From Calditrichia bacterium (GTDB lineage Bacteria > Calditrichota > Calditrichia > RBG-13-44-9 > J075), in the NCBI GenBank assembly GCA_028284905.1, contig JANQQU010000077.1:1-64000 (forward strand): a stretch of 64,000 bases of DNA, in the 5' to 3' direction. The position numbers and the translations under genes were made by a program. Below are positions 1 to 64,000 of the stretch, in pieces. The notes under the pieces are model-generated. The model ran no database searches. It saw nothing but the letters and a program-made list of their open reading frames with translations, and had not been told where the DNA came from. Position 1 is the first letter of the stretch; each line of letters starts with the position of its first letter.

Positions 1-18
1 GGCTTTTTTCTTCGGCAT
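1..18 (-). CDS. 5' end of a gene running off the left edge (partial)
   Basis: A minus-strand ATG at position 18 opens the frame M-P-K-K-K-A and leaves the window. The bases just upstream on that strand contain AGAGGA about seven bases before the ATG, a good ribosome-binding site, so this is probably a real start. Six residues cannot identify the product. Confidence 0.45.
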
Positions 19-130
19 AATATCCTCTGAACATTGTGGTGATTTTATGAATATTATTGATTTCGAAGAAAAATTCAAACTTTCGCACAGCATTGATTCG
101 ACATTGGATATTATATGCATCTCCTAAAAA

Positions 131-177
131 CCTAAACCCCTAATCACCTGTTTTCCACAGGCAATTAGGGGTTTAGA
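131..177 (-). terminator. Rho-independent terminator after the outer-membrane protein gene
   Basis: A perfect 13-bp stem (132-144 with 164-176, CTAAACCCCTAAT and its complement) sits 35 bases beyond the stop of the minus-strand gene. On that strand it is followed by a short T-rich run (GTTTTTAGG). The loop holds a smaller CCTG/CAGG stem. Confidence 0.6.
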
Positions 178-210
178 CTTTAGGTGAAGCAAATGCAGTA
201 ACAATCGTTT

Positions 211-858
211 TTAGCGCTGCCCGCCAATCTCAAACTTGATCTCGAAAGTCGAATGATCTTTTTTACCGGCAATCTCTTCCTGAAAGAAAGTATAACGGTA
301 TTGGGGACGAACGGAAACAAAAAAATTGGCGCGCGTGGTAACATCTACGCCGAAGCCGAACAATATATTATAGGTCATTTCATATTGACTTTCCGGATCG
401 ACCTGCCGAACGACGCCATTCGTACTGATGTACTGTTCTTTCGGGAAATTCATACCGTAAGCCATACCAACCTGTCCAACAATGTGCGGGCGGAAATTAT
501 CTTCAATATCATCCGCAAAGAGGCGCTTTTTCAGTTCAAAATTCAGGGGAATCATAAACATGCGGTTGGCGTCATTCAGCGTGTAATACTGATTCACGAA
601 AGGATCATAGTAAGGAATTTCATTGTCATCCCGAATCGCAAAAAACTCTAAATTCACCCCAAAATGCATGTAGCCAGGCAATTTAAAGCGGTACAGTCCC
701 CCGAGAGCAATACCATTGGTTGAAAGAGAAAAGGTGATCGCACGTTCGTTTTTATGCACCGGCACCGATTCAAAATCATCAAACTCCTGCGCAGTCAACG
801 GCATGGAGACGAGAACCAGTAACATCAGGGCAAAAGCCGTTTTGAAAAAGTTAGACAT
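211..858 (-). CDS. Outer-membrane beta-barrel protein, function unknown
   Basis: A 215-residue protein with a clear Sec signal peptide (basic start, hydrophobic core, cleavage near LTAQ at residue 24). The rest is alternating polar and hydrophobic strands rich in aromatic residues, with periodic Tyr/Phe, as in small outer-membrane barrels of the OmpA/porin type. No enzymatic motif is visible. AGGAG lies seven bases before the ATG, which supports the start. It is monocistronic, with its own terminator downstream. It probably sits in the outer membrane as a small pore or structural barrel. The family is not recognised more closely than that. Confidence 0.7.
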   Translation of the reverse strand: MSNFFKTAFALMLLVLVSMPLTAQEFDDFESVPVHKNERAITFSLSTNGIALGGLYRFKLPGYMHFGVNLEFFAIRDDNEIPYYDPFVNQYYTLNDANRMFMIPLNFELKKRLFADDIEDNFRPHIVGQVGMAYGMNFPKEQYISTNGVVRQVDPESQYEMTYNILFGFGVDVTTRANFFVSVRPQYRYTFFQEEIAGKKDHSTFEIKFEIGGQR

Positions 859-933
859 GTGGCAGCTCCTGTATCAAGTTAATGCATGAATATAACAAAA
901 ATTATCGACCAAAGTATAAGTTACACGACAAAC

Positions 934-974
934 TAAAAAAAAAGCTCCCCAATTTATTAAAATTGGAGAGCTTT
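934..974 (-). terminator. Rho-independent terminator of ssb
   Basis: A 15-bp stem with one mismatch (941-955 with 960-974, AAAGCTC...AATTT) lies 20 bases past the ssb stop. On the minus strand it is followed by an unbroken run of nine T. Confidence 0.85.
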
Positions 975-993
975 AATAGTTTGTAGGGCGATA

Positions 994-1425
994 TTAAAAC
1001 GGGACATCGTCCTGAGAAATTTCCATATCGGCCGGCGGTTCCATCTCCATCGGCGCACCGGCACTGCCGCCAGCACCGCTACTCTGCTGTTGAGATTCCA
1101 GCAGTTGGACATCCAGAGCCACCACTTCCGTAGTAAAACGCTTCTGTCCGCTCTGATCTTCCCAGCTACGGGTTTGCAGGCGACCTTCTACGTATACACG
1201 ATAGCCTTTTTTGACATATTCTTTACAAAATTCTGCGGTACGATTCCAAACAACCACGCGATGCCAGTCGGTTTCGTCTTTCCAGTTGCCTTCTTTATCT
1301 TTATAGCCGCGATTGGTCGCAACATTAAAGTTAGCAACAGCAGCACCACTCGGTGTGTAACGCACTTCCGGATCGCTCCCCAAACGTCCGATCAGAATTA
1401 CTTTGTTAATTGAACCACGAGACAT
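994..1425 (-). CDS. ssb: Single-stranded DNA-binding protein
   Basis: A 143-residue SSB that coats single-stranded DNA during replication, repair and recombination. The N-terminal 110 residues form the OB fold and start with the standard '[12 protein letters not shown]' strand, followed by 'EVRYTPSG' and 'TDWHRVVVW'. A Gln/Gly/Pro-rich linker leads to an acidic tail ending DDVPF, the conserved tip that recruits partner proteins. Length is typical for a tetrameric bacterial SSB. The start has AGGGGG about six bases upstream. It is separate from the glyQS operon upstream, with a gap of about 390 bases, and has its own terminator. Confidence 0.97.
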
Positions 1426-1739
1426 AATAAAACCCCCTTATAGAAGAGTTAGTTTGTATAAATTACCTTTATCAATTTAAGCGCATTATTTCCCGATGCA
1501 ACAGAAATTTCCCCGCTGGCAAGAAAATCCATACCATATTTTCCCGGGCATTTAGGAAAATAAATCGCGCTCATTGTTATTACATTACCGAATGTCTGAA
1601 ATATTCAGAAAGGAAAGTACAAAATACCGGGGAATTTTTCTTCCGACAATATTCCTGTTTATTATTAACCCCCGTAAAACTTCAAAACACCCTAAGCCCT
1701 GTAAGGGCGCGACCCTAACCTCGGGCATAAAGCCCGAGG

Positions 1740-1781
1740 AAAAAATGCCTGACAGCGAGCATCTCACCCAACCATCAGGCA
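1740..1781 (-). terminator. Rho-independent terminator of the rsmA-mgtE-recO-glyQS operon
   Basis: A TGCCTGA/TCAGGCA stem (1746-1752 with 1775-1781) lies 34 bases past the glyQS stop and is followed on the minus strand by six T. A second hairpin (CCTCGGGC/GCCCGAGG, 1719-1739) sits directly beyond it. Confidence 0.65.
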
Positions 1782-1814
1782 TATATAAATTCATACGATA
1801 GATTTCAAAAATTC

Positions 1815-3263
1815 CTAGATCACACGATCGAGCAGATAATTCATCGCCTGATCTTTCGAAATGCGTTCCTGCGCCATGCTGTCCCTTTCCCGCACGGTAA
1901 TCGTTCCGTCTTCCAGGGTTTGGGTATCCACAGTAAAGCAATAGGGAGTTCCCACTTCATCTTGACGGCGATAGCGACGGCCAACCGCACCGGACTCGTC
2001 ATAGAATACCCGGAAATGCTTGCGCAGGTTATCGACGATCTCATGCGCGACTTCCGGCATACCGTCTTTTTTCACCAGTGGAAATACTGCTGCCTTCATC
2101 GGGGCGATTGTCGGCTTAAAGCGCATCACTACCCGTTCTTCTTCCTCGGCATATGCATCTGCCAGGGTTGTCAGCATCAGGCGGTCCACCCCGGTGGAAG
2201 TCTCCACCACATACGGCACATACTTTTCACCGGCTTCCTGATCGAAATACTTCAGGTTTTTCCGGGAATATTCCTGATGACGGCCAAGGTCGAAATCGGT
2301 GCGATTATGAATACCTTCGATCTCGCTCCAGCCAAAGGGGAATTCATATTCGATATCAAACGCTGCCTTCGCATAGTGAGCCAATTCGCCATCACCATGG
2401 GCATGGAACTTCAGCTTGTCGTGATTAATTCCCAGGCGCTCGTACCACTTCAGGCGCTCCGCTTTCCAGTATTCGAAGAATTCATCATCACTGCCGGGCT
2501 TCACGAAATATTGCATTTCCATCTGCTCGAACTCACGCATACGGAAGATGAAGTTACCGGGCGTAATTTCATTGCGGAAAGCTTTCCCGATCTGGGCAAT
2601 ACCAAAGGGCAGTTTCTGGCGGGATGCTTCCCGCACGTTATGGAAATTCACATAAATTCCCTGTGCGGTTTCCGGACGGAGGAAGACAATATTCGCATCG
2701 CTTTCTACCGGGCCCATAAATGTTTTGAACATCAGGTTAAACATCCGCGGTTCGGTTAAAGTACCGGCCTTTTTGGTATCCGGTCCGACGACGTTCTCAT
2801 AAGCGGATACATCGATATCGCTAAGAGATTTAACATCGAATTCTTCTTCGCTGACCCGTGCCTTTTTCAGTTTTTTCGCAACGGATTCCGGTGCGCCTTC
2901 CGGAAAAGCATACATCAGGCCTTCACCCGATTTTGGCACATAAACAGAGAGTTGATCTTCCCGGTAGCGATTTTTGGTTTCCCGGCAGTCGATCATCGGG
3001 TCGGTAAATCCGTCTACGTGGCCGGACGCTTCCCAGACGCGGGGATGCATCAAAATACTGGCATCCAACCCTTCAACATCATTACGCTCATAGACCATGG
3101 ATTTCCACCAGAGGTCCTTGATATTTTTCTTCAATTCTACCCCGAGCGGCCCATAATCATAGCAACTGTTGATACCACCATAGACTTCGCTGCTCTGAAA
3201 GATGAAACCTTTCCGCTTACACAAACCTACCAGTTTTTCCATCGATTTTAATTGCTCAGACAC
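1815..3263 (-). CDS. glyQS: Glycine--tRNA ligase, homodimeric (class II) type
   Basis: A 482-residue enzyme that charges tRNA-Gly with glycine using ATP. This is the single-chain alpha2 form found in archaea, eukaryotes and some bacteria, not the alpha2beta2 form. The start carries the diagnostic 'SSEVYGGINSCYDYGPLG' motif. Class II elements follow: 'FNLMFKT', 'RPETAQGIYVNF', 'IGKAFRNEITPGNFIFRMRE' and the C-terminal 'ETSTGVDRLML' (motif 3). The C-terminal 100 residues form the anticodon-binding domain. AGAGG about eight bases upstream supports the start. It lies about 110 bases downstream of recO on the same strand and is probably the last gene of the rsmA-mgtE-recO unit. Confidence 0.96.
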   Translation of the reverse strand: MSEQLKSMEKLVGLCKRKGFIFQSSEVYGGINSCYDYGPLGVELKKNIKDLWWKSMVYERNDVEGLDASILMHPRVWEASGHVDGFTDPMIDCRETKNRYREDQLSVYVPKSGEGLMYAFPEGAPESVAKKLKKARVSEEEFDVKSLSDIDVSAYENVVGPDTKKAGTLTEPRMFNLMFKTFMGPVESDANIVFLRPETAQGIYVNFHNVREASRQKLPFGIAQIGKAFRNEITPGNFIFRMREFEQMEMQYFVKPGSDDEFFEYWKAERLKWYERLGINHDKLKFHAHGDGELAHYAKAAFDIEYEFPFGWSEIEGIHNRTDFDLGRHQEYSRKNLKYFDQEAGEKYVPYVVETSTGVDRLMLTTLADAYAEEEERVVMRFKPTIAPMKAAVFPLVKKDGMPEVAHEIVDNLRKHFRVFYDESGAVGRRYRRQDEVGTPYCFTVDTQTLEDGTITVRERDSMAQERISKDQAMNYLLDRVI

Positions 3264-3373
3264 TGCAATACCTCTTTCTTTAAATTTCGCGAACTACTTT
3301 TATATCTCATTCTATTTATTTCACTTTGGACGTCCCCGTTTGGGAAGCGCCAATTTAATGCATTTTTTCCCAA

Positions 3374-4138
3374 TCACATATACCATTTCAAAGATTTTAG
3401 GCTGATCCGGGTTTCGGTATGATAGGTGATATGTCGGAGGAGAATATCGGTGAGATCCGGGCGAATCGTCTCAAGTAGTTCCGGTTTAAATGCCTGCAAA
3501 TCAGCAACAGTAGCTGTCGCCAGTCCGGACAGCTGTTCCCATTGATTACGATTGAGACGAACAGCATTCCGGGAGAAGGTGTTGTTACAATTCGCGCAGC
3601 GGCAGCCGCCATTTTCCATATCGAGCACCAGCGGAAAGGCCGCCGGTTCATTTTTGCAGTTCGCACAATGGGAGAGCACCCAGCCAAAACCGAGGGTTTC
3701 ACTCAATTGCAGCATATAGTGCCAGAGGTACAACTTTGGATTGTCCGGACCAAGCGCATCGAGTTTTTCCAGCAGGTCAGTTGTATACTGAAAGAAATCC
3801 GGTACCGGCTCGTGGACCGGCAATAATTCCTGAACCAACTCTAACGTAGAAAAAGCGACAGCGGTATATTGCAAATCTTCCCGAATACGATGGTAGGAAT
3901 TAATCAGCGACGCGCTGGTTAATGTTTGAAACGCCCGGCCGTCTTTATAAGCAGCGATCACCTCGATATGATTCATCGTTTCCAGTACCCCACGAAAAGG
4001 ACTTTTCGGACGGAAAGCGCCGCGGGCAATCACTTTCATGTAGCCATGATCGCGGGTAAAAAGCTGCACCATCCTGCTGGAGTCCCGCCATTTTGCTGTG
4101 GCGACAACGATGGCCTCTGTTTTAACAATACTGCTCAT
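3374..4138 (-). CDS. recO: DNA repair protein RecO
   Basis: A 254-residue RecO that loads RecA onto SSB-coated gaps together with RecR. The N-terminal OB fold covers residues 1-80 ('TEAIVVATAKWRDSSRMVQLF'). The helical C-terminal part carries a four-Cys zinc site in two CxxC pairs ('CANCKNEP' and 'CRCANCNN'), as in many RecO proteins. It starts three bases after the mgtE stop, so translation is probably coupled. No strong Shine-Dalgarno sequence is visible. Confidence 0.93.
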   Translation of the reverse strand: MSSIVKTEAIVVATAKWRDSSRMVQLFTRDHGYMKVIARGAFRPKSPFRGVLETMNHIEVIAAYKDGRAFQTLTSASLINSYHRIREDLQYTAVAFSTLELVQELLPVHEPVPDFFQYTTDLLEKLDALGPDNPKLYLWHYMLQLSETLGFGWVLSHCANCKNEPAAFPLVLDMENGGCRCANCNNTFSRNAVRLNRNQWEQLSGLATATVADLQAFKPELLETIRPDLTDILLRHITYHTETRISLKSLKWYM

Positions 4139-4141
4139 AAT

Positions 4142-5524
4142 TTACGTCTGCATAAAGTATTGAAACGAAAAGAATAAAAGAGAGAAGTAAATCAACAACC
4201 CAATGACGTCGTTGAACGTCGCCACAAAGGGGCCGGTTGCCAGGGCCGGGTCGACATTAATCTTTTTAAACATAAAGGGGATGACTGCACCAAAGAGCGA
4301 TGCATTCATAATGACAACCATTAAAGTGCCGGAAAGGATCGTCGCAAAACGCTGATCGCCGAGCAAGAAGATCACCGTTACAAAGATCATAATAGCAATG
4401 ACCATTCCGGTGATTAATGCAGTGCGAAATTCCCGCCAAAGCCGGCGGTGTATATCCCGTTCGGAAATTTCGCCGGTCGACAATCCGCGCACGACGATAA
4501 TGCTCGATTGTTGCCCGGTGCTACCCCCGATCGCCATCACCAGCGGTACGAAAATCGCGGACATGGTAATTCGCTCAATGGTCTGCTGATAGAAAATCAT
4601 GATGTAAGCGGAAAGCAGTTCGCCGAAGAAGGAAATGATCAACCAGGGAAGCCGTGCCTGCGCGACGCGGAAAACGCTATCTTCGAGAATTTCTTCCTCA
4701 CCGGTACCGGCGATGCGCCCGAGGTCTTCATCAGTTTCTTCGTTGATAACATCGAGAATGTCATCAATGGTAATCCGCCCGATCAGCTTATGATCCTGAT
4801 CGACGACCGGCGCGGAAACCAGATCATATTTTTTAAAGATGTAAGCGACCTCTTCCTGGTCCGTGTCAAACATAATCGAATAGACATCGGAATCCATGAT
4901 CGCTTCCAGCGATTGTTTCGCATCGGCCAGAATCAAATCTTTCAAGGTCAGGTAACCAACCAGGCGCCCGACATCGTTAACGACATAACATTGATAGATG
5001 TCGTCAACTTCTTCACTCTGCGCCCGAATCTCCTGAATGGTATCTTCCACACTAAAGTTGACATTGACCGCCACATACTCCTTCGCCATAATACCACCGG
5101 CGGAGTCTTCCGGATAATGCAGCAGTTCCTGGATCTCCTCAGAACTTTCTTCCTCCACCTGGGCGAGTACTTCGTTTGCCTTATCCTCGGAGAATTCCTT
5201 AACGACCTCGATAACGTCTACCGCGTCATCAGAGTCCATTTCATTGACCAGTTCGGCAATCTTGCTACTGTCCAACTCTTCGAGAACGTCTTCTTTCGGC
5301 GCGTCTTCCAGTTCCGCCAACACCTCGCTGGCAATTTCCGGATCGAGTAGTTCCATAATTTCGTTACGATGGTCCTGCCCGAGGCGCTCCAGCAGGTCGG
5401 CAATATCCGCCGGGTGGAGATCAACCAATATGTTTAAGACAAAATCCGGTTGCTGATGGTTCAGCAGATAACGAATATTGTCGAGAATCTCTTCGTATTT
5501 ATAATTCAGGGTGGTTGTTTTCAT
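4142..5524 (-). CDS. mgtE: Magnesium transporter MgtE
   Basis: A 460-residue magnesium channel or transporter. An acidic N-terminal superhelical domain (about 1-135, rich in LLERL/ELVNEM repeats) is followed by two CBS domains (about 140-265, 'EYVAVNVNFSVEDTIQEI' and 'DSDVYSIMFDTDQEEVAYI') and five membrane helices in the last 180 residues. 'VPLVMAIGGSTGQQSS' corresponds to the conserved pore region. In the family the cytoplasmic domains bind magnesium and gate the pore. The start has AGGAGG eight bases upstream and overlaps the rsmA stop by ATGA. No M-box-like leader is possible here, because the gene is inside an operon. Confidence 0.95.
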   Translation of the reverse strand: MKTTTLNYKYEEILDNIRYLLNHQQPDFVLNILVDLHPADIADLLERLGQDHRNEIMELLDPEIASEVLAELEDAPKEDVLEELDSSKIAELVNEMDSDDAVDVIEVVKEFSEDKANEVLAQVEEESSEEIQELLHYPEDSAGGIMAKEYVAVNVNFSVEDTIQEIRAQSEEVDDIYQCYVVNDVGRLVGYLTLKDLILADAKQSLEAIMDSDVYSIMFDTDQEEVAYIFKKYDLVSAPVVDQDHKLIGRITIDDILDVINEETDEDLGRIAGTGEEEILEDSVFRVAQARLPWLIISFFGELLSAYIMIFYQQTIERITMSAIFVPLVMAIGGSTGQQSSIIVVRGLSTGEISERDIHRRLWREFRTALITGMVIAIMIFVTVIFLLGDQRFATILSGTLMVVIMNASLFGAVIPFMFKKINVDPALATGPFVATFNDVIGLLIYFSLLFFSFQYFMQT

Positions 5525-6333
5525 GGCGCCGCCTCCTTTTTCAACTGCCAGTAAATAGCATCAGCAAGGTCAATCCATTCGGGAATAGGTAGTTGTTCCG
5601 GTCTTTGCGTCAGATCGGCATCTAATTTACGTAAAAGCGTTGCTGAGAACAACATGGATAAGGATTTACGCAGCATCTTCCGGCGGTGCTGAAAACAATG
5701 GCGGATCAGCTTCCGGAATAAGTCAAAATCCTGGAAACGTGCCATCACATCTTTCCGAAATGTGAGGCGCACAACCGCCGAATGTACTTTTGGCGGGGGA
5801 AAGAAGAGCTTTGCCGGCACCTTGAAGCAATATTTAACGCTGGAAAATAATTGCGTATTGATCGCGAGCAGGCCGTAGGATTTATTGCCGTGATCAGCCT
5901 TCAAACGATCGGCCACTTCTTTTTGCATCATAATAACAGCGCTGTGCAAACGATCGGCATTTTCAAATAAGCGAAAAAGAATCGGAGAGGTGATATTATA
6001 AGGAATATTACCAACGACCATCACATGGTGATCAGGATAATTATCGATAATTTCCGTCAATGGAACGGTCAGGAAATCCGATTCTACCAGGGAGAAATTT
6101 TCAGCCGCAGCAAAGCGTTCTCGCAAGCCGGCGGCCAACTCCGAATCAATCTCGATACCGATGTATTGATCGCCGGAGGCCAGCAGGAACTCAGTGAGAA
6201 CACCTTGTCCCGGGCCGATTTCGATAATGAGACGCGGCTCGCCTGCTGGCACCAACCCAACTATTTTCCGGGCGATATTTTTATCGCGGAGAAAATTCTG
6301 CCCCCACTTCTTTTTTGGCTGTGTCTGCATCAT
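5521..6333 (-). CDS. rsmA: 16S rRNA dimethyladenosine transferase RsmA (KsgA)
   Basis: A 270-residue SAM-dependent methyltransferase that dimethylates two adjacent adenines near the 3' end of 16S rRNA. It shows 'KKWGQNFLRDKNIARKIV' at the N-terminus, the SAM-binding 'IEIGPGQGVLTE' and the catalytic 'GNIPYNITSPI' (NIPY). The C-terminal helical domain is intact. First gene of a tightly packed minus-strand operon, with a four-base overlap with mgtE. Two adjacent ATG codons (6333 and 6330) could each start it. The divergent gene on the other side encodes an AbgT transporter. Confidence 0.95.
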   Translation of the reverse strand: MMQTQPKKKWGQNFLRDKNIARKIVGLVPAGEPRLIIEIGPGQGVLTEFLLASGDQYIGIEIDSELAAGLRERFAAAENFSLVESDFLTVPLTEIIDNYPDHHVMVVGNIPYNITSPILFRLFENADRLHSAVIMMQKEVADRLKADHGNKSYGLLAINTQLFSSVKYCFKVPAKLFFPPPKVHSAVVRLTFRKDVMARFQDFDLFRKLIRHCFQHRRKMLRKSLSMLFSATLLRKLDADLTQRPEQLPIPEWIDLADAIYWQLKKEAAP

Positions 6334-6350
6334 CTTAATTAAAAAAGGTT

Positions 6351-6379
6351 TTGAATAAGTGGCTGAAAGTTTTTATTCT
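6351..6379 (+). promoter_or_regulatory. Candidate sigma-70 promoter for the AbgT-family gene
   Basis: TTGAAT at 6351-6356 and TATTCT at 6374-6379 are separated by 17 bases. They lie in the divergent gap, about 100 bases before the chosen start. Two mismatches to consensus at -10 make this only a candidate. Confidence 0.35.
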
Positions 6380-6481
6380 CTACATTCCGGTTGATGAAAC
6401 CGTTCAATTTACAGCGACCTCAGCCCAATAAAAAGCAGGTTTTGAGGTAATTTTCTTTGAATGCAACAGAAGAGGTTCCCT

Positions 6482-8026
6482 ATGAGCAATCAGCCATCTC
6501 AGGAAAGCACCTGGATTTCACGCTTTCTGATGATCGTCGAAAAAGGCGGTAACGCCCTTCCCCATCCGGCAACGCTATTCGGATTATTTGCCCTGTTAGT
6601 TGTGATTATTTCCGGTATTGTCGCCCAATTCAATCTTTCCGTAGTGCATCCCAGCACCCAACAGGTGATTGAACCGGTCAGCCTGTTATCGGTGTCCGGC
6701 CTGCATCGGATTATCACGGAGTTGGTGACGAACTTTACCGATTTTGCCCCGTTGGGCGTCGTGCTGGTTGCTATGCTCGGTATCGGCATCGCGGAAAGCA
6801 GCGGCTTTATCGGCTCCGCCCTGCGTCTGCTGGTTATCAAATCTCCGAAGCGATTGCTGACTTTCGTTATCGTTTTTGCCGGCGTATTGTCCAATGCTGC
6901 CAGCGAGGTTGGCTATGTGCTGCTCGTGCCGCTGGGTGCGATTATCTTTCTTGCGGTTGGCCGCCACCCGATTGCCGGACTGGCTGCTGCTTTCGCCGGT
7001 GTTTCCGGTGGTTACAGTGCGAACCTGGTACTGGGCACTATCGATCCATTGCTGGCCGGTCTTTCCCAGGAAGCGGCACAGATTATTGATCCTTCCTATA
7101 CCGTTAATCCTGCTGCAAACTGGTATTTTATGATTATCTCTACATTTTTTGTTGCCGCGGCCGGTACCTGGGTGACTGAAAAAGTGGTGATTCCCCGTCT
7201 GGGCAAATACACCGGTGATGAAAAGCCGGAAGAAATTCGCGATCTCACCAGCGAAGAACGACGCGGATTGAAATTTTCCCTGGTCTCTTTCATTGTTGCA
7301 ATGATCCTGATCATCTGGGGATTGATTCCCGGCGACATGATGAGCACCGGCGGTTTTCTCCTCGATCCGGAAACGACAAATATTTTCAAATCGCCATTCA
7401 TTCAAGGGATTGTTACTTTCATTTTCGTGCTGGGCGCATTAATGGGGATTGCTTACGGCATTGGGGCCGGCACCATCAGCAACGATACTGATGTGATGAA
7501 AGGGATGGGCAAAGCCATGTCCACCCTGGGGATCTACATGGTATTGTGTTTCTTTGCCGCGCAGTTTGTCGCTTACTTTAAGTGGACGAATCTCGGATTG
7601 ATCTTCGCGGTGAAGGGGGCAGCTGTTTTGGAAGCATCCGGCCTGGGGCCGATTCCCTTGATGCTCGCATTCATTTTCCTTGCCGCCTTAAGCAACATGT
7701 TTATGGGGAGCGCCTCGGCTAAGTGGGCGATCCTCGCCCCGGTATTTATACCGATGTTTATGCTGAACGGTTTTAGCCCGGAGCTCATTCAGGTGACTTA
7801 CCGGATTGGGGACAGCGTTACCAATATCATCTCCCCGATGATGTCCTATTTTGCCCTGATCGTGGCATTTGTTGAGCGCTATGAGAAGAATGCCGGCATC
7901 GGCACCGTCATCGCAACGATGTTGCCATACACTTTCGTTTTCCTGATTATCTGGAGCATCCTTCTGATGATCTGGATGAGCGTCGGCGCGCCATTAGGGC
8001 CGGAGGCACCGCTCTTCCTGAAATAG
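6482..8026 (+). CDS. AbgT-family transporter
   Basis: A 514-residue inner-membrane protein of the AbgT (p-aminobenzoyl-glutamate transporter) family. Members are ion-driven importers or drug/sulfonamide exporters, and the substrate here cannot be read from sequence. It opens with '[18 protein letters not shown]', typical of the family, and has about a dozen hydrophobic helices. Family-like segments include '[17 protein letters not shown]', '[14 protein letters not shown]', '[17 protein letters not shown]' and '[15 protein letters not shown]'. The ATG at 6482 was chosen over 6461 because AGAAGAGG lies just before it. Monocistronic, and divergent from rsmA. Confidence 0.9.
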
Positions 8027-8045
8027 ATGGCGAGTATTTATTTTC

Positions 8046-8124
8046 AGCCACGGACTGGCACGGATACACGCGGATCAAGACTCTTTAACCTTTCATCCGT
8101 GAAGATTTGTGCCAATCCGTGGCT
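8046..8124. repeat. Imperfect intergenic palindrome
   Basis: Arms 8046-8075 and 8095-8124 are near-complementary (AGCCACGGA-y-TGGCAC ... CGGAT). There is no following T run, so it does not look like a terminator. It fills most of the gap between the AbgT and VOC genes. Confidence 0.6.
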
Positions 8125-8239
8125 ATTTTCAACTTCTTCACTATCTTCCAAATCCTACAAATGCATCAATATCGTAGAGAGAATGATGAAACACCTTTAC
8201 TTCATTCCCTGTTTCAAACTCGAAGAATAATAATTTAAC

Positions 8240-8977
8240 GTGGTTGCTAAAATGAACGGCACATTTACCTGGGTGGATCTTTCCACTTTCGATGTTAATT
8301 CGGCGCAGCAGTTCTATCATCATGTACTTGGCTGGGATTATTCCCCGGACGGAACTGATTATATCACCTGTTCCTCCGCAGGTTTATCCAGCGCCGGACT
8401 TTATGAAATGCCCGCCTTCTTTCAAAAAATCAATATGCCCTCTTTCTGGATGACCTACATTGCCGTCAACGATATTGATGCGGTCGTCGAAAAAGCAAAA
8501 CAGCTCGGCGGTAAAATAGAGCTCACTGAAAAAAGTTATGATGGGAAGGTTGCTTTGATAAGGGACCCCGCCGGCGCGGGATTTACCTGTTATGAAGGAA
8601 ATTTGCTTCGAGTGACCCACGACGCTCACACCAATGGCCGCTGGTGTTGGAGTGAACTGTTTGTCTCGGATTTAGCTAAAGTTCAACCTTTCTATACGGC
8701 GTTGTTTGGCTGGCGGCTTGAAACAGAAGGCTGGGATCGATATTCGATCATCCATCAGGATCTGGGCCGAATTGGTGCTATTCAGGTAGCGGACAACAGC
8801 ATCAAAGGGGATAAAGAATTTTGGGCGGTCTATTTTACGGTTGAAAATCTCCAGCAAGTAACGGCTGCGATCGAGCAGGCCGGCGGCCAGGTGATTGATC
8901 AGTATGATAATGCCGACGGAAAGCATCTGCTCGCGTATGACGATCAGGGGGCAGCTTTCTTCCTGACAATTCCTTAA
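8240..8977 (+). CDS. VOC-family (glyoxalase/dioxygenase-like) two-domain protein
   Basis: A 245-residue protein made of two vicinal-oxygen-chelate modules, about 1-120 and 125-245. Each opens with the family pattern ('FTWVDLSTFDVNSAQQFYHH' and 'RWCWSELFVSDLAKVQPFY') and closes with 'ALIRDPAGAGFTCYEG' or 'LAYDDQGAAFFLT'. It resembles the 'VOC family protein' group related to bleomycin-resistance and hydrolase-like paralogues. Substrate unknown. The start is uncertain: GTG at 8240 or ATG at 8252, and neither has a good Shine-Dalgarno sequence. Its stop is only seven bases from the stop of the convergent cyclase gene. Confidence 0.85.
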   Translation: MVAKMNGTFTWVDLSTFDVNSAQQFYHHVLGWDYSPDGTDYITCSSAGLSSAGLYEMPAFFQKINMPSFWMTYIAVNDIDAVVEKAKQLGGKIELTEKSYDGKVALIRDPAGAGFTCYEGNLLRVTHDAHTNGRWCWSELFVSDLAKVQPFYTALFGWRLETEGWDRYSIIHQDLGRIGAIQVADNSIKGDKEFWAVYFTVENLQQVTAAIEQAGGQVIDQYDNADGKHLLAYDDQGAAFFLTIP

Positions 8978-8984
8978 CTTTTTC

Positions 8985-11114
8985 TTACTTCTCGGTCATT
9001 CGGAAAATACCATCCCAATCTTCCCCCGGTGGATCAGCGATTAGCGCATCACAACGCTCCAGATAAATTTGCGAGGGATAATCTTCCGGCAGCACCTGCA
9101 GGGCATTCAGAAAATGTGAGCGGGCGGTCTCCCACTCTCTTTCCTGGTAAGACAATATTCCGGCTTCGTATGACTCACGCATTTTTTCCCGCCGCTCATC
9201 CAGCGGATCATTTTTCTTCGTCATCAATTCATACACTTTAACAGCGATGCTTTTCCCTTTAACGATAATCGTGTCGATCTCGCGAGCGATCACCCTTTCT
9301 TTCACCCGCTCATAGGTATGTTCGCTGATCAGGATGCCGGTGCGGTACTGCCGATTGGCGCTTTCCAGGCGAGCAGCGAGATTCATGGCATCGCCGATAC
9401 CGGTGTAATTGTAGCGGATCTCACAGCCAAAATTCCCGAAAACGACATGCCCGGTATTCACCCCGATTCGCACATTAATGGGTGGATACTCTTTTGCCTC
9501 CCACTCGTCGCGGATTGTATCGAGGGTATGCTGCATCTCCAATGCGGCCCGGCAGGCCTGCATGGCATGGTCGGGATGGTCAATCGGCGCACCGAAGACT
9601 GCCAGAACCGCATCACCGACATATTTATCCAGAGTGCCGCCACAGCGGAAAACCGCCTTGGTCATCACATCAAAATAGCTGTTCAGCAGATTAACCAGCT
9701 TCTTCGGCGGCAGGGTTTCGGCGATATTGGAAAAGCCCTCGATATCGCAAAAAATGATCGAGATATCCCGATCCTCCCCACCGAGCTCCAGCTTGCTGGG
9801 ATCCTTGATTAACTCTTCGACATAAGATTTCGGCGCATAGCGCTGGAACATCATTTTAATTTCATTGCGAGTGCGCCGTTCAGTTAGCGCCATGTAGATT
9901 GCCATGGAAAAAAAGGCGATAAGAATCGTCACGCTGCTACTGACCATCGGCACCCAATAGCCGTAGATGGTAAAGATCAGGTAGCCGAAAAGACGCATGG
10001 TGGCAATCAGCCCGATACAAGTCAGTAATTCCCCCCAAAACTCCAGCTTTGCGGTCGCCAGTGACATTACGTAGCCGATCACCAGGAAAAGAAGAAATAC
10101 CCAGCTGCTCGGCAATTTGCTGATACCGCTGTTGTTGAGAAGACTATGGAAGGCATTGGCGTGCACTTCCGCCCCGCGCATCATCTGATAGCTGTATTGG
10201 GCGGAGTAGAAGGGCGTGACAAACTGATCGCGGGCGAACTCCGAACCATTCCCGATAATAACAATTTTATCTTTAAATAGCGCTGCCGGTAAAGTGGTTT
10301 CCGCGGTAAGTGCACTGCTGCGAAATGAGGGAAATCGACCGGCTTTTTTCTGCAACCACTGGCCGTCGGCCTGTTTTTCCCAAACTGATGGCGGCCCGGC
10401 ATAATTGATGATCATCGCGCCTTCGTACAGCGGAATCGGCGGCACCGATTCCCAGCGCTGCGTCAGTACCGCAGTGGTAAAATCTTCCACAGGAATATCA
10501 CGATAACGGCAATAGAGCATGGCGGAAAAAGAGGGCAGCAGCGCTCCCTCATCGGTTTTTATCGCCGGACGTACTTCCCGCACCATCGCCAGTCCGCCCC
10601 CGCCGGAAGAGATCGGCAAGGTCGCAAATCCGATTCCCTGGAATGCGTCCAGAAAAAAGGCATGCGGTTGCTGCGAGATAAATTCACCGCGTTCATTTTC
10701 CGAATAAATAGAAACGCCAATCACATTACCGGTCTTTTTCATCGCCGCTGCCAGCAATGTATCGCCCGCGGGATCCAGCACGGTCATTTTATCCAGCAGG
10801 ACAATATCCAGCCCAATGGTATGTGGCGATTTACTTGCCAGGGTATCGATCAGGCGGGCGAGGTAACGGCGGGGAATCGGATCGTAGTATCCATAGGTTT
10901 TTTCCAGGGCATATTCATCGACAAATACCAGGGCAACTTCGATGTCGTTGGCATTTGTTGCGGGCGGCTGGGATTTAAAGAACAAGTCCAATGCGCCTTC
11001 TTCATAGGTGCGGAACGCCGGATTTTCGGAGAGATAAAATCCCATCAAGGCGGCAAACAGGGTCAATCCAATTTGCCAGTATGCCGTATTTCGCAGGAAA
11101 GATTTCTGGACCAT
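8985..11114 (-). CDS. CHASE2-domain adenylate cyclase
   Basis: A 709-residue membrane-bound class III nucleotide cyclase. One N-terminal membrane helix precedes a CHASE2 sensor (about 30-330, 'ALVFVDEYALEKTYGYYDPI', 'IGLDIVLLDK') predicted outside the inner membrane. Three helices follow (about 335-405), then the cyclase domain (about 440-620) with metal-binding 'IIFCDIEGFS', 'KYVGDAVLAVFGAP' and 'YTGIGDAMNLAARLE'. The Lys before YVGD and the Thr in YTGIGD fit adenylate rather than guanylate cyclase. The last 70 residues look TPR-like. The start overlaps the stop of the helicase gene as TAATG, so the two are probably co-translated. Confidence 0.92.
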   Translation of the reverse strand: MVQKSFLRNTAYWQIGLTLFAALMGFYLSENPAFRTYEEGALDLFFKSQPPATNANDIEVALVFVDEYALEKTYGYYDPIPRRYLARLIDTLASKSPHTIGLDIVLLDKMTVLDPAGDTLLAAAMKKTGNVIGVSIYSENERGEFISQQPHAFFLDAFQGIGFATLPISSGGGGLAMVREVRPAIKTDEGALLPSFSAMLYCRYRDIPVEDFTTAVLTQRWESVPPIPLYEGAMIINYAGPPSVWEKQADGQWLQKKAGRFPSFRSSALTAETTLPAALFKDKIVIIGNGSEFARDQFVTPFYSAQYSYQMMRGAEVHANAFHSLLNNSGISKLPSSWVFLLFLVIGYVMSLATAKLEFWGELLTCIGLIATMRLFGYLIFTIYGYWVPMVSSSVTILIAFFSMAIYMALTERRTRNEIKMMFQRYAPKSYVEELIKDPSKLELGGEDRDISIIFCDIEGFSNIAETLPPKKLVNLLNSYFDVMTKAVFRCGGTLDKYVGDAVLAVFGAPIDHPDHAMQACRAALEMQHTLDTIRDEWEAKEYPPINVRIGVNTGHVVFGNFGCEIRYNYTGIGDAMNLAARLESANRQYRTGILISEHTYERVKERVIAREIDTIIVKGKSIAVKVYELMTKKNDPLDERREKMRESYEAGILSYQEREWETARSHFLNALQVLPEDYPSQIYLERCDALIADPPGEDWDGIFRMTEK

Positions 11115-14100
11115 TATTTCATATCCAAGCGGTCTGAGAACGGGTAATATTCCTTAATCTGGCGAATAAGCGCCAGGAAATCCTCGCGGGTTTCCCGAAC
11201 GTCATCCTGGGAATAAACCCGGGTAAATTCTTTTTGCGGTTTCAGAAAATAAAGCGTTACCGGAAAGTTTTCCTGTTCCGGAAAAAGTTCTGCCATCAGC
11301 ATGGCATAGGATTGCATCTGCATTAAATATTTTTCTCCGGCAGTCTCAACTTCCCCGGCGCGGACGTTGTTGGTTTTGTAATCTGCCACTTCCCAGGTGC
11401 CATCAGGATTGCAGAAAATCCGGTCGAGCGTTCCGGTGAAATAATCTTCACCCAGGCGCATAGTTAAACTGATTTCGATTTTCCATTCTGCCGGCGAGAA
11501 TATTTTCCGGGCGAACTCCGATTGCGCGAAAGGAAAAAGCAGTTCGGGAATTTCCGCATTGAGTTTCTCTTGTTCTTCCCGGTCAAAAACTTCGTATTGG
11601 AAATAGGCCAGGGCAAGTTGCTCGGCCATTTCTGCATCATCTTCCGGCACGCCATCCTCGAGGATCTGGTGAACGATTTTTCCTTTCAGCAAACTAAGCG
11701 TGTCGCTGTCCATTGCCTGTTTCAGGAACTCGTAATCGCTTTCGAAAAAACCGAGGTGATAGCGCTGGAAATAGGCATGTGGATCGGCCTTAAAAGTGAG
11801 CAGCTGTGTTGCCGAGAAGGTCACCCCTTTCGGGGCATCTGTCGCCGGGCGCAGGTAGGCGTACTGCCCGTCGATTTCATTAAAATCGGATGATGTCGCA
11901 TCACTCGTATCTATCGCGTCTTTTAATTCTTTCAATTCCGGTGCGATTTCCAATTCGGCGACCTGCGGAATATTTTCCGTGTCAGCCGTGCGGCAAATAT
12001 GTACTTGTAAATCGCCATCAACCGTCATCGTTTCGCTGCTTAAATCTTCCGCATCGATGCCCAGTGCGCGCACCGTCCAGCCCAGGCAGTTCTCGCCTTT
12101 CAGCTCATGGCTGCGATAACTACCAATCAGGTAGAGATGATCCCGGCTGCGTGTGGCGGCGACGTAGAAGAGCCGCTTCAATTCGGCAATTTCCCGCTGC
12201 TTTTGCCGAAAATTGATCAGCTCGTATAAGAAGGGTTTGACCTCTCGGTAGCCTTCCTGCGGACTACGGATTTTCATTGCCAGCCCGAGGTCGACATCAA
12301 AACGGATTTTCCGGGTATCGATGCGCGGCGCCTGTTGCAGGTAAGGACAAAAGACGATGGGAAATTCCAGCCCTTTCGCTTGATGAATGGTCATAATCTT
12401 AACGGTGCCCTCATCTTCCAGAGCGGTTTGCGCCTCCCCTTCCCGGGGATCCAGCTGAATGGTACGATGGAGCATCTCGATAAAATCCGACAGGGCCATA
12501 AAGCCACCCTGCTCATAATCGCGGGCCATTTCGATAATCTTGTCCAGGTTCGCCAACAGCTGCTCTCCGTTCCACTCGGCGGCAATGGTTGCCCGGTAAA
12601 AACTTTCTTCGAAAATTTCGCTGAGCAGGCGGGAAAGAGAGAGGCGATCCCGGCGAAGTTCCCAGCGAATCAATTGTTCCACAAAACGTTTGAGCTGATC
12701 GCTGTCGGCGGGAGGAAACATGGAATAGTCGCCGCTCTCATGTAATTTTTGCAGTCTTTCCCGATAGCTAAGATCTTTGAAGACAGGTGCCTGCGCCAGG
12801 TGAAAAAGGGCAGCATCGGAAACTCCTGCCAATGGTGAGCGGAGAATACCGACCAGCGCGATATCATCGGAGGGATTATCCAGCAAACGGAGGAGATGAT
12901 AGACGTCGTAAATTTCCTGGCGGCGATAAAACCCCACCCCGCCGATGGTCTTGAACGGAATGCCGTATTGGCGCAGTCGGGATTCCAGGGTGAGCAAATG
13001 AGTACGGCGGGGAATGAGAATGGCAATATCGCCAGGCTGCACTTTCCGGGGCACTTCTCCGTCTCCCTGACGCTGCAGCACCTCCATCTGTCCCGGTCGG
13101 GCCGTACCATTGAGCAACGCCCGGATGGTTTGAGCGACATAATCTTCCTGGGTAAGCCCGGAGACCTTTTGCGTCTCGTTGTCCAGCAGGGTAACTTCGA
13201 TGTAGCTGCGAGCGGTCACTTCCCGGCGAGTCATTAAGTGATCGTACGGTACATCGAAAGCATTTTGATCGTCGCTCCCCAGAATTTGCGCGAAGAGGAA
13301 ATTGACAAAACGATTCACATCCGGTAAAAACCGAAAGCTTTCCTGTAAAACGATATTTCCATCATAACTGTCACTTTTAGAAGCATCGGTTGATGCCTGC
13401 CGGGCAAAGCTTTCTTTCACTTCCTGAAACACCCGCACATCGGCATTGCGAAAACCATAGATCGATTGTTTCGGATCGCCGACGACAAAAAATTTATCCG
13501 GCTGCAGCTTGCCATCGTAAACGCCCAGGAGGGAAATAAGCGCCCACTGTAGATGGTTGGTATCCTGAAACTCATCGACCATGATATAACGGTAACGATT
13601 GCGTAATTCATTACGTACCGGTGCGTGGTCCCGGAGCATTTCCAGAGCGAGCAGCTGTAGATCGTCAAAGTCCAGCAGTCCCCGCTCTTCTTTTTTCTCC
13701 CGGTAGATATTTTCTACCGCTTCGAGCAAAAAGAGAATTTTCCGCACTGCCTGGAAGCAAAGCAGATCATTATCCCCCGGTACCGCACTACTGTAATTTT
13801 TCGTAAAAAGGTAGAGCGGATGAAGAATTTCGCTAAGCTGTTTTATTGGCGCAAAGGCATCCCCGAGCACTTTTTTCGCAGCGAAGCCGATACGTTGATT
13901 GAACGGTTCTCCTTTTGTCGTCACCAGCTTTTGGGAAAGATCCATCAGCAATTGCCAGTAGCGCGGTGTTTCCGCATCCGTCCAGGCGATGGCCAGCAGC
14001 TGTTCGATTAATGAGAAGGCTTCATGCCCATTCGTTTTCAGGGCAGACCGTTCCACAGATGCATCCATCACCGTTTGCATCTCCGGCAAAATTGCACGGG

Positions 14101-14803
14101 CGATTGCCGCGGTGTTCACATCATTTTCCAGGCGGGTGAAAAAGAGGGTTTGCAAATCTTCGAGAAGATGGTTGTTGTCATACTTTTGGTAATTTTCGCG
14201 GAGCTGGCTAATTTCGTAACTATGCTGCAATCCGGTAAAAAGTATTTGCCGCAGGGTATTCGGGGGCACCTGGCGAAGCAACTCTTTCCAGTCCTCAAAA
14301 CTGAATTCACTCTCCAGATCCCGTAAATCCAGACGGGTGAGTACTTCATCGACCGATTCATTCAGCAACAGATCGTGCTGGAATTCATTCAGCACGTTAA
14401 AGTCCGGATCGATACCGGAAGCGACGGCAAACTCGCGGAGAATTTTTGAACAAAAGGCGTGGATGGTAGAGATTTGTGCAGAGTTCAACCGCTCCCGTAG
14501 TTCCAGCAAGCGTTCCCGCTCCCGATCGTCGCCGGTTGTTGCCAGGCGTTCCCGGATCATGCGGGCGACCCGTTCCGTCATTTCCGCTGCCGCTTTTTCC
14601 GTGAAGGTAATCGCCAGCACCTTCCGGACATCGACCTTCTCTTCGAGAATAATTTTCAGATAGCGCTCGACCAAAATGGTCGTTTTCCCGGAGCCGGCCC
14701 CGGCTGTCACCGAGATATTTTTATCCGTCGCCAGCGCTTGCTGTTGCTGCTCGGTCAGCCGTTTACGCTGTTGCTCGGGAGTGGCGTTTTGGGAATCTGG
14801 CAT
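11114..14803 (-). CDS. AddA/RecB-like UvrD-family helicase-nuclease
   Basis: A 1229-residue protein with the full superfamily 1A helicase set: Walker A 'AGAGSGKTTILVERYL', 'AITFTEKAAAEMTERV', Walker B 'VDEFQDTNHLQW', 'VGDPKQSIYGFRNADVRVF', 'TIHQAKGLEFPIVF' and 'LFYVAATRSRDHLYLIG'. The C-terminus has a RecB/Cas4-type nuclease with 'GTLDRIF' and 'EVADYKTNN' (D...DxK). Length and order match AddA, the helicase-nuclease subunit that processes double-strand breaks. No AddB partner (a second large nuclease with an iron-sulfur Cys set) occurs in the window. It is coupled by TAATG to an adenylate cyclase downstream. Confidence 0.92.
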   Translation of the reverse strand: MPDSQNATPEQQRKRLTEQQQQALATDKNISVTAGAGSGKTTILVERYLKIILEEKVDVRKVLAITFTEKAAAEMTERVARMIRERLATTGDDRERERLLELRERLNSAQISTIHAFCSKILREFAVASGIDPDFNVLNEFQHDLLLNESVDEVLTRLDLRDLESEFSFEDWKELLRQVPPNTLRQILFTGLQHSYEISQLRENYQKYDNNHLLEDLQTLFFTRLENDVNTAAIARAILPEMQTVMDASVERSALKTNGHEAFSLIEQLLAIAWTDAETPRYWQLLMDLSQKLVTTKGEPFNQRIGFAAKKVLGDAFAPIKQLSEILHPLYLFTKNYSSAVPGDNDLLCFQAVRKILFLLEAVENIYREKKEERGLLDFDDLQLLALEMLRDHAPVRNELRNRYRYIMVDEFQDTNHLQWALISLLGVYDGKLQPDKFFVVGDPKQSIYGFRNADVRVFQEVKESFARQASTDASKSDSYDGNIVLQESFRFLPDVNRFVNFLFAQILGSDDQNAFDVPYDHLMTRREVTARSYIEVTLLDNETQKVSGLTQEDYVAQTIRALLNGTARPGQMEVLQRQGDGEVPRKVQPGDIAILIPRRTHLLTLESRLRQYGIPFKTIGGVGFYRRQEIYDVYHLLRLLDNPSDDIALVGILRSPLAGVSDAALFHLAQAPVFKDLSYRERLQKLHESGDYSMFPPADSDQLKRFVEQLIRWELRRDRLSLSRLLSEIFEESFYRATIAAEWNGEQLLANLDKIIEMARDYEQGGFMALSDFIEMLHRTIQLDPREGEAQTALEDEGTVKIMTIHQAKGLEFPIVFCPYLQQAPRIDTRKIRFDVDLGLAMKIRSPQEGYREVKPFLYELINFRQKQREIAELKRLFYVAATRSRDHLYLIGSYRSHELKGENCLGWTVRALGIDAEDLSSETMTVDGDLQVHICRTADTENIPQVAELEIAPELKELKDAIDTSDATSSDFNEIDGQYAYLRPATDAPKGVTFSATQLLTFKADPHAYFQRYHLGFFESDYEFLKQAMDSDTLSLLKGKIVHQILEDGVPEDDAEMAEQLALAYFQYEVFDREEQEKLNAEIPELLFPFAQSEFARKIFSPAEWKIEISLTMRLGEDYFTGTLDRIFCNPDGTWEVADYKTNNVRAGEVETAGEKYLMQMQSYAMLMAELFPEQENFPVTLYFLKPQKEFTRVYSQDDVRETREDFLALIRQIKEYYPFSDRLDMK

Positions 14804-15185
14804 TATGTTGTTTGGCGTTTAGTGGATGGATGTTTTAATACGTTTATGAGTGACGCATAAAAGTTGAATACGAACTTGTGTGCTTATCTGCGTTGGCGCC
14901 ACGGAGAATATGGTTCCGCTTCGCTTATTGTTGCGCTCCTGGCGTCGCTGATGGCTCCGCTCCCTTTGGTCGCTAATGGTTAAAAGAAAATACATCTAGC
15001 ATATTAGCAATTAGTGACCAAAGGGAACGGAACAATTAGCGACCATAGGGAGCGGAGCCATACTGCTCAAAAATCTATACGATAACTGAAAACAGTTCTT
15101 TCTCACTCTTACGTCCGTCAAAAAGCTATCCCTCAACCATCAACGAACGCAGTAAGTGGAACCATTCACGAAAACCTTACAATCC
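14804..15185. other. Gene-free stretch dominated by a dispersed repeat
   Basis: About 380 bases between the small 15.2-kb gene and the helicase gene. Positions 14881-15062 are repeat copy 1 (listed separately). The bases around 14850-14880 also resemble those before copy 2, more loosely. The remaining 120 bases show no coding frame or terminator. Confidence 0.7.
14881..15062 (+). repeat. Dispersed palindromic repeat, copy 1
   Basis: Aligns end to end with 22921-23101 in the same orientation, with about ten substitutions and one single-base gap by eye (about 94% identity). It is built from one word of about 25 bases, GCTCCGCTCCCTTTGGTCGC or variants, in both orientations around an A-rich centre (TTAAAAGAAAATACATCTAG). 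No transposase is present. Confidence 0.9.
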
Positions 15186-15377
15186 CTAAAACTTATCACT
15201 AAAAAAATCTTCGTTCTTCTTAAAGCCCTGGTCAATCAACTTGTTCTTAAATAATCCAAAGATCCGGGACATTTCCTTGAAGGCTTTTTCTTCCTCCTTC
15301 GGCATCTTGTCCGGGTGGCAGGAATAATAAATTTTCAAAAACTCCAGAGCGGTATCGTTAAATGTTTTATTGGACAT
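15186..15377 (-). CDS. Small conserved-looking protein, 63 residues, function unknown
   Basis: The likely start is the ATG at 15377, with GAGG six bases upstream, rather than the longer frame from 15479, whose extra 34 residues come from low-complexity intergenic DNA. The product starts MSNKTFNDTALEFLKIYY and is charged and helical, with no Cys pair, signal peptide or membrane helix. It lies 130 bases downstream of the KAP NTPase gene on the same strand and may be co-transcribed with it. Not recognised. Confidence 0.6.
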   Translation of the reverse strand: MSNKTFNDTALEFLKIYYSCHPDKMPKEEEKAFKEMSRIFGLFKNKLIDQGFKKNEDFFSDKF

Positions 15378-15510
15378 AAAGGACCTCGTTACTCGTTGTT
15401 CGTTCTTGGTTGATCGTTCTTCGTTTGATTCCCTAGGGGATTGCTTATCAATTATAGCAATTATCTGGAAATGAATCAAGCCGGGGGATTAAGAAACCCG
15501 TTATCCTTCA

Positions 15511-18500
15511 TTAGAAGCGAATCGGATGGAGACCGAAGCGGGCAACGCGGCGTACCCAGGCCCGATAGGGCTTCAGTGTACCTTTCGTAGATGCGTTCAC
15601 CGCCAGCAATGTTCTTTCGATTCGCAGCCAGCGCGGCACGTCAACTTCCAGGATGTTTTCGCTAAAAGCATTTTTATAGCGAACTGTCTTTTCCGGCATA
15701 TGCCGGGAAGTCTCCGGTGCTTCCTTCGTTTCGGCCGTGTCTTTCTTTTTCAGCGGTTTTAATCCTTTTAAAAAGGTTTTCCAGGAAGCATTATCCGTCT
15801 TTTGATCGATTGCTTTAAAGATGGAAACGGCTTCGAAGGGGAAACCGGTTAAAACGGCCAGCAGTGTTAAAACGGCCTTGTAATCGTCGGCAGACGCATC
15901 TTCGAATTTTGCCAGTTCATCTTCCCCGGCGGAGGCGCGCACCAGCCGATAGGTATTGACAAAGCGATTGACTACCCGCGGCGTACGCAGGGCCGGATAA
16001 AGCGTTTTCATAAATTCTTTTTCATGATCCTGAATATCGAGATGGGGCGGATTCAGTGATTCTTCCGCTGCGTCGGCATCGCTATCGGTATTTTCTTCTA
16101 CCGCATTTGTTGCAGCGGCAGGCGTATTCTCTGGTGTCGCTGTTGCATCGTTTACGGCGTTCTCTGCTAACGCCGGCGCTTCTGTGACCATATTGCTAAT
16201 CGGCTGAGAGACAGATACCGGATCTTCATCGAGAGCAGCCGCTGCTGCCGGTGTCTCCGTTTCCGTGGTTGTCGTCGTTGTTTCTGTTTCCGCCGGGGTG
16301 GTAAATGCATCGATAAGCGAGTCAAATCCGGTTTTATCCATAGGCTTGATAGTAAAAGCAATCTGGAAGATTTTTTCCAGATAGTTCTGCGGCGTCGATG
16401 CCAGACGGGAAAATCCACTGCCCGGGCCACTGCCGTTCTGGCGATCGATAATAAGAAAATCAGGGTAATGTTTTTCCAGGGAGCGCAGCAACCAGCGGGA
16501 ATCCACCGCGACCACAACCACGAACAGTTTAAAAGCAAGCAGGAGGTGCACCGCCTGGAGCACTTCCACCACGCGTTCCGGTGGGCACCGATCAAGATCA
16601 TCGATGTAGAGAATAATTCGATCCACTTCTGCGACGCCTTCTTTACTTTCTTCGACAGGCGTCTCATCACTCGCTTCATTGGTCGTTAAATCACTGCTGC
16701 TCGACAGATTCTTCCAGGCCTTCCGTTTCTCGCGGGAATTTTTACTGAGTAAATCACTAAGATTGTCAAGGTCGCGACGGATCAGGGCGATAATTCCCAA
16801 ATGCTCCTGATAGTCCGGACTGCTTACCCGCTCTTCAATAAAGCGGAAGAGTCGCCGGCCGACTTTCATATCAGCAATTTGTTGTTCGAGCATTGCCAGT
16901 CGGCCATCCATTTCATTCAGCTCATTTTCGTAGCGGGCTTCTTCCTCACTTAGTGCTTCAATTTCAGCCACCTGACGTGCTTCCACCGCTTTCGCCTGCT
17001 GCATTTCCGGAGACTGTTCAAATTCCTTGGTGTAGGTATCTTCGACCTCTTTTACCGTACTGCGGACCTTGTTCATCCACATACTTAAAGAAGCGATGCC
17101 GCCGCCGGCAAGGGAGAGCAATTCCTGCAGGGATTCCAAAAAAGGCGCGATGGAAGGAGAATTCGCCATCAGCACCTGCATCACAATTTTGATGAGCAAA
17201 TAGACAATCACAACGACAATGAGCAGTTGCAGACGTTCGAAGCCCATGTTTTTCCCTTTCAGGAAAGACATCAGCAACATGCGCACTTCGCCCCATTCGC
17301 CTCTCATCTCCCGCAGCTGAGAACGGACATCTTCCACGGACCCAACTGTTTTTTCCAACCCGAGTTTTTTCAGGCTATCTTCTATCTGCGGGTTATCCTT
17401 GCGGAAAGTGGTCCAGGCGGTTTTTGCGGCACTGGCGACATCAAGCTTTTCGCGCATTTCCGCAATTTTATCGCGAACTTCGCCCAAACGATCTACTTTT
17501 TCCGCGCGCTCCGCAACGACCGCCTCTCGTTGATCTTCCAGGGCCTGTCGCGCTTCGTGGGCCAGTTCCAGTTCTTCGTAGAGAGCGGTTTCCTCTTCTT
17601 CCGGCGTGCGGGCATTCTTTTGGGCGATGTGGGACGCCAGACCGTCAAATATTCGCGCGGTCAAGCTCGCCCAAAGGTTTGCGTCGATGAAATGCCAGGC
17701 GTTGAAATGAATCTGGGCGATGTCCGACCAATAGGCAGGCTCCTCCATATAGCCGGGCTGCCCGCGTCTTTCTTCCACCACCCGCGCCTTGCCGGTGAGC
17801 ACTTGCATGCGCTTGACCATTTCCTTCATGAAAAAACTTTTCCCCACGCCCCAATCGCCAAACAAACCGATAGAAAGCGGCGGGGCAACATCGCGGGCGG
17901 CGATGACCGAGCAAAGTGCATTCACCTCCTGCTCGATATCCAGCTGATCTTCCCGGTCGAGATCATCCGCCATAAAACCGGCGATTGGCGGGGCAAATTG
18001 CGTTTCTGCAGTATCAGCAGCTTCACTATCTGTCGAACCGGATGATACATAATTAAGCACCTCCGGGGACCAGATGCTTCGAATCTCATCAGCTAACTTT
18101 TCCAGACCATCATCCGGACTCACATCTCTTCTTAGATGTTTTCCAAAACCGGCAATAATAAACGTTTGTTCATCTTCATAATCAGGATGACCAAACAACA
18201 TCGCCTGCAGCGCAGATTGAGAGTTTCCCCAGCTAATAAAACTCTCCACACGGCCGGCGTGGCCACGGATATCATCCAAGCCCCGGACATAGCCAAATGG
18301 TAGCGTCGCATTAGTTTTTGTTCCTTCATCATCGCTATCCAATGTAGATATGACTGGTCCGGCGAGATTCAATCCCCAACGCACCTGGTAAACATCCATC
18401 AGTTTTTCCGGTGCCCAAAGCGGAACGGAAGGCGCCAGCGAGAATTCGCGCTCCCGTTCAATATCTTTCAGAAAATTTTCCGGCAACGATTCCGGTTGAA

Positions 18501-19050
18501 GAAAAGTAATACTCGGCGCATCGCTCTGCGAATCGGTCTCGACATTTGCAGCCTCCTCGGTCACATTTTGCTCTTCACTGATGTTCTTCAAAAGGTCCGA
18601 ATACAAGTTCGTGCGGTTACTGTTTATCTGCTGCTGTGTCATCGGTTCATTGGGATTGTCCCGCTCCTCCGATACCTGCGTTTGCTGCTGAGATTGACTT
18701 TTCAACAAGTCTTCATCCGGATCTGCTTCATCGATAAACGCTTTCTGTTTGCTGAGGCGTTCGATGGTATCTTCCAGGTTGACGGTTTTTTGTGCATCTT
18801 GCGTTTGGGATGCGCTTGGTGTTGCATCGGTGGACATCAGAATCGTCATCGTAGAAGGACCAACAATGCCATCTGCCGGTAAACTATGCTGCTTTTGAAA
18901 TGCTTCAACGGCGCTTTCGGTATCCGGGCCGAACAAGCCGTCAGCATCCCCGCTTAAGTATCCTAGCGCGATTAATCTTTGCTGAATATCCTTTACATCT
19001 TTGCCCTGGGATTTTAATTGGAAGGTGTTTGTTTGTGGGGCTTCTGCCAA
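15511..19050 (-). CDS. KAP-family P-loop NTPase with N-terminal peptidoglycan-binding-like domain
   Basis: A 1179-residue multidomain protein. Residues about 8-70 form a PG_binding_1 domain ('GKDVKDIQQRLIALGYL', 'DGLFGPDTESAVEAFQ'). After a Gln/Glu-rich linker comes an unrecognised segment (about 200-340). The KAP NTPase follows, with Walker A 'LFGDWGVGKSFFMKEM' near 400, a long coiled-coil insert with two membrane helices ('LQLLIVVVIVYLLIKIVMQV'; a second near 650), Walker B 'ILYIDDLDRCPPERVVEVLQ' near 815, a Thr/Glu/Ala-rich spacer and a helical tail. KAP proteins are membrane-associated ATPases linked to signalling and phage defence. There is no signal peptide. The start is TTG with AGGAG seven bases upstream. 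Confidence 0.9.
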   Translation of the reverse strand: MAEAPQTNTFQLKSQGKDVKDIQQRLIALGYLSGDADGLFGPDTESAVEAFQKQHSLPADGIVGPSTMTILMSTDATPSASQTQDAQKTVNLEDTIERLSKQKAFIDEADPDEDLLKSQSQQQTQVSEERDNPNEPMTQQQINSNRTNLYSDLLKNISEEQNVTEEAANVETDSQSDAPSITFLQPESLPENFLKDIEREREFSLAPSVPLWAPEKLMDVYQVRWGLNLAGPVISTLDSDDEGTKTNATLPFGYVRGLDDIRGHAGRVESFISWGNSQSALQAMLFGHPDYEDEQTFIIAGFGKHLRRDVSPDDGLEKLADEIRSIWSPEVLNYVSSGSTDSEAADTAETQFAPPIAGFMADDLDREDQLDIEQEVNALCSVIAARDVAPPLSIGLFGDWGVGKSFFMKEMVKRMQVLTGKARVVEERRGQPGYMEEPAYWSDIAQIHFNAWHFIDANLWASLTARIFDGLASHIAQKNARTPEEEETALYEELELAHEARQALEDQREAVVAERAEKVDRLGEVRDKIAEMREKLDVASAAKTAWTTFRKDNPQIEDSLKKLGLEKTVGSVEDVRSQLREMRGEWGEVRMLLMSFLKGKNMGFERLQLLIVVVIVYLLIKIVMQVLMANSPSIAPFLESLQELLSLAGGGIASLSMWMNKVRSTVKEVEDTYTKEFEQSPEMQQAKAVEARQVAEIEALSEEEARYENELNEMDGRLAMLEQQIADMKVGRRLFRFIEERVSSPDYQEHLGIIALIRRDLDNLSDLLSKNSREKRKAWKNLSSSSDLTTNEASDETPVEESKEGVAEVDRIILYIDDLDRCPPERVVEVLQAVHLLLAFKLFVVVVAVDSRWLLRSLEKHYPDFLIIDRQNGSGPGSGFSRLASTPQNYLEKIFQIAFTIKPMDKTGFDSLIDAFTTPAETETTTTTTETETPAAAAALDEDPVSVSQPISNMVTEAPALAENAVNDATATPENTPAAATNAVEENTDSDADAAEESLNPPHLDIQDHEKEFMKTLYPALRTPRVVNRFVNTYRLVRASAGEDELAKFEDASADDYKAVLTLLAVLTGFPFEAVSIFKAIDQKTDNASWKTFLKGLKPLKKKDTAETKEAPETSRHMPEKTVRYKNAFSENILEVDVPRWLRIERTLLAVNASTKGTLKPYRAWVRRVARFGLHPIRF

Positions 19051-19148
19051 AGGTAGTCTCCTGTTTTGATAGACTTTAGGCTATAGGCGAAAAGGCATTT
19101 TAGCCGTTACCTACAGCCTTCATCCTAAAATACTACAGCCTATTTTAT

Positions 19149-19259
19149 CTACTGTGCGCGGTATAGCTTTTCGTTCGGATCATCCATAAACTTTCTCATA
19201 ATATCCCCCCGATTAAGGAAAATCCAATCTTTTTTTGCAACCGGAAAAGATTTATTGCA
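19149..19259 (-). pseudogene. Short open frame upstream of the KAP gene (leader ORF or gene remnant)
   Basis: Minus-strand frame of 36 codons with no start at its head, ending '...NRGDIMRKFMDDPNEKLYRAQ-stop', in a composition that reads like real protein. An internal ATG at 19199, preceded by GGGGGG with five-base spacing, would give a 16-residue peptide about 100 bases before the KAP start. It could be a leader peptide or the decayed 3' end of a lost gene. Chance is not excluded. Confidence 0.25.
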
Positions 19260-19292
19260 TTATGGCAATAGAACGAGAAAACAAGAGTGGCA

Positions 19293-19895
19293 ATGACAAC
19301 AAAAACGCGTACGAAAACGGATAAGCAAGCGCTGGAAAGAGAACGGCAGCTGATTGATGAGGCCCGGGATAATCCCCATGCTTTCGGGAAGTTATTCGAC
19401 CGCTATCACGATGACATCTACAGCTATATTTTGCATCGCACCGCAAATGTCGCCCTGACTCAGGAACTCACTTCGGATACCTTTTTTAAGGCGCTAAACA
19501 AACTTTGGATGTTTCAATGGAAAGGCGTGCCTTTTTCCGCCTGGCTGTTCCGTATCGCCTCGAACGAAGTGAATGGCTATTTTCGGAAATACAAGCATTT
19601 CCGCACCCGCCGGATCGAAGATTATAAAGACTTGCTGATTGATGAACTCAGTGATGCGGACCGGGAGATGCTGGAAGCAGAAGCGAAACTGGCCGAGGAT
19701 GTCATCTTTGTTGAGTTGCACCGCAGCATCGCCACCTTGAAACCGCGTTACCAGGAGGTTATCACCCTGCGATTTTTTGAGAACAAGAAACTGCTAGAAA
19801 TCGCCAATATCCTCGGGAAATCGGAAGGCACCATTAAATCGCTATTGCATCGGGCAGTAGCCAAGTTGCGGGAAAAAATAGCATTACCGGAATGA
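19293..19895 (+). CDS. RNA polymerase sigma-70 factor, ECF-like
   Basis: A 200-residue sigma factor with region 2 ('FGKLFDRYHDDIYSYILHRT', 'SDTFFKALNKLW', 'PFSAWLFRIASNEV') and region 4 ('LKPRYQEVITLRFFENKKLL', 'EIANILGKSEGTIKSLLHRA'). Regions 1 and 3 are absent, as in ECF factors. It would redirect RNA polymerase to a small stress or envelope regulon. GTG at 19287 is an alternative start. ATG at 19293 is preferred, with AAGAG about seven bases upstream. The next gene, 82 bases downstream, encodes a membrane protein likely to act as its partner. Confidence 0.93.
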   Translation: MTTKTRTKTDKQALERERQLIDEARDNPHAFGKLFDRYHDDIYSYILHRTANVALTQELTSDTFFKALNKLWMFQWKGVPFSAWLFRIASNEVNGYFRKYKHFRTRRIEDYKDLLIDELSDADREMLEAEAKLAEDVIFVELHRSIATLKPRYQEVITLRFFENKKLLEIANILGKSEGTIKSLLHRAVAKLREKIALPE

Positions 19896-19977
19896 AACGT
19901 TGTTCGTTGCTTAACGAAAGCATCTCTTTCGTCCCGATGCTATCAGAGAATTTGGGAAATTATCCCGGAGAGACACG

Positions 19978-21099
19978 ATGAATAAAGAAAAATTTACGAA
20001 AATCCTGGAACAGACCGATCCCCCCCGGCCCATTCCGAATAAACGACGGGCGCAGCTACGGCGGGATCTGCTCAATGCGCCGTACTACCGGAAATCGCAT
20101 TTCTGGCAGCGCTTGTTTAGCAAGCCATATTTGGTTCGGTCATTCGCGACGCTGCTATTATTGCTGGCGATTATTGTTCCCAATATGATTCCCCGGGAAA
20201 TGTCCGCCCGGGAGCTGCTCGCGAATCTGGAGAATGCCTATGATCGCGCTGCGATCGATGGAAAGATTCACTACTTGCAGGTTTATTTGAAGTCATTCAG
20301 CGACAAGATTGCCCCCTATACCGAGCAGCGTTGGATTTATGATAACTACCGACAGTTCCGCGCCCAGGTAAAAGACGCCAAAAGCGGAGAAATTATCGGC
20401 CACACCATCATACGGGGCGATTCCACTTACAATCGCGGCAGCGACGAGAGTTTTATTTACGATATAAAAGTGATGACCGAAACAGAAGTGCCTGCCGGTC
20501 AGCCGAATATAACTGAAGATGTTTTTATCTACAAAAATGACAAAGTCGAAGATAATCTCGATGTGCGCATTTCACCCGCGGACGAGCAAGATCAGAACTT
20601 GTTGGAGATTCTCCTCACGAACAATGCTTTTGATTACCAGGCATTTTCCCGGCAAACCCCGCAGGATGTGATTGCCCGCTTAAAGCAGGATCCGCTTATC
20701 GCTTACGACGGGAAATCGACCGATCCGGAAAGCGGCATCGAACTGGCGATACTCGCCCGGGAAAATCCCAATGGCGGCTACAAATTACAGCTGGAGGATC
20801 ACCCGGAAGTTAAAAAAGATATTCGCCGCATTAGCAGACAGTTAACCCGGGATGGATTGAATGGGCTCGACGAGACAGAAATTCAACGCTATGGAGTAAC
20901 ATCACTGATCTCGCTGGAACTCATTCGGGTCGATGCGGAGAGAAATCGTATCCATAGCATTTTCCATCTCCTGAAACAGGGGGAAACAGTAGTAGAGCGC
21001 TCGGAGCTTTACTTCAGCGAAGAAACTTTTCTCGATTTTGATCCGGTTATTTTTGACCCGAAACGATTTGGCCTTATTCCGGCAGTGATCGAACAATAA
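19978..21099 (+). CDS. Single-pass membrane protein, possible RseB/LolA-like anti-sigma partner
   Basis: 373 residues: a basic cytoplasmic tail of about 48 residues, one membrane helix (about 50-70, 'SFATLLLLLAIIVPNMI'), then about 300 residues predicted in the periplasm. That domain starts 'ARELLANLENAYDRAAIDGK' and continues with beta-rich segments ('RWIYDNYRQFRAQVKDAKSG', 'HTIIRGDSTYNRG') that recall the LolA/RseB sensor fold. Its place directly after the ECF sigma gene suggests sigma sequestration through the short N-terminal tail. No classical zinc anti-sigma motif (HxxxCxxC) is seen, so this role is inference. The start has a CCGGAGAGA Shine-Dalgarno sequence. Confidence 0.6.
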   Translation: MNKEKFTKILEQTDPPRPIPNKRRAQLRRDLLNAPYYRKSHFWQRLFSKPYLVRSFATLLLLLAIIVPNMIPREMSARELLANLENAYDRAAIDGKIHYLQVYLKSFSDKIAPYTEQRWIYDNYRQFRAQVKDAKSGEIIGHTIIRGDSTYNRGSDESFIYDIKVMTETEVPAGQPNITEDVFIYKNDKVEDNLDVRISPADEQDQNLLEILLTNNAFDYQAFSRQTPQDVIARLKQDPLIAYDGKSTDPESGIELAILARENPNGGYKLQLEDHPEVKKDIRRISRQLTRDGLNGLDETEIQRYGVTSLISLELIRVDAERNRIHSIFHLLKQGETVVERSELYFSEETFLDFDPVIFDPKRFGLIPAVIEQ

Positions 21100-21394
21100 T
21101 TTCAACGATCGTCCACTGCGATTCATTGATGGAACGTATTAGATCTAGCATTATCAACAGATATTCCCTGCCGGATTCCGCAGGGCACAGCGTAGTGGTG
21201 AAAAACAGTTTTCAGGCTTAGCACCTTCGGAGATTGTTTTTTTTCTGTGCCATAACTGCCCTGCCGGAATCCCTATTAAGAGACATAAACTTTGAACCGT
21301 GCACATCCAAAGTTTATTCGAGGCTACAAGCACTCGCTTGTTAACAAGAAAAAGAAAAACAGAAAAGAAAATGCAAACCCAAGGAGAACCAGCA

Positions 21395-22801
21395 ATGCAG
21401 TATCGAATAATCATTTATTTACTTTTAATGACCTTAACCATTAGCATGAACTTATTGGCGCAGGATGGCCCGCGCTGGCGCTTTCCGGATTCCCCCACCG
21501 GCAACGCAGCAAAAGCAATTTTAACCGCCATCGACAGTGGCGATGAAGCAACTATCGGAGCGTTTGTCGATAACCATCTCGCCCAAGATATTCTTACCCA
21601 GGTGCCCCGCGAGGAAATCATCGGTATGCTGCGCAGCTTCCATGCTGATTTCGGCAAATTCGAAGTGCCGGACGTCCGCAAAACCGATCCCCATTCCGTC
21701 GCGCTCACCATTGCAACGGAAAGTGGTGAGCGGATGATTATATCCTTTAAAGTCAGCGATCAACCACCGCATCGCATTTCGGACATCGGTGTTGACGAAG
21801 CTGCCGCCGCAAAAAAGAACTTTACCAGCATTGATGAACTGAAGCAATATCTTGAGAAAGAAGCTGCCGCCAATCGGTTCTCCGGTGTGGTGCTGCTAGC
21901 GAAGGAGGGCAAGCCCTTCTTCCAGCAAGCCTATGGGATGGCCGACAAACGTTTTGATGTGCCGAATAAAGTTGATACCAAATTTAACATTGGCTCAATC
22001 AATAAAGAGTTCACTGCGCTGGCAATCGCACAACTAGCTGCTGCCGGGAAAATCAATCTGCAAGACAAAATCAGCAAATACTTGCCGGATTTCCCGAAAG
22101 AAAAGGCTGATAAAATTACCGTTTCCCATTTGATGCACCATCAATCCGGCCTCGGCCATTATTGGCAGGCGGGACAAGAGCTCGGTTGGAGAAACCTGCG
22201 CACCCTACAAAGCCTCTTCGAGGTTGCTAAGGATCAGGAGCTGGCATTTGAACCCGGAACGAGTCAGCGCTATAGCAATTCCGGCTACGTAGTACTAGGC
22301 GCCATTATCGAGGCAGTTAGCGGGCAGAGTTACGACGACTATGTGCAGGAACATATTTTTCAACCGGCAGGGATGACTCACACCGTCGCCTATGAAGCGG
22401 ATCATGTTGTTAAGAATCTTGCCACCGGATATACCAATCAATCCCCGGAGGGCAGTGCAGGAGAAGGCTATCAGTATAACAATTTTTTCACGCATTCGAT
22501 CAAGGGTAGCCCAGCTGGTGGCGGTTACTCCACAGCGCAGGACCTCCTGAAATATGACATTGCGAAAAAGTCTGGGCGCTTGCTCCTGAAAAAGCCGGAA
22601 GGCGCGGATCGCGTCAGCAGTAATGGCGGTGGTTTAGGCATTGCCGGCGGCTCATTCGGCATTAACGCTATTCTCGAATCCGATTGGGAATTAGGCTATA
22701 CGGTTGTCGTTTTAAGCAATTATGACCCACCAACCGGCGAAGAGCTCGGCCTGGAGATTATGACCTTGTTGCGGGATAAACAGCCGATGAGTAGCAGGTA
22801 G
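21395..22801 (+). CDS. Secreted serine hydrolase (class C beta-lactamase/PBP fold)
   Basis: 468 residues with a signal peptide (cleavage near NLLAQ, residue 21). An N-terminal module of about 120 residues resembles NTF2-like domains found in front of such hydrolases. The catalytic domain (about 150-440) has SxxK as 'FNIGSINKEFTALA', YxN as 'QRYSNSGYVVLG' and the 'MHHQSGLGHYW' segment, with 'GIAGGSFGINAIL' near the end in place of a textbook KTG. Likely a periplasmic or secreted esterase or peptidase, not a true beta-lactamase. The start at 21395 was chosen because AAGGAG lies eight bases upstream; the longer frame from 21299 lacks a signal peptide. Confidence 0.88.
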   Translation: MQYRIIIYLLLMTLTISMNLLAQDGPRWRFPDSPTGNAAKAILTAIDSGDEATIGAFVDNHLAQDILTQVPREEIIGMLRSFHADFGKFEVPDVRKTDPHSVALTIATESGERMIISFKVSDQPPHRISDIGVDEAAAAKKNFTSIDELKQYLEKEAAANRFSGVVLLAKEGKPFFQQAYGMADKRFDVPNKVDTKFNIGSINKEFTALAIAQLAAAGKINLQDKISKYLPDFPKEKADKITVSHLMHHQSGLGHYWQAGQELGWRNLRTLQSLFEVAKDQELAFEPGTSQRYSNSGYVVLGAIIEAVSGQSYDDYVQEHIFQPAGMTHTVAYEADHVVKNLATGYTNQSPEGSAGEGYQYNNFFTHSIKGSPAGGGYSTAQDLLKYDIAKKSGRLLLKKPEGADRVSSNGGGLGIAGGSFGINAILESDWELGYTVVVLSNYDPPTGEELGLEIMTLLRDKQPMSSR

Positions 22802-23204
22802 GGACTTTGTTTGGTTTTACGCAAATGTATTCGTGCAAGCTAACGGCGTTATTTCTGCGTTGGCGCTGATGTTTGGGGGTATTCTGTGTGACGCAAATGT
22901 TGATTGTATACGAATTTGCGTGCTTATATGCGTTGGCGCCACGGAGAACATGGTTCCGCTTCGCTAATTGTCGCGCTCCTACGTCGCTGATGGTTCCGCT
23001 CCCTTTGGTCGCTAATGGTTAAAAGAAAATACATCTAGCATATTAGCCATTAGTGACCAAAGGGAACGGAACCATTAGCGACCATCGGGAGCGGAGCCAT
23101 ATTGCTGTGAGCGCCAACGGGCGAAGTTTTACTCTACAAAGACAAATTCACCCGCGACAAAACAGAATACCGATAGCCATCAGCGACCAACGGGAGCGGA
23201 ACAA
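22802..23204. other. Gene-free stretch with dispersed repeat copies
   Basis: About 400 bases after the serine hydrolase. It holds full repeat copy 2 (22921-23101), a loosely related lead-in at 22810-22920, and a further single word at 23178-23206 (CAGCGACCAACGGGAGCGGA). No coding frame of note. Confidence 0.75.
22921..23101 (+). repeat. Dispersed palindromic repeat, copy 2
   Basis: Counterpart of 14881-15062 in the same orientation. The core inverted repeat is 22991-23018 with 23047-23074, 28 bp with two mismatches. Outer ends also pair loosely (TGCGTTGGCGC near 22929 and GCGCCAACG near 23110). Confidence 0.9.
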
Positions 23205-23537
23205 TTACTCCGGATGAAATACAAAAAAATCGATATACAGCCAGATCACCCGGGAATATTGAAAGAATACCGGGATGGATAAAATTAACAACAATACAGT
23301 GGTTCCCAGAATAAGTCCAAACGGATAGCCGGCGAATATCATCCCGATCCACACTGGTCCAATAATAAAAATCGCTAAAAACCAATTTATAAACATCGCG
23401 CCGGTGTAATAACCTTCCTCCCGTTCAAAATTCATCTTACATTTCGGACAGATATCATTCATCTGAAACCAGCTTCGGAAGAGTGCGCCCTCGCTACAGC
23501 GCGGACAGCGTCGTTTCAATAAGGATAAAATTTTCAT
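23205..23537 (-). CDS. DUF983-family zinc-ribbon membrane protein
   Basis: A 110-residue protein starting with a four-Cys zinc ribbon ('RRCPRCSEGALF' and 'ICPKCKMNFEREEGYYTGAM') followed by two membrane helices ('FINWFLAIFIIGPVWIGMIF' and 'ILGTTVLLLILSIPVFF'). This arrangement is diagnostic of DUF983. The cellular role is unknown. AGGAAC about ten bases upstream supports the start. It is isolated between a repeat region and a divergent gene. Confidence 0.88.
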   Translation of the reverse strand: MKILSLLKRRCPRCSEGALFRSWFQMNDICPKCKMNFEREEGYYTGAMFINWFLAIFIIGPVWIGMIFAGYPFGLILGTTVLLLILSIPVFFQYSRVIWLYIDFFVFHPE

Positions 23538-23647
23538 TGCTGAAAGTTCCTGTTTTTTTGCGGGAATTTAGGTAATATTGCCATACCCGGGAAGCACTTT
23601 TTCAGATACATTTGCAGCAGGAACTTCTATATAAGAAAGGATTAATA

Positions 23648-24088
23648 ATGAGCGATGTCGCAACGATTGATGCAATTATTAAGGCTTTATACGACGTCAT
23701 TTCCGGGCCGGCCGGGCAGGCGCGGGACTGGGAGCGGGACCGCAAGCTCTTTTACCCTGGAGCGCGTTTGATCCGCACGGTCATCAATGATGCCGGGCAG
23801 CCGGAAGCCCAGGTAATGGATGTTGAAAGCTACATTGAAAGTGCTGAGCCTTATTTGCTCGCCAATGGCTTTTTTGAAATAGAAACTGCCCGGCAGACAG
23901 ATATATTTGGTAACATTGCCCAGGTGTTCAGTACTTATGAGGGGCGGCATAAAGCCGATGATCCCGAACCTTTTAAACGCGGTATCAACAGTATTCAGCT
24001 ATACCATGACGGGAAGCGTTGGTGGGTAATGAATATTTTGTGGGATAATGAGCGGGAAGGAAATCCGTTACCGGAAAAATATCAGTAA
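23648..24088 (+). CDS. SnoaL/NTF2-like fold protein
   Basis: A 146-residue cytoplasmic protein with the pattern of NTF2-like proteins: helical start ('IDAIIKALYDVISG'), 'RDWERDRKLFYPGARLI', then beta strands ('AQVFSTYEGRH', 'INSIQLYHDGKRWWVMNILW'). Many such proteins bind small molecules or act as isomerases or hydrolases. No catalytic set can be named here. The ATG at 23648 has AAAGGA upstream and is preferred to 23612. It ends 16 bases from the convergent hydrolase gene. Confidence 0.75.
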   Translation: MSDVATIDAIIKALYDVISGPAGQARDWERDRKLFYPGARLIRTVINDAGQPEAQVMDVESYIESAEPYLLANGFFEIETARQTDIFGNIAQVFSTYEGRHKADDPEPFKRGINSIQLYHDGKRWWVMNILWDNEREGNPLPEKYQ

Positions 24089-24104
24089 GCAATTCTGACG
24101 ATTA

Positions 24105-25901
24105 TTAACGGCCGACCTGGGCGTTTATCCAATTGCTGATTTCCGTGAGGGCCAATGGTGCAAAGGTCTCTTCGATACTGCCATATTCCGAAGGCGCGCC
24201 ACTTTCGCAGGTTTGGAAAAGATGATTGAGTCCCGGCAATTCTTTTAAAGTATATGCCGTGTTTCCACCGCTTTTTAATGCTTCCCCGATTGCGCTCAGG
24301 TTTTCCTTGGGCGGCACTTGTAAATCCTTCTCACCATTTATTGCCAGCACCGGGCAGCTGACATTTTTTAGGGCATTCGCCGGTTCATAGCTTAGAAAGA
24401 AACGAAACCAGGGGGTCATTACCGCATCGATATTGGTTTCGATTTGCGCTTGCGTTACACCGGCTTTTTCGTATTCAAGCTTTACGGATTCGGGCATCTC
24501 TTGCCATTCCGCCGAAATGAAATCGAGAATTTTGCTTTTCGCCAAAGCGTTCTCCGGCGTTGTCTTCACAGTGTTGTAAATAAACGCTGACAATTTTCGA
24601 TCAAACGCAATCAATGTTTCGCCGGCACCATTTGCTTGCTGGATTAATGCGGTTTGCATGTAAAGGATTTCTTCCCCATTGACGCCGGGACCCGCCAGCA
24701 AAACGATAAAGGCAACGTCATCCGATTGAGCCGCTACCATCGGGGCAATCAAGCCACCTTCACTGTGCCCGATCAGCCCAATCTCTGCATGTCGCACGTC
24801 GTCACGACTTTTCAGGTAAGCGACACCGGCGAGTACATCACTGGCAAAATCTTCCGATGTAGCGCTGGAAAAATCGCCGGAAGATTCACCAACACCCCGG
24901 TCATCCACGCGTAAAACTGCAATGCCGGCACGTGTCAGATGATCCGCCAGCACCAGAAAAGGACGATGCCCCAGCAGGGTTTCATCGCGATCCTGCGGAC
25001 CGGAGCCGCTGATGAGTAGAACAGCCGGGAATCGTCCCTCCTTCTCCGGCCGGGTAAAAGTGCCGGCAATATGAATGCCGGCGCTGTCGTTATTATAGGC
25101 AACTTCTTCCTGAAAATAAGGATACGGTGCTTTCGGATGCTGCGGACGGTTTAATTCGCTCGCTTTCTCCACAGGCCCTAATATCAAGGGCAGCTGCTGC
25201 CCGCCCTGATGCCAGGAACCCTTGATCTCGGAAAAATCCGCATTCACTGTTCCCTCAAAATAGCCGCCAACCCCGGCAACCTCCAGGCGAATTTTCTGGT
25301 CGCTGAATGTCGCTTTGCTGACCATAATTCCCCGTGCGCCCTGATCCGGACTGTCCATTTTCGCTTTTATGTTTCCATCCGCATCAACATCTAAATGAAA
25401 CACCAGTCGCAGTGTAACTCCGGCATTGAGCAAGCCTTCCCAGATACCATTTAGTTTCTTTACATTGGGATCATTCTTCGCAGATTGATCGGCAGGTTTC
25501 ATCGCACGTTCATGGGTTAAATTTAACGGCAATGAGCCACCGCCCTGCGACCAGGTACCTTTCAAATGATTAAAATCCGCATCGAATTCCCCTTCATACT
25601 TCCCATCGATTGATGCAACTTCCAACGAAAAAGAATTACCTGCAGCATGCACTTTACTTACCGGGATGCCGCTGGTGCCCTGATCGGGGCTCCCCATGGT
25701 TGCGGTAAATTCGCCTGTCTCAGATTTTTCCAGGTCGATAATAATGCGCATCTCCACGCCATTCACATTGAGCTTTCCCTGCCAGCGGCCGGCAATATCC
25801 TGGGAAATAGCAACATCCTGTCCCCAGGCCATTTGCCCCAGTGCAATGGCAGCCAGCATAAAAAAAGCAAATACAAGTCTGATTAATGTCCGGACGGTCA
25901 T
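24105..25901 (-). CDS. Secreted alpha/beta hydrolase with two N-terminal beta repeats
   Basis: 598 residues. Signal peptide ('RLVFAFFMLAAIALG', cleavage near AWGQ), then two similar modules of about 115 residues ('IAGRWQGKLNVNG'...'GTWSQGGGSLPLNL' and 'LNGIWEGLLNAG'...'GSWHQGGQQLPLIL'), then an S9-like alpha/beta hydrolase. Catalytic residues are the Ser in 'LIGHSEGGLIAP', the Asp in 'NGEKDLQVP' and the His in 'LPGLNHLFQ'; 'GSGPQDRDE' forms the oxyanion region. Likely a periplasmic or exported esterase. The start at 25901 has GGAG eight bases upstream; the frame from 25937 adds 12 residues and spoils the signal peptide. Confidence 0.88.
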   Translation of the reverse strand: MTVRTLIRLVFAFFMLAAIALGQMAWGQDVAISQDIAGRWQGKLNVNGVEMRIIIDLEKSETGEFTATMGSPDQGTSGIPVSKVHAAGNSFSLEVASIDGKYEGEFDADFNHLKGTWSQGGGSLPLNLTHERAMKPADQSAKNDPNVKKLNGIWEGLLNAGVTLRLVFHLDVDADGNIKAKMDSPDQGARGIMVSKATFSDQKIRLEVAGVGGYFEGTVNADFSEIKGSWHQGGQQLPLILGPVEKASELNRPQHPKAPYPYFQEEVAYNNDSAGIHIAGTFTRPEKEGRFPAVLLISGSGPQDRDETLLGHRPFLVLADHLTRAGIAVLRVDDRGVGESSGDFSSATSEDFASDVLAGVAYLKSRDDVRHAEIGLIGHSEGGLIAPMVAAQSDDVAFIVLLAGPGVNGEEILYMQTALIQQANGAGETLIAFDRKLSAFIYNTVKTTPENALAKSKILDFISAEWQEMPESVKLEYEKAGVTQAQIETNIDAVMTPWFRFFLSYEPANALKNVSCPVLAINGEKDLQVPPKENLSAIGEALKSGGNTAYTLKELPGLNHLFQTCESGAPSEYGSIEETFAPLALTEISNWINAQVGR

Positions 25902-26014
25902 TTCGTTTTCTCCACATTTTGGTTCTGGTTTCGACAATATACTGCTTTTACCCGGAAAGAGGAGCGTTATTCAAGAGAGAAATATATTTTTGAAAAAAAG
26001 AGGGAGAGGAGATT

Positions 26015-29000
26015 TTAACCGCCGGTGTTGTTCCGAATTGTTTCCAGCAATTCTCCGATCTGAATCGGCTTGGAGATGTAGGCATCCATACCGGCGCGGC
26101 GGCAACGCTCCATATCACCCTTCATCGCATTGGCGGTCAACGCAATAATGGGAATATGCCGGCGGGTGTTTTGCTCTTCCAAACGAATCTGAATCGTCGC
26201 CTCGATGCCATCCATTTCCGGCATCTGCATATCCATCAAAATAAGATCGTAATTGTCTTGCCTCAGGGCACTCAGCGCCTGTCGACCGTTGGAGACAATC
26301 TTCACCGTGTATCCGTTTTTCTCCAGCAAGCGACGGGCCAACCGCTGATTAATTTCATTATCTTCCGCAATCAGAATGTGCAGCGGCCGGTGCTTACCGT
26401 TTTTATGGATTTGCGGTGCTGGGGCAGGCGTTCTTTTCGCGGTCAAAACCTTTTCCGGCAGTTCCTGACTTGTTTTTACCGTGGCAACACCCAGGCGAGC
26501 AGTAAACCAAAAAGAAGCGCCATTTCCTTCTACGCTATCGACGCCAATGCTGCCGCCCATCAGTTCTGCCAACTGTCGGGAAATTGCAAGTCCCAGCCCG
26601 GTACCACCGAACTTGCGGGTTGTAGATGAATCCGCCTGCGAGAAACTTTCAAAAATGACTTTCTGTTTATCTTTAGGAATGCCGATACCGGGATCTTTTA
26701 CAACAAATTTAATCACCGCCTGTTCTGCGCTGGCCTCCACCAACTCCGCGGTCAGAGAAATATGCCCACTGCCCGGCGGGGTGAATTTTACAGCATTACT
26801 ACCAAAATTGAGAAGAATTTCCCGGATACGGGTGGGATCGCCAATTAAATAACGGGGCAAATTTTCCTCGGTTTCCACATAGAAGGTGAGCATTTTTTCA
26901 TCGGCCTTCGGCGTCAGGATACTGGCCACACTTTGCAGCATTTCCATTAAATCAAAAGAGAGAGATTCCAGCTCCAGTTTGCCCGCTTCAATTTTCGAGA
27001 AGTCGAGAATATCATTGATAAGCTTCAACAAAATCTGCGCACTATCCCGAACCGTAGTAGCGAATTCCTTTTGTTCCCCGGTTAAGCTGGTGCGAAGCAG
27101 AAGTTCATTCATCCCAACGATCCCATTCATCGGGGTGCGGATTTCATGACTCATATTGGCTAAAAATGCCGACTTCGCCTGGTTCGCTTCTTCGGCAAGA
27201 TCTTTTGCTTTCAGCAACTCCCGCTCTGCTTTCTTTCGCTCCTTGATTTGCTTTTCCAGCACTTCATTGGTCAGCTTCAGCGTCGCTGCCTGGGCGGCAT
27301 AGGCATCCTTTTGCCGCTGCAGTTGCCGGGTACGGTCCGAAACCATATCGGCCAGATGTTCTTTTTCCCGTTCCAGGCGCACCGATCGCCATTGGACAAT
27401 ACCGGAAATAAGAAAAACAACAAATCCGGCATAAATGAAATACGCCCACCAGGTTAAATACCATGGCGTGGAAATTCGAAAGTTGTAGACGGCCGCTTCG
27501 CTGATCACACCGTAAACATCCCGCGCTTCGACCCGGAAATGATAATCACCGGACGGCAGGTTCGTATATGCTTTTTTCGCTTCCTTCTGCCAGTTGGACC
27601 ACTTTCGGTCAAATCCGTCGAGGAAGTAACGATACTCCGTGCGCGATTCATCGCAATAGGCCGGGGCAGCAAATTCGAAAGCCAGCGCGTTTCCCTTGGC
27701 CGGTAATATGTTCGGCGCTCTGTTTTCCGCCGTATCTGCATTTTGCCAACCATGAAAGATAGTGGTATCTTCGTTAACGGTAACTTCGCTGATGTATGCC
27801 TGAAAGGGCATGCGCCCACCGTGGGGTACCGTCTGGTCAAAACGAATCAATCCTTCGATAACTCCGCCAAACCAAACGACATCTTCATGCAGTGGATCCG
27901 GGTAGATACTGTACAGCTCGACCCCGGAGATGCGATTCAGCTCATGCCCATCAATCTCATAACGCCCTGCGGCATCACGACGCAGCAAGACGGTTTTGGT
28001 GATGCCATCCGGCGTGCGGTAATGCATCCAGAAGTTCCCCTTACCCGCCGGAACGAAAAAATTGATGAAGACATTTGAATCAGCAAAGGCTTCTCCGAAA
28101 TAGTTACTTTGCTGAAACCGTTGCTCAGTCTCGTTGTAATAAAAAAGTCCCCGATCGCTGCCAACCAGAATGGTATCTTCGCTGTTATAAAGTGTGTAAT
28201 GTTTTAAATCCGCCGCAACGGTAAAATAAACAATACTCGGCGCACCACTGTCGTCTTCCGGAATTACCCGGACAATATTTTTATAATCGGAATGGATCCA
28301 GAGCGTGCCATCGCTGGTTTCGCGGATATCGCGGATTCGATCGACGGCGGCATCGACAATCTTCCCCTGGTCTTGCCAGCGGCCATTTTCATAGGAAAGC
28401 ACCGCCAGACCTTCACTTAACCCGGCATAGATTTTCTCCGGGGTATTCGGCGATTGATAAAGAGTAAACACTTCGTAGGTTTCATCGGAGATTAGTTTCG
28501 GTGCCGTTCCGGATAGATCATAAATCCCCTGCAGCGTGCCAGCCAGCAAATGATCGCCGGTGGAGATTAAGGCCCAACAGGAATGCTCCAGCCCGGCAAC
28601 CTCTTCCAGATAATGAAACTGCAATAGCTGCGAATAGCGGCTACGCCGGTTCAATGGTACCTGGCGCAAGCGATAGAGGGTAGTGCCGACTGTCAGGTAG
28701 AGGCGATCTTTATGGCGGGCAATCCGATAGACGTAATTATCGACGCCGGACATTTTATCGAAGATGCTGAAGGGCGAAGGCACTGCCACCCGGGCGATAC
28801 CGCTATTCATGGCAATCCAGAGATGATCGTCCGCGGCGCGGTAAACGTGATATGTCGTATTCTCATCCAGGCCGCCATATTTATCCAGCAGTCCGTGAAT
28901 GCTGCCATTGCTATCGATAATCACAACCCCTTTTTGCAGGGTAGCCAGGGCATAAAATCCATTCGCCAGGGTTGTGCCGCTGTAAATTTTTCCGGTGGCT

Positions 29001-29809
29001 AAAAAGCGATGGCTCGCAGCATTCAACGGCGCTAATTTTCCGGCAGCGAGGCGAAACAATCCTCGTTCCCGCATTCCCAGTAAAATGTTGCCATCTTCCG
29101 CCGGCAGGATACAGGAAATACGATCGTCGGCAAACTCGCTGGCTGGCAAAAACAGTTTCAGGGAATCCTGATCGAGGATGAAGAGCCCATTTTCTTGATC
29201 CTGAATAAACAGGCGCTGATGGACAAAGAAGGTGCGGTAAAATCGTTCGCGAGGTTCCCAGGTGGTAATTTCGCCATCTTGCCAGCGGATTAACCGCTTG
29301 TGGTTTTGGAAAAAAACCGCGCTATCCCCGCTAACCACATTAAAGGCCTCCCGCTCCGGTATGTAACCGGGCAAAAGCTTATGGTGCAATGTCTCAAAGT
29401 ATTCTTCGCCGGATTTCTTCGCGACAATTCTCCCGAAGCCGCCTTCGTAACCGGCATAAACAATCCCATTGTGGTCTGTCGTTAACGAACGGATGACCAG
29501 TGCATCGCTACCAGGGATCTTTTGCCAACGAGTACCGTCATAAGCAATGATGCCGTCGCTGTTGCCAAAGTACATCAGCTTTTTTCCATCCTGGGTAACG
29601 CTCCAATTTTGATTATTGGCGCGATATTCCCGGGCATCGTAGATGCGGATAATCGGAATTCCAATATCTGCATCATCGAAGACGGCGGGGAAATTAGCAG
29701 ATTGTGCATTCAGGGAATGGTGCCCAAAAGCGGAGAAGACAACAAAAAACAGCAGGGGGATTATACGATACCTGGCCGAAAATCCCGCGAGCACTGCCAG
29801 ACCACTCAT
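26015..29809 (-). CDS. Hybrid two-component sensor kinase with extracellular beta-propeller
   Basis: A 1264-residue one-protein two-component system of the kind common in Bacteroidota. Signal peptide ('[14 protein letters not shown]', cleavage near LNAQ), two-component propeller repeats over about 650 residues ('[16 protein letters not shown]', '[15 protein letters not shown]'), a Y_Y_Y domain ('[15 protein letters not shown]'), one membrane helix, a coiled coil, HisKA ('[16 protein letters not shown]', H-box), HATPase ('[18 protein letters not shown]') and a C-terminal receiver ('[16 protein letters not shown]'). Unlike many relatives it has no AraC-type DNA-binding domain. The start at 29809 has AAGGAA upstream; 29896 is an alternative. 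Confidence 0.92.
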
Positions 29810-30212
29810 CAAACTTTCCTTATCTAATTTATCGTTCAATAGATAAATAGAAAATTTACAATTTTTTGTGTCTGATGACAGTTTTCCAGAATACATTAAT
29901 TTGACGGGAAGTGTTTAAAGGCATATCCGAATTGAAGATATTATGTAATCCGTTTTTTCCTCACCCTAAAATGGTAGCGTTTATACAGATACTTACAACA
30001 GGAATCTATGTCGCCCCTACAGGGCTCAAATGATTTCTAACAACATTTTTACTATAAACATATCGTCCCTATGGGACGTTTTAAACAATTATTGTTTAAG
30101 CAGGCCGGGGAGCCCGATAAGGGCGATATGTTTATAGTTCTAATTGCTGTTTAATAAATTTTGAGCCCTGTAGGGGCGACATATTTCTCTCATTTTTATT
30201 CCCTTCAAAATT
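29810..30212. other. Gene-free stretch with promoter region and large palindrome
   Basis: About 400 bases between the hybrid kinase and the ASPIC/UnbV gene. Positions 30007-30183 hold a nested palindrome (listed separately). The 29830-29930 part is A+T rich and probably contains the minus-strand kinase promoter, but no convincing -35/-10 pair was found. Confidence 0.6.
30007..30183. repeat. Nested palindromic element of 177 bp
   Basis: Outer arms 30007-30030 and 30160-30183 are a perfect 24-bp inverted repeat (TATGTCGCCCCTACAGGGCT + CAAA). Inner arms 30051-30065 and 30124-30138 are a perfect 15-bp inverted repeat. Between them lie two small hairpins, CGTCCCTATGGGACG (30064-30078) and TTAAACAATTATTGTTTAA (30080-30098). 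A similar word (AGCCCTGTAAGGGCG) occurs near 1695-1710. Confidence 0.9.
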
Positions 30213-32177
30213 TTACTTCATAAGCAGCATTTTTTTCACCATCAACAGATTATCCACCTGCAGTTTATAAAAGTAAAAACCGCTGCTTAAATCCCTTGCT
30301 TCAAAAACGACGGAATGTGCTCCTGCCCGCAATTCTCCTTCCAGCAAAGTGGCGACTTCTCTGCCGAGCATATCGAACACTTTTAGGGTTACACCTGCCG
30401 CTCGTGGCAGTGTGAATTGAATCGTGGTGGTTGGATTAAACGGATTAGGGAAGTTTTGCTGCAGTTTAAAGTCGGCGGGTGCCAGCGGCGGGTTTTCATC
30501 AATTGCGGTTATCTGGCCACCCTCGGTAACAGTTACAAATTGATTGGATTGCATGTTCGTAGCAATATCCGTTGTTCCCGATGGCCAGTCGATTACCAGG
30601 GAATCAATAACTGCTGCGTCGCCAAGCCCAAAGTGCGCCCGCAGGCTGTTTTGTCCGGTGGAAGCATTTTGCGAAGATATCTCACGCAGTTGCCAAAAGG
30701 TGTTGCCAAAGACGGTTGCCTTTACGCGAACCTTCGTGCCGATTGCCGCTCGGTTTGAGGTGGTGCCAATACATTTAATATTTATCCAGTGATTGCCGTT
30801 TGCCAGATCGTTTCGGTATAATGCATCCTGTGCAGCACCGGCGGTTAGGGTATTGATGGTTACGTAAAGATCGAGATCCCCATCATTATCATAATCTCCC
30901 GATGAAGCGCCCCAGCCGGCGCGGCTCCCCGCGACAAAATCGCTGCCACTGACCCGGGTAAAAGTATAGTTTGGCGCGCCATTGTTCCGGTAGTAATTAT
31001 TGCCGCCAAAATTACTTGGACTGGTTACATTGGTGACATATAAATCGAGATCACCGTCATTATCAAAATCTCCCCAGGTCTGTCCAATGGAAAGTTTAGC
31101 ATCGGTTACCAGGGAGCCGCTTGTAATCTTTGTATAAACGCCATTATCATTGCGATAAAAATCATTCGCCATACCGCTGGTTACACCGGGTGTGCCGCCA
31201 AAATTCGTGACGTAAAGGTCGAGATCCCCATCATTGTCATAGTCGACCCAACTTGCCTGCTGGCCGTCGCGGGGGTCGGTTGCAAAGTTGCTGGTGAGAT
31301 CTCTTTCGAATAATACCGATCCGCTCTCAACTAACCAGTTTTTGAAGAAATAATCAGGTTGCAGCACACCATTTTGCACTGGCCCGGCGGTGATAAACAA
31401 ATCCATGTCACCATCGAGGTCATAGTCCGTCCAGGTCGGAATTGTGTAAGCATCCGCTGGACCGTTGACAATGATGCTACCGGTATTATTGCTAAAGGTG
31501 CCGTCCCCGTTATTATCAAAAAGGACATTCGAGAGTTCTTCATTCGGATAGAAATTTGCAGTCGGTGTGGTAATGATCAGATCAACAAAACCATCGTTGT
31601 TATAATCGGCCCAGGCGGCTGCGAATCCGCCAATCCGGTTGAGACTACTTGCATCTCCGGAGGTAATACGCGCTAATGCATAATCCTGGGGACCTTCATT
31701 TCGAAACAACTCCGATCCCAGCGCTGTCGTGGTACTTAAAAAGCGTTCATAAATTGCGTTATAATTGGCGACATATAGGTCAAGGTGTCCATCATTATCA
31801 TAATCCGCCCAGGTTTGCCCCAGCGTAAAACTGGTATCGTCAGCCATATCCGGAGAGGTGATTTCTACAAAAACATCATTGCCATCATTGCGGAACAGTT
31901 TATTCAGGTTTCGCGCGGCATTAAATGTCGCTGCGCCGCCGAAGTCGTTATTGGTAACGTATAAATCGAGATCATTGTCATTATCAATGTCGATCCAACT
32001 GACTCCCCTGGCCCAGGTTAAATCGGTATCAATGGTAAGACGTGTGAAATTTTGTGCGTTGACATTTGCAGTAGCAACAAGCAAAATGAATAATAACACC
32101 GCAGTTTTAATCGTATTAAAAAGTCTCTCGGCAAAAGGGTTAATTTTTCCCAGCCAATAGAAACAGTATCCAGGCAT
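30213..32177 (-). CDS. Secreted FG-GAP/ASPIC-UnbV (CRTAC1-like) protein with type IX sorting domain
   Basis: 654 residues. Signal peptide ending near VNAQ (about 42). At least seven repeats carry calcium-loop-like 'DYDNDGDLDLYVTN' motifs spaced about 60 residues apart, forming an FG-GAP/VCBS propeller. Then an ASPIC/UnbV domain ('NHWINIKCIGTTSNRAAIG', 'VIDWPSGTTDI') and a C-terminal sorting domain ('LQQNFPNPFNPTTTIQF'...'GFYFYKLQ'). It is likely exported across the outer membrane and anchored or released at the surface, perhaps for adhesion or polymer binding. The start at 32177 has AAGGA and GAGG upstream. Confidence 0.9.
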   Translation of the reverse strand: MPGYCFYWLGKINPFAERLFNTIKTAVLLFILLVATANVNAQNFTRLTIDTDLTWARGVSWIDIDNDNDLDLYVTNNDFGGAATFNAARNLNKLFRNDGNDVFVEITSPDMADDTSFTLGQTWADYDNDGHLDLYVANYNAIYERFLSTTTALGSELFRNEGPQDYALARITSGDASSLNRIGGFAAAWADYNNDGFVDLIITTPTANFYPNEELSNVLFDNNGDGTFSNNTGSIIVNGPADAYTIPTWTDYDLDGDMDLFITAGPVQNGVLQPDYFFKNWLVESGSVLFERDLTSNFATDPRDGQQASWVDYDNDGDLDLYVTNFGGTPGVTSGMANDFYRNDNGVYTKITSGSLVTDAKLSIGQTWGDFDNDGDLDLYVTNVTSPSNFGGNNYYRNNGAPNYTFTRVSGSDFVAGSRAGWGASSGDYDNDGDLDLYVTINTLTAGAAQDALYRNDLANGNHWINIKCIGTTSNRAAIGTKVRVKATVFGNTFWQLREISSQNASTGQNSLRAHFGLGDAAVIDSLVIDWPSGTTDIATNMQSNQFVTVTEGGQITAIDENPPLAPADFKLQQNFPNPFNPTTTIQFTLPRAAGVTLKVFDMLGREVATLLEGELRAGAHSVVFEARDLSSGFYFYKLQVDNLLMVKKMLLMK

Positions 32178-32251
32178 AATCCTTACCTCACAAAAATTGG
32201 TTAATTTTCTTTTTAGCTGAAAATGCACTTTCAGTAAGAAGAAATCGACTA

Positions 32252-32265
32252 ACCCGATCGGGTTT
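32252..32265. promoter_or_regulatory. Perfect 14-bp palindrome, operator candidate
   Basis: AACCCGATCGGGTT, 75 bases before the start of the ASPIC/UnbV gene and just downstream of the AraC-type regulator gene. Flanking copies of CCAATTTTT in opposite orientation (about 32190-32203 and 32266-32279) enlarge the symmetric region. No T run, so a terminator is less likely than a protein-binding site. Confidence 0.35.
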
Positions 32266-32310
32266 TACCAATTTTTTGAGAAAATCAGCGGGAGAATTAT
32301 TCTGTGAGCG

Positions 32311-33465
32311 TTATGAAGGCAATTGTTGTGATTTTTTAAATTGCGAGGGCGTCTGACCGACATGCTTTTTAAACGCAGTATTAAAAGAGGCTTTGTTATT
32401 GAAGCCTACATCGTAAGCAATTTCTAAAATTGTATGATGATTTTTTTCCGGAGAGGTCAATCGGGATTTTGCTTCCTCGATACGATATTGATTGATAAAG
32501 TCATAAAAATTTTGCTGCATCCTCTCATTGAGAATCTGGGAAAGGTGATGGGGGGAAATCGAGAGCCTTTTTGCCAGGTCCTGCAATTTGAGGTCGCTTT
32601 GTGTAAACAGTTTCTCCGTTTTCATAATCGTGGACAATTTCTGAGAATAACTTTCTGCCCGTTCGGCAGTGAGTGCGGATTTTTCATATTTGGGAGAATG
32701 CTTCACGATCAGGCCGTCGGAAATTATCTCCGGATGTTGAAATGTAGTATAGCCGATAGCATAAATCATAAAACCGATAGCACCGGAGACTAAGTAATCT
32801 AGTTCCACAAAATACCTGGCCCCGAATAAGATCGCGACGGTATAGAGAAACCAAATCCCCCATAACCCGCCAAACCCGACCGTCAGTTTTCGCAACCAAC
32901 CCAGTTTGATTCTTTCTACGGTCAGCAAACGGCCATTTATCTTTTCCTCATAGTGGTTGAGCAATTTCCAGGTAATGTAGGTATAAAAAAGCAAATGAGG
33001 AATTTGTAAAATGCTGATAAAAAAGTAGACATCCCAGGAGAATGAAGTGGATGGATTGTCGATCAGCACGAAATTACTCAGGAGGTGAACTTTGAACTCA
33101 CGCGGGGCGATATAGAGCGGCATATGAATATAGATATGTACAACAACAGGCAGAAGATGAAGTAGGTGAAGCTTTTTAAACCGCCATTCTCCCGTAGAAA
33201 GCGCGGCATATAAGTAAAGCAGCGGGCCATAGAGATATAAAAAAGAGGCAGTGGTCGTAAAGAAATGCGGCAACTCAATCAGATACTTTGTCCAGATGCC
33301 TAAAATTTCCAACAGCCGCAGCGAAAAAACGAAGACTAATATTGCCAGAACGCGGTTGGCAGTACGATTGCCGCGTTTATGCAACATCAACACCACGGCT
33401 AATAACAACCCGTGTGCTGCCGCCAGCAGCAGGATAAACGTCCAGGGATTCAGTGAAGGTGTCAT
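32311..33465 (-). CDS. Membrane-bound AraC-family transcriptional regulator (7TM + HTH)
   Basis: 384 residues. Residues about 1-245 form seven membrane helices ('WTFILLLAAAHGLLLAVVLM', 'SFLYLYGPLLYLYAALS', and others). The last 110 residues are an AraC/HTH_18 domain with two helix-turn-helices ('LKLQDLAKRLSISPHHLSQI' and 'ILEIAYDVGFNNKASFNTAF') and the 'KKHVGQTPSQFKK' signature. It would bind DNA while staying in the inner membrane, joining sensing and transcription in one chain. Ligand unknown. It lies just upstream of the ASPIC/UnbV gene on the same strand, a plausible target. Confidence 0.92.
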   Translation of the reverse strand: MTPSLNPWTFILLLAAAHGLLLAVVLMLHKRGNRTANRVLAILVFVFSLRLLEILGIWTKYLIELPHFFTTTASFLYLYGPLLYLYAALSTGEWRFKKLHLLHLLPVVVHIYIHMPLYIAPREFKVHLLSNFVLIDNPSTSFSWDVYFFISILQIPHLLFYTYITWKLLNHYEEKINGRLLTVERIKLGWLRKLTVGFGGLWGIWFLYTVAILFGARYFVELDYLVSGAIGFMIYAIGYTTFQHPEIISDGLIVKHSPKYEKSALTAERAESYSQKLSTIMKTEKLFTQSDLKLQDLAKRLSISPHHLSQILNERMQQNFYDFINQYRIEEAKSRLTSPEKNHHTILEIAYDVGFNNKASFNTAFKKHVGQTPSQFKKSQQLPS

Positions 33466-33612
33466 AGAAAACAGTTACCCTAAATTGGAATCATCACGTT
33501 TTTCCTACACCGAAGCCGGGCAAAGGTTCCGGGGATTGGTTGTCCGTTGATCGTTGTTCGTTGTTCGTATTAGCCTTCTGTCAGGAACCTTAAGCGTTAT
33601 TTTGATTTTTCA

Positions 33613-34320
33613 TTATCCATAATTGGATCCGGGATAGACGACCGTATTAATAAAGAAGATGAATATCGGACGAAAAATATCACCAAACACCCACCAGGCG
33701 ATTACCAAACCGACCATCATGAATCCCGGCTGGCGTAAGTTTTCCATAATTCGCAGCGCTTTGTTTTCTTCCATAAATAGCGGGAATAAGGCGCTGCCAT
33801 CCAATGGGGGCAGGGGGAGTAAATTAAAAAAGAAGAGAATGAGATTCAGTGAAAAAAGAATGCTGACGAGAGTTGCAGCTGCCTGGATCATGCCTTCTCC
33901 ATTGGGCATCACAACCGAGGCAATGTTCAGCCGCTTTGGCTGCAGAAAGAAATCGTACTGAATACCGATATGAATCAGCGCAACGCCCAATAAACAAAGC
34001 AACAGGTTGGAAACCGGCCCGGCCAGAGCCATATACGCGGCCTTCTTTGGATAGCGTCCGGCCCAAATGGGATCGTACGGGGCGCTTGCCCAGCCCATCA
34101 TCCAGGCGCCATTAAGAATCAGGAAAGAGAGGATTGGCGCAGCGATCATTCCGACCGGTTCCCGCTGCATGTGCGGAATCGGGTCCATAGTCACCTGCCC
34201 ACCGTGATAAGCCGTCGGGTCCCCCAGTTTTAAGGCAACAAAGGCATGCGCTGCCTCGTGTAATGTCGTCGACAGTAGAAATACCGCCAGCCATATTATT
34301 CCCAGATAAGCAAATTCCAT
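33613..34320 (-). CDS. Site-2 protease family (M50) membrane metalloprotease
   Basis: A 235-residue integral membrane protein with the zinc motif HExxH as 'TTLHEAAHAFVALKLGD' near residue 21, and the distal Asp in 'NLLPLPPLDGSALFP' near 170. About five to six membrane helices. It belongs to the short bacterial site-2 protease group, which cleaves substrates inside the membrane; the substrate here is unknown. ATG at 34320 has GAGGA seven bases upstream. It lies 17 bases after the BNR-repeat gene on the same strand, so the two are probably one transcript. Confidence 0.9.
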   Translation of the reverse strand: MEFAYLGIIWLAVFLLSTTLHEAAHAFVALKLGDPTAYHGGQVTMDPIPHMQREPVGMIAAPILSFLILNGAWMMGWASAPYDPIWAGRYPKKAAYMALAGPVSNLLLCLLGVALIHIGIQYDFFLQPKRLNIASVVMPNGEGMIQAAATLVSILFSLNLILFFFNLLPLPPLDGSALFPLFMEENKALRIMENLRQPGFMMVGLVIAWWVFGDIFRPIFIFFINTVVYPGSNYG

Positions 34321-34337
34321 CAACCGTTCCTCGCTAA

Positions 34338-36893
34338 CTATTGCACTAATATCATCCGCCGGGAGAGCAGGTGATTATCGTATTTCAGGCGATAAATATA
34401 ATTTCCGGATGCAACCGGACTGCCATTGCCGTCGCGGCCGTCCCAACGGACAGAATGATGCCCGTTGCTAAAAATCCGTTGCGCTAATGTAAGGATTTTT
34501 TTCCCACGAATATCATAAATCGTCAAATTTACCATTCCCGCTTTTTTTAGTTGGAAATCAATGTGAGTTTCCCCATTAAAAGGGTTTGGATAATTTTGCG
34601 CCAGGGTAATGTCCCCGGGAATATTTTCTGCCGGTCGATCATCGATAGCAGTGAGCTGACTGAGATCAAATTGCCACATCGAGCGGCCGAATGTTGCTGC
34701 TGTTAGCGTGCGGGATGGTGTATGCAAAACCAAATCGGTCACCGGCACATTCGGGAAATTATTGCCGAGGGCCTGCCAGCTGCCGCCCAGATTATCCGAG
34801 TAGAAAACGCCGGCATCACTGGCGACATAGAGGAGGTTTACCCGATCCGGATCCGCGATGATGTCATTCAGGGGAATTTCCGGGAGATTTGCGGAAATAT
34901 CTCTCCAGCTTGTGCCGTAATTGGTCGTGCGAAAAACGTGCGGTAAATACTCATCCCAGCGATATCCGGAAAAAGTGACATATGCTGTTGCAGCATCCTG
35001 CGGGTCGACCGTTACCCGGGTGACCCAACGCTGCGGCAGCTCTCCGGAAATCTGCTGCCAGGCGTTGCCGCCGTCTGTCGTTACCCAAAGATTACCGTCA
35101 TCGGTACCGGCGTAAATAACGCTGCTGTCCGTTGCGGCAACATCAATGGTGGTTACTGTGCCAAATGTTAAATTGCCGCTGGAAGGGCCATTGCTAAGGT
35201 CCGGACTAATGGCATTCCAGAATGCCCCGCGATTGGTTGATTTAAATACCCGATCCTGACCAAAGTAAAGGACTTCCGGATTACCTGGATCCATCGTTAA
35301 AGGCGCGCTCCAATTACTTCTGCCAAATAAACCGGCGGTAGCGGAAATAAAGCTGGCGCCACCGTTGGTAGAACGACGAAGCACTCCCCGTTGGGACTCC
35401 GCATAGACAAATGCGTTATTGGTGGGATCGACGATTACATAGAAACCGTCTCCGCCAAGAATGCGGTTCCAGTCATCAAGACTGCCGCTCAGGGTACGAA
35501 TCGTTCCATTGTCCTGGGTACCGCCGTATAAGCGCTCCGGATACTGAAAGTCCGTCTCCGTCGTATAAAATTGGGTGATTGGTAAATTGGCGGATTTCTG
35601 GTAACTGGCACCGCCATTCGTGGAGATGTAAATGCCTCCATCATTTCCGGCGACAATATTATCTGAGTTCTGCGGATCGATGTAGAGTGCATGCTGATCG
35701 ACATGAATACCGCCGGATCGATAAGCCCAGCTATTACCGCCGTTGGTAGTTTTGTAAATGTCCAGCCCCAAAGCGTAAACGATATCCGGGTCCTGCGGAT
35801 CCACCCGAATATTCCCGAACCACCAACCAAAGGAAGAATATAAGCTACTGAGCGCATTATCGTTGGTGCGAGTCCAGCTATCGCCATTGTCGATGGATTT
35901 ATACACACCATCAAAGTAGCCGGGTACATCGGCATAAATCGTGTAGAGAATGTTTGGTTGAGAGGAAGAAATCGCAATGCCTATCCGCCCCACATCCGCG
36001 GCATTATTGGGAACACCGTTGGTCAACTCTTCCCAGGAATCTCCGCCATCATAGCTTCGGTATAATCCGCTGGTAACACCACCGTAGGAACGACGGTGCG
36101 GCATGCGAATGCGTTCCCACATCGCGGCATATAGCGTGTCGGGATTTTCCGGATGGATAAGCAGATCAATACAGCCGGTGGAGTCGGAAAGAAAAAATAC
36201 CTGCTCCCAGGCGTTCCCGCCATCGTAACTTCGATAAATACCCCGCTCGGAATTTTCCGCGAATAATTTCCCCATCACCCCGGCGTAAATATGATCGGGA
36301 TTGCTCGGATGAACGGCGATGCGGGAAATGTAACGGCTATCGATCAATCCGCGCTGCTCCCAACTGTCCCCGCCATCGCTGGAACGATAGATGCCGGCGC
36401 CGTCGTAGGTTTGCGAGCCGCCGCCGGCATTGACTTCTCCGGTGCCGACGTAAATTATCTTGCTATTGGAGGGCGCGATGGCAATATCACCAATCGATAA
36501 ACTCAACGCTTCGTCAAAAATAGGCTGCCAGTCGTTTCCACCATCGACGGAACGGAAAATACCGCCGGAAGCGGCCCCGGCATAGATTGTGTCCATGCTG
36601 CCGGGCGTTACCGCCAGGTCGGAAATTCTTCCGCCGACATTGGTCGGCCCGGCCAATGTCCAGCTGGCATTTTCCCGGGAAGCGCTCTCAGCTTTTAATC
36701 GCTTCGCCTGCTCCATTCCTTCCAGGTAGAAGGCGTGATTGATTTGCCCCTGGGGAAACGCTCTTTGTGTATAAAACCAATCATTTGGTTCTTTCTCAAG
36801 CTTTTCCTCCGATGTCGCTGCCGGCCAATATATCAAAAATACAAGGAGAAAAAATCCCCCGAGTATTGCGCTAAATATTTTCCAAGAGTTCAT
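34338..36893 (-). CDS. Secreted BNR/sialidase-repeat beta-propeller protein with type IX sorting domain
   Basis: 851 residues. An N-terminal hydrophobic segment ('AILGGFFLLVFLIYWPA') acts as signal or anchor. Many BNR-type repeats follow ('GIFRSVDGGNDWQPIFD', 'GIYRSSDGGDSWEQRG', 'VFKSTNRGAFWNAI'), the pattern of two seven-bladed propellers as in VPS10/xyloglucanase-like proteins. The C-terminus is a sorting domain ('LAQNYPNPFNGETHIDF'...'GNYIYRLKYDN'). Sialidase catalytic residues were not identified, so glycosidase activity is not claimed. AGGA six bases before ATG 36893 fits the start. Probably co-transcribed with the M50 protease. Confidence 0.9.
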   Translation of the reverse strand: MNSWKIFSAILGGFFLLVFLIYWPAATSEEKLEKEPNDWFYTQRAFPQGQINHAFYLEGMEQAKRLKAESASRENASWTLAGPTNVGGRISDLAVTPGSMDTIYAGAASGGIFRSVDGGNDWQPIFDEALSLSIGDIAIAPSNSKIIYVGTGEVNAGGGSQTYDGAGIYRSSDGGDSWEQRGLIDSRYISRIAVHPSNPDHIYAGVMGKLFAENSERGIYRSYDGGNAWEQVFFLSDSTGCIDLLIHPENPDTLYAAMWERIRMPHRRSYGGVTSGLYRSYDGGDSWEELTNGVPNNAADVGRIGIAISSSQPNILYTIYADVPGYFDGVYKSIDNGDSWTRTNDNALSSLYSSFGWWFGNIRVDPQDPDIVYALGLDIYKTTNGGNSWAYRSGGIHVDQHALYIDPQNSDNIVAGNDGGIYISTNGGASYQKSANLPITQFYTTETDFQYPERLYGGTQDNGTIRTLSGSLDDWNRILGGDGFYVIVDPTNNAFVYAESQRGVLRRSTNGGASFISATAGLFGRSNWSAPLTMDPGNPEVLYFGQDRVFKSTNRGAFWNAISPDLSNGPSSGNLTFGTVTTIDVAATDSSVIYAGTDDGNLWVTTDGGNAWQQISGELPQRWVTRVTVDPQDAATAYVTFSGYRWDEYLPHVFRTTNYGTSWRDISANLPEIPLNDIIADPDRVNLLYVASDAGVFYSDNLGGSWQALGNNFPNVPVTDLVLHTPSRTLTAATFGRSMWQFDLSQLTAIDDRPAENIPGDITLAQNYPNPFNGETHIDFQLKKAGMVNLTIYDIRGKKILTLAQRIFSNGHHSVRWDGRDGNGSPVASGNYIYRLKYDNHLLSRRMILVQ

Positions 36894-37029
36894 CAAAATC
36901 CTGCCTATTAAAATGTCACTTTTATTAATTGTAGTGAGGATCGGTTTCTTATTGTCAATCTGTATCTTATACTTGCCACTTTATCTTAGTTGCCCAACAT
37001 GAGTATATCAAGATTTTTTTCCGATTCGA

Positions 37030-37058
37030 TTGATAAAACGAAGCCCTTTCCTTATATT
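37030..37058 (+). promoter_or_regulatory. Sigma-70-type promoter of pyrF-pyrE
   Basis: TTGATA (37030-37035) and TATATT (37053-37058) with exactly 17 bases between them. The predicted start of transcription is about 25 bases before the pyrF ATG. Confidence 0.55.
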
Positions 37059-37089
37059 CACAGCTTGAATTCTATGCCTGGGGTGAATC

Positions 37090-37932
37090 ATGTTTAAAGA
37101 AAAGCTGAACAAAATTATTGAGCAAAAGAAATCGATGGTTTGCGTTGGTCTGGATAGCACGATTGCTAAAATACCGAAACACTTACATGGTGAAATCGAT
37201 CCGTTGTTTGCCTTCAATAAAGCAATCATCGAAGCCACCAAGCAGTATGTTGCCGCCTATAAAATGAACATCGCTTTTTACGAATCCCTGGGTATGGCCG
37301 GCTGGGAATTGCTGGAAAAGACCCTTGAGATTATCCCTTCCGGCATCCTCACCATCGCCGATGCCAAACGCGCCGATATCGAAAATACCGGCCGGAAATA
37401 CGCCGAAACATTTTTCAGCCATTATAATTTTGATGCGATTACCGTTGCCCCCTACATGGGCATGGATTCTGTGACGCCTTTTCTGGAATACGAAGACCGC
37501 GGCGTTTTTATTCTATGCCTGACCTCTAACCCCGGCGCAAAAGATTTCCAATTTATGAAGGTAGAAGGCCGTCCGATGTATGAGCATGTGGCCAAAAAGA
37601 TTATGGAGTGGAATTTCCTTTATGGCAATTGCGCCCTGGTTGTTGGTGGCACCCATACCGACCCGATCCGGGATATCCGTGGCCTTACCGGCGATCTCCC
37701 ATTTCTGGTACCGGGCATTGGCGCCCAGGGAGGAAATTTGGAGATGGTCATTAATTACGCCACGGACGCACATGGCCGTGGCATCCTGGTAAATTCCAGC
37801 CGGACGATCATCTTTGCTTCTGCGGAAAGAGATTTTGACATCGTGGCCGGACAGCGCGCCCGTCAATTGCGGGACCAGATCAATCTGCTGGTTAGCGTAA
37901 AGAAAAATCCCGGTATTATCGACATGAATTAA
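37090..37932 (+). CDS. pyrF: Orotidine 5'-phosphate decarboxylase, type 2
   Basis: 280 residues. Converts OMP to UMP, the last step of de novo pyrimidine synthesis. The active-site signature is 'LTIADAKRADIENTGR', with the Lys-Asp catalytic pair. The start 'SMVCVGLDSTIAKIPKH' and the phosphate-binding 'FLVPGIGAQGGNLE' match the longer type 2 (PyrF subfamily 2) enzymes. It is followed 83 bases later by pyrE, so the two final UMP enzymes are paired. Confidence 0.96.
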   Translation: MFKEKLNKIIEQKKSMVCVGLDSTIAKIPKHLHGEIDPLFAFNKAIIEATKQYVAAYKMNIAFYESLGMAGWELLEKTLEIIPSGILTIADAKRADIENTGRKYAETFFSHYNFDAITVAPYMGMDSVTPFLEYEDRGVFILCLTSNPGAKDFQFMKVEGRPMYEHVAKKIMEWNFLYGNCALVVGGTHTDPIRDIRGLTGDLPFLVPGIGAQGGNLEMVINYATDAHGRGILVNSSRTIIFASAERDFDIVAGQRARQLRDQINLLVSVKKNPGIIDMN

Positions 37933-38015
37933 ATTTTGCCCGCGGAATTTCCAGCAACAAATGATAGCTGCCAGATTATACCACCCACTTTAGACATTTT
38001 TTCAAGGAATGAAAT

Positions 38016-38600
38016 ATGGACACACAGGATTTTCTACGAACCTTCAAAGACACCGGCGCTTTACAAAGCGGACATTTTGAGCTCACCTCCGGTTTACACA
38101 GCCCTTCATACTTTCAGTGCGCACTGGCTTTGCAGCACCCGAAACATCTGGCAGCATTTTGCGAGACGATTGTAAGTTATTTTGAAGATGAAGTTGACCA
38201 AATAACCGCAGTCGCCGCACCGGCAGTTGGAGGGATCGTCGTCGGTCAGGAAGTTGGCCGGCAGCTCGGTGTGCGGAGTATCTTTGCGGAACGGAAAGAT
38301 GGGGAAATGGTTTTTCGCCGGGGATTTTACGTCGAACCTAACGATGTGGTGCTGGTAGTCGAGGATGTTGTCACCACCGGGGGATCCGTGCAGGAAGTAG
38401 TAGATCTGATTGAGTCGACCGGCGCATTCGTCGTCGGTATTGGTTGCGTGGTCGATCGTAGCGGTGGCGAAAACAAGCTGGAAATCCCCCTTTGTTCAGT
38501 GCATTCGACAAAAGCAGTCACCTACCAGCCGGACAGTTGCCCGCTCTGTATGGAAAATATCCCCATCAGTAAACCTGGCAGCCGCAAGTTAAGCCGTTAA
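38016..38600 (+). CDS. pyrE: Orotate phosphoribosyltransferase
   Basis: 194 residues. Joins orotate to PRPP to make OMP. The PRPP-binding motif is 'VVLVVEDVVTTGGSVQEVVD', and the substrate loop region is 'AERKDGEMVFRRGF'. The tail 'DSCPLCMENIPISKPGSRKL' carries a CxxC, as in the Thermus-type PyrE branch. AAGGA seven bases upstream supports the start. It works directly before the upstream pyrF product in the pathway. Confidence 0.95.
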   Translation: MDTQDFLRTFKDTGALQSGHFELTSGLHSPSYFQCALALQHPKHLAAFCETIVSYFEDEVDQITAVAAPAVGGIVVGQEVGRQLGVRSIFAERKDGEMVFRRGFYVEPNDVVLVVEDVVTTGGSVQEVVDLIESTGAFVVGIGCVVDRSGGENKLEIPLCSVHSTKAVTYQPDSCPLCMENIPISKPGSRKLSR

Positions 38601-38661
38601 CCCGTATGAAAGTCTCCTGAGGATTCTCAAGCGAATAATAAGTTTAAGAAAGTGAGCACTG

Positions 38662-39423
38662 ATGAAGTTTTGCATTTTAGCCAGCGGTAGCCGGGGAAAT
38701 TCAATTTATGTAGAAGGCAGCAACAGTCACGTGCTGGTAGATGTTGGCATGTCCGCCCGGGAAATAGAACGCCGCCTGGCTTCCCGCGAGCTTTCTCCGG
38801 AGAGCATTGGCGCCGTCGTGCTGACCCATGCCCATGGCGACCATGTGAAAGGTGTCGGCGTATTTGCCAATCGTTACAAAATACCGGTCTATGGTCATCC
38901 GGATACACTGGATGCAACCACCAAGCGGCTCAAGAAAGGACAATCCGTTGTGCCGATCAATGGCCCGTTTGAGATCAACGGATTACGTTTCACCCCTTTT
39001 CGGGTGCCGCACGATTGTGAACCGACTCACGGATATCTCATCAACGACAGCACCAGTATGCTGGCGATCTGCACTGATATTGGCTATGTAACCGACACCG
39101 TGAAATCGCACATCCGTCAGGCAAATGCACTTATCCTGGAAAGCAACCACGACTCCGATATGCTGATGAACGGTCCGTACCCATTCGATCTAAAAGCACG
39201 CATCGACGGGCGGGGAGGTCACCTCTCCAATCATCATGCCGGGGAATTGCTCAACGAGATTATCGGCCCGCAATTACGCCGGGTAGTGCTCGGGCATCTT
39301 AGCAACGAAAATAACACCCCGGAAAAAGCTCTAAATACTGTTCGTTCTCATCTTGCCAGTGAGTATCATTCCCGCATTCACGTTATTGTGCAGAAGACGG
39401 TTTCGGAGATTTATTCGGTTTGA
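38662..39423 (+). CDS. MBL-fold metallo-hydrolase (YycJ/WalJ-like)
   Basis: A 253-residue metallo-beta-lactamase-fold protein. It starts 'MKFCILASGSRGNSIYVEG', has the metal motif 'VVLTHAHGDHVKGVGVFA' (HxHxDH), a further 'CTDIGYV' and a distal 'LGHLSNENNTPEKA'. This set matches the YycJ/WalJ group, which has been linked to exonuclease activity and to cell-wall regulation in Firmicutes. Which applies here is unknown. It lies about 60 bases after pyrE and may share its transcript. Confidence 0.9.
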   Translation: MKFCILASGSRGNSIYVEGSNSHVLVDVGMSAREIERRLASRELSPESIGAVVLTHAHGDHVKGVGVFANRYKIPVYGHPDTLDATTKRLKKGQSVVPINGPFEINGLRFTPFRVPHDCEPTHGYLINDSTSMLAICTDIGYVTDTVKSHIRQANALILESNHDSDMLMNGPYPFDLKARIDGRGGHLSNHHAGELLNEIIGPQLRRVVLGHLSNENNTPEKALNTVRSHLASEYHSRIHVIVQKTVSEIYSV

Positions 39424-39818
39424 TTAGGCCTTTTGATTTTAGGCTTTAGGCCTAAGGCCTATGGGTTTTAGGCTTTAAATTTTCCGGGCAGTCATCCAAA
39501 CAAAACCGCTCTATTGATGTAAGATTAAAACTTTTCGGTCATTGCGAGCAGGCGTTTTTTCCTGCGAAGCAATCCCTTAAGTGCGAATGCTTCGTCGTTC
39601 TATTCCTCGCTCCGAAGGAACTCCCTGGTAGTAAAGAGATCATTCTAAAAATCCACCGCTTGGCAATCCCTCCCATTAAACTTCCGTGAACACTTTGTTA
39701 TTGAATTTTAATAAACTGTTTTTCCAAAAAAGCGTAAGAATAAATGAAGATAATAATGAAGGCCGGGAGAAAAATTTCCGGACCGCAAAAATGAGAAACT
39801 TGCCAATTTGGAGAAATA
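39424..39818. other. Gene-free stretch with simple repeats
   Basis: About 395 bases before the patatin gene. 39427-39480 is low-complexity TTTAGGC/GGCCT sequence. 39539-39575 is a half-copy of the palindrome at 63734. The rest shows no coding frame. GGAG six bases before 39819 is the patatin ribosome-binding site. Confidence 0.6.
39539..39575 (+). repeat. Short palindromic repeat related to the 63.7-kb element
   Basis: GTCATTGCGAG...GCGAAGCAATC, with an inner GCAGG/CCTGC hairpin. The outer words match the left arm of the element at 63734-63821. Confidence 0.55.
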
Positions 39819-40718
39819 ATGAAAACTGCACTGGTTTTAGGAGGCGGCGGCGCACGAGGGATGGCGCATGTTGGTGTGCTGCAAACCCTGGAGAAAGCGG
39901 GCATCCCGATCGATATGATCGTTGGCTGCAGCTTTGGTGCGATTGTCGGGGGAATGTATGCGCAGCATCCGGATGCGAATCAGCTATCCCGGCGGCTCTT
40001 TCAGTTTCTGGAAACGGACACTTTCGAAGAGCTTGGCCTGCACTATCTCCGCAAACGCCCTTTCTTTAGCGATGACTATATCCAACAACTTATTCGAAAC
40101 GTAAAGGACTGGTTTTTACTAAACCTCTTTTTCAGCCGTAGTTCTTTTCTGAAATCTATCCGTTTGCAAAATGTTATAAAAGCGCTGATTGAACCGGGGA
40201 AATTTCAGGATACAAAAATTCCTTTTGCCTGTAATGCCACTGATCTGGTCTCCGGACAAAGTATTATTTTTAACAGCGGAGACGTCCGCCAGGCAATTAC
40301 TGCCAGCGCCAGTATTCCCGGTTATTTCCCGCCGGTGATTGATGGCACGAAGAAACTGGTGGATGGCGGCATTACTTACAATCTGCCGATTAAATTTGCC
40401 CGGGCACTCGGGGCGACCTTCGTTATCGCGGTTGATATCCATCCGCAGTTGCAGGTGGAAACAGATGTGGAAAATGTCCTCGATATTATCCTGCGCGCCA
40501 ATACCATTTCCCTGAACGCCCTCTCGCAGGAAACCCGCGAAGGCGCAGATATTCTCATCTCGCCGCCGGTCAATGAATACTTTTGGTACGAGTTTGACCG
40601 TAGCAAGGAGATCGTCCGGGCCGGTGCCGACGCTACGCAGCAGGCATTAAAATATATTCGGCGGGAGCACCCACAATTGCGGAAACAGCGGTTACGGAAA
40701 TTGGTTTCTGTCGCTTAA
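39819..40718 (+). CDS. Patatin-like phospholipase
   Basis: 299 residues. The N-terminus has the oxyanion loop 'ALVLGGGGARGMAHVGVLQT' and the nucleophile elbow GxSxG as 'IVGCSFGAIVGGMYA'. The catalytic Asp is in 'KKLVDGGITYNLPIK' (DGG). This is the Ser-Asp dyad of RssA/patatin-type acyl hydrolases that act on lipids. No signal peptide, so probably cytoplasmic. Its TAA stop shares four bases (TTAA) with the stop of the convergent M14 gene. Confidence 0.94.
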   Translation: MKTALVLGGGGARGMAHVGVLQTLEKAGIPIDMIVGCSFGAIVGGMYAQHPDANQLSRRLFQFLETDTFEELGLHYLRKRPFFSDDYIQQLIRNVKDWFLLNLFFSRSSFLKSIRLQNVIKALIEPGKFQDTKIPFACNATDLVSGQSIIFNSGDVRQAITASASIPGYFPPVIDGTKKLVDGGITYNLPIKFARALGATFVIAVDIHPQLQVETDVENVLDIILRANTISLNALSQETREGADILISPPVNEYFWYEFDRSKEIVRAGADATQQALKYIRREHPQLRKQRLRKLVSVA

Positions 40719-41764
40719 CCCGATATCGCCTGTAAGCCAAGTTCAATGATATATAGCTGATAGCGAATGGCCGTCTCCAGATCCAATGGTTGAATATCGA
40801 ACTCGCGAATGATCTCATCCAACGATGCTTTCGCGGCAATTTTTTGCAATATTTCCGGCCGGCGTTCTTTAAACTTCAGGTATGCGGCCGGGAGATTTTT
40901 TCCCTGATCATCCATTTCCCGGCGAATATCAAATAATGGTAATTCACTGACCAGGCAAAGCGGATCGCCTCCCAATCCACGCACAAATTCCATGGAGCTC
41001 AGGTGAAACAACCGGGCAGTAGCTTCATCATTCTGCTCACGAAAGTACGCCTGCATTGCCCGCCCTTCCGGTGTGGTGGTAAATCCCGGACCGATATAAA
41101 GAAATCCTTTTTCCCCATTACGGTCATGATTGTGCAGCCGCATTCCCAACTGCCTGGCATAGGCGACAAATTGTTGCTGCAATTCTGTTGTTCTGTCGAT
41201 CCAATGTCTTTCTATAAGCAGAAATGCACCTTCGGAAAAAGCCATTCCGTGCAGACTGGCATGCAAGTGGAACGGGCCATTCGCTGTCAGCAAGCCGCTC
41301 ACCAGGCGATTTTCCGTGCGCATTTCCGGATAGCCAAATTCCAGATCCCGCCCCGGTAACTCCCGAAAAGTATGCTGGAGATAAGCCGCCAAATCCGGCC
41401 ATTGTGTAATCCAGGCCTGGTTTACTGCTTCCCCATCCGGGTTGATATGAGGAATGATGATAAAACGGTATTTTTCAAAAAGTTCGCTCAATTGCGCCCG
41501 TTGTTTTAATCCCTCCAAAATAAAAATGCGTAAGGTTTCCGGGCCGACCGGCTCGTCAGAATGCGCCCCGGCAAGCAAGCTAATGGTTTTAGGGCCGCGC
41601 CCAATAATCGCCGCTGCGATGGGTCGACCGCCTTCGCTTTTTCCTAAGGGGATAAATTCCGCAATATCGCTGTTGGCGCTGCAGACTGTCTTCAATGCAT
41701 CGTAAACATCTACAGAAGTACGAAAGTGTGGTTTTTCCGAAATTTTAATTTGATGCAGCATCAA
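40715..41764 (-). CDS. M14-family zinc carboxypeptidase-like protein
   Basis: 349 residues. Zinc ligands appear as HxxE in 'LLAGAHSDEPVGPETLRIF' near residue 70 and a later His in 'FHLHASLHGMAFSEG'. 'YRFIIIPHINPDGEAVNQAW' is typical of M14 peptidases. No signal peptide, so a cytoplasmic amidase or carboxypeptidase is likely. Substrate unknown. It follows the TrpF-like gene by 36 bases on the same strand and may be co-transcribed. Confidence 0.88.
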   Translation of the reverse strand: MMLHQIKISEKPHFRTSVDVYDALKTVCSANSDIAEFIPLGKSEGGRPIAAAIIGRGPKTISLLAGAHSDEPVGPETLRIFILEGLKQRAQLSELFEKYRFIIIPHINPDGEAVNQAWITQWPDLAAYLQHTFRELPGRDLEFGYPEMRTENRLVSGLLTANGPFHLHASLHGMAFSEGAFLLIERHWIDRTTELQQQFVAYARQLGMRLHNHDRNGEKGFLYIGPGFTTTPEGRAMQAYFREQNDEATARLFHLSSMEFVRGLGGDPLCLVSELPLFDIRREMDDQGKNLPAAYLKFKERRPEILQKIAAKASLDEIIREFDIQPLDLETAIRYQLYIIELGLQAISG

Positions 41765-41800
41765 TTATCTCTCGCATAATTTTAGTCACTCTACAGTTAT

Positions 41801-42481
41801 CTAATTGGCAATCGCGGCAAACCCTTTTTGGGCAGCAGCAGCAAAGGCAGCAACTTTTTTCGGGCACTTTCTGCCGTTGTCATCTTCGACGCCGGTATGT
41901 ACATCAACCCCGGCCGGACGAACTTCTTCAATCGCTGCCTGCACGTTCCCGGGATTTAAGCCGCCGGCCAGTATCACTGGTTTGGGAGAAACCGTTACCA
42001 ATTCCCGACTGATTCGCCAGTCATGAGTTTTGCCGGTGGCGCCATCCGCACCGGTGCTTGGATCATGCGTATCGGTTATGAAAGCATCGACAAATGATGC
42101 ATAAGTTTGTGTCATCTTCGCTAGCTCGGCAAGGTTATCCCCGCGCACCACCAGGCTTTTGATTACAAATAGATTCGCTGCCATTTCTTTTAGCTGCTGC
42201 ACCTCTGCCACGGGGATTTCCCCATGTAACTGCACGATGCCGGCACTGAGCTCATTGCTAAAGTGACTTACTTCTGCTGCACGATCCAGGTATGTAATCA
42301 GCACACCAGCCGCCGGCGCAGGTATACCGCGAATAATTTCTGCCGCTGCTGCTTCGGAAAGGTCTTCAGTATGCACCGGCAGGCGTAATGGGAATCCCAG
42401 CCAATCGACGCCAGCCTGCAGCAGCATATTCGCTTCAGTTTGGTCGATAACACCAGCGACTTGAATCAATCCTTTTTTCAT
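41801..42481 (-). CDS. Phosphoribosylanthranilate isomerase-like TIM-barrel protein
   Basis: 226 residues with the TrpF barrel pattern: 'VDWLGFPLRLPVH', 'AGIVQLHGEIPVAEVQQLKE', 'VDAFITDTHDPSTGADGATG', 'PVILAGGLNPGNVQAAIEE' and 'AGVDVHTGVEDDNGRKCPKK'. The Asp used as general acid is present in 'FITDTH'. The N-terminal KICG-type Cys, the usual general base, is replaced ('LIQVAGVIDQTEA'). No other trp gene is nearby. It may be a paralogue with another isomerase role. The start is uncertain (ATG 42481 or TTG 42496). Confidence 0.75.
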   Translation of the reverse strand: MKKGLIQVAGVIDQTEANMLLQAGVDWLGFPLRLPVHTEDLSEAAAAEIIRGIPAPAAGVLITYLDRAAEVSHFSNELSAGIVQLHGEIPVAEVQQLKEMAANLFVIKSLVVRGDNLAELAKMTQTYASFVDAFITDTHDPSTGADGATGKTHDWRISRELVTVSPKPVILAGGLNPGNVQAAIEEVRPAGVDVHTGVEDDNGRKCPKKVAAFAAAAQKGFAAIAN

Positions 42482-42652
42482 CTCGAAAGGTATCAATAAT
42501 TTCGCAGAAAATCAGCAGGCAGTTTATCGGATTTAGGAAAGTATCCTCCCATGAAATAAATCCATTCCAAATTACAGCATTCGATGATTATATTTCATTT
42601 TGAAATAAGTAAGGGACGAAAATAAGTAGACGATACTGGGTTTGAATACATT

Positions 42653-42692
42653 CCCATTTGCCCATTTGCCCATTTGCCCATTTGCCCATTTA
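42653..42692. repeat. 8-bp tandem repeat
   Basis: Five copies of CCCATTTG, the last one slightly diverged. The reverse complement of the same unit occurs at 45287-45310, and the same-strand unit at 45440-45463. Confidence 0.85.
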
Positions 42693-42769
42693 CAAACGGA
42701 GCAAAGACTTTAGCTGAACCGATCCTAATTATTTTATCAGACACTTACGAACCTTTCGAAGGATAGAGA

Positions 42770-43534
42770 ATGAACACCCCGGCACAGCTAACCGCCAGAC
42801 TAGATGACATCGGCCGCTCAGTTGCCGGCAGCGAGCATGGATTGGCCGTCATTGGTCTCGGTTCGGTAGGAATTGAACTCAGCCGAATCGATCAGTATTC
42901 CGATCTGGATTTTTTTGTGATTGTCGAAGATGGCAGGAAACAACAGTATCTGGAAGATCTCGACTGGCTGAGCAGCATTGCGCCCATCGCCTATTATTTT
43001 CAAAATACTGCGGACGGTTATAAAATTCTTTATGCCGACGGCATTTTTTGCGAGATGGCAGTTTTCGACATTTCCGAGCTGGCAAAAATTCCCTTTGCGG
43101 AAGGACGCATCGTTTGGAAAGCAACACATATCAGCGACGAAATCCGCATCCCGAAGAGTAAAGAAGGCCGGCAATCGGCGCAAAGCGAAGAATGGTTACT
43201 GGGAGAAGCGCTTACCAATATTTACGTCGGGCTATGCCGTTTTTGGCGGGGGGAAAAACTTTCCGCGGCGCGATTTGTACAGGGCTATGCCCTTGATCGC
43301 ATCGTGGATCTTTCCGCCCGGCTCGCTGCCGCTGAAGATTCGCCTGCGGATGTTTTTATGCCGGAAAGGCGCTATGAACAACGCTATCCCGAGTTAGCCA
43401 CACATTTAGCGGAATTTATGCAGGGCTATGAAAAGACACCGGCTTCCGCCCGGGCAATGCTGGATTTTCTCGACGCAAACTTTGCGATTAATCCGGTGAT
43501 GAAGGCAGAAATAATTAAACTTTGTAATTCTTAA
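42770..43534 (+). CDS. Nucleotidyltransferase-fold protein
   Basis: 254 residues. The Pol-beta-like catalytic pattern is visible near residue 26: 'VIGLGSVGIELSRI' followed by 'YSDLDFFVIVEDG' (GS...DxD), the set used by aminoglycoside and lincosamide nucleotidyltransferases. The rest is helical with no recognised substrate domain. It could be a small-molecule nucleotidyltransferase or an antitoxin-like enzyme; there is no HEPN partner nearby to support the latter. AAGGATAGAGA before the ATG is a reasonable ribosome-binding site. TatD follows after 18 bases. Confidence 0.75.
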   Translation: MNTPAQLTARLDDIGRSVAGSEHGLAVIGLGSVGIELSRIDQYSDLDFFVIVEDGRKQQYLEDLDWLSSIAPIAYYFQNTADGYKILYADGIFCEMAVFDISELAKIPFAEGRIVWKATHISDEIRIPKSKEGRQSAQSEEWLLGEALTNIYVGLCRFWRGEKLSAARFVQGYALDRIVDLSARLAAAEDSPADVFMPERRYEQRYPELATHLAEFMQGYEKTPASARAMLDFLDANFAINPVMKAEIIKLCNS

Positions 43535-43552
43535 ACCGCGAAATGAATATTG

Positions 43553-44341
43553 ATGAATACTTATATAGATTCCCATACGCATCTTCATTTTAAAGACTTC
43601 GATGACGACCGACAAGCTGTGATCGCCCGCGCTTTTGATGCCGGGGTGCGACAGATTATTTCCCTCGGCACCGATGTCGCGTCCAGTAAGCGTACTCTGG
43701 AAATATCCCGCGAATACCCGACGGTGTTTGCCGCGACCGGCATTCATCCCTCGGAAGCGCATCTCGCGGAAAAGAATGCTGTTACCGAACTTGAAGCGCT
43801 GGCCCAATCCTCCACGCAGGTCGTAGCCATCGGGGAAATCGGACTGGACTTCTACTGGGATAAAACGCATCACAAAGCGCAGTATGCCATGTTCGGGAAA
43901 ATGCTTCGCCTAGCGGAAAAACTGAAGCTGCCGGTGGTCATCCACAATCGCTCCGCCCAGCGGGAAATGGAATGGTTCTTTCAGGAGGAGCAATTCAAAA
44001 CCGTAGATGGTGTGATGCACTGTTTTGCCGGCGATGTCATCGATGCTCGCTTTTATCTCGATATGGGTTTACATATCTCTTTTACCGCGAACATTACTTA
44101 CCAAAACTTTTCCGCGCTGGATGTTGTTCGCTACGTACCGCTGGATCGGCTTCTGCTGGAAACCGATTCTCCCTACATCCCTCCCCGTCAGTTTCGCAAG
44201 CAGCGGAATGAGCCGGCGCATGTGGTGCATGTCGCGGAAAAACTGGCGGAAATTCATGGAAAATCCGTCGCAGAAATCGCCGCAATTACCACCGAAAACA
44301 CCCGCCGCCTTTTCCGCCTGCCGGAAGTACTCGCTGTTTAA
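43553..44341 (+). CDS. tatD: TatD-family metal-dependent deoxyribonuclease/hydrolase
   Basis: 262 residues. Metal ligands: 'YIDSHTHLHFKDFDDDR' (HxH), Glu in 'AIGEIGLDFYWD', His in 'LPVVIHNRSAQREM', His in 'GVMHCFAG' and Asp in 'LLLETDSPYIPP'. All five TatD positions are present. Family members are 3'-5' exonucleases and quality-control hydrolases. ATG 43553 is preferred to the TTG at 43550. Probably co-transcribed with the nucleotidyltransferase. Confidence 0.94.
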   Translation: MNTYIDSHTHLHFKDFDDDRQAVIARAFDAGVRQIISLGTDVASSKRTLEISREYPTVFAATGIHPSEAHLAEKNAVTELEALAQSSTQVVAIGEIGLDFYWDKTHHKAQYAMFGKMLRLAEKLKLPVVIHNRSAQREMEWFFQEEQFKTVDGVMHCFAGDVIDARFYLDMGLHISFTANITYQNFSALDVVRYVPLDRLLLETDSPYIPPRQFRKQRNEPAHVVHVAEKLAEIHGKSVAEIAAITTENTRRLFRLPEVLAV

Positions 44342-44580
44342 GTGCAGTGGCAGAACGGTATAAAATTCCCTAAAAGTGCGAAAATGTTTTACGTTTTCTT
44401 ACCCCAAGATACCTCTCTGATAGCAGATAGATAGCTTTTTCAAGGCAATCGCATTGATTATTAAAGCTGGTATGATAGTTGTAGAAGTTACCGGTCATCA
44501 GCGAATGTTCGGCGGCGGCATCCATCGTCCAACAGAGACCAGAGACCATTATCCGGCGGAAACAGCCAGGGGAGATATTC

Positions 44581-45285
44581 ATGAACGATACTGCAACACT
44601 CGGCCCGATCAGCGAAATGCTTCAGCAGCCGTTTTACCAAAAACCGAGCGGAGAAAACCTTATTTTTCCGGACAGCGGTAATTCCATGGTAATGATTCGC
44701 CGCAGCCGCAATGCGGCATTTCAAAGCCTAGTCTTCCGAAAGGCCCAAACCGCCAAGGATTTGGAGAATTGTTTTCGTCTGCGTTATCGGAATGCGGGAC
44801 TACAGTCTTTGATCGATCCGCACAAATATGTAAACAGGGGCGCTCAGGAAAAATTTAGCGATGGCGCACATCATTATCTCGCCCATGATACCCGGGTTGT
44901 CGGATCGGCAAAACTGGTGACCGGGCAGCAATTTCCCATGGACAAGATTTTTCCCGACCTTGCAGAATCCCGCCCGGAAGGCAGTGCAGAACTATCGCGC
45001 CTGATCGTTAACGCCGCATGTAAACGCGATCCGGAAATCATCGCAACTTTCCTAGGGATGATCTATAATGACAGCATTCGCCAGGGTATTCGCCGCTGGT
45101 ATATCGCCGGCCATTCTTCGACACTAAAGTATCTGCTCTCTCTGCATATTCCACTAAGTGTTGCCGGAGAAAAAAAACGATATATGGGCAGCAACTGTCG
45201 CCCGGTTTACATCGACCTGAAAAAGTTGCCGGCATTTTTTGCAGCGTATCCCGCCGTGGAAAAACTGCTTTGCCGGATTCATTAG
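44581..45285 (+). CDS. FeeM-like N-acyltransferase (GNAT fold)
   Basis: 234 residues resembling N-acyl amino acid synthases of the FeeM/autoinducer-synthase branch of GNAT enzymes, which move a fatty acyl group from acyl-ACP to an amino acid. Visible features: 'KDLENCFRLRYRNAGLQSL', 'HYLAHDTRVVGSAKLVTGQQ', 'AELSRLIVNAACK' (family-like ExSR region) and 'MGSNCRPVYIDLKKLPAFF'. No signal peptide. GGGGAG seven bases upstream fixes the start. The acyl acceptor is unknown. A PLP decarboxylase and a ThiF-like enzyme lie downstream. A candidate extended -10 (TGGTATGAT, 44468-44476) is 105 bases upstream. Confidence 0.78.
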   Translation: MNDTATLGPISEMLQQPFYQKPSGENLIFPDSGNSMVMIRRSRNAAFQSLVFRKAQTAKDLENCFRLRYRNAGLQSLIDPHKYVNRGAQEKFSDGAHHYLAHDTRVVGSAKLVTGQQFPMDKIFPDLAESRPEGSAELSRLIVNAACKRDPEIIATFLGMIYNDSIRQGIRRWYIAGHSSTLKYLLSLHIPLSVAGEKKRYMGSNCRPVYIDLKKLPAFFAAYPAVEKLLCRIH

Positions 45286-45286
45286 A

Positions 45287-45390
45287 ATGGGCAAATGGGC
45301 AAATGGGCAAATATACAAATGGGCAGATGAGCAGATGAGCAGATGAGCAGATGAGCAGATGAGCAGATGAGCAGATGAGCAAATGAGCAC
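45287..45390. repeat. 8-bp minisatellite
   Basis: About 13 units: GGGCAAAT, then a diverged unit, then about seven perfect GAGCAGAT units, then GAGCAAAT. It begins directly after the acyltransferase stop codon. Confidence 0.9.
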
Positions 45391-45439
45391 GCTCCCGAAG
45401 TCAAACCAACTCTGAACTCTGAACCCAGAACTCTAAACT

Positions 45440-45463
45440 TGCCCATTTGCCCATTTGCCATTT
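45440..45463. repeat. Inverted copies of the 8-bp unit
   Basis: GCCCATTT repeated about three times. It is the reverse complement of the units at 45287-45310 and the same word as at 42653-42692. Confidence 0.75.
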
Positions 45464-45589
45464 ATTCCAAGCTTAGCCAGTATTCTTGCACCTTGCATTT
45501 CTCTTCAGGAACGCTAAATTGTTTTTCTGTTCACGGAACGATGTTTCGGAATACATCTATGGAAAACAAAGCATTTCGACGAGGAGATT

Positions 45590-47050
45590 ATGCGGGAAAA
45601 AATCGCAGCGTTCGCTCAAGTTGCCCGGCAGCTGGAACCGGATAGGGAAACATTTAATGAATTGCTCCGGCAAAGCAGTCAATATGCCCGGCACTTTTTG
45701 GAAAACCTCGATAATTTTCCAACCTATCAGGAAACCGCCGACAATGGAATCGGGATCTATGAGGCGCCTGTTTCCGACCATCCTATGCCCCTGGAAAAGG
45801 CGCTGAAATTACTTTGGGAAAACGTTACGCGTCCCGGCATCAATCCCGCCTCGGGGGGCCACCTCGGCTACATTCCCGGCGGCGGTATCGTCCACTCCGC
45901 ATTTGCCGATTTTCTCGCCGCGATTACCAACGAATACGCTGGTGTTTTCTTTGCCGGTCCCGGGGCGGTTCGTATGGAGAATCATATTCTTCGCTGGCTG
46001 GCTGATATTGTCGGCTATCCGCAATCCGCTGCCGGGAATCTCACTTCCGGCGGAAGCATTTCCAACCTGATTGGCATCGTTACCGCCCGGGAAGCGCACG
46101 ACTTAAAAGCTGCCGATTTTACCAACACAGTGGTTTATCTTTCCGAGCAGGTGCATCATTGCGTCAATAAGGCCTTGCGCATCGCCGGATTGAAAGAGTG
46201 CATTATTCGCTACGTACCGCTCGACGAGCATTACCGGCTGCGTACCGATAAGCTGGCGGAAATGATCAAAGCAGATAAAGCAGCGGGGAAAAATCCCTGG
46301 TTAGTCGTCGCTTCCGCCGGCACGACCGACACCGGCGCGATCGATCCGTTGGATGAAATTGCTGACATCGCTGAGGAACACAATATTTGGTATCACATCG
46401 ATGCCGCATACGGCGGTTTCTTTGTGCTTTGCGAGGAAATGAAGGATCGTCTGCGCGGTATGGAGCGTTCGGATTCCATTGCTCTCGATCCTCACAAAAG
46501 CCTCTTTCTCCCTTATGGCTCCGGCGTTTTTCTGGTGCGGGACCGGCAGCCATTGCTTTCCTCGCATCATTATATGGCCAATTATATGCAGGATATCGCC
46601 GATGCCCGCGATGAACTTTCTCCGGCCGACCTTTCCCCGGAGCTCACCAAACACTTCCGTGGCTTGCGCATTTGGCTACCGCTGATGCTCCTCGGTGTCG
46701 AGCCGTTCCGGGCTGCACTCTCGGAAAAACGATTGCTGGCAGAATATTTTTACGAGGAGATACAAAAAATCAATGGGTTCGTCGTTGGTCCCTATCCCGA
46801 TCTCACCGTCATCACTTATCGCTATATACCACCGAAGGGCGACCCCGATGAATTCAACCGGCAGCTCGTTCGGGAAATCCATAAAGATGGGAGGATTTTT
46901 ATTTCCTCGACCATGCTGGACGGCCATTTTACCCTGCGTCTGGCTGTGCTGGTTTTTCGAACACATATTGAAACCATCGATCTCACCCTGGAAATTATTC
47001 GGGAAAAAATTGCGCTGCTGCTTAAACAACCAGAGTGGGCCGAAAGGTAA
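45590..47050 (+). CDS. PLP-dependent group II amino acid decarboxylase
   Basis: 486 residues, of the aromatic-L-amino-acid/glutamate decarboxylase family. The PLP lysine is in 'DSIALDPHKSLFLPYGSG', with the cofactor Asp in 'WYHIDAAYGGFFVL' and the early conserved segments 'SGGHLGYIPGGGIVHSA' and 'AGNLTSGGSISNLIGI'. It would decarboxylate an amino acid, probably aromatic or tryptophan-like, to the amine; substrate choice cannot be read. Adjacent to the FeeM-like acyltransferase, so it might supply or consume the same amino acid. The start has GAGGAG at a rather short spacing. Confidence 0.92.
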   Translation: MREKIAAFAQVARQLEPDRETFNELLRQSSQYARHFLENLDNFPTYQETADNGIGIYEAPVSDHPMPLEKALKLLWENVTRPGINPASGGHLGYIPGGGIVHSAFADFLAAITNEYAGVFFAGPGAVRMENHILRWLADIVGYPQSAAGNLTSGGSISNLIGIVTAREAHDLKAADFTNTVVYLSEQVHHCVNKALRIAGLKECIIRYVPLDEHYRLRTDKLAEMIKADKAAGKNPWLVVASAGTTDTGAIDPLDEIADIAEEHNIWYHIDAAYGGFFVLCEEMKDRLRGMERSDSIALDPHKSLFLPYGSGVFLVRDRQPLLSSHHYMANYMQDIADARDELSPADLSPELTKHFRGLRIWLPLMLLGVEPFRAALSEKRLLAEYFYEEIQKINGFVVGPYPDLTVITYRYIPPKGDPDEFNRQLVREIHKDGRIFISSTMLDGHFTLRLAVLVFRTHIETIDLTLEIIREKIALLLKQPEWAER

Positions 47051-47106
47051 ACGCTGTTGCCGTGAACAATATTAGTGATTAGCTGCATATACAAATTTGG
47101 AGAATA

Positions 47107-48240
47107 ATGATGTTGCCTTTTTTCAAGGTTAATACTGAAATACAAAATGCTCGCTACATGCTTCTACGCCGGTGGATTTGGGTCGTTTTAGGGACAATTT
47201 TTATTCTCTCGACAACCACCCAGGCCCAGGTCAACTTTACCGGGATCGATATGTTCTGGAAGCTGACCGATGAACTTCAGGAAAATACTGCCCCGTCAGA
47301 AGAAACCTGGCAAGCGCTCTTCGATACGCCCGGCTATCGCTACCTGGTAGATGTCGACCGCAAAGAGAAAAGATTCAGAAGTTTTTTCCCTTTAGCATTT
47401 ATGCCTTCACAGAAAACAGCGCTGGATTCCGTTCTGGCGGGGAAAGACAGAATCGACCTCTTTTTCCTTGAGCATTACCTGGAGATCAAAGAAAAAAGAG
47501 ACTCACTGGAGAGTTTTAAAGAGGAACTCGCCCAAACAGATTTAACTCAGCAGGCCCTGCCAATCGTCGCGAAGTATCTTCCCGACGGACTTACCGAATC
47601 TCATCTGCCTCCGAAGATTGCGCTGGTCTTTTATGCCCCGGATGGCACTGCCACAAAAGGCCTGATCATCATTGATCTCTTGCTTGCCATGAAGATGGAT
47701 TTAACAGCTTTTCTCGCTCATGAAATGCATCATCATTTTGTGGAGAAAATTACCCGGCTTCAGCGCCCGGGCCGTGATAGCGATGATTATAATCTAATCC
47801 ACGCTATTGCACAGCTGCAGCTGGAAGGCGCTGCCGATCTCATAGATAAGCGGGAACTGATGGAAACATCTGAGATAATTAATGATACTGATTCGGAATA
47901 CCACCGCAGGTATAAACAGTCTTATCGGGGCGCAAGCGCAGATTTTGTACAAGTCGATAAATTAATCGTCGAAATATCGCAAGACCCGGCTAAGATGAAG
48001 GGACACGCGAAGCAAATCCGTGGCATGCTGCCTTTTGCCGGGCATCCCCATGGCGCTTATATGGCGAAGTTAATCGAGGGTAAATTAGGAAAATCGGCAG
48101 TTATCGAAACGCTGACCAATCCGTTCGCATTCATCACAACTTATAATAAGGCTGCAGGAATGGACGGCGGGAATTCTCATGTCTTCTCCGATACTGCAAT
48201 TGAATTTCTGAAGACATTGGAGCAGAAGTATATCGAGTAA
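47107..48240 (+). CDS. Secreted HExxH putative zinc peptidase
   Basis: 377 residues. Signal-like N-terminus ('WIWVVLGTIFILSTTTQ', cleavage near QAQ), then a mostly helical body with one zinc-binding helix 'LTAFLAHEMHHHFVEKI' near residue 210 and a possible third ligand in 'LQLEGAADLIDKRE' (Glu, about 35 residues later). The pattern suggests a gluzincin-like peptidase and is reminiscent of DUF5700/DUF2268-type families, but the family was not confirmed. Two ATG codons (47107, 47110) follow GGAG. It ends at a shared terminator with the convergent ThiF-like gene. Confidence 0.7.
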   Translation: MMLPFFKVNTEIQNARYMLLRRWIWVVLGTIFILSTTTQAQVNFTGIDMFWKLTDELQENTAPSEETWQALFDTPGYRYLVDVDRKEKRFRSFFPLAFMPSQKTALDSVLAGKDRIDLFFLEHYLEIKEKRDSLESFKEELAQTDLTQQALPIVAKYLPDGLTESHLPPKIALVFYAPDGTATKGLIIIDLLLAMKMDLTAFLAHEMHHHFVEKITRLQRPGRDSDDYNLIHAIAQLQLEGAADLIDKRELMETSEIINDTDSEYHRRYKQSYRGASADFVQVDKLIVEISQDPAKMKGHAKQIRGMLPFAGHPHGAYMAKLIEGKLGKSAVIETLTNPFAFITTYNKAAGMDGGNSHVFSDTAIEFLKTLEQKYIE

Positions 48241-48274
48241 TTTCCCAATGATCAAGTAAAGTTCTTTTCGAAAT

Positions 48275-48312
48275 AAAAAACGCAGTTACCACAAATGGAT
48301 AACTGCGTTTTT
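48275..48312. terminator. Bidirectional Rho-independent terminator
   Basis: A 13-bp perfect stem (AAAAACGCAGTTA with TAACTGCGTTTTT) lies between two convergent genes. It has an A run on the left and a T run on the right, so it can stop transcription from both sides. Confidence 0.9.
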
Positions 48313-48346
48313 CGTTGAGGAGAGGTATATGGTATTAAAAACTGAT

Positions 48347-49315
48347 TCAGGAAGACGCGGGAATATTCTGAGGAACATTCTTCGGCGATTTCTGTACTTT
48401 CGGTTTTTGGGGGCCGCTGATTTTTGCCAGGGCAATTTTCAGGCGCTGCACAGGATTGCGATTCCCCATCCAAAGATAGCCGGTTTTATATTTCATCCGG
48501 AAGGTATCGAATTGGGAATAGTACGGCGCGCATTTAATCGCTTTACGCTGCAGGAGAATACTCAAGACTTCCGTAACCGCCATATTCGCGGCAATCTGGC
48601 AAGCATTACCAACCGCCGGTAAACGCTTCCGGTTGAAGTCGATCATATTTATCTTCATATATTTGCGCTGCAATCTTGCTGGCGCCAATCCATGAAAGAA
48701 GCGGATAATTTTTTCCTCGAAGGAAATGTTTCCGGAAAGGTTAAAATAGTCGTCAAAATCGATACCGCGCGGGGAAAAGGTCTGCAGCGTTGCGCTAAAT
48801 CCCAGGTGACTGGGGAGGACAACATAGCACTCGTATTCACGCGCTTTTCGATAGAGCAGCCGGCGGGTATTTGGCAGGAAAAAATTCAAGCCATCTACGA
48901 CGATGTCTGCGCCACTTAAAAACTCATCAATATTGGAATCGGTTACCGGGGCGTTGAAAGCGTCGATCTTCGCTTCCGGGTTAATCGCGCGAACAGCGTC
49001 TGCCATCACCGCAACTTTACTACGGCCATTGGTCTCTGTAGTAGTGCCATAAGGCTGAAAAGTATCGCCGGGATGGTATTTGCCATAATCGGCAATGCGA
49101 AATTTCCCCACGCCTAATCTGGCCAGGGCAATCAAAGCCACACTGCCAATGCCGCCCAAACCGGGAATGGCAACGCAGGCATTGCGTAGTCTTTCCTGCT
49201 CGGTTCTGTCCAGCAGGCCAATATTATTATAAAAAGCCTGACCGTAGTGATCCATTGTGGGATTATCAGCCGGGCGGGTTGTATACTTTTCTGAAATTTG
49301 ATCCATTAAGCTCAT
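48347..49315 (-). CDS. ThiF/MoeB/HesA-family E1-like adenylyltransferase
   Basis: 322 residues. The nucleotide-binding motif is 'VAIPGLGGIGSVALIALARL', followed by 'FRIADYGKYHPGDTFQPYG' (ribose Asp region), 'NGRSKVAVMADAVRAINPEA' (Arg/Lys set) and 'GADIVVDGLNFF' (metal Asp). Such enzymes adenylate a C-terminal Gly-Gly of a ubiquitin-like protein, or a small carboxylate. No CxxC zinc pairs and no obvious ThiS/MoaD-like partner are present. The last 40 residues are Lys/Pro-rich and unlike ThiF. AAGGAGGAG five bases before the ATG is a very strong ribosome-binding site. Confidence 0.88.
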   Translation of the reverse strand: MSLMDQISEKYTTRPADNPTMDHYGQAFYNNIGLLDRTEQERLRNACVAIPGLGGIGSVALIALARLGVGKFRIADYGKYHPGDTFQPYGTTTETNGRSKVAVMADAVRAINPEAKIDAFNAPVTDSNIDEFLSGADIVVDGLNFFLPNTRRLLYRKAREYECYVVLPSHLGFSATLQTFSPRGIDFDDYFNLSGNISFEEKIIRFFHGLAPARLQRKYMKINMIDFNRKRLPAVGNACQIAANMAVTEVLSILLQRKAIKCAPYYSQFDTFRMKYKTGYLWMGNRNPVQRLKIALAKISGPQKPKVQKSPKNVPQNIPASS

Positions 49316-49485
49316 TTCTCCTCCTTGAGTTCTGTAGATATTGTTCGAATGCTTTATCTTTTACAAAGCCCGTGCCATTTCCTGAAATGCGATTTAATCG
49401 GCAATTCAGGCGCCTCATTTTTCCCGGGGTTGGAAAATGTGTAAATTTATTTCACAGAACGCATCCACAGGCTGCTATAAATGAC

Positions 49486-49514
49486 TTGTAATAGTTTTGA
49501 AAGGATATTATTTT
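49486..49514 (+). promoter_or_regulatory. Weak promoter candidate for the purF operon
   Basis: TTGTAA (49486-49491) and TATTTT (49509-49514) with 17 bases between, about 60 bases before purF. Alternative registers (TATTAT at 49506) are possible. Confidence 0.3.
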
Positions 49515-49572
49515 AGCCGCCGTTCGGTGTATTTTAATTGCCGGGTAGTGTAAAAAAGAGGATCACCAGGAT

Positions 49573-50955
49573 ATGTGTGGAATTGCCGGTTATTTTAGCC
49601 GTAAGGGAAGCCATCCCGCTATGCAGGTTATGCTTACGCTTTATGCCCAGCAGCATCGCGGGCAGGAAAGCTGTGGTATTGCTGCAACGAATGGCACCAA
49701 TATCAATGCGCATAAATCGATGGGATACGTGAAAGAGGCTTTTTCCGCGGAAACCCTGGAAATGCTCAACGGCACCGCTGCGATCGGACATGCCCGCTAT
49801 CCAACACGTGGGACATCAGTGCTCGGCAACACCCAGCCATATGTCATCGAAACCCTCAGCGGACCGATTTATGCCATCGCCAGTAATGGGGATATTGTCA
49901 ACTATAATGAAGTCGCCAATGAGTTACGCATTAAAGGCGTGCACTTTTCCTCCAATAATGATGGAGAGCTCCTCGGCCGTTTCATCGTTTATCATCATGA
50001 GCGGGAAGGCATGGGCATCACCGACGCCATCAAATTGCTGATGAAGCGCATCAAGGGTGCTTACTCCGCAGTTTTCCTGACCCGGGAAGCACTCTATATT
50101 TTCCGCGATCCGCAAGGTTTCCGCCCGATGATGATTGGGGCTGTGAATGACGATATTGCCGTCGCCTCCGAATCCTGCGCGATGGATATTCTTCGCGCGG
50201 TGAACAGCCGGGAGGTTAAGCCCGGAGAAATTATTATTATCACCCAGAAAACCGAATTAAGCATTCCATTTTCCGAGCAGCAACTACTGGCACCGAAAAA
50301 TCCCCCGAGCCGCCATCACTGCGTTTTTGAACTCATCTATTTTGCCCGGCCGGACAGCTACCAGTTTAACGAGTATATTTACGATGTGCGCCATAAGATC
50401 GGCGCTCAACTGGCCACCTACGACGATTTTGATGCGGATGTTGTGGTGCCGGTGCCGGATTCCGCCAACTTTATCGCCATGGGGTATGCGGCCGCCAAGG
50501 GTATTCCTTTTAATATGGGCCTGATCCGCAACCATTACGTTGGCCGCACATTTATTCGCCCGGACCAGTATAGCCGGGACGAATCGGTTCGTCAGAAGTT
50601 TAATCCGCTGCGCGATTTTTTCACTGACAAGAAGATCGTGTTGGTTGATGATTCCATCGTACGCGGAACCACTATTCGCAAACTGGTTCGCATGGTTAAA
50701 GGTGCCGGCGCGAAAGAAGTGCATCTGCGCATCGGTTCCCCCCCGGTAAAAAATTCCTGTTACTATGGAATTGATACCCCGAACCGGGACGAGCTGATTG
50801 CCAACAATATGACCGTCGAAGAGATCGGCGAATATATTTGCGCCGACTCTTTCAAATATCTGAAAATCGAAGACCTGCAAAAATGTGTTAAAACCGCCGG
50901 TAATTTTTGTTATGCCTGTTTTAATGGCGAATACCCGATTCCAAAAGAGAGCTGA
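49573..50955 (+). CDS. purF: Amidophosphoribosyltransferase
   Basis: 460 residues. First committed step of purine synthesis (PRPP plus glutamine to phosphoribosylamine). It starts 'MCGIAGYF', so the catalytic Cys is exposed by Met removal and there is no propeptide. N-terminal Ntn glutaminase, C-terminal PRTase with 'KIVLVDDSIVRGTTIRKLV'. Four Cys match the iron-sulfur ligands of the Bacillus-type enzyme: in 'HHCVFELIYF', 'KNSCYYGID' and 'FCYACFNGEYP'. First gene of purF-folB-folK-kinase, with five bases to folB. Confidence 0.97.
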   Translation: MCGIAGYFSRKGSHPAMQVMLTLYAQQHRGQESCGIAATNGTNINAHKSMGYVKEAFSAETLEMLNGTAAIGHARYPTRGTSVLGNTQPYVIETLSGPIYAIASNGDIVNYNEVANELRIKGVHFSSNNDGELLGRFIVYHHEREGMGITDAIKLLMKRIKGAYSAVFLTREALYIFRDPQGFRPMMIGAVNDDIAVASESCAMDILRAVNSREVKPGEIIIITQKTELSIPFSEQQLLAPKNPPSRHHCVFELIYFARPDSYQFNEYIYDVRHKIGAQLATYDDFDADVVVPVPDSANFIAMGYAAAKGIPFNMGLIRNHYVGRTFIRPDQYSRDESVRQKFNPLRDFFTDKKIVLVDDSIVRGTTIRKLVRMVKGAGAKEVHLRIGSPPVKNSCYYGIDTPNRDELIANNMTVEEIGEYICADSFKYLKIEDLQKCVKTAGNFCYACFNGEYPIPKES

Positions 50956-50960
50956 TTGAT

Positions 50961-51341
50961 ATGGACAGAAATGGAAATGAAGACATCATTCGCCTGAATA
51001 ACATGATTTTTTATGCCCATCATGGTTACTATCAGGCGGAGCGGGATCTTGGCCAGAAGTTTGAGGTAGACGTGGAGCTTGAATGCGATTTTTCCCAGGC
51101 CGTGGAGACCGACGATCTGAAAGACACCGTTAACTACAAGAAGATATTTGAACGGGTTGGGGAAATCTTCAACAGTTACAAATTTACCCTGCTGGAAACC
51201 GTGGCGGAAAAGATTGCCCGGGATGTGCTCCGCAATTTTGCAGTCATGGCGATTCGCATTCGTGTTCGGAAACCGACCGTTTCGATGAATGGCATCCTCG
51301 ATAATGTCGAAGTGGAAATTTATCGTAAAAAATCTGCATGA
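50961..51341 (+). CDS. folB: Dihydroneopterin aldolase
   Basis: 126 residues. Cleaves dihydroneopterin in folate synthesis. It shows 'IIRLNNMIFYAHHGYYQAER' at the start, 'DTVNYKKIFERV' and the 'LLETVAEKIARDVL' active-site helix (Glu). It overlaps folK by ATGA and lies five bases after purF. The link is sensible, because purine synthesis needs folate cofactors. Confidence 0.95.
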   Translation: MDRNGNEDIIRLNNMIFYAHHGYYQAERDLGQKFEVDVELECDFSQAVETDDLKDTVNYKKIFERVGEIFNSYKFTLLETVAEKIARDVLRNFAVMAIRIRVRKPTVSMNGILDNVEVEIYRKKSA

Positions 51342-51841
51342 TTTCGGCCTATATTGCTCTGGGCAGTAACATCTCCCCTCGCTTGTCCCGGTTACAAACC
51401 GCCGGCAAGCTTTTATCGCGGGAAGGTGACGTTGACCGGGCAGCACCGGTATACCGAAGTGCGCCTTATGGCGTTGAGGATCAGCCTGCCTTCCTCAATA
51501 CAGCAGTACGGCTGAAAACACATTTGTCGCCGGTGGCGCTACTTGATTTTGTAAAAGCAATTGAAACGCAGGTGGGGCGGCAGCAACGCTATCGCTGGGG
51601 GCCGCGGGAGATCGACCTTGATATTATTTTCTATGGTCAGGAAATCGTTCAGCAGCCCAGACTCACAATACCACACGCGGATTATAAGAACCGCCGGTTT
51701 GTTCTGCAGCCGTTGGCAGATATTGAACCGGCGTTTATACCACCGGATGCCGGGCAGCCGCTAAGCGAATTACTGCAGTTGTGCCCGGATTCATTACCCT
51801 TAAAGTTATACCGTAAAAACTGGATGATCGATGGAATATAA
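51338..51841 (+). CDS. folK: HPPK, hydroxymethyldihydropteridine pyrophosphokinase
   Basis: 167 residues. Transfers pyrophosphate from ATP to hydroxymethyldihydropterin, the next folate step after FolB. Signature 'YIALGSNISPRLSRL' at the start and 'RYRWGPREIDLDIIFYG' in the middle, with 'IPHADYKNRRFVLQPLADI' binding substrate. It overlaps folB at its start and the nucleoside kinase gene by 11 bases at its end. Confidence 0.96.
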   Translation: MISAYIALGSNISPRLSRLQTAGKLLSREGDVDRAAPVYRSAPYGVEDQPAFLNTAVRLKTHLSPVALLDFVKAIETQVGRQQRYRWGPREIDLDIIFYGQEIVQQPRLTIPHADYKNRRFVLQPLADIEPAFIPPDAGQPLSELLQLCPDSLPLKLYRKNWMIDGI

Positions 51842-52478
51842 TTTTGACCATTTACGCTACATCGCTGTTGAAGGGGTAATTGGCGTGGGTAAAACCACCC
51901 TGGCAAAAAAACTGCGAGATGCATTAAGCGGCAAACTTTTTCTGGAAGAGTTCGAAGAGAATCCTTTCCTGAAAGAATTTTACGGCGATCCGAAACGTTT
52001 TGCCTTCCAGACGCAGTTATTCTTCCTGCTCAGCCGCTATAAGCAGCAGGAGAAAATCGTTCAGTATGACCTTTTCCAGGAAAGAATGATCGCGGATTAC
52101 ATGTTTCAGAAAGACCGTATTTTTGCCACATTAAATTTAGACGATAAAGAATTTAGTCTTTACAATATGCTCGCCCGAATTTTGGAAAAGCAGGTTACCA
52201 AACCGGATCTGGCGATCTATCTCCGTGCCCGTACCGATCGCTTGCTGGAAAACATCGCCAAGCGCGGCCGCCCCTACGAGCAGGATATGCAGCGGGATTA
52301 TCTCACCTCTCTGAACCGTCTCTACGACGAATTCTTTTGGAACTATGACGAAACCCCGGTATTAATTTTGAATATGGAAAATGTTGACTTCGTGAAAAAC
52401 GAAGATCACCTACAGCAGATTTTTGCAGAAATCAGCAAACATCGCTCCGGGACAAAAAACGTCAACTTCGATATTTAG
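51831..52478 (+). CDS. Deoxynucleoside kinase (dAK/dGK type)
   Basis: 215 residues. P-loop 'VEGVIGVGKTTLAKKLRDAL', then 'FLEEFEENPFLKEFYGDPKR' (substrate Glu), 'FQERMIADYMFQKDRIFA' (DRS-like region), and LID/Arg residues in 'LRARTDRLLENIAKRGRPYE'. It phosphorylates deoxyadenosine or deoxyguanosine for nucleotide salvage. The 11-base overlap with folK indicates coupled translation. This folK-dNK pairing is common in the FCB group (recalled, not searched). Confidence 0.92.
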   Translation: MEYNFDHLRYIAVEGVIGVGKTTLAKKLRDALSGKLFLEEFEENPFLKEFYGDPKRFAFQTQLFFLLSRYKQQEKIVQYDLFQERMIADYMFQKDRIFATLNLDDKEFSLYNMLARILEKQVTKPDLAIYLRARTDRLLENIAKRGRPYEQDMQRDYLTSLNRLYDEFFWNYDETPVLILNMENVDFVKNEDHLQQIFAEISKHRSGTKNVNFDI

Positions 52479-52505
52479 TCGAAATATTCTTCTTTCCTGC
52501 CATCA

Positions 52506-52664
52506 ATGCATTCAGTACATTGGTTAACGGGCGAGACTTCTCACTTATCAGCCGGGGATGTCTATCTCGCCCAACAAATGTTCTCGGAGCGAGAACAAAC
52601 AGAACTGCGGTTAGCATCGTTCATAAGTGCCAACGAAGTTTATCCGGAAATTAAACTTTATTGA
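52506..52664 (+). pseudogene. Possible remnant of a 4'-phosphopantetheinyl transferase gene
   Basis: A 52-codon frame starting 'MHSVHWLTGETSHLSAGD' and containing 'MFSEREQTELRLASFISA'. It reads like the N-terminus of Sfp-type PPTases (VHWL... followed by S-x-x-E-R-x-x-x-x-x-x-F) and stops where the catalytic domain should begin. The frame also runs back to the kinase stop codon. No ribosome-binding site is visible, so it is probably a truncated relic. The match is from memory of the family, not a search. Confidence 0.3.
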
Positions 52665-52680
52665 AAACAGGATTTTAATA

Positions 52681-52875
52681 ATGTTGAGATTTTTACTTTT
52701 CATCACATTGGTTTATTTTGTCTTTAAAATATTACAGAGATTCATTGGGGCGGGAAATCCACAAAGAAACAAGCCCAATATCAAAGAGAAGAAGAAACCG
52801 GAGAATATTTCCCCTCCCTACGATCCAAAATCTGTCGAAGATATTAACTATAAGGAAGTCAAGAAAAAGAAGTAG
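52681..52875 (+). CDS. Small single-pass membrane protein, 64 residues
   Basis: Starts MLRFLLFITLVYFVFKILQR, one membrane helix, then a Lys/Pro-rich cytoplasmic tail ending in KKKK. AGGA about eight bases upstream supports ATG 52681 over 52627. It resembles the DUF4834-like short membrane proteins of Bacteroidota in shape only. It sits 66 bases before the GAF/HD-GYP gene and may share its transcript. Function unknown. Confidence 0.6.
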   Translation: MLRFLLFITLVYFVFKILQRFIGAGNPQRNKPNIKEKKKPENISPPYDPKSVEDINYKEVKKKK

Positions 52876-52941
52876 CACGACAGAGTTTTTCAGGAAGCTG
52901 CACCTTAAAACGGATTTGGTAAAAAGAAGGTTAAGGGTAAC

Positions 52942-54621
52942 ATGGACGAATTAAAAAATTTTTCATCGAACGCACGCCTCAACAAATTACTGACATCCGT
53001 AGTTGATGAAGTACGCGAGTTTGCCAATGAGCAAATCGAACGGATTCAACGCCTTACCCAGATTGGCATCGCTCTTTCCGCCGAACAAAATATCGATAAA
53101 TTGCTGGAAATCATTATCGAAGAAGCCATGTCGTTTACTGCCGCCGATGCCGGTACGCTCTATATTGTCGATAATGAGAACCATTGCCTGCAGTTCAAAA
53201 TCCTGAGAAACCTTACCCAAAACACCCATCTTGGCGGTACCAGCGGCGGGAAGATTAACCTGCCGGCAGTTCCGCTGTCTGTCGATAACCAACCGAATCA
53301 TTCCAACGTCTCTTCCTATACTGCACTGACCGGGGAGATTGTTAATATTCCCGATGTCTATGAGGCGGAAGGTTTCGATTTTACCGGTCCGAAAAAGTAT
53401 GACGAACAAACCGGCTATCGCTCCTGCTCCATGCTGGTTATTCCTATGAAAAATCACGAGAATGATATCATCGGTGTTCTGCAGTTGCTCAATGCTACTG
53501 CCGGCGATGGTGAAGTGATCGCTTTCTCGGAAGAAGATGTTGATCTGATTGCCTCCCTTGCCAGTCAGGCCGCTGTTGCCCTGGAAAACGCCACCTTGAT
53601 TAATGACCTGAAGGATCTGTTCGAAGCGTTTATCCAGAGCATTGCTACTGCCATCGATGAAAAATCCCCATATACTGCCGGTCATATTCGCCGGGTTACC
53701 GGACTGACCATGATGATTGCGGAAACGATTAATCATACCAATCAAGCGCCCTTTGAGAAAGTCAATTTATCTCCGGATGAAATGGAAGAACTGCGCATTG
53801 CCGCCTGGATGCACGATATCGGTAAAATTACCACGCCGGAATACGTCATCGACAAATCGACCAAGCTGCAAACCATCTTCGACCGGGGCGAATTGATTGA
53901 TACCCGCTTTCAACTGATCCGTCAGTCCCTGGAAAATGAATGGCTCCATCAGCAACTGGCTGCACAGCGCAAAGACACTGCCGCCGGCGATGAACTGGAG
54001 AAGGCCCGGCAGCAACATGAGGCGGCGTTGACGCAGCTCGATGAAGATCTCGATTTTATCCATCGCTGTAATATTGCCGGGGAAAGAATGGATGATGATG
54101 CATTGGCCCGCATACAACGCATCGCCACTCAAAAATTTCGCATTAATGGTGAAGCGCGTTCCTATTTGACGACAAACGAAGTTTACAACCTTTCCGTCCG
54201 CCGCGGCACGCTGACTTCCGAAGAGCGCTCCGTCATCCAGAACCATGCTCTGGTCAGCTACAAAATGCTTAAGCAGCTTCCTTTTCCCAAAAAGCTCTCG
54301 AAAGTACCGGAATACGCCGGTGGTCATCACGAGAAACTCGACGGCACCGGTTATCCCTTCGGCCTTTCCTCCGAACAGCTTCCCCTGCAGGCGCGGATTA
54401 TGGCCATCGCCGATATTTTCGAAGCCCTTACCGCCAAGGATCGCCCCTACAAACGCCCGATGAAGCTTTCTACTGCTATTCGCATTCTCGGCAATATGTG
54501 CGACGAGATGCATACCGACCGCTCTATCTATGATTTGCTCATTTCCAGCGGCGTCTTGCTGAAATACGCCGAGCAGGAACTGAATAAAGAACAGATTGAT
54601 GTTTCCCCTGATGGCGTTTAA
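52942..54621 (+). CDS. GAF-domain HD-GYP phosphodiesterase
   Basis: 559 residues, no membrane helix. A short coiled coil, a GAF domain (about 45-220, 'IGIALSAEQNIDKLLEIIIE'...'IGVLQLLNA'), then a split HD-GYP domain: 'TAGHIRRVTGLTMMIAETI' and 'AAWMHDIGKITTPEYVIDK', followed by an insert of about 110 residues that is partly coiled coil, then 'IQNHALVSYKMLKQLPFPK' and 'GGHHEKLDGTGYPFGLSSEQ'. All HD-GYP metal motifs are present, so cyclic-di-GMP hydrolysis is likely. AAGGG five bases before the ATG. Confidence 0.93.
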   Translation: MDELKNFSSNARLNKLLTSVVDEVREFANEQIERIQRLTQIGIALSAEQNIDKLLEIIIEEAMSFTAADAGTLYIVDNENHCLQFKILRNLTQNTHLGGTSGGKINLPAVPLSVDNQPNHSNVSSYTALTGEIVNIPDVYEAEGFDFTGPKKYDEQTGYRSCSMLVIPMKNHENDIIGVLQLLNATAGDGEVIAFSEEDVDLIASLASQAAVALENATLINDLKDLFEAFIQSIATAIDEKSPYTAGHIRRVTGLTMMIAETINHTNQAPFEKVNLSPDEMEELRIAAWMHDIGKITTPEYVIDKSTKLQTIFDRGELIDTRFQLIRQSLENEWLHQQLAAQRKDTAAGDELEKARQQHEAALTQLDEDLDFIHRCNIAGERMDDDALARIQRIATQKFRINGEARSYLTTNEVYNLSVRRGTLTSEERSVIQNHALVSYKMLKQLPFPKKLSKVPEYAGGHHEKLDGTGYPFGLSSEQLPLQARIMAIADIFEALTAKDRPYKRPMKLSTAIRILGNMCDEMHTDRSIYDLLISSGVLLKYAEQELNKEQIDVSPDGV

Positions 54622-54794
54622 ATTACCCGCCTGAATTTTGGGATTAGGTACAAGTCGAACATTTTACCCATAACGGGTGGCGGAGCTTTTTATGCGCTTC
54701 CCATCGACTGCCTATCCATACAACAATTAGTTTCACGATTGTATAAGTTCGATTTTATTAATCCGAATAACATAAAGTAAAGTGGAGGATCGAA

Positions 54795-56327
54795 ATGGAT
54801 TTTTTAAAGTCGCTGAATATTGAGGCGGATAATCTAGGGGCGTCCACCGGCGCCAAATGGCTACAGACAAAAGACCAGGGCACTTTAAGCATAACGTCCC
54901 CGGCCAACAATGCGCACATCGCTAATGTTTACAAGGCTTCCAAGGAAGACTATCACCGTATTGTTGAAACAGCACAGGAAGCTTTTAAAGTTTGGCGGAA
55001 AGTACCAGCGCCCAAGCGCGGGGAAATTGTTCGCCTGATTGGGGATCGCCTGCGGGAACACAAGCAAGCGCTGGGTACCCTGGTATCCTACGAAATGGGT
55101 AAATCTTTACAGGAAGGCCTCGGTGAAGTGCAGGAGATGATCGACATCTGTGATTTCGCTGTTGGTCAGTCCCGCCAGTTGTACGGCTTTACCATGCACT
55201 CCGAGCGCCCCAATCACCGGATGTATGAGCAATACCATCCGCTCGGCGTGGTTGGTATTATTACCGCATTTAACTTTCCGGTAGCAGTTTGGGCCTGGAA
55301 TGCCATGATTTCCGCGATTTGCGGAAATGTGAATATCTGGAAACCGTCACCGAAAGTGCCGATTACTGCAATCGCCTGCCAGAATATTATCAAAGAAGTA
55401 CTGGTTGAGAATGATATCCCGGAAGGCGTCTTCAGCTTAATCGTTGGCGACAATGACGCTGTTGGGGAAACGATGCTGCACGACCGGCGAGTACCGCTGG
55501 TTTCCTTTACCGGATCGATTCGGGTTGGCCGCCACGTCGCCCAGGTTGTCTCCGGTCGTTTGGGCAAATTCATCCTGGAGTTGGGTGGCAATAATGCGAT
55601 TATTATGACCCCGGACGCCGATCTTAAACTGGCCATTCCTGCTGTCGTCTTTGGTGCTGTTGGCACCGCCGGTCAACGCTGTACCACAACTCGCCGTCTA
55701 TTGATCCATGAATCAATTTATGATAAAGTAAAATCCAGCCTGCTGAAAGCGTATGAAAGTATCCGGATTGGCACACCGCTGGACGAGAACAATCATGTCG
55801 GCCCCCTGATCGATAAAATTGCCGTAGAAAGCTACGAGAAGGCATTGGAAAAGGCGCGGGCAGAAGGCGGTAATGTCATTGCTGGTGGCGAAGTATTGTC
55901 CGGAGAAGGCTATGAATCCGGCTGCTACGTAACACCGGCCATCGTCGAAGCCGAAAGCGATTATGAAATTGTCAAGGAAGAGACGTTCGCCCCGATTCTC
56001 TATTTGATTAAATACAAAGGGGAAGTTGAAACTGCGATCGACATACAGAACGATGTCACCCAGGGATTATCTTCCTCGATTTTTACCAATAATATGCAGG
56101 AAGCGGAAGCATTCCTGGCACACTGGGGCTCGGATTGCGGTATTGCCAATGTAAATATCGGTACATCCGGTGCAGAAATTGGTGGCGCATTCGGCGGTGA
56201 AAAAGACACCGGTGGTGGCCGGGAATCCGGATCGGATGCCTGGAAAGCATACATGCGCCGTCAGACCAACACGATTAATTACGGAAAAGAATTACCGCTC
56301 GCCCAGGGCATCAAATTCGACCTGTAA
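54795..56327 (+). CDS. Aldehyde dehydrogenase, ALDH7 (antiquitin/AmaB) type
   Basis: 510 residues, NAD-dependent. Catalytic Glu in 'FILELGGNNAIIM', catalytic Cys in 'TAGQRCTTTRRLLIHESIYD', and Rossmann-fold 'VSFTGSIRVGRHVAQVVSGR'. 'NFPVAVWAWNAMISAICGN' and 'GAEIGGAFGGEKDTGGGRES' fit the ALDH7 clade, which oxidises piperideine-6-carboxylate (alpha-aminoadipic semialdehyde) in lysine breakdown. No other lysine pathway gene lies next to it. GGAGG seven bases upstream. It has its own terminator. Confidence 0.94.
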   Translation: MDFLKSLNIEADNLGASTGAKWLQTKDQGTLSITSPANNAHIANVYKASKEDYHRIVETAQEAFKVWRKVPAPKRGEIVRLIGDRLREHKQALGTLVSYEMGKSLQEGLGEVQEMIDICDFAVGQSRQLYGFTMHSERPNHRMYEQYHPLGVVGIITAFNFPVAVWAWNAMISAICGNVNIWKPSPKVPITAIACQNIIKEVLVENDIPEGVFSLIVGDNDAVGETMLHDRRVPLVSFTGSIRVGRHVAQVVSGRLGKFILELGGNNAIIMTPDADLKLAIPAVVFGAVGTAGQRCTTTRRLLIHESIYDKVKSSLLKAYESIRIGTPLDENNHVGPLIDKIAVESYEKALEKARAEGGNVIAGGEVLSGEGYESGCYVTPAIVEAESDYEIVKEETFAPILYLIKYKGEVETAIDIQNDVTQGLSSSIFTNNMQEAEAFLAHWGSDCGIANVNIGTSGAEIGGAFGGEKDTGGGRESGSDAWKAYMRRQTNTINYGKELPLAQGIKFDL

Positions 56328-56347
56328 AATCGATCGTGATCTCTATT

Positions 56348-56397
56348 AATCAGCTTTATCATCCCATTACAGGGCATGGTAAAGCTGATTTTTTTTA
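56348..56397 (+). terminator. Rho-independent terminator of the ALDH gene
   Basis: An 11-bp perfect stem (AATCAGCTTTA, 56348-56358, with TAAAGCTGATT, 56380-56390) followed by T8. Confidence 0.88.
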
Positions 56398-56730
56398 TCC
56401 CGTTTTTTTTTTTACGAATGTGATATTTGTCAACGCGAGTAGATTGCACAGTCCGTGTATTGGTATACCGAATTAGTTATATTTAGATAAGTTTTAAACA
56501 CTAAGTTCAATATAAATAAGAATTTTTATTTTCGTTTTGATCCTCAAATTCCACATTTTCTGTTTCGAAGTTTTCACCACGAAATTTTTCGGCTTATTGG
56601 CATCTTTATCCAATTAGCCCGACCGCCATTATCCCTTATTCAATTAAAAATACGCTTTTAAGATGATAGATCATCCAACCAGTAAAAAACAACCGATTAT
56701 AACAACGGGAGGAAACTTCAGAAATACCTG

Positions 56731-56746
56731 ATCTCTTTCGGATAGT
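56731..56746 (+). repeat. Left 16-bp inverted repeat (ATCTCTTTCGGATAGT)
   Basis: Perfect reverse complement of 57290-57305. Lies 48 bases before the CPPxC start codon. No target-site duplication flanks the pair. Confidence 0.9.
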
Positions 56747-56764
56747 ATGGGCTTACACACAATG

Positions 56765-56784
56765 ATATCTTTGCAAAAAGATAT
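56765..56784 (+). promoter_or_regulatory. Hairpin abutting the ribosome-binding site
   Basis: ATATCTTT (56765-56772) and AAAGATAT (56777-56784) form a perfect 8-bp stem with a GCAA loop. The GGAGGG ribosome-binding site begins at the next base. It could act as a 5' stabiliser or limit ribosome access. Confidence 0.5.
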
Positions 56785-56794
56785 GGAGGGCTTT

Positions 56795-57247
56795 ATGAGA
56801 GCTATTAAAACGATTGGGTATATTTCGACTATTTTATTAATTAGTTTTGGACTGATGGCATTTAGCGAATCGAAAGCTTCGCCTCAGAAAGACTCAGAAT
56901 CTGCGATGTTTAACGGGCAGGAAGACCATCACATCACCCTGCAGGATGCATTGCATCTCATCAGCAATTTCCGGAAGGATAATCCTTCCGAAAAACCGGT
57001 CGGCGGCTTTTTTGGCCGCGACGCGATTCTGAACATATTATCTCAGGAAGAAGCCGTCGGCATCCGATATTACTACGCGAAAGACGATGAAGGAACACCG
57101 ATGTTGATACTGGTAGGGGTTAACGCCCAGGGTGAAGATATGCTGGATGGCGAATTGGCTGAGAGATCATTCTTGTGTCCACCGTTTTGTGCACCGGATG
57201 CACTGATCCACAATATGGCCGGACAAGAGAAGATTGCAGAAAGATGA
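56795..57247 (+). CDS. Small secreted protein with CPPxC tail, uncharacterised family
   Basis: 150 residues from ATG 56795, chosen because GGAGGG precedes it and the signal peptide then starts cleanly ('TIGYISTILLISFGLMAFSE'). The mature part reads 'HHITLQDALHLISNFRK', 'FFGRDAILNILSQEEAVGIR', 'YYYAKDDEGTPMLILVGVN' and ends near 'RSFLCPPFCAPDALIH'. I recall similar small proteins of unknown function in Bacteroidota, with ITLxxA at the start, GIRxYY in the middle and CPPxC at the end. The two Cys could form a disulfide or bind metal. Flanked by 16-bp inverted repeats. Confidence 0.75.
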   Translation: MRAIKTIGYISTILLISFGLMAFSESKASPQKDSESAMFNGQEDHHITLQDALHLISNFRKDNPSEKPVGGFFGRDAILNILSQEEAVGIRYYYAKDDEGTPMLILVGVNAQGEDMLDGELAERSFLCPPFCAPDALIHNMAGQEKIAER

Positions 57248-57289
57248 GTTTGCACAAACATTATTACTATCTAAATAATTTAAATTAAC

Positions 57290-57305
57290 ACTATCCGAAA
57301 GAGAT
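57290..57305 (-). repeat. Right 16-bp inverted repeat
   Basis: ACTATCCGAAAGAGAT, perfect inverse of 56731-56746. It ends 28 bases before the -35 box of the next gene's promoter. Confidence 0.9.
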
Positions 57306-57333
57306 ATTATTTCTGTTAATTTATACAAACAAT

Positions 57334-57362
57334 TTGAAATGGGTGGTATTTATTGATATAAT
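57334..57362 (+). promoter_or_regulatory. Strong sigma-70-type promoter for the 7TM gene
   Basis: TTGAAA (57334-57339), exactly 17 bases, then TATAAT (57357-57362) with an extended -10 (TGA before it). It is the best match to consensus that I found in the window. The predicted leader is about 70 bases. Confidence 0.75.
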
Positions 57363-57441
57363 AAATACTACCTTTTCGAAATCATGAGAGACAGAGCATC
57401 GGAGACTTTAGTATTTAACTGACAAGACAAGGATTTTCGCA

Positions 57442-58089
57442 ATGAACTGGACCATGGTTGTAGCAGTAACTTCCGGTTTGTCTTCGATTCTGGTAGTGAT
57501 TTTCGCAGCATTTCTCTACAAACACTTTAGCGCAGAGATAAAAGTTCTCTTTTATATGCTTGCATTCACAGGCCTGATCGATGCTATCTCGTTTCTTAAC
57601 TGGTTATCGGACATATCCATTGAAACTGTTTGGATATCCCACATCATTACTTTATTACATTACTGTACGTTTATGTGGATTTTTAGTGTTTGGTCCGAGA
57701 ATTTGAATGTAAAAAAGGCAAAACGTTGGAGTATCCTTGCATTTGTCCTTTTCTGGGCGCTTGCAAAGCTCACACTGGAAGATTTTTCCAAATACGACGA
57801 CATCACTTCCCCAATCGCTTCTGTAATTTTGATGTTGGTTGCCGCATCTATCATCTATTCCCGCAGCTTAATATCCGAAGTCAATCTTTTTCAGGATACC
57901 CGTTTCCTGATCAGCACCGGCGCGATGATTTATTTCGCCGGGAATCTGGTGCTATCCATTATGGTGAACAAGATGATCGACACCATTTCCATCGAAATGA
58001 CAACGATGCTTTGGACACTTTCCTGGACGTTGACATTTATCGCTAATTTGCTTTATGCAAAAGGGTTTTTATGTCAGCGGGCGGCTTAG
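57442..58089 (+). CDS. Seven-helix membrane protein, putative sensor subunit
   Basis: 215 residues made almost only of seven membrane helices ('TSGLSSILVVIFAAFLY', 'FYMLAFTGLIDAISFLNW', 'WISHIITLLHYCTFMWIF', 'WSILAFVLFWALAKL', 'ASVILMLVAASIIY', 'STGAMIYFAGNLVLSIMV', 'LSWTLTFIANLLYAKGF'). No named family is recognised; the shape recalls 7TM sensor domains normally fused to kinases. It overlaps the hybrid kinase gene by 19 bases, so it is probably the detached input module of that kinase. AAGGA eight bases upstream. Confidence 0.75.
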   Translation: MNWTMVVAVTSGLSSILVVIFAAFLYKHFSAEIKVLFYMLAFTGLIDAISFLNWLSDISIETVWISHIITLLHYCTFMWIFSVWSENLNVKKAKRWSILAFVLFWALAKLTLEDFSKYDDITSPIASVILMLVAASIIYSRSLISEVNLFQDTRFLISTGAMIYFAGNLVLSIMVNKMIDTISIEMTTMLWTLSWTLTFIANLLYAKGFLCQRAA

Positions 58090-60104
58090 ACATTGTCTGG
58101 GGATTTATTATCGGCACCCTCGGTTTTCTGGCATTGGCCGGGGCCTTTATATTTGCCATCGTCCGTAATCAGAAGCGACAGCTGGCGGCTGAGCGGGAAA
58201 AAATGGAAGTTATCCAGCAAAGCGCCGAAAAATATGCCAACCTCTTCAATAATGTTTCCGATATCGTGTTTATTCATGACCTGGATGGCATCATTTTGCA
58301 GGTCAACGAAACCGTTACCCGCGAGCTAGATTTTCCGGCCGGGGACCTCGTTGGCAAACCAATTCACAGTTTTATCCCGCCGCAGTACATGCGTTACCTG
58401 GCAACGTATCTGAAAAGCATTCGCAGAACCGGTAATTTTACCGGCTACGTGCCATTGACTGCCCAAAACGGCGAGCGGAAAATATTTGAATGCCGCAATT
58501 CCATTGTTCAGGAAGAAGGCACCGCAATAGCAGTTCGCGGGATTGCCAGAAATGTCACCGAGCAGCAAGATGCCAAAAGAAGATTGATCGACAGTGAAGA
58601 ACGCTACCGGCGATTTTTCGAGGAGGATTTAACCGGGGATTTTATTGCCTCTCCGGATGGTAAAATTCTTGCCTGCAATGCGGCGTTTGCGCGTATCTTT
58701 GGATTTGAGTCGATAGAAGAAGCGGAATCCTATAGTTTTGTTTCCCTTTATGAAGATCTGCCGGCATACGATGCTTACATCCGCAGCGTAAAAAACCGCC
58801 GGAAGCTGACCTACCATGCTGCCAAACTGCGCCGCAAGGATAATCAGCCGGTTTATGTTGTGGAGAACCTCATCGGTGAGTTTGATGCCAATGAGGAGCT
58901 CCTTCAAATTCGCGGTTATATATTCGATGACACCAATCGCAAGCAGCTGGAAGCACAGTTTTTGCAAGCCCAGAAGATGCAGGGCATCGGGACTCTCGCC
59001 GGAGGCATCGCTCATGATTTCAACAACATTCTCAGCATTATCATGGGCCACATTTCCATCTTAAATCAGGGCCTTGCCAGCGAACAGCCCATTGATGGCA
59101 GCGTAGATGCCATCGAACAGGCAGTGAAACGCGGTGCCAGCCTGGTAGAGCAAATTCTTACTTTTGCCCGTAAAACAGACATCATATTTCAGGCTCTGGA
59201 CATCAATAAAATTGTCCATGAGTTATATACGCTGCTTTCCGGCACATTGCCGAAAAACGTCACTTTTTCTATGGATCTTTACCCAAAGCTGCCATTTGTA
59301 ATGGCGGACCAAACCCAGCTCCATCAGGCCTTGCTGAACTTGTGTGTGAATGCCCGGGATGCCATGCCCGAGGGGGGCAGAATCACAGTTTCTACCCGGC
59401 ATATTCCCGGCAATACCCTGCAAACGCGCTTCCCGGAAGCAAAAGAAGATGGGTATATTCTGCTTAGTGTTAGCGATACTGGCACCGGCATGGATCAACG
59501 TACGCTGGATCGCCTTTTTGAACCGTTTTTTACCACAAAATCCCGCGGTCAGGGTACCGGGCTCGGCCTGGCGGTTGTTTACGGCGTAATTAGCAGTCAC
59601 GACGGTCTTATCGACGTTCAGAGCAGCCCCGGCAAGGGCACTACATTTGAGCTCTTTTTCCCTTGTTCGGATCTGCCAGTTCAAAAGAATGCACGTTCCT
59701 TAACCCAGCAAGGATTAAAAGGTAAAGAAACCATTCTGATAGTCGAAGATGAGGATATGCTGGTAGACCTGATGAAAAAGGTGCTGCTGGCCAATGACTA
59801 CAAAATTCTCGTTGCCCGCGATGGCGTGGAAGCGGTTGACGTTTTCAGGCAAAACCAGGATGAGATCGATTTAGTATTTTCTGACTCCGGATTACCACGC
59901 CAGAGTGGTTGGGAGGCATTTCAGGAAATGCGGGAAATTCGATCGGATATTATCGGAGTGTTTACCAGCGGCTATTTTGAGCCGGGTTTGAAAAAAACCA
60001 TGACGGCGAATGGCATTAAAGATTTTTTACAAAAACCGTATTCGCCGGTGAAGGCAGTACGGGTCATTCGGGAAATCCTCGACCGGGAGATTGTTAAGTC
60101 CTAA
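58071..60104 (+). CDS. PAS-containing hybrid sensor histidine kinase
   Basis: 677 residues. One N-terminal membrane helix ('WGFIIGTLGFLALAGAFIF'), two PAS domains (about 48-165 and 180-295), HisKA with H-box 'LAGGIAHDFNNILSIIMG', HATPase ('SDTGTGMDQ', 'GQGTGLGLAVVYGVISSHDG') and a C-terminal receiver ('ILIVEDEDMLVDLMKK', phospho-Asp in 'LVFSDSGLPRQSG', Lys in 'FLQKPYS'). No DNA-binding output. The ATG lies inside the 7TM gene, with AAAGGG six bases upstream. The next kinase follows after 192 bases. Confidence 0.93.
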   Translation: MSAGGLDIVWGFIIGTLGFLALAGAFIFAIVRNQKRQLAAEREKMEVIQQSAEKYANLFNNVSDIVFIHDLDGIILQVNETVTRELDFPAGDLVGKPIHSFIPPQYMRYLATYLKSIRRTGNFTGYVPLTAQNGERKIFECRNSIVQEEGTAIAVRGIARNVTEQQDAKRRLIDSEERYRRFFEEDLTGDFIASPDGKILACNAAFARIFGFESIEEAESYSFVSLYEDLPAYDAYIRSVKNRRKLTYHAAKLRRKDNQPVYVVENLIGEFDANEELLQIRGYIFDDTNRKQLEAQFLQAQKMQGIGTLAGGIAHDFNNILSIIMGHISILNQGLASEQPIDGSVDAIEQAVKRGASLVEQILTFARKTDIIFQALDINKIVHELYTLLSGTLPKNVTFSMDLYPKLPFVMADQTQLHQALLNLCVNARDAMPEGGRITVSTRHIPGNTLQTRFPEAKEDGYILLSVSDTGTGMDQRTLDRLFEPFFTTKSRGQGTGLGLAVVYGVISSHDGLIDVQSSPGKGTTFELFFPCSDLPVQKNARSLTQQGLKGKETILIVEDEDMLVDLMKKVLLANDYKILVARDGVEAVDVFRQNQDEIDLVFSDSGLPRQSGWEAFQEMREIRSDIIGVFTSGYFEPGLKKTMTANGIKDFLQKPYSPVKAVRVIREILDREIVKS

Positions 60105-60245
60105 AAGTTAGTTCCGCGCACGAATCGTCCTCCTCAGGATTATGAATTATGCCTGCAGAGAAGGTCTAACAAGTTCATTATTATATTTTTAATTTCCGAT
60201 TTTGATATTTTGACACATCGACAATAATTTGCAGTGTGTATGTTT

Positions 60246-60262
60246 GCCCCTTCGGGCTTTTT
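60246..60262 (+). terminator. Weak terminator candidate between the two kinases
   Basis: GCCC-CTTC-GGGC followed by TTTTTAT. The stem is only four base pairs, so it may be partial or non-functional. Confidence 0.3.
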
Positions 60263-60296
60263 ATAAAAATAATCGTTCCAAAAACCGGGCCGGCTT

Positions 60297-63200
60297 ATGA
60301 ACGACTCCAAAAAACGCAAATCCACGCTTGTTGAGATGGTAAAAACCATTACCAAATCGACAAACCGCAGTAAAGACAACCAAATAGATATCCGTCATCT
60401 GGAAAAAGAATTGCAGAAGAGTGCCGAGCAGTTCAAGGCGCTGTTTAATTATTCTAATGACGGCATCTTCATGTTAAATCCCCGCAAAAGAGTGTTCACC
60501 GACGTCAACGACCGAGCCTGCAGTATGCTCGGATATGAGCGCAAGGATTTGCTGGAGTTGGACCCTGGTGATATTTTTTCCGGCCAGGGAGAAAAGTTTG
60601 ATAAGTTCCTCTCCGTGGTTTTTGACCAGGGATATGGCTGGACCGATGAACTCACCTGCGCCACCCGCTACGGCGCTGCCCTTCCCACAGAAATTACCGC
60701 CTGGCCGATCGAGCGGGATAATAGCAAGCAATTGCTGATGTTCGTGCATGACATCACCAAGCGCATGCGTACCGAAGAAGCACTGCGTGAATCCGAGCAA
60801 AAATTCCGTATGCTCATCGAGAACATGCAGGAAGGCGTTATGATTGTCGATAATGACGATCGCATTCAATTCGTCAACAGCCGCATTTGTAAATTGCTCG
60901 GATTTAGTGAAGAAGAACTGGTCGGGCAAATTGGCTATAAAAAGCTTTTCAACGAAAAGAACCGCAAAATTATCCGCAAAAAGAATCGCCTCCGCACCAA
61001 GAAAATTGCCGATCAATACGAGATCGAAATGTGCAAGAAGAATGGGGAACCGAATTGGGTGCAAATTAGCGGTGTCCCGATTAGCGATCAAAATGGCACC
61101 GTTTCCGGCTCGTTTGGGATTATCGCTGATATCAGCACCCGCAAACAAGCCGAGGCAGATCTGAAAAGCGCCCATGAAGAATTGGAAAAGCGTGTTGAGG
61201 AACGAACCGCAGAATTGCTAAAGTCCAATGAAACGCTTCAGAAAGAGATAAACGAGCGGCGGGTTATTGAAGAAGAACGGCAAAAATTTGTATCCCTGGT
61301 GGAAAAAAGCAATGACGTCATTACCATGGCCTCTCCCGATGGCAAGCTGATTTATGTCAATGAATATGGCATGTCCATCCTCGGTTTAAAAAATCAAGAT
61401 GAAGTCCGCAGCAAAATGCTTAAGGAGTGCCACCCGGAATCTGTGCATGGTTTTCTGCAGAAAGAGCTGCTCCCCCAGGTCTTAAAAAAAGGACTTTGGG
61501 AAGGAGAACTACCGCTTCAGAATTTTCGTACCCGCGAACATACGCCCACCCTGCTCAATGCAATGGCGATCCGCCACACCAACACCGGGGAAATTATCGC
61601 CCTGGCCACCATCGCAAGGGACATTAAGGAGCGTAAACGCGCGGAAGAAGATCTGCAGCGCGCGAAAGGGGATCTGGAAACCCGCGTGGAGGAACGCACC
61701 GCCGAGCTCTCCCAGGCAAACCAGGTATTGATGGAACAGATCATTGAACGCCAGTGGGCAGAAGAGCAACTGCAGGAATCCGAGAATAAGTTCCGGCTGC
61801 TTTTTAACAGTGGTAACGATGCGGTATTTGTTTATCATCCCCAGAATGATGGAGAGCCGACCCAATTTATCGAAGTAAACGACATCCTCTGCAATAAACT
61901 CGGCTATGCCCGCGAAGAGCTACTGCGCCTCTCTCTGCGCTCGATTTCCCTCGGATATGATGAAACCGAGAATCGCACCCGGCTGGAAAAACTAATGCTC
62001 GACCGACATATTCTTTACGAAGATATGTTCTTGACAAAAACCGGCGGTATTATCCCGGTGGAGATTAGTGCGCACCTTTTTGAATTCAACGAAAAGCCGA
62101 CGGTCATGGCAATCGCGCGTGATATTACCGCTCGTAAACGGGCCGAGGAGCAGATCCGCGAGCAGGCGGCATTGCTGGATAAAGCGCAGGATGCCATTCT
62201 GGTTTGCGACCTGAACGATTACGTCATCTACTGGAATAAAAGTGCCGAGCGCCTCTACGGTTGGAAGACTGAAGAAGCAATTGGGAATAATGCATTTGAG
62301 TTGCTCTTTAACCGCAATTCGACCCAATTCATCGCTTCCCGCCGTTCCGTTCTGGAGAATAAGGAGTGGCAGGGAGAGCTGCACCAGGTGACGAAAGAAG
62401 GCCGGGAAATTATGGTCGAAAGTCGCTGGACGCTCGTTCATGATAAACATGGCGAAGCGAAATCCATCCTGGTAGTTAACACCGATATTACCGAAAAGAA
62501 AAAAATTGAAGCACAGTTTCTGCGGGCACAGAGAATGGAAAGTATCGGGGCCCTCGCGGGCGGAATTGCCCATGATCTTAATAATGTTCTCGCACCGATT
62601 TTAACCGCGGTGCAAATTCTGCAGGTGCGCCTGGAAGATGAAGATAAAAGTCAGCGCATCCTCAATACGATTGAGTCCAATGTGAAGCGGGGTGCGGATA
62701 TGGTGAAGCAAATCCTCACCTTTGCCCGCGGCGTGGAAGGGGAACGAATTCCTCTGCAAATTCAGCATCTCGTTCATGAGCTGGAAAAGATTATTCAGGA
62801 GACTTTCCCGAAGTCAATTAAAATTGATATGAATGTGCAGCAGGATCTCTGGCCGGTTTCCGGCGATGCGACGCAGCTCCACCAGGTTATGTTAAATCTT
62901 TGTGTGAACGCGCGGGATGCAATGGTTCATGGCGGTCAGCTCAATATTTCTGTTCAGAATGTCCTCATCGATGAAGATTATGCACGCTTATACCTGGAAG
63001 CGAATCTCGGGCATTACGTACTCATTAAAGTTACCGATACCGGGGTTGGCATTCCTTCCAGCATCATCAATAAAATTTTTGAGCCCTTCTTTACGACGAA
63101 AGAACCTGGTAAAGGCACCGGCCTGGGATTGTCCACTGTCATCGCTATCGTGAAAAGCCATGGTGGTTTTGTCAATGTCACCAGTGACAAACAGGAAGGT

Positions 63201-63659
63201 ACCGTTTTCGAGGTTTACCTACCTGCTCTCGGCGAAGCAGAGAAAACCACCGAAGCGGCGCCGGAAGGCGGCCTGCTTTATGGCAAGGGAGAGCTGATTC
63301 TCGTCGTGGATGACGAAACCTCTATTCTGGAAATTACCCGGGAAACCCTGGAGACCTATGGCTATAGCGTCATCGTCGCAAATAACGGCGCCGAGGCAAT
63401 GGAAATTTATGAAGAACATCAGGATGCCATCGAAGTGGTAATTACCGACATGATGATGCCGGTGATGGACGGGGCAGCGACTGTGAAAGCTATGCGGGAG
63501 TTGGATCCGGAGGCAAAAATCATTGCTTCCAGCGGCTACATGGAAGATACCAAGATTGCCGAACTGGTTGGCAATAGTGTGAATGCTTTTTTACATAAGC
63601 CATACACTGCGGAAAAGATTCTCGATGTGCTACACCAGATTTTACATAATCGACTGTAG
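60297..63659 (+). CDS. Multi-PAS hybrid sensor histidine kinase
   Basis: 1120 residues, no signal peptide or membrane helix, so cytoplasmic. Five PAS/PAC units (about 45-160, 165-285, 325-450, 490-610, 620-735), the third and fourth preceded by similar coiled coils ('RVEERTAELLKSNETLQKEI', 'RVEERTAELSQANQVLMEQI'). Then HisKA ('LAGGIAHDLNNVLAPI'), HATPase ('TDTGVGIPSSI', 'GKGTGLGLSTVIAIVKSHGG') and a receiver ('LVVDDETSILE', phospho-Asp in 'VVITDMMMPVMDG', Lys in 'FLHKPYT'). It has no output domain and must signal through a partner elsewhere. The ribosome-binding site is weak. Confidence 0.93.
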   Translation: MNDSKKRKSTLVEMVKTITKSTNRSKDNQIDIRHLEKELQKSAEQFKALFNYSNDGIFMLNPRKRVFTDVNDRACSMLGYERKDLLELDPGDIFSGQGEKFDKFLSVVFDQGYGWTDELTCATRYGAALPTEITAWPIERDNSKQLLMFVHDITKRMRTEEALRESEQKFRMLIENMQEGVMIVDNDDRIQFVNSRICKLLGFSEEELVGQIGYKKLFNEKNRKIIRKKNRLRTKKIADQYEIEMCKKNGEPNWVQISGVPISDQNGTVSGSFGIIADISTRKQAEADLKSAHEELEKRVEERTAELLKSNETLQKEINERRVIEEERQKFVSLVEKSNDVITMASPDGKLIYVNEYGMSILGLKNQDEVRSKMLKECHPESVHGFLQKELLPQVLKKGLWEGELPLQNFRTREHTPTLLNAMAIRHTNTGEIIALATIARDIKERKRAEEDLQRAKGDLETRVEERTAELSQANQVLMEQIIERQWAEEQLQESENKFRLLFNSGNDAVFVYHPQNDGEPTQFIEVNDILCNKLGYAREELLRLSLRSISLGYDETENRTRLEKLMLDRHILYEDMFLTKTGGIIPVEISAHLFEFNEKPTVMAIARDITARKRAEEQIREQAALLDKAQDAILVCDLNDYVIYWNKSAERLYGWKTEEAIGNNAFELLFNRNSTQFIASRRSVLENKEWQGELHQVTKEGREIMVESRWTLVHDKHGEAKSILVVNTDITEKKKIEAQFLRAQRMESIGALAGGIAHDLNNVLAPILTAVQILQVRLEDEDKSQRILNTIESNVKRGADMVKQILTFARGVEGERIPLQIQHLVHELEKIIQETFPKSIKIDMNVQQDLWPVSGDATQLHQVMLNLCVNARDAMVHGGQLNISVQNVLIDEDYARLYLEANLGHYVLIKVTDTGVGIPSSIINKIFEPFFTTKEPGKGTGLGLSTVIAIVKSHGGFVNVTSDKQEGTVFEVYLPALGEAEKTTEAAPEGGLLYGKGELILVVDDETSILEITRETLETYGYSVIVANNGAEAMEIYEEHQDAIEVVITDMMMPVMDGAATVKAMRELDPEAKIIASSGYMEDTKIAELVGNSVNAFLHKPYTAEKILDVLHQILHNRL

Positions 63660-63733
63660 AATGTTCAATTTCCAATATTCAATTTCCAATTTAAAATCTG
63701 GGTAGTGTTAATATGTATGCTAATTTTTTTATC

Positions 63734-63821
63734 TGTCATTGCGAGGCGCCTTTTGCCGAAGCAATCTCTATGGTGAATGCAACAAGGAGATCGCTTCGGC
63801 AAAAGGCGCCTCGCGATGACA
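63734..63821. repeat. Palindromic element of 88 bp
   Basis: Arms 63734-63768 and 63787-63821 are 35-bp inverted repeats with two mismatches, containing GGCGCCTTTTGCCGAAGC. A half-related copy lies at 39539-39575. Confidence 0.85.
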
Positions 63822-63954
63822 AGAGCTAATAGCATTACTTCTTTAACAATTCCAAATTTCGAAGTTAAGCATGAGCGTTCATTTTATAGAGTATTTCCAT
63901 TCATTCTGAGTTTGTCGAAGGGTGAAATATCATTGAGTAAAATCGACATTTTAT

Positions 63955-63992
63955 AAAAAAGCCGCGCATGGTAAAACCTGCGCGGCTTTTTT
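63955..63992. terminator. Bidirectional Rho-independent terminator
   Basis: Perfect 14-bp stem (AAAAAAGCCGCGCA with TGCGCGGCTTTTTT) and a ten-base loop, about 300 bases past the kinase stop. It probably also serves a gene just beyond the window. Confidence 0.88.
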
Positions 63993-64000
63993 ATTGGTAA

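Follow-up and report, generated by a model that had tools for sequence, protein, structure and literature searches.

The KAP NTPase encoded on the minus strand at positions 15511..19050 of the window (the whole 64,000-nucleotide stretch of a Calditrichia bacterium contig that was analysed) is probably a single-gene, membrane-anchored ATPase of a modular conflict family, in which a peptidoglycan-binding (PG_binding_1) fold would serve as a cytosolic recognition or adaptor module. The gene is an intact open reading frame of 1179 residues that begins at a TTG codon, with PG_binding_1 at the N-terminus and the KAP NTPase at the C-terminal side. On the predicted topology, a known wall-binding fold is placed where its known ligand is absent.

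The N-terminal domain (residues 15–71; 18838..19008, minus strand) was assigned to PG_binding_1 (PF01471) by Pfam (E 6.8e-22; 77.9 bits vs. a cut-off of 23), with the profile covered from position 1 to 57, and also by structure. In an AF2 model built with 62 aligned sequences, residues 11–70 have a pLDDT of 92–96; Foldseek matches the domain to the N-terminal domain of SleB (6tci; prob 1.00, TM 0.88, rmsd 0.8 Å), and solved PG domains of wall enzymes match this region. Both the three-helix fold and the profile features of PF01471 are present, and within its peptidoglycan-binding family the domain is typical rather than degenerate. The original prediction had placed a PG_binding_1-like domain at this end of the protein and had left room for the first 80 residues having some other fold; the domain search of residues 1–80 settles this in favour of PG_binding_1.

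Export is usual for the PG_binding_1 family, though not required, and the KAP protein has neither a leader nor a hydrophobic segment before residue 375 (no 19-residue Kyte-Doolittle mean above 1.2). The TTG start is preceded, 7 nt upstream, by a Shine-Dalgarno-like AGGAG (19058..19062, minus strand), and the reading frame, followed upstream from this TTG to the first stop, contains no other ATG, GTG, or TTG codon, which rules out a hidden N-terminal leader at the sequence level. The lack of a signal peptide was thus confirmed as predicted, and a missed signal anchor, looked for by inspection of the start and by Kyte-Doolittle hydropathy, is not present.

The KAP NTPase domain, judged by profile and motifs, is complete. 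The Pfam match (PF07693; 98.5 bits vs. a curated cut-off of 20) is split by an insert, on either side of which alignment locates Walker A (GLFGDWGVGKSF; residues 395–406; 17833..17868, minus strand) and Walker B (RIILYIDDLDRCPP; residues 811–824; 16579..16620, minus strand). Both motifs are intact (Walker A, GLFGDWGVGKSF; Walker B, ILYIDDLDRCPP), and in 62 aligned proteins the key columns of Walker A, an FNAW motif, Walker B, and a C-terminal PR...N motif are invariant. The core is only ~30% identical to its relatives, which weighs against the conflict-family reading. The C-terminal helical domain (residues 1005–1179; 15514..16038, minus strand) matches the C-terminus of the family in both the alignment and the AF2 model.

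The Walker A–B insert comprises 420 residues and holds the membrane helix or helices; its long helical part, which includes coiled coils and the membrane segment(s), was delimited by AF2 and hydropathy at residues 480–805 (16636..17613, minus strand). One transmembrane helix is strongly hydrophobic (residues 605–627; 17170..17238, minus strand; Kyte-Doolittle 2.9), and a possible second membrane helix follows (residues 633–661; 17068..17154, minus strand; weak, hydropathy ~1.0). The paired helices of the original prediction are therefore favoured in part, by analogy and by an AF2 hairpin (H604–630, H635–677), although the second helix is weak (~1.0 vs. 2.9). Since just one insert helix is strongly hydrophobic, a textbook hairpin is uncertain; among 80 family members scanned, two insert helices exceed the threshold in 34 and one does so in 46. 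Within the C-terminal domain, a conserved helix contains a further hydrophobic stretch (residues 1060–1078), which is taken as buried.

Walker A and Walker B lie on either side of the insert yet form one ATPase, so the chain must cross the membrane an even number of times; on this basis the PG domain, the ATPase, and the C-terminal tail are all predicted to be cytosolic, away from the cell wall. The same topology had been proposed originally, and the argument for it is sound. The converse reading, that the PG domain binds the wall in the periplasm, reached for instance by non-canonical export or a re-entrant path, draws on the uncertainty of the hairpin, in which just one insert helix is strongly hydrophobic; we consider it highly improbable, given that the two Walker motifs must share one side of the membrane, that no hydrophobic stretch lies ahead of the ATPase, and that the other three KAP proteins found to carry a PG_binding_1 domain are likewise leaderless.

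Between the PG domain and the ATPase lies a linker and orphan segment (residues 75–360; 17971..18828, minus strand), mostly of low AF2 confidence and for which homologues were not found. Its 140-residue part (residues 200–345) had been put forward as a possible sensor, and this suggestion did not hold up: the segment has no credible homologue in 40 genomes of the phylum or in 385 genomes, no similarity by hhalign to Clp_N-like N-termini or to those of tree neighbours, and no confident fold, either when modelled alone by AF2 (pLDDT 36) or in the full-length model. The search of 385 genomes returned four weak, chance-level matches; of the three loci that were translated, the best encodes a DnaG-like primase, another a secreted beta-propeller-like repeat protein, and the third is an AAA ATPase/phosphofructokinase locus. 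In a Gemmatimonadales protein that also carries PG_binding_1 ahead of the KAP core (L047), just ~95 residues separate the PG domain from Walker A. Structure prediction of the whole chain thus gave a confident PG domain and an insert hairpin, and left this segment unconfident; a domain or shared sensor in this region was rejected.

When 84,980 species genomes were scanned with the core, 343 relatives were recovered, 80 of which were examined further, and Pfam was run on 83 N-termini of this KAP subfamily. The domains found at these N-termini are TIR (6), EVE (5), Macro (5), PG_binding_1 (4), Clp_N (3), and trypsin-like (2), with single cases of WD40 and of effector-associated domain 11; in one member (L031) leucine-rich repeats (LRR) occur with Clp_N. 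Since such varied domains precede a conserved KAP core, the N-terminus is a swapped module on a constant core; this core can also exist without an N-terminal module, as a few members (L029, L087, L088, and L103) have 120 residues or less ahead of Walker A. Separately, a more distant KAP protein with a TIR N-terminus is encoded in a genome of the same family as the bacterium studied here, and the Planctomycetota KAP ATPase with N-terminal Clp_N and leucine-rich repeats (L031, 5276–9298) has an NLR-like layout. These data indicate that KAP proteins with this type of insert, combining coiled coils and membrane segments, form a modular subfamily that is receptor-like and has exchanged its N-termini many times over.

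Based on these relatives and on the literature, we infer a conflict or defence role for the KAP protein. The original prediction had called such a role conceivable, and the TIR, trypsin-like, Macro, EVE, and effector-associated N-termini of the relatives strengthen it. Defence-like surroundings were seen for rhizobial plasmid homologues; for other homologues, the neighbourhood survey that had been suggested gave a mixed picture, taken without a baseline, of restriction-modification genes and many housekeeping genes. The closest homologues on plasmids come from rhizobia: they are “P-loop NTPase fold” proteins whose N-termini differ, and beside them lie genes for SIR2, nucleoside deoxyribosyltransferase, DarT/macro, VapBC, and integrases. 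One such plasmid (L028, 4690–10438) has an operon for a KAP ATPase, a SIR2 protein, and a nucleoside 2-deoxyribosyltransferase that resembles a defence operon. The plasmid search found no copy of the whole architecture, and no phage-encoded relative of the KAP core was found in 50,697 phage records.

The KAP gene is, judging by its distribution, accessory: 40 genomes of the phylum were searched and none yielded a full-length counterpart. The 63-aa gene downstream (15186..15377, minus strand), with function unassigned, belongs to the conserved core genes of the phylum: of 45 genomes searched, 31 have it, each in one copy. In G003, G004, and G005, all from the same family, the addA-like gene comes immediately after it and there is no KAP gene at this place. 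It was therefore rejected as a partner of the KAP protein. By eye from the sequence, an EamA-like transporter occupies the place of the KAP gene in G003, G004, and the same-order genome G007. Neighbours in the window include an ECF sigma factor, a CHASE2 cyclase, and an addA-like helicase-nuclease, and no defence island was found around the KAP gene in the window. The window also holds two copies (14940–15065 and 22982–23104; 96% identical) of a palindromic repeat of ~120 bp with GGTCGCTAATGG / TTAGCGACC arms; this REP/MITE-like element has 150 matching pieces across many contigs.

This distribution bears on whether the protein is instead a housekeeping envelope ATPase, acting as a scaffold in wall synthesis or division. 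An ATPase that is held at the membrane and bears a wall-binding fold could conceivably organise precursor export; however, the gene is not conserved across the phylum, relatives of the bacterium keep the locus without it, and TIR, trypsin-like, and Macro modules are attached to relatives of the core, all of which makes a housekeeping role very unlikely.

Four proteins among the 83 N-termini carry PG_binding_1 ahead of the KAP core: the protein described here, that of the Gemmatimonadales (L047; 62 bits), one from Paraliomyxa (Myxococcota) (L077; 27 bits), and one from Deltaproteobacteria/Myxococcota (L056; 21.9 bits, slightly below the cut-off of 23). The matches of L056 and L077 are diverged and partial (Pfam positions 1–37 and 2–42 of 57), and none of the four proteins has a leader. 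A search of 241 Myxococcota class genomes with the L077 N-terminus recovered no such fusion beyond these two. The four carriers fall at three places in a tree of 84 cores, which was built quickly and has long branches, and for which the PG group had been defined beforehand. A single origin of all four was rejected (p-AU 0.0045), as was a common origin of the Calditrichia protein and L047 (p 0.014), while a common origin of the Calditrichia protein and the Myxococcota pair was not rejected (p-AU 0.24). At least two independent gains of PG_binding_1 by unrelated bacteria are thus supported by the tree. That the fusion was made more than once suggests that the domain has a job inside the cell.

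One such job would be the sensing of wall-derived molecules in the cytosol, with the PG fold reporting wall damage at phage entry or lysis, functionally like NOD1/NOD2; candidate ligands are recycled anhydro-muropeptides, UDP-MurNAc-peptide, and the lipid II head group. Muropeptide signalling in the cytosol is known from AmpR and NOD1/2, which provides precedents for this reading. It would also suit a PG domain that is a standard, non-degenerate family member, that was gained repeatedly, and that the insert puts near the inner membrane, the site of lipid II synthesis. However, a kept binding surface lacks residue-level support, and two of the four PG-carrying KAP proteins (L056 and L077) have a diverged, partial PG match; on balance, we regard wall sensing as unlikely. 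The stronger proposal, a bacterial receptor, assembled repeatedly, for muropeptides or lipid-linked precursors freed when phages or effectors attack the wall, in parallel with NOD1/NOD2, is likewise doubtful.

Alternatively, the PG fold may be a protein–protein adaptor for a specific protein (such as a phage lysin or an effector), without a sugar or peptide ligand; this is a possible reading, which we hold tentatively. Clp_N, WD40, LRR, and the effector-associated domain are protein-binding modules, and the presence of these at other N-termini of the KAP subfamily is consistent with an adaptor. So are cytosolic proteins with PG_binding_1-like domains: OpcA of cyanobacteria (9emm) weakly matches residues 20–70 of the PG domain (E 0.0011), and OpcA and a Myxococcota protein with TerB and PG_binding_1 domains (L159) are probable parallels for cytosolic use of the fold. 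The latter (247–1311, minus strand) is leaderless and probably cytosolic, with a TerB domain and two PG_binding_1 domains. Against an adaptor stand the absence of an operon partner, the downstream 63-aa gene being a core gene, and the improbability of a homotypic partner: the KAP protein holds the sole PG_binding_1 domain of the 8.55-Mb genome at E 0.001, so that it is unlikely to pair with another PG protein in the way known from effector-associated-domain systems. Between a protein and a wall fragment as the ligand of the PG module, we judge a protein somewhat more likely.

Other PG-domain proteins were examined as parallels. Several of those in Gemmatimonadales and Myxococcota genomes resemble secreted or injected wall enzymes and are for this reason uninformative, with the exception of the TerB fusion. 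Two short leaderless proteins (L158, 1483–2142; L161, 1084–1722), both from a single genome covered by the Myxococcota class search, have an N-terminal PG_binding_1-like domain followed by a long tail that is acidic and histidine-rich. Two proteins of 776–798 aa from the same family as the Calditrichia bacterium (L010 in G006 and L012 in G005) have several PG_binding_1-like repeats and a C-terminus that is lysozyme-like by eye, and are possibly secreted or phage-type lysins.

For the modular conflict ATPase that we favour, the conserved core, consisting of the insert-split P-loop ATPase and the C-terminal helical domain, would be the switch and probably the output, and the N-terminus would be an exchangeable cassette, here a PG_binding_1 fold on the cytosolic side. 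The PG fold would bind a cytosolic ligand, which may be a protein or a molecule derived from the cell wall; the ATPase would then alter its nucleotide state or assemble, and the membrane insert would then act on the inner membrane.

A literature search, which covered few subscription papers, found no report of PG_binding_1 fused to KAP. SleB, endolysins, and L,D-transpeptidases have the same PG_binding_1 fold, with the full profile as in this protein; however, their PG domains act in the periplasm, cell wall, spore cortex, or virion, whereas this one has no recognisable export route. RdrA of RADAR (8fnu) is placed near the ATPase region by Foldseek (prob 0.99; E 0.045, not significant), but its insert is different and RdrB was not seen beside this KAP gene. 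QatA of the Qat anti-phage system is likewise a KAP ATPase, and the QatA profile (NCBIfam NF041923) matches weakly, at 80.2 bits vs. a cut-off of 600, which excludes assignment to that family; the QatBCD components of the Qat system were not seen beside the KAP gene. Tmn, a KAP NTPase with two transmembrane segments, blocks phages (PMC11846954), and by its description is similar in being a single KAP NTPase with membrane segments; the accessible text of that source mentions no PG domain, which this protein has. KAP ATPases also take the place of STAND in conflict systems that carry effector-associated domains at the N-terminus, and act in phage immunity (PMC8195603). The modules of those systems do not include PG_binding_1 (“peptidoglycan” is absent from the main text), and the homotypic partner is absent from this genome; they likewise combine a KAP core with interchangeable N-termini (eLife 2021 e70394, PMC8195603), and one relative in the subfamily described here has effector-associated domain 11.
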